Shown in pieces: positions 1 through 7,605 of a DNA stretch of 7,605 bases. Source of the stretch: Deltaproteobacteria bacterium (GTDB lineage: Bacteria; Desulfobacterota; Desulfobaccia; Desulfobaccales; 0-14-0-80-60-11); contig JAMCQY010000266.1 of the NCBI GenBank assembly GCA_023381945.1, positions 1 to 7,605 of the forward strand, in the 5' to 3' direction. Position 1 is the stretch's first letter; every line of letters starts with the position of its first letter. The notes beneath the pieces are model-generated. The model had not been told where the DNA came from. It did not search any database and saw only the letters and a program-made list of their open reading frames with translations. Both the position numbers and the translations under genes were made by a program.

Positions 1-152
1 GCAAAGACCATGGCCCGGAAAATTTGGCCATCTTGCGCCACCTGGCGACCAACATGCTTAAACGGGAAAACTCCCTAAAGGGGGGCATTCAAACCAAACG
101 CCTCAAGGCCGCCTGGGACCATGCTTACCTGCTCAAAGTTCTTACAACGTAA
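1..152 (+). CDS. ISAs1-family transposase, C-terminal end (partial)
   Basis: The frame starting at base 3 gives 49 residues to a TAA at 150-152, including NLAILRHLATNMLKRE, GIQTKRLKAAWD and YLLKVL. This is the typical C-terminal tail of ISAs1-family (DDE) transposases, which move the element by DNA cleavage and strand transfer. Everything upstream, including the catalytic acidic residues, lies outside the window, so whether the element is intact cannot be judged. The tail itself shows no frameshift or stop. It is followed within 25 bases by a plausible terminal inverted repeat, as expected for a one-gene IS. Family recognition is from memory of the conserved tail. Confidence 0.85.
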   Translation, partial: KDHGPENLAILRHLATNMLKRENSLKGGIQTKRLKAAWDHAYLLKVLTT

Positions 153-173
153 TTTTTACATGCGATTGCCCTG
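1..173 (+). mobile_element. Right end of an ISAs1-type insertion sequence
   Basis: The transposase tail ends at 152, and the next bases (153-173) read TTTTACATGCGATTGCCCTG. This matches the general form of ISAs1-family ends, which begin CAGGG when read inward from the other side. I place the element boundary at about 173. The left end and the target duplication (8-10 bp in this family) cannot be checked here. Just outside the boundary is a short inverted repeat, GCCAG-CA-CTGGC (174-185), of unknown meaning. Confidence 0.6.
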
Positions 174-241
174 GCCAGCACTGGCTTGATTTTCCTGATT
201 AAACCGGTTTTTTTCGCTTATTCGGCAAGTGCATTTTTCGA

Positions 242-271
242 TTGACGATAATGAAAAATTGATGTTATTAA
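242..271 (+). promoter_or_regulatory. Candidate folD promoter (extended -10)
   Basis: TTGACG (242-247) is followed after 18 bases by TATTAA (266-271), preceded by TG one base upstream (263-264), an extended -10 arrangement. It lies in an AT-rich stretch between the IS end and folD. The predicted start at about 278 leaves a leader near 28 bases that contains the folD ribosome binding site. Confidence 0.45.
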
Positions 272-305
272 TGAAAAAAATCACAAGTAAAGGAGGCCAG
301 GTAAA

Positions 306-1208
306 ATGGCTGCTAAATTGATCAAAGGGGCGGAGGTTGCCGCCCAGATCCGCGAGGAGTTGAAGAAGGAAGTTGAGGAACTGAAGGCCAAACACAATGT
401 TACTCCCGGCCTGGTCACCATCCTGGTGGGCGAAAACCCCGCCTCCGTCAGCTACGTCACCGCCAAGCAGAAGACCTCCCATGAGCTGGGCTTCTATTCC
501 CTCCAGGACAATCAGCCCGCCGACATCAGCGAAGCGGCCCTGCTGGCCCTGCTCGACAAATACAACAAAGACCCCAAGATCCACGGCATCCTGATCCAGT
601 TGCCGCTGCCCAAACACATCGACGCCAACAAGGTGCTCTACGCCATCAACCCCGACAAAGACGTGGACGCCTTCCATCCGGTGAACGTCGGCCGGATTCT
701 GATCGGCACCTACGCCTTCCTGCCCTGCACCCCGGCCGGCTGCCAGGAGCTCATCAACCGGGCCTACGGCGACCCCAAGGGCAAGGAAGTGGTGGTGGTG
801 GGCCGCTCCAACATCGTGGGCAAACCCATGGTGGCCATCATGATCCAAAAACTCCCGGGCGCCAACTCCACCGTCACCTGCGTCCACACCGGCACCCCCA
901 AGGATAAGATCATCGAGCATTGCCGCCGGGCCGATATCCTCATCGTGGCCGCCGGCGTGCCCGAATACGTCCAGGGCGACTGGGTCAAAGAAGGCGCCTG
1001 TGTCATCGACGTCGGCGTCAACCGGGTCGGCATCAGCGAGAAGACCGGCAAGGCCATCCTGAAGGGCGACGTCCACTTCGACTCCGTGGCCGCCAAGGCC
1101 TCCTACATCACCCCGGTGCCCGGCGGAGTCGGCCCCATGACCATCACCATGCTTATGAAAAATACCGTCATGGCCGCCAAGGTGGCCGCCGGCCTGGTGA
1201 AGATTTAA
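306..1208 (+). CDS. folD: Bifunctional methylenetetrahydrofolate dehydrogenase / methenyltetrahydrofolate cyclohydrolase
   Basis: FolD is a cytoplasmic enzyme that interconverts 5,10-methylene-, 5,10-methenyl- and 10-formyl-tetrahydrofolate with NAD(P). In anaerobes it also serves the methyl branch of the Wood-Ljungdahl pathway. The 300-residue product carries the family's signatures: Y50-VTA-K54 (catalytic YxxxK), IQLPLP (97-102), DVDAFHPVN (119-127, with catalytic Asp121), VVVVGRSNIVGKP (162-174, Rossmann fold) and ITPVPGGVGPMT (268-279). It is slightly longer than the E. coli enzyme (288). The extra residues fall in the cofactor domain around 180-205, where the usual HSRT-type loop reads VHTGTPKDK. 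AAAGGAGG (289-296) lies 9 bases before the ATG. It stands alone, with a candidate promoter and terminator of its own. Confidence 0.97.
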   Translation: MAAKLIKGAEVAAQIREELKKEVEELKAKHNVTPGLVTILVGENPASVSYVTAKQKTSHELGFYSLQDNQPADISEAALLALLDKYNKDPKIHGILIQLPLPKHIDANKVLYAINPDKDVDAFHPVNVGRILIGTYAFLPCTPAGCQELINRAYGDPKGKEVVVVGRSNIVGKPMVAIMIQKLPGANSTVTCVHTGTPKDKIIEHCRRADILIVAAGVPEYVQGDWVKEGACVIDVGVNRVGISEKTGKAILKGDVHFDSVAAKASYITPVPGGVGPMTITMLMKNTVMAAKVAAGLVKI

Positions 1209-1213
1209 GGTAA

Positions 1214-1230
1214 GGTGGGCACCGCCCACC
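1214..1230 (+). repeat. Palindrome GGTGGGC-ACC-GCCCACC after folD
   Basis: A perfect 7-bp stem with a 3-base loop lies 5 bases after the folD stop. No T-run follows, so alone it is a poor intrinsic terminator. It could stabilise the mRNA end or be a dispersed palindromic repeat. It may act together with the next hairpin. Confidence 0.55.
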
Positions 1231-1258
1231 AATTCGCTTGCAATGGATAAGCAAACAT

Positions 1259-1287
1259 AGGGGCGACCCGCTGGGTAGCCCCTTTCT
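1259..1287 (+). terminator. Candidate rho-independent terminator of folD
   Basis: AGGGGC (1259-1264) pairs with GCCCCT (1278-1283). Inside it ACCC (1266-1269) pairs with GGGT (1273-1276) around a GCT loop, with one G/A mismatch between the two helices. It is followed by the short T-rich tail TTTCT. The reverse strand has no T-run, so it serves folD rather than the convergent hisI-like gene. Confidence 0.6.
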
Positions 1288-1290
1288 CTA

Positions 1291-1345
1291 GTAGCGCAGG
1301 CGTCTCGCCTGTGCTTTGCTTTAGCAGGTCAGAGGCCGGCGCTAC
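1291..1345. repeat. REP-like compound palindrome between convergent genes
   Basis: GTAGCGC (1291-1297) is complementary to GCGCTAC (1339-1345). A second stem-loop sits at the left end: GCGCAGGCG (1294-1302) and CGCCTGTGC (1306-1314) form 9 pairs (one G-U) around TCT. The shape, a GC-rich palindrome between converging genes, is typical of dispersed extragenic repeats. Copy number in the genome cannot be seen here. It lies just downstream of the stop of the minus-strand hisI-like gene and could also end that transcript. Confidence 0.6.
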
Positions 1346-1351
1346 CAAATC

Positions 1352-1762
1352 CTAATGCGAAAAGGCAATCTCCGGATAGACCTCCTCCGGATCGAAGACC
1401 CGCTTATCGGCGATTTCCCAACCCTTATCGCCCAATTTGCGAAAGAAGCAGGACTGGTAGCCTAACTCGCAGGCGCCGCCGGCGGACCGGACCCGGAGAA
1501 GCAGTTGATCGCCGGCGCAGTTGAGGCGAATCTCCACCACTTCTTGGAAGTGCCCCGAGGCCTCGCCTTTGGCCACAGTTTTACGTTTCTTGGAATCGTA
1601 ATAATGGACGCGCCCCGTTTCGGCCAACCGTTTCAGGGCCTCGGCGTCCATTTCCAGCAGCATCAGCACCTGTCCGGTGTCGGCCTCCTGGATGACCGCG
1701 GCCAGACGCCGGCCTTCGGGCAAAGCCAGCCAGTCCGGCAGGTGCAGCCATTTCTGGGTCAA
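1352..1762 (-). CDS. HisI-like protein (phosphoribosyl-AMP cyclohydrolase family) with altered metal site
   Basis: HisI opens the purine ring of phosphoribosyl-AMP in histidine synthesis and needs Zn and Mg. The 136-residue product has the family outline: AAVIQEADTGQVLML (21-35), ETGRVHYY (48-55), KGEASGHFQ (65-73), EIRLNCAGDQ (77-86) and GGACELGYQSCFF (95-107). The three zinc-ligand cysteines are kept with family spacing (C82, C98, C105). The DxDxD magnesium motif is changed: Asp to Asn81 and Asp to Ala83, with only Asp85 left, and the usual His after the second Cys is Glu99. No HisE domain follows. The start is TTG (1760-1762), supported by GAGGAGGA at 1767-1774; no ATG fits. It may be a divergent HisI or a paralogue with another role, so I assign no symbol. 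Confidence 0.85.
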   Translation of the reverse strand: MTQKWLHLPDWLALPEGRRLAAVIQEADTGQVLMLLEMDAEALKRLAETGRVHYYDSKKRKTVAKGEASGHFQEVVEIRLNCAGDQLLLRVRSAGGACELGYQSCFFRKLGDKGWEIADKRVFDPEEVYPEIAFSH

Positions 1763-1865
1763 GTTGTCCTCCTCAGGAAAAAATACCCCGTTTAGATTTT
1801 TCTAACATAACTGTTCGTTACTGGTCCATTTTTTTTACCAAGCGGCTCGATATATGGAAAAAATC

Positions 1866-1895
1866 TTGACACATTTGGCAGATGGATGGTATTTA
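1866..1895 (+). promoter_or_regulatory. Candidate promoter for the 138-residue protein gene
   Basis: A perfect TTGACA (1866-1871) is followed after 18 bases by TATTTA (1890-1895), preceded by TG one base upstream (1887-1888), an extended -10. It points toward the gene at 1962 and would give a leader of about 60 bases. The -10 hexamer is weak (3 of 6), so confidence is moderate. Confidence 0.5.
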
Positions 1896-1961
1896 GGAGA
1901 CAACAGGGCAAAGTGAAAGACTGCACAAATCATTCCGCCAATACTGGGAGGAGGCAAAAAG

Positions 1962-2378
1962 ATGGCAAGATATGGCTACGTAGAATTTTATTACAGCACT
2001 AAACACACGCCAGTCGATAAATATAAATGCGACAATGCCAATGTGCTGAACCTGCTGAAAAGCGTGGGGGCGCATGGGGTAGAGACCGCGGCCATCGACT
2101 TGGGCGACAACCCGGATCCCTTCCGGCAGTACCACAAGGCCTCCAGCGGCCCTGCCTCCGAGTACCGCCCAATTTTCGGCGAGGTGCGCGGTTCGGATTA
2201 TAAAGAATATTTCGGCAAGACCATTCCGGCCCTCTGTGTTTATACCAAAAAGGGTGACCGGGCTCCGGTTGAGGTCCTGCCCCGCATGGACCATAAGCTG
2301 GGGAGGGTTTATCTGATCGAAGAATGGCTGGAAAATTATGTAGCCGAGCTCGAAGGCCGCATCGAAGCCACGAAGTAA
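1962..2378 (+). CDS. Uncharacterised protein, possibly thioredoxin-like fold without CxxC
   Basis: I do not recognise this 138-residue protein. The start is well supported: GGGAGGAGG (1946-1954) lies 7 bases before the ATG, a candidate promoter lies upstream, and a strong terminator follows 12 bases after the stop. There is no signal peptide or membrane segment. The pattern suggests a small alpha/beta protein: an N-terminal strand YGYVEFYYS (4-12), helix NANVLNLLKSVG (26-37), strand ETAAIDL, then GKTIPALCVYTKKG, where Ile-Pro between strands resembles the cis-proline of thioredoxin folds, and an acidic C-terminal helix. The two cysteines are far apart and form no CxxC. Fold assignment is inference only. 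It is transcribed alone, divergently from the HisI-like gene. Confidence 0.85.
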   Translation: MARYGYVEFYYSTKHTPVDKYKCDNANVLNLLKSVGAHGVETAAIDLGDNPDPFRQYHKASSGPASEYRPIFGEVRGSDYKEYFGKTIPALCVYTKKGDRAPVEVLPRMDHKLGRVYLIEEWLENYVAELEGRIEATK

Positions 2379-2390
2379 TCACCATTTTTC

Positions 2391-2423
2391 AGGCCCCGCC
2401 TGATTCAGGCGGGGCCTTTTTTT
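2391..2423 (+). terminator. Strong rho-independent terminator
   Basis: AGGCCCCGCCTGA (2391-2403) is perfectly complementary to TCAGGCGGGGCCT (2405-2417), giving a long GC-rich stem with a tight loop and seven Ts (2417-2423). It ends the transcript of the 138-residue protein gene. On the opposite strand the stem lacks a T-run, so it is unlikely to be a good terminator for the macrodomain gene. Confidence 0.93.
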
Positions 2424-2470
2424 AGTCCAAAAACCGGGGGGGCACGGCAGGCCGCATCCCTTTCAAGAAT

Positions 2471-3046
2471 TTACCTGCCTGCGTGGCCGCATTGTTCCCG
2501 CGCGCCTGGATAGACCCTCAGTAATTCCCGTAAGACTTTTTCGTAAATTTCATAAGCCGCGTGACCGAACAGGACGAAGCGGGCCAGTTTAATCTCGGGG
2601 TGCTGGGACAGGTAATCCATGACCGTCTTTAGGGCGATCCGGGCCGCGTCCCCCATGGGATAGCCATAAGCGCCGGTGGAGATGGAGGGGAAGGCCAAGG
2701 AGTCAACCCCCTTGCTGGAAGCCAGCATCAAGCTCTCACGATAGCAAGAAGCCAGCAGCTCGGCCTCGCGCCTGCCGCCGCCCTTATAGACCGGTCCCAC
2801 GGTATGGATGACGTAGCGGGCCTTGAGGTTGCCGCCGCTGGTAAGGCGGGCCTCGCCGGTCGGGCAGCCGCCGATTTGCCGGCACTCTTCCAGGATCTTG
2901 GGGCCGCCGGCCCGGTGAATGGCCCCGTCCACCCCGCCGCCGCCCAGCAAGGAGGAGTTGGCGGCATTGACGATGGCGTCCACGTCTTGTTGGGTGATAT
3001 CGCCTTCCACCAATTCCAAACGAGACTCACCGATCTTTACTTGCAT
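2471..3046 (-). CDS. Macrodomain protein (ADP-ribose binding / O-acetyl-ADP-ribose deacetylase-like)
   Basis: The 191-residue product is a single macrodomain of the MacroD/YmdB type, which binds ADP-ribose and in characterised members hydrolyses O-acetyl-ADP-ribose or removes mono-ADP-ribose from proteins. Visible motifs are VEGDIT (13-18), DAIVNAANSSLLGGGG (23-38) with Asp40 in the following VDGAIHRAGG (39-48), the position of the catalytic aspartate, HTVGP (81-85) and FPSISTGAYGYP (119-130) around the distal ribose and phosphate. All key residues look intact, so activity is plausible. Length is usual for the family. The ATG at 3044-3046 has only a weak AGGA 10 bases upstream. The gene lies 100 bases downstream of the thioredoxin-like selenoprotein gene on the same strand, separated by a palindrome, so co-transcription is possible but not shown. 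Substrate is unknown. Confidence 0.95.
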   Translation of the reverse strand: MQVKIGESRLELVEGDITQQDVDAIVNAANSSLLGGGGVDGAIHRAGGPKILEECRQIGGCPTGEARLTSGGNLKARYVIHTVGPVYKGGGRREAELLASCYRESLMLASSKGVDSLAFPSISTGAYGYPMGDAARIALKTVMDYLSQHPEIKLARFVLFGHAAYEIYEKVLRELLRVYPGAREQCGHAGR

Positions 3047-3100
3047 GGCTTTCTGTTCCTAATCTATTGACTGTATACTACTTTTCGGGAAAAATTAATT

Positions 3101-3127
3101 TAGGGGCGGGTTTGAAACCCGCCCCTA
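3101..3127. repeat. Perfect palindrome TAGGGGCGGGTTT-G-AAACCCGCCCCTA
   Basis: Two 13-base arms (3101-3113 and 3115-3127) are perfectly complementary around one base. It lies between the selenoprotein stop and the macrodomain start. On the minus strand it follows the selenoprotein stop by about 20 bases and is followed by an AT-rich stretch with a T-run some 8 bases on, so it may partly terminate that transcript. Its form resembles dispersed extragenic palindromes of many bacterial genomes; copy number is not visible here. Confidence 0.75.
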
Positions 3128-3146
3128 CAAAGACTGAAATTGCAGA

Positions 3147-3722
3147 TTATTTGTTGATCAGGCGGTAGTGGTCCGCCTGTTTGGTCCAGGTGCTGTGGGG
3201 AAATTTGGCCGTTAATTCATCATAGGCTTCCCGTAAAGGCTTGGGGTCATGGCTCATCTTGTATTTCGCCACCCCCAGGAAGAATACGGCCTCGGCCGCC
3301 GCGTCCTTATCCGGGTAGCAGGAGATGACCTCTTCAAAGATGGCCCGGGCCTCGGGCAACTGGTCCGTATCCAGGGCCCACCTGCCTTTGGCCGTCTCCA
3401 GGGTGGCGATCAGATCTTCCGGCTTAAAGAAACCTACCGCCCGGTAATGCTCCTTGCCATCGGCGTCCAGCACCAGCAGGGTGGGGGTCCAACTCACTGA
3501 AAATCTCTCCATCATCGCCTTATTTGAGGTTTCAATCTGCACTGGAATAAAGTTCAGGGAAATAAATTTGGCCACCCGCTCATCGGGGTACGTAACTGCA
3601 CCCATCTGTTGGCAGCCCAGTCACTGGGGATTGAAAAAATCGAGAAAGATAGGTTTATTCACTTTTCCGGCGGTTTCTTGAGCCTTGAGCAGATCATTCA
3701 ACCAACAAATTTCTATTGCCAT
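3147..3722 (-). CDS. Thioredoxin-like selenoprotein (UxxC; TGA at 3621-3623 read as Sec34)
   Basis: Conventional calling starts this gene at the internal ATG 3605 (152 residues), which discards half of a thioredoxin domain. Reading upstream in the same frame gives an ATG at 3720-3722 with AAGGGAG 9 bases before it, 33 residues ending KPIFLDFFNPQ, one TGA, then LGCQQMGAVTYPDERVAKF. The TGA sits exactly where the first Cys of the redox motif belongs (DFF-x-P-x-[C/U]-x-x-C), giving Sec34-Leu-Gly-Cys37 in a 191-residue protein. The rest is normal: ERFSVSWTPTLLVLD with the cis-Pro TPT, then a TPR-like helical tail (about 110-190). No signal peptide is evident, so a cytoplasmic thiol/selenol oxidoreductase is likely; its partner is unknown. 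A stem-loop fitting a bacterial SECIS follows the TGA. The alternative is a nonsense mutation of Cys. Confidence 0.8.
3586..3603 (-). promoter_or_regulatory. Candidate bacterial SECIS stem-loop
   Basis: On the minus strand GGGTGC (3603-3598) pairs with GTACCC (3591-3586): six pairs including one G-U, closing the loop AGTTAC. The loop has G at its second position, 25 bases after the last base of the TGA. A G in the first two loop positions at roughly this distance is what is described for bacterial SECIS elements recognised by SelB. Found by eye, without energy calculation. A competing stem CTGC (3615-3612)/GCAG (3599-3596) is also possible. Confidence 0.45.
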
Positions 3723-4014
3723 GATGTTTTTCTCCCTTATTCAGAGGTCGTACGTTCCTCACCAGGACACAACCTGGAGGCTGCCTTGGGCTGGCGAAAT
3801 TTTGCTTGCCGGAGGAAAAGGGGGAGTTTGCAGCCCACTCAAATGGCCTCGTACTCCATTATTGTGGTCAGAAAGATAATCATCATCGCCCGGAATGCAA
3901 GGCTGGCTCGAATCGCAGAAGATTGAGTCCAGTCTCATAAATTAAGAGCTGGCTAATTGCCACAAGGCGGTCTCATACTTATATTTAGGGTCAAAAATTA
4001 GCCGGAGGCTCCCT
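3723..4014. other. Intergenic region with divergent starts, no gene seen
   Basis: About 290 bases separate the divergent selenoprotein gene (-) and two-domain gene (+). Apart from the promoter at 3957-3985 and the ribosome binding sites at both ends I see no gene. The stop-free + frame through 3740-3926 encodes nothing family-like and has no good ribosome site. Complementary GGGCTG and CAGCCC segments (about 3788 and 3830) could form a structured leader on either strand, but they match no riboswitch I know. I found no convincing promoter for the selenoprotein gene. Confidence 0.5.
3957..3985 (+). promoter_or_regulatory. Sigma70-type promoter of the two-domain protein gene
   Basis: TTGCCA (3957-3962, 5 of 6 to consensus), a 17-base spacer and TATATT (3980-3985, 5 of 6) form the best vegetative promoter in the window. 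The start would be near 3992, leaving a short leader with GGAGG (4004-4008) 6 bases before the ATG at 4015. This suggests steady housekeeping-level expression. Confidence 0.7.
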
Positions 4015-4881
4015 ATGCAAGCCAAATGTCAAGTGCAGGAAACGGAAGGGCGCGAGCTCGATTCTTATGACCTGATCACGGTACTGGGACTCCTGAAGGA
4101 ATATGATTGGAAGGAAATCTGGCGGCGCTACGGTCCGGGCGGCACTACCTCCGGGAAGATCAACCTGATGCTCAGTCTCGCAGACTACTATGTGGAGATG
4201 ACCCTGGAGATGCTGGCTTCGCTGGCCTTGTCGCCTAAGTACCAGGCGTCTCCCAATCTGATGCAGTCCTTGATCCGCCGTCTGCTCTGCAGCCACCGCC
4301 ACGGCCTTATTCTGGATAAGCTGAAGAGCTACGGGGTTCCCATAGAAGATGAGAACCAGATCAACCTCTCATGCTCGGTGGGCACTATTGGGGTGGACAT
4401 GGTGGTAAACCGCGCCCCCAAGACCTCGGAATACCGTTTCCGCAAGTTCGGCACCAGCCGGGTGGAGCAGGAGGAACAGCGTCCCTTGGATCACTACGAT
4501 GTGGTTTCCATCCTCTATCTGGCCCAACAGAATCGCACCGGGCAGGTGTTGCAGCGCTACGTGCCCCAGGAGATCCTGAATGAAGGGGCTGAAGGTGAGC
4601 AGGTGGTGCGCTTTAAAAGTCTGGCCGGCGAATATGACGTGGATTTCTTCTTCCAGCGCATCCACAATGACGTGCCTCGCGGGATGCCGGTCCGGGGCAA
4701 CGTCTCCTCTGCCACCATGCATAACATCCTGCGCCGTCTGTTCGCCGGTCATGCCCCGGAGCTGACGGTCAAGGAACTGACGGGCAAAGGCATTGTCATC
4801 ACCCAGGACGAGGTCTACCAGGGTTTCGACCTGGCCCGCATCCTCAACGATAACTTCATCGAAGTGCATTTTAAACGGTAG
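4015..4881 (+). CDS. Uncharacterised protein built of two tandem copies of one domain
   Basis: I do not recognise this 288-residue protein. It has no signal peptide, membrane segment or obvious catalytic motif, and appears cytoplasmic and rich in helices. It contains an internal duplication: LDSYDLITVL (15-24) matches LDHYDVVSIL (158-167); RRY (37-39) matches QRY (180-182); SLADYYV (54-60) matches SLAGEYDV (202-209); SLIRRLL (85-91) matches NILRRLF (237-243); LDKLKSYGVPIEDEN (100-114) aligns with VKELTGKGIVITQDE (252-266). Each unit is about 120-130 residues, joined by a basic, polar linker (about 133-157). The start is supported by GGAGG 6 bases upstream and a good promoter. Immediately downstream lies a glyoxalase remnant in another frame. 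Function unknown; the layout suggests an intramolecular dimer, perhaps a ligand- or protein-binding regulator (inference only). Confidence 0.88.
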   Translation: MQAKCQVQETEGRELDSYDLITVLGLLKEYDWKEIWRRYGPGGTTSGKINLMLSLADYYVEMTLEMLASLALSPKYQASPNLMQSLIRRLLCSHRHGLILDKLKSYGVPIEDENQINLSCSVGTIGVDMVVNRAPKTSEYRFRKFGTSRVEQEEQRPLDHYDVVSILYLAQQNRTGQVLQRYVPQEILNEGAEGEQVVRFKSLAGEYDVDFFFQRIHNDVPRGMPVRGNVSSATMHNILRRLFAGHAPELTVKELTGKGIVITQDEVYQGFDLARILNDNFIEVHFKR

Positions 4882-5165
4882 AGGAGGAAGGTACGGCGGT
4901 CGAACTCTACCTTTACGTAGAAGACGTGGATGCCGCGCACCGACGCGCAGTAGCCGCGGGCGCCAAGGAGGTCATGCCGGTTCAAGAGATGTTTTGGGGC
5001 GACCGCATGGGCAGCTTGGAGGATCCCTTTGGGCACCGTTGGTAGGTGGCGGCCCGCGTCAAGGACTTATCCCCGGAAGAAATCATTAAGGGGGCTGGCG
5101 AGTTTTTCGCTTCCATGCAAAAGCAGCTGAAAGGATTTTATGGATGGAGAGCAGGGCGGGAATAG
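4881..5165 (+). pseudogene. Remnant of a PhnB/VOC glyoxalase-like gene
   Basis: One frame from 4881 reads AVELYLYVEDVDAAHRRAVA, then AAGAKEVMPVQEMFWGDRMG and SLEDPFGHRW, an amber stop at 5043-5045, then VKDLSPEEIIKGAGEFFASM to a TAG at 5163-5165. This is the second half of a PhnB-like vicinal-oxygen-chelate protein, a family of small metal-binding proteins related to glyoxalase I. The first half is missing: a stop lies in frame at 4872, inside the upstream gene, and no usable start with a ribosome site exists. Homology clearly continues past the amber codon, so the stop is a later lesion. The gene is therefore a 5'-truncated, interrupted relic transcribed behind the two-domain gene. Family assignment from motifs is firm; the exact subfamily is not. 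Confidence 0.82.
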
Positions 5166-5182
5166 ACCCGCCCTGACTTTTT
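5152..5182 (+). terminator. Rho-independent terminator
   Basis: CAGGGCGGG (5152-5160) pairs perfectly with CCCGCCCTG (5167-5175) around a 6-base loop, followed by AC and five Ts (5178-5182). It ends the transcript of the two-domain gene and the glyoxalase relic, and overlaps the relic's last codons. The stem also lies just past the stop of the converging uspA-like gene, but lacks a T-run in that direction. Confidence 0.82.
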
Positions 5183-5195
5183 CAAGCGGGCAGAA

Positions 5196-5675
5196 TTACC
5201 CAACAATGGTTACTGCGCAGCCTTTGGCGCCGTCCACCACCTTGCGGGTGACGCTCCCCAAAAGTAGGGATTTGGCCATCCCCAATCCCCGGCGACCCAT
5301 GACTATGGTGTCATAACCGCCCGATTGGGCCTCGTCGATGATGTCATCGGCCACATCAAAATACTTGGGTTTGAATTTATTGGCCACCGCCTCCTTAGCC
5401 AGGCCGGCCTTGGCGAGGTGCTGGTGCGCTTTGTTGACGAGGCCCTGCCAGTTCTTCTCCTGCTCCTGCTGCCAACTGGCGACCATTCTTTTACGGGCCT
5501 CCCGTTCCTTGTCCTGCAGGACGTGGCCGTCATCCCAAAAAGCCGGCGGCAGGCCTGAAAGGACGTGCAACAAAGTGACTTGCACCCCGGCGGCCTTGCC
5601 AAAGGTTTTGGCCACATATTCCACGGCGCGCCAGGCCCCTTCGGAACTGTCCAGCGCAATCAACAACTTGGCCAT
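5196..5675 (-). CDS. Universal stress protein (UspA family), ATP-binding type
   Basis: The 159-residue product is one Usp domain, a cytoplasmic dimeric nucleotide-binding fold induced by starvation and stress in many bacteria. It begins KLLIALDSSEGAWRAVEY, with Asp9 at the usual nucleotide site, and has VTLLHVLSG (33-41) and YDTIVMGRRG (121-130). The ATP-binding signature G-x2-G-x9-G-S is complete: G127, G130, G140, S141, followed by VTRKVV. It should therefore be the ATP-binding rather than the non-binding subtype. The middle (about 50-100) is charged and helical, somewhat longer than in minimal family members. AAGGAGG (5681-5687) lies 5 bases before the ATG. It stands alone with a candidate promoter; its specific role is not predictable from sequence. 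Confidence 0.95.
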   Translation of the reverse strand: MAKLLIALDSSEGAWRAVEYVAKTFGKAAGVQVTLLHVLSGLPPAFWDDGHVLQDKEREARKRMVASWQQEQEKNWQGLVNKAHQHLAKAGLAKEAVANKFKPKYFDVADDIIDEAQSGGYDTIVMGRRGLGMAKSLLLGSVTRKVVDGAKGCAVTIVG

Positions 5676-5709
5676 GACTGCCTCCTTTTTCGCCCTAAAT
5701 TTGGGGCAA

Positions 5710-5737
5710 ATTTAATCATCCCGCTCCCTGGAGTCAA
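5710..5737 (-). promoter_or_regulatory. Candidate promoter of the universal stress gene
   Basis: On the minus strand TTGACT (5737-5732, 5 of 6) is followed after 16 bases by TTAAAT (5715-5710), preceded by TG one base upstream, an extended -10. Transcription would start near 5703 and give a leader of about 28 bases with the AAGGAGG site. The -35 lies only 5 bases from the edge of the heptamer repeat array. Confidence 0.5.
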
Positions 5738-5742
5738 CTTTT

Positions 5743-5852
5743 GAGTACTGAGTACTGAGCACTAAGTACTGAGTACTCAGTGGAAAGCTTCGTATCTCAA
5801 ACTCAGCACTCAGTACTCAGTACTCAGTACTCAGTACTCGGAACTCAGAACT
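5743..5852. repeat. Inverted array of 7-bp tandem repeats (GAGTACT / CAGTACT)
   Basis: The left arm holds five heptamers in series (5743-5777): GAGTACT twice, GAGCACT, AAGTACT, GAGTACT. The right arm (5804-5852) holds seven: CAGCACT, four CAGTACT, CGGAACT, CAGAACT. The two arms are reverse complements: 5743-5780 pairs with 5802-5839 with about 4 mismatches in 38, around a 21-base centre (5781-5801). It could form a long hairpin or cruciform. It fills most of the gap between the divergent universal stress and GAF-GGDEF genes and contains no gene. Confidence 0.9.
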
Positions 5853-5864
5853 CCTACAAACCCC

Positions 5865-5893
5865 TTGCAATAGCGGCCGGTTACCCATAGAAT
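5865..5893 (+). promoter_or_regulatory. Candidate promoter of the GAF-GGDEF / kdsD operon
   Basis: TTGCAA (5865-5870, 4 of 6), a 17-base spacer and TAGAAT (5888-5893, 5 of 6) precede the GAF-GGDEF gene. The predicted start near 5900 would give a leader of only about 12 bases before the GTG at 5912, just covering the TGGAG site, so the mRNA would be nearly leaderless. Reasonable by sequence, unproven. Confidence 0.45.
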
Positions 5894-5911
5894 CTCTTTG
5901 GAGTGCATGCC

Positions 5912-6988
5912 GTGGAAAAGAAAGAGGATATAGACTTCGAACCAAACGACACCGGGCAGGTGGAGCGCCTGCTCGCCGCCATCGAGTTCTCCAAGGCCCT
6001 GGTAAGCGCCTATGATATGGAGACCCTGCTCACTGCCGTTCTGGAGCGCATTAAACTCCTGCTTCCGGCGGCCAATTGGTCTCTGTTACTGTTGGACCCA
6101 CAGACCCGCGAACTCTATTTCGCCGTTACCGTGGGGGTAGACCCGGAGTCGGTCAAATCCATCCGCCTGCGGCCAGGGGAAGGGATCGCCGGCACAGTGG
6201 CCCAAACGGGACAGCCCATTTTTATCCCCAAGGTGGATGAGGACCCTCGTTTTTCCGCCCGGGTGGATACCGCCACGGGCTTCGCCACCCGCTCGATCAT
6301 TGCTTTGCCCCTGGTGGTGCGGGGGGAGGTCATTGGAGTCTTCGAAGTGGTCAATGTGGAGGATGAGGAGTTCTTCCGGGAAAAGTATTTACCCCACCTG
6401 AGCATCGTGGCGGATTATGTAGCCATCGCAGTGGACAACGTCCGCAATCTCCAGAAGCTTCAAGCCCGCACCTACATCGATGAAGTCACCGGCTTTTACA
6501 ATAGCCGCTACCTCATCTTTAGCCTCGATCACCTCATTCCCCAGATCCTGGCAGAGGGCGGCGAATGCTCCCTGGTCTTCCTGGACCTGGACAATTTCAA
6601 AAGCGTGGTTGATAATCATGGCCATTTGCGCGGCAGCAAGGTCTTGGGCGAGGTGGCCCGGGTGATCCACTCGTTGCTGGGTCCTGATGACAGCGTGGTG
6701 CGCTACGGCGGCGACGAGTTTGTCATCCTGTTGCCCCACTATTCCAAATCCCAGTCGTTGGAGCTCATCCGGCGCCTGCGGGAGAAAATCAATCGGACCG
6801 GTTTTTTGACCGACGAGGGGCTGGATATCCGGGTCACCGCCAGTTATGGCATCGCCACCCTGCCGGAAGACGCCCGGGACCGGGAGGATCTGCTGGCCAT
6901 TGCCGATAAGGCCATGTTCCATAGCAAGGGCCGGGGAAAAAACCGCATCGTGTTGGGCCGGGAACTGACCCCGGCGGAGGAAGTGTAG
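5912..6988 (+). CDS. GAF-GGDEF cyclic dinucleotide synthase-like protein with Ser/Val at base-recognition positions
   Basis: GGDEF domains condense two nucleotides into a cyclic dinucleotide second messenger. This 358-residue cytoplasmic protein has a GAF sensor domain (about 14-177; RPGEGIAGTVAQTGQPIFIP, FATRSIIALPL) joined by a helix to a GGDEF domain (about 187-350). The active-site motif RYGGDEF is intact (GGDEF at 266-270), as are the metal Asp225, FK (229-230) and the later SYGIA and KGRGKNR motifs. Counting from Asp225, the positions matching PleD Asn335 and Asp344, which contact guanine, are Val233 and Ser242. The RxxD product-inhibition site is absent (GPDD). I chose GTG 5912 because TGGAG (5899-5903) lies 8 bases upstream; GTG 5903 has no such site. 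The stop abuts kdsD. Confidence 0.93.
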   Translation: MEKKEDIDFEPNDTGQVERLLAAIEFSKALVSAYDMETLLTAVLERIKLLLPAANWSLLLLDPQTRELYFAVTVGVDPESVKSIRLRPGEGIAGTVAQTGQPIFIPKVDEDPRFSARVDTATGFATRSIIALPLVVRGEVIGVFEVVNVEDEEFFREKYLPHLSIVADYVAIAVDNVRNLQKLQARTYIDEVTGFYNSRYLIFSLDHLIPQILAEGGECSLVFLDLDNFKSVVDNHGHLRGSKVLGEVARVIHSLLGPDDSVVRYGGDEFVILLPHYSKSQSLELIRRLREKINRTGFLTDEGLDIRVTASYGIATLPEDARDREDLLAIADKAMFHSKGRGKNRIVLGRELTPAEEV

Positions 6989-7605
6989 GTGCGTCCTAAT
7001 ATTCTCGATCTGGCCCGGGAAGTGTTGACCATCGAAGCCGAAGGCGTCACCACCTTGATCGCCAAGCTGGATGCCGGCTTCGTCAAGGCGGTGGACCTGA
7101 TTTACCGGGCCAAGGGCCGGGTCATCGTCACCGGGGTGGGCAAATCAGGGATCGTGGCCAGAAAAATCGTGGCCACCTTCAATTCCACCGGCACCCCGGC
7201 CCTGTTCCTGCACCCGGTGGAGGCCATGCACGGCGACCTGGGCATGGTGTCTGCCACCGACGTGGTTCTGGCCCTGTCCAACAGCGGCGAAACCCGGGAG
7301 CTCACTATCCTCATCCCCAGCCTGGAGCGCCTTGGCGCCCCGCTCATCGCCATGACCGGCCGGCCGGGCTCCACCCTGGGCCGCCTGGCTCAGGTGACCA
7401 TCGACACCGGCGTGCCCCGGGAGGCCTGCCCGCTGGGGCTGGCCCCCACCGCCAGCACTACCGCCATGCTGGCCATGGGCGACGCCCTGGCGGTGGTCCT
7501 GCTCACCAAGCGGGGTTTTCAGCCCTCGGACTTTAAGCGTTTTCACCCCGGCGGCAGTCTGGGTGAGCGCCTGTCTCTATCAATTTCCGAGGTGATGCTC
7601 ACCGG
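6989..7605 (+). CDS. kdsD: Arabinose-5-phosphate isomerase, N-terminal part (runs off window)
   Basis: KdsD (KpsF family) converts ribulose 5-phosphate to arabinose 5-phosphate, the first step to Kdo, the inner-core sugar of lipopolysaccharide. The 205 visible residues are the sugar isomerase (SIS) domain with family motifs: VTGVGKSGIVARKI (47-60), HPVEAMHGDLGM (75-86), LSNSGET (96-102), REACPLGLAPTAST (144-157) and RFHPGGSLGERL (184-195), followed by SEVMLT (200-205), where the first CBS domain normally begins. Family members have about 320-330 residues, so roughly a third lies beyond 7605. The start is GTG at 6989-6991, directly after the upstream TAG, with GGAGG (6976-6980) 8 bases before it inside the upstream gene. 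The two genes should be co-transcribed and probably translationally coupled. Confidence 0.95.
   Translation, partial: MRPNILDLAREVLTIEAEGVTTLIAKLDAGFVKAVDLIYRAKGRVIVTGVGKSGIVARKIVATFNSTGTPALFLHPVEAMHGDLGMVSATDVVLALSNSGETRELTILIPSLERLGAPLIAMTGRPGSTLGRLAQVTIDTGVPREACPLGLAPTASTTAMLAMGDALAVVLLTKRGFQPSDFKRFHPGGSLGERLSLSISEVMLT

What the first reader, a model, noticed from the sequence alone, without database searches (positions are those of the whole stretch)
3147..3722. Hidden thioredoxin-like selenoprotein with a Sec-Leu-Gly-Cys active site
Seen: a normal ATG (3720-3722) with a well-spaced ribosome site opens a frame broken by a single TGA (3621-3623), and homology to thioredoxin folds runs unbroken across it (KPIFLDFFNPQ before, LGCQQMGAVTYPDERVAKF after). 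Known: many Desulfobacterota carry selenoproteins, and Sec commonly replaces the first Cys of a CxxC redox motif. The TGA falls exactly on that residue. A random nonsense mutation would be unlikely to hit just that codon while leaving the rest clean. Automatic annotation would miss the first 39 residues and the active site.
Basis: partly seen in the sequence, partly recalled or inferred. Interest (0 to 1): 0.87.

Follow-up and report, generated by a model that had tools for sequence, protein, structure and literature searches.

The report
Overlooked selenium-using thioredoxin-like protein
A bacterial gene that databases cut short at a "stop" signal almost certainly reads that signal as the rare selenium-containing amino acid selenocysteine, and so makes a complete thioredoxin-like redox protein that related bacteria from several phyla also carry.

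Summary
The selenocysteine (Sec) reading is strongly supported. All 34 related loci found in named genomes have TGA at the first residue of the UxxC site. In 395 phylum genomes, 80 of 91 long matches carry exactly one TGA; of the other 11, nine read TGC (Cys) there. A hairpin after the UGA meets the published bacterial SECIS rules in the window; its six pairs form in 53 of 57 genes, against 3.4% under synonymous codon resampling. All 75 TGA-form genomes have SelB or tRNA-Sec; four of nine genomes with TGA-less forms lack SelA, SelB and tRNA-Sec. AlphaFold2 gives a DsbD-gamma-like thioredoxin fold with a TPR-like tail. Database entries mostly start after the TGA, cultured hosts included; no NCBIfam model reaches cut-off. 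Most likely a cytosolic Sec-dependent thiol-disulfide oxidoreductase. Sec insertion, chemistry and client are inferred. It may overlap the listed but here uncheckable "thiol:disulfide interchange protein" selenoprotein.

The parts
3147..3722 (-). Full gene of the TPR-tailed thioredoxin-like selenoprotein, 191 codons and TAA
3732..3736 (-). Ribosome binding site GGGAG, 9 nt before the ATG at 3720-3722
   Evidence: sequence
3621..3623 (-). TGA codon 34 read as Sec; first residue of the U-L-G-C site (Cys37 at 3612-3614)
3586..3603 (-). SECIS-like hairpin: 6-bp stem GGGUGC/GUACCC, 6-nt loop AGUUAC, 23 nt between UGA and loop
3387..3722 (-). Thioredoxin-fold domain, about residues 1-112; residue 34 stands just before helix 35-44; invariant W78-T79-P80 at the cis-Pro loop position
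3150..3422 (-). C-terminal helical TPR-like tail, about residues 101-191
   Evidence: BamD, YbgF, YfgM matches
3147..3605 (-). 152-aa ORF from Met40 that gene callers report instead (lacks the active site)
2471..3046 (-). Macro-domain (O-acetyl-ADP-ribose deacetylase-like) gene downstream on the same strand; found downstream on the same strand in 14 of 17 loci L001-L017 (not in L003, L016, L017; L016 ends about 60 bases after the gene)

Best explanation
The gene encodes a bacterial selenoprotein. SelB with Sec-tRNA reads UGA codon 34 as selenocysteine because a SECIS hairpin follows it in the coding sequence (conserved UGA, hairpin and machinery: shown by comparison; insertion itself: inferred). 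The product is a 191-residue protein, cytosolic as judged by eye from its N-terminus, with a DsbD-gamma-like thioredoxin domain whose Sec34-Leu-Gly-Cys37 pair should reduce or isomerise disulfides through a selenenyl-sulfide intermediate, plus a short TPR-like tail that probably holds a client or partner (fold: predicted; chemistry and client: inferred).
For: (a) 34 of 34 loci have TGA at this site, in bins named as Deltaproteobacteria/Desulfobacterota, Planctomycetota, Gemmatimonadaceae and Acidobacteria/Terriglobia; 32 in direct alignment, L033 and L034 one codon off through an alignment shift that closes. (b) In 395 phylum genomes 80 of 91 long matches (129 bits or more) have exactly one TGA, the other 11 no stop (counted); of those 11, nine have TGC, one GAT, one GAG. 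(c) SECIS: all six pairs form in 52 of 56 relatives plus the window; mean synonymous-codon null 3.4%. Cells paired 95.8% against 89.3% shuffled, covariation score 0.325 against 0.199 (0 of 500 shuffles reach either) and at most 0.210 when slid. Folding z -1.16 (se 0.12, n 57) at the TGA and -0.77 at +15, which overlaps the hairpin; all other windows between -0.45 and +0.33. The published bSECIS constraints with E at or below -7.5 are met by 41 of 57 at the TGA, against a mean of 4.1% (maximum 23%) at 149 codon positions more than 30 nt away. (d) Machinery: 72 of 75 TGA-form genomes have SelB over cut-off and the other three have tRNA-Sec. (e) L097, the best-scoring TGA-less form (TGC), falls inside a clade of UGA forms (100/99) and its genome gave no SelA, SelB or tRNA-Sec. 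(f) Model pLDDT 96.1; DsbD-gamma and DsbH among the best matches. (g) The same gene ends at an ordinary TGA in 17 of 17 loci L001-L017, so TGA is not reassigned there.
Against: No protein-level or 75Se evidence. The window's own genome is not held. Folded whole, the window's 51 nt prefer a competing structure (-15.4 kcal/mol; z -0.42, 61 of 200 shuffles as stable); the conserved hairpin alone is -8.4. In the window alone the bSECIS rule passes at 26 of 170 codon positions, seven of them around the TGA, so the force is comparative. Of 57 genes, 16 do not reach -7.5 under the rule and four do not form the consensus stem. In one search two of the five measures are not unusual (pairs changed on both sides 3, reached by 63 of 500 shuffles; further pair types 7, by 73 of 500). 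In one search the 11 TGA-less genes, a small noisy set, also dip elsewhere (-1.32 at +45). Five of nine genomes with TGA-less forms do have Sec machinery. L097 is a long branch whose place the tree tool calls unsure. The role of the tail is a guess.
Confidence: 0.93

Rival explanations
1. The TGA is a nonsense mutation or sequencing error in an ordinary CxxC thioredoxin gene.
For: A single-base change from TGC or TGT gives TGA, and the window on its own cannot tell.
Against: Same TGA in 34 of 34 loci and 80 of 91 long matches. Purifying selection before the TGA, dN 0.05 against dS 1.01 with L001. Hairpin kept beyond synonymous expectation.
Confidence: 0.01
2. A shortened protein: translation really starts at Met40, and the N-terminal piece is untranslated or a short peptide.
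For: Gene callers mostly report the ORF from Met40: 84 of 120 listed hits have 152 aa.
Against: No Shine-Dalgarno-like sequence before Met40 (CUGGGCUGCCAACAG). L001, L002 and L003 have Leu there. The predicted thioredoxin fold uses strand 25-30 and the active-site residues. Codons 1-33 are conserved as protein.
Confidence: 0.02
3. TGA is read as another amino acid (for example Trp under code 4) or by nonspecific read-through.
For: One database entry, P0233, shows Trp at this place, perhaps because it was called under another code.
Against: TGA is the ordinary stop of the same gene in L001-L017. The position is Cys in nine of 11 TGA-less long matches. SelB or tRNA-Sec accompanies the TGA form in 75 of 75 genomes.
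Confidence: 0.02
4. Not a rival to Sec but to novelty: it is simply the selenoprotein already tabulated as 'thiol:disulfide interchange protein' (PF13098, UxxC, WP_011366075.1).
For: Same Pfam domain and motif in the review table. The older list places that family in Syntrophus and two Geobacter species, and related loci here include bins named Geobacter, Pelobacter and Syntrophaceae.
Against: The sequence of that entry could not be fetched. Database names for the cultured Geobacter relatives seen are truncated hypothetical proteins, and no NCBIfam model reaches its cut-off on six members tested. A separate tail-less U/CPHC thioredoxin family in genomes of L001's class fits that name at least as well.
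Confidence: 0.4

Closest known systems
Selenoprotein 'thiol:disulfide interchange protein' / Trx-like 2 (PF13098, cd02953, UxxC; table rows seen in PMC13188914, PMC2398784, PMC1794560)
   Same: Thioredoxin_2 / DsbD-gamma-like domain, Sec as first residue of UxxC, listed from Deltaproteobacteria
   Different: Sequence could not be compared; the rows seen mention no TPR-like tail. A tail-less U/CPHC family in related genomes is the alternative match
DsbD C-terminal (gamma) domain, PDB 1vrs, 1uc7, 2fwh
   Different: DsbD-gamma is a periplasmic CxxC domain of a membrane protein (recalled); this is a free protein with Sec and a tail, without an obvious signal peptide
CnoX / YbbN chaperedoxin (PDB 3qou)
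   Same: Thioredoxin domain followed by a TPR domain
   Different: EcCnoX has two five-helix TPR subdomains; here only about 90 residues, matching BamD/YbgF-type TPR repeats. No Sec was mentioned in the passages read
VPGUxxT, Trx7/PDZ and TsoB (seleno)protein models of NCBIfam
   Same: Weak matches, in or around the thioredoxin part
   Different: All far below curated cut-offs (21-59 bits against 275-805)

Membership tests
Bacterial selenoprotein | Conserved in-frame UGA at a redox position | tested here: met
   34 of 34 loci; 80 of 91 long matches in 395 genomes
Bacterial selenoprotein | Cys homologues aligned to UGA | tested here: met
   TGC in nine of 11 TGA-less long matches; GAT and GAG in the other two
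Bacterial selenoprotein | bSECIS: 3-9 nt loop, 4-16 bp stem, G in first two loop positions, 16-37 nt spacing, MFE at or below -7.5 | tested here: met
   Window: 6 nt, 6 bp, G at loop position 2, 23 nt, -8.4 (rule). 41 of 57 genes meet all. Caveat: the window's whole 51 nt fold differently
Bacterial selenoprotein | selA, selB, selC in the organism | tested here: inconclusive
   Own genome not held. Kin: SelB over cut-off 31 of 34; tRNA-Sec at 67 bits or more 29 of 34; nearest kin G001 has both
Bacterial selenoprotein | Selenium in the protein | not testable with these tools
   Needs 75Se labelling or mass spectrometry
DsbD-gamma-like thioredoxin (PF13098) | Profile score over cut-off | tested here: met
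   44.6 bits, cut-off 27, with C for U
DsbD-gamma-like thioredoxin (PF13098) | Fold, CxxC-type site at start of helix 1, cis-Pro loop | tested here: met
   pLDDT 96.1, helix 35-44 after residue 34, invariant C37 and W78-T79-P80 over 31 rows; the cis bond itself was not examined
Listed selenoprotein 'thiol:disulfide interchange protein' | Full-length similarity to WP_011366075.1 | not testable with these tools
   Record not found in the collections at hand; only table rows were seen
CnoX/YbbN chaperedoxin | Thioredoxin plus large two-subdomain TPR | tested here: inconclusive
   Thioredoxin plus short TPR-like tail; 3qou matches with TMq 0.41, rmsd 11.9
CnoX/YbbN chaperedoxin | Holdase activity and transfer to GroEL | not testable with these tools
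   Biochemical

The most novel reading that the evidence does not exclude
A distinct, nearly Sec-fixed selenoprotein family, a miniature 'seleno-chaperedoxin': a DsbD-gamma-like U-x-x-C thioredoxin joined to a TPR arm that holds its client. It would be widespread in anaerobic Desulfobacterota and anammox-type Planctomycetota and missed by annotation because callers restart at a start codon shortly after the Sec. It converts to Cys when a lineage loses the Sec machinery.
Probability: 0.35. Interest if true: 0.68.

Novelty: new variant of a known kind. Interest (0 to 1): 0.52.

Why it matters
Automatic annotation removes the active site from most database copies of this family, including entries from cultured Geobacter and Syntrophotalea, so its redox role has been easy to miss. 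In the phylum sample it is nearly always Sec (80 of 91 long matches), while a tail-less thioredoxin-like family in related genomes occurs in both Cys and Sec forms; this suggests the selenium matters for its job. The Cys form inside a Sec clade, in a genome where no selA, selB or tRNA-Sec was found (L097), is a natural comparison for asking what Sec buys. The cultured hosts make a direct 75Se or proteomics test feasible.

Tried and rejected
Nonsense mutation, sequencing error, start at Met40 and global TGA reassignment were considered and rejected (see rivals). Rfam on the window gave seven matches, all below gathering score, four of them miRNA models on a 7-bp repeat array. The viral collection gave no match to the patterns. 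Dinucleotide shuffles of the window's 51 nt did not single out the hairpin (z -0.42); the synonymous-codon null over 57 genes did. Rfam tRNA-Sec at its gathering score rings in 5 of 14 control genomes, so I counted only stronger matches: 67 bits or more (none lie between 51.6 and 67), 62.8 or more. P0051 (full N-terminus, residue shown as C) was not counted as a Cys form: the tools write U as C, so I cannot tell. P0233 (Trp there) was set aside too. In one search only matches of 129 bits or more were counted as long (the next is 91.8 bits), two of the TGA rows cover only profile positions 3-144, and the first look scored at most eight candidates a genome, so counts are lower bounds. Five of nine Cys-form genomes with Sec machinery speak against a strict 'no machinery, then Cys' rule. 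The alignment behind the AlphaFold model held 31 of 35 available sequences (window plus 34 loci; L014, L029, L030 and L032 were left out as near-duplicates or fragments), with Cys for Sec. The SECIS set of 57 leaves out second fetches of genomes already counted (L067-L073, L075-L077) and the TGA-form phylum matches never fetched as loci. The ten loci were picked by me, some because marked a TGA, so the Sec share of that second family is not a random sample. The tree's bootstrap had not settled, and L100, L027 and L097 are long branches. The Fisher tests ignore kinship. Paper searches that could have named this family: (listings of 2, 1, 0, 4 and 0 papers), besides 41, 48, 51 and 73 on side questions; none of the listings or passages seen named it, but the library holds only open-licence papers, and Kryukov and Gladyshev 2004 (recalled) was not seen. 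Of PMC13188914 I saw passages and parts 1-2 of 3 of section 7; of PMC1088965, PMC1794560, PMC1914089, PMC2398784 and PMC8129009 passages only.

Full report
What is there. The window is 7,605 bases of a bacterium close to a Deltaproteobacteria bin: the nearest locus, L001, is 83% identical over the protein and holds all eight window genes that were compared; a close database relative, P0051, is named Desulfobaccales. On the minus strand an ATG at 3720-3722, with GGGAG nine bases upstream, opens a frame of 191 codons that ends in TAA and contains one TGA, at 3621-3623. Under the standard code only 152 codons from Met40 remain. The full frame scores 44.6 bits against Pfam Thioredoxin_2 (cut-off 27); the 152-codon part scores 26.2.

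The TGA is conserved. Of 120 listed database hits (248 in all), 84 are exactly 152 aa: gene callers mostly start at the Met six codons after the TGA. Cultured relatives are entered in the same way (Syntrophotalea acetylenica 157 aa, Geobacter hydrogenophilus 152 aa, Geobacter sp. SVR 154 aa). In genome contigs, 34 loci encode relatives. In 32 the aligned codon is TGA, and in the other two (bins named Terriglobia and Acidobacteria) the TGA is one codon off, which the multiple alignment resolves. Two Planctomycetota loci carry a second tandem copy, also with TGA. In the class of L001, 20 of 29 genomes have a full-length match, each with one TGA; the other nine have only shorter, weaker thioredoxin matches. 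In 395 genomes of the phylum there are 91 long matches (129 bits or more): 80 with exactly one TGA, in 75 genomes, and 11 with no stop, in nine other genomes. At the site those 11 read TGC nine times, GAT once and GAG once; only three of the 11 (L097, L098, L100) also keep the second Cys of the motif. The 33 codons before the TGA evolve as protein (dN 0.05, dS 1.01 against L001), and dS in codons 35-55 is lower than in codons 68-191 in four of five comparisons, L005 being the exception, as expected if RNA structure restrains them.

A SECIS element. After the UGA, nucleotides 21-38 form a 6-bp stem with a 6-nt loop (window 3586-3603). The loop's second base is a guanine that is invariant over 57 sequences. 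In 52 of 56 relatives and in the window all six pairs form; resampling synonymous codons gives this on average in 3.4%. Two pairs covary, G-C with A-U (25 and seven sequences), and in one clade the encoded residues change with them (Gly to Asn, Pro to Ser). Percentage paired and covariation score exceed all 500 shuffles and every slid register; the number of pairs changed on both sides and the number of pair types do not stand out (63 and 73 of 500 shuffles). The published rule set for bacterial SECIS (PMC13188914 passage) is met by 41 of 57 genes at the TGA and by 4.1% on average, at most 23%, at other codon positions. Folding energy relative to the synonymous null is low in the windows that hold the hairpin (-1.16 and -0.77) and not elsewhere in the TGA genes; the 11 TGA-less genes show no clear dip at the site (-0.39, se 0.35) but a noisy one at +45. 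Three of the four genes without the consensus stem have a different hairpin in the right range, two of them below -7.5 kcal/mol. Against this: the window's whole 51 nt prefers another fold, and one sequence alone would not prove the element. In the 11 TGA-less genes the stem is not intact: one to four of six pairs form.

The machinery. No genome is held for the window. Of the 34 relatives' genomes, 31 have SelB over cut-off and 29 a tRNA-Sec of 67 bits or more. Of the three without SelB over cut-off, two (G015, G020) have tRNA-Sec and SelA over cut-off; the third (G024) has a C-terminal SelB piece and a SelA piece below cut-off that ends at a contig edge. Over the phylum sample, 72 of 75 TGA-form genomes have SelB over cut-off, against 353 of 395 overall; the three exceptions all have tRNA-Sec, two of them SelA as well. 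Of the nine genomes with TGA-less forms, four gave no SelB over cut-off, no tRNA-Sec and no SelA, and five have SelB and tRNA-Sec. L097, the best-scoring TGA-less form, lies inside a clade of UGA forms (100/99 support, though on a long branch), and its genome is one of the four: a Sec-to-Cys change with loss of the trait is the simplest reading.

How it likely works. Inference from family knowledge: the selenolate of Sec34 attacks a disulfide or other oxidised sulfur of a client, Cys37 resolves the mixed selenenyl-sulfide, and a cellular reductant regenerates the pair; the tail holds the client or partner. The thioredoxin-plus-TPR plan recalls CnoX/YbbN, but the tail is much shorter and no chaperone evidence exists.

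Known or new. The 2026 inventory lists one selenoprotein with the same Pfam domain and motif, 'thiol:disulfide interchange protein' (WP_011366075.1). An older list puts it in Syntrophus and two Geobacter species, and the GOS paper has a Trx-like 2 (thiol disulfide interchange protein), cd02953. I could not fetch that sequence. In genomes of L001's class there is a second, tail-less family of about 110 aa: of ten copies that I picked, four have UPHC (TGA), four CPHC, one CSHC and one CGHC. It may be the listed one. No NCBIfam model reaches its cut-off on six members tested. I therefore call it a new variant of a known kind, with a real chance that some members were listed before under that general name.

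Noticed in passing
window 4884-5162 (+): C-terminal half of a glyoxalase/VOC gene (PF00903, E 9.9e-9) without its N-terminal half, with an in-frame TAG at 5043-5045 and more in-frame codons after it (the later piece has no Pfam match): probably a decayed remnant next to the conserved 288-aa gene.
   Followed up: partly
window 5742-5853: Two 7-bp tandem arrays (TGAGTAC, ACTCAGT) that are reverse complements of each other; they coincide with four sub-threshold miRNA matches.
   Followed up: partly
window 4015-4881 (+) and 1962-2378 (+): 288-aa and 138-aa genes without any Pfam match at E up to 1 or NCBIfam match, yet conserved near the selenoprotein gene in several related loci.
   Followed up: partly
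L109, L110, L111, L117 (TGA) and L108, L112-L116 (Cys): A second, tail-less thioredoxin-like family of about 110 aa in genomes of L001's class, with EGUPHC or C-P/S/G-HC site: Sec in four of ten picked copies.
   Followed up: partly
L024:6001-7142 and L030:6001-7142: Tandem paralogues of the selenoprotein in Planctomycetota bins, both with TGA.
   Followed up: no
P0233: Database protein of this family with Trp at the Sec position, perhaps predicted under a TGA=Trp code.
   Followed up: no
L101 and L107 (genomes G354, G257): Divergent TGA-less homologues with Asp or Glu at the catalytic position, in genomes that have SelB and tRNA-Sec.
   Followed up: no
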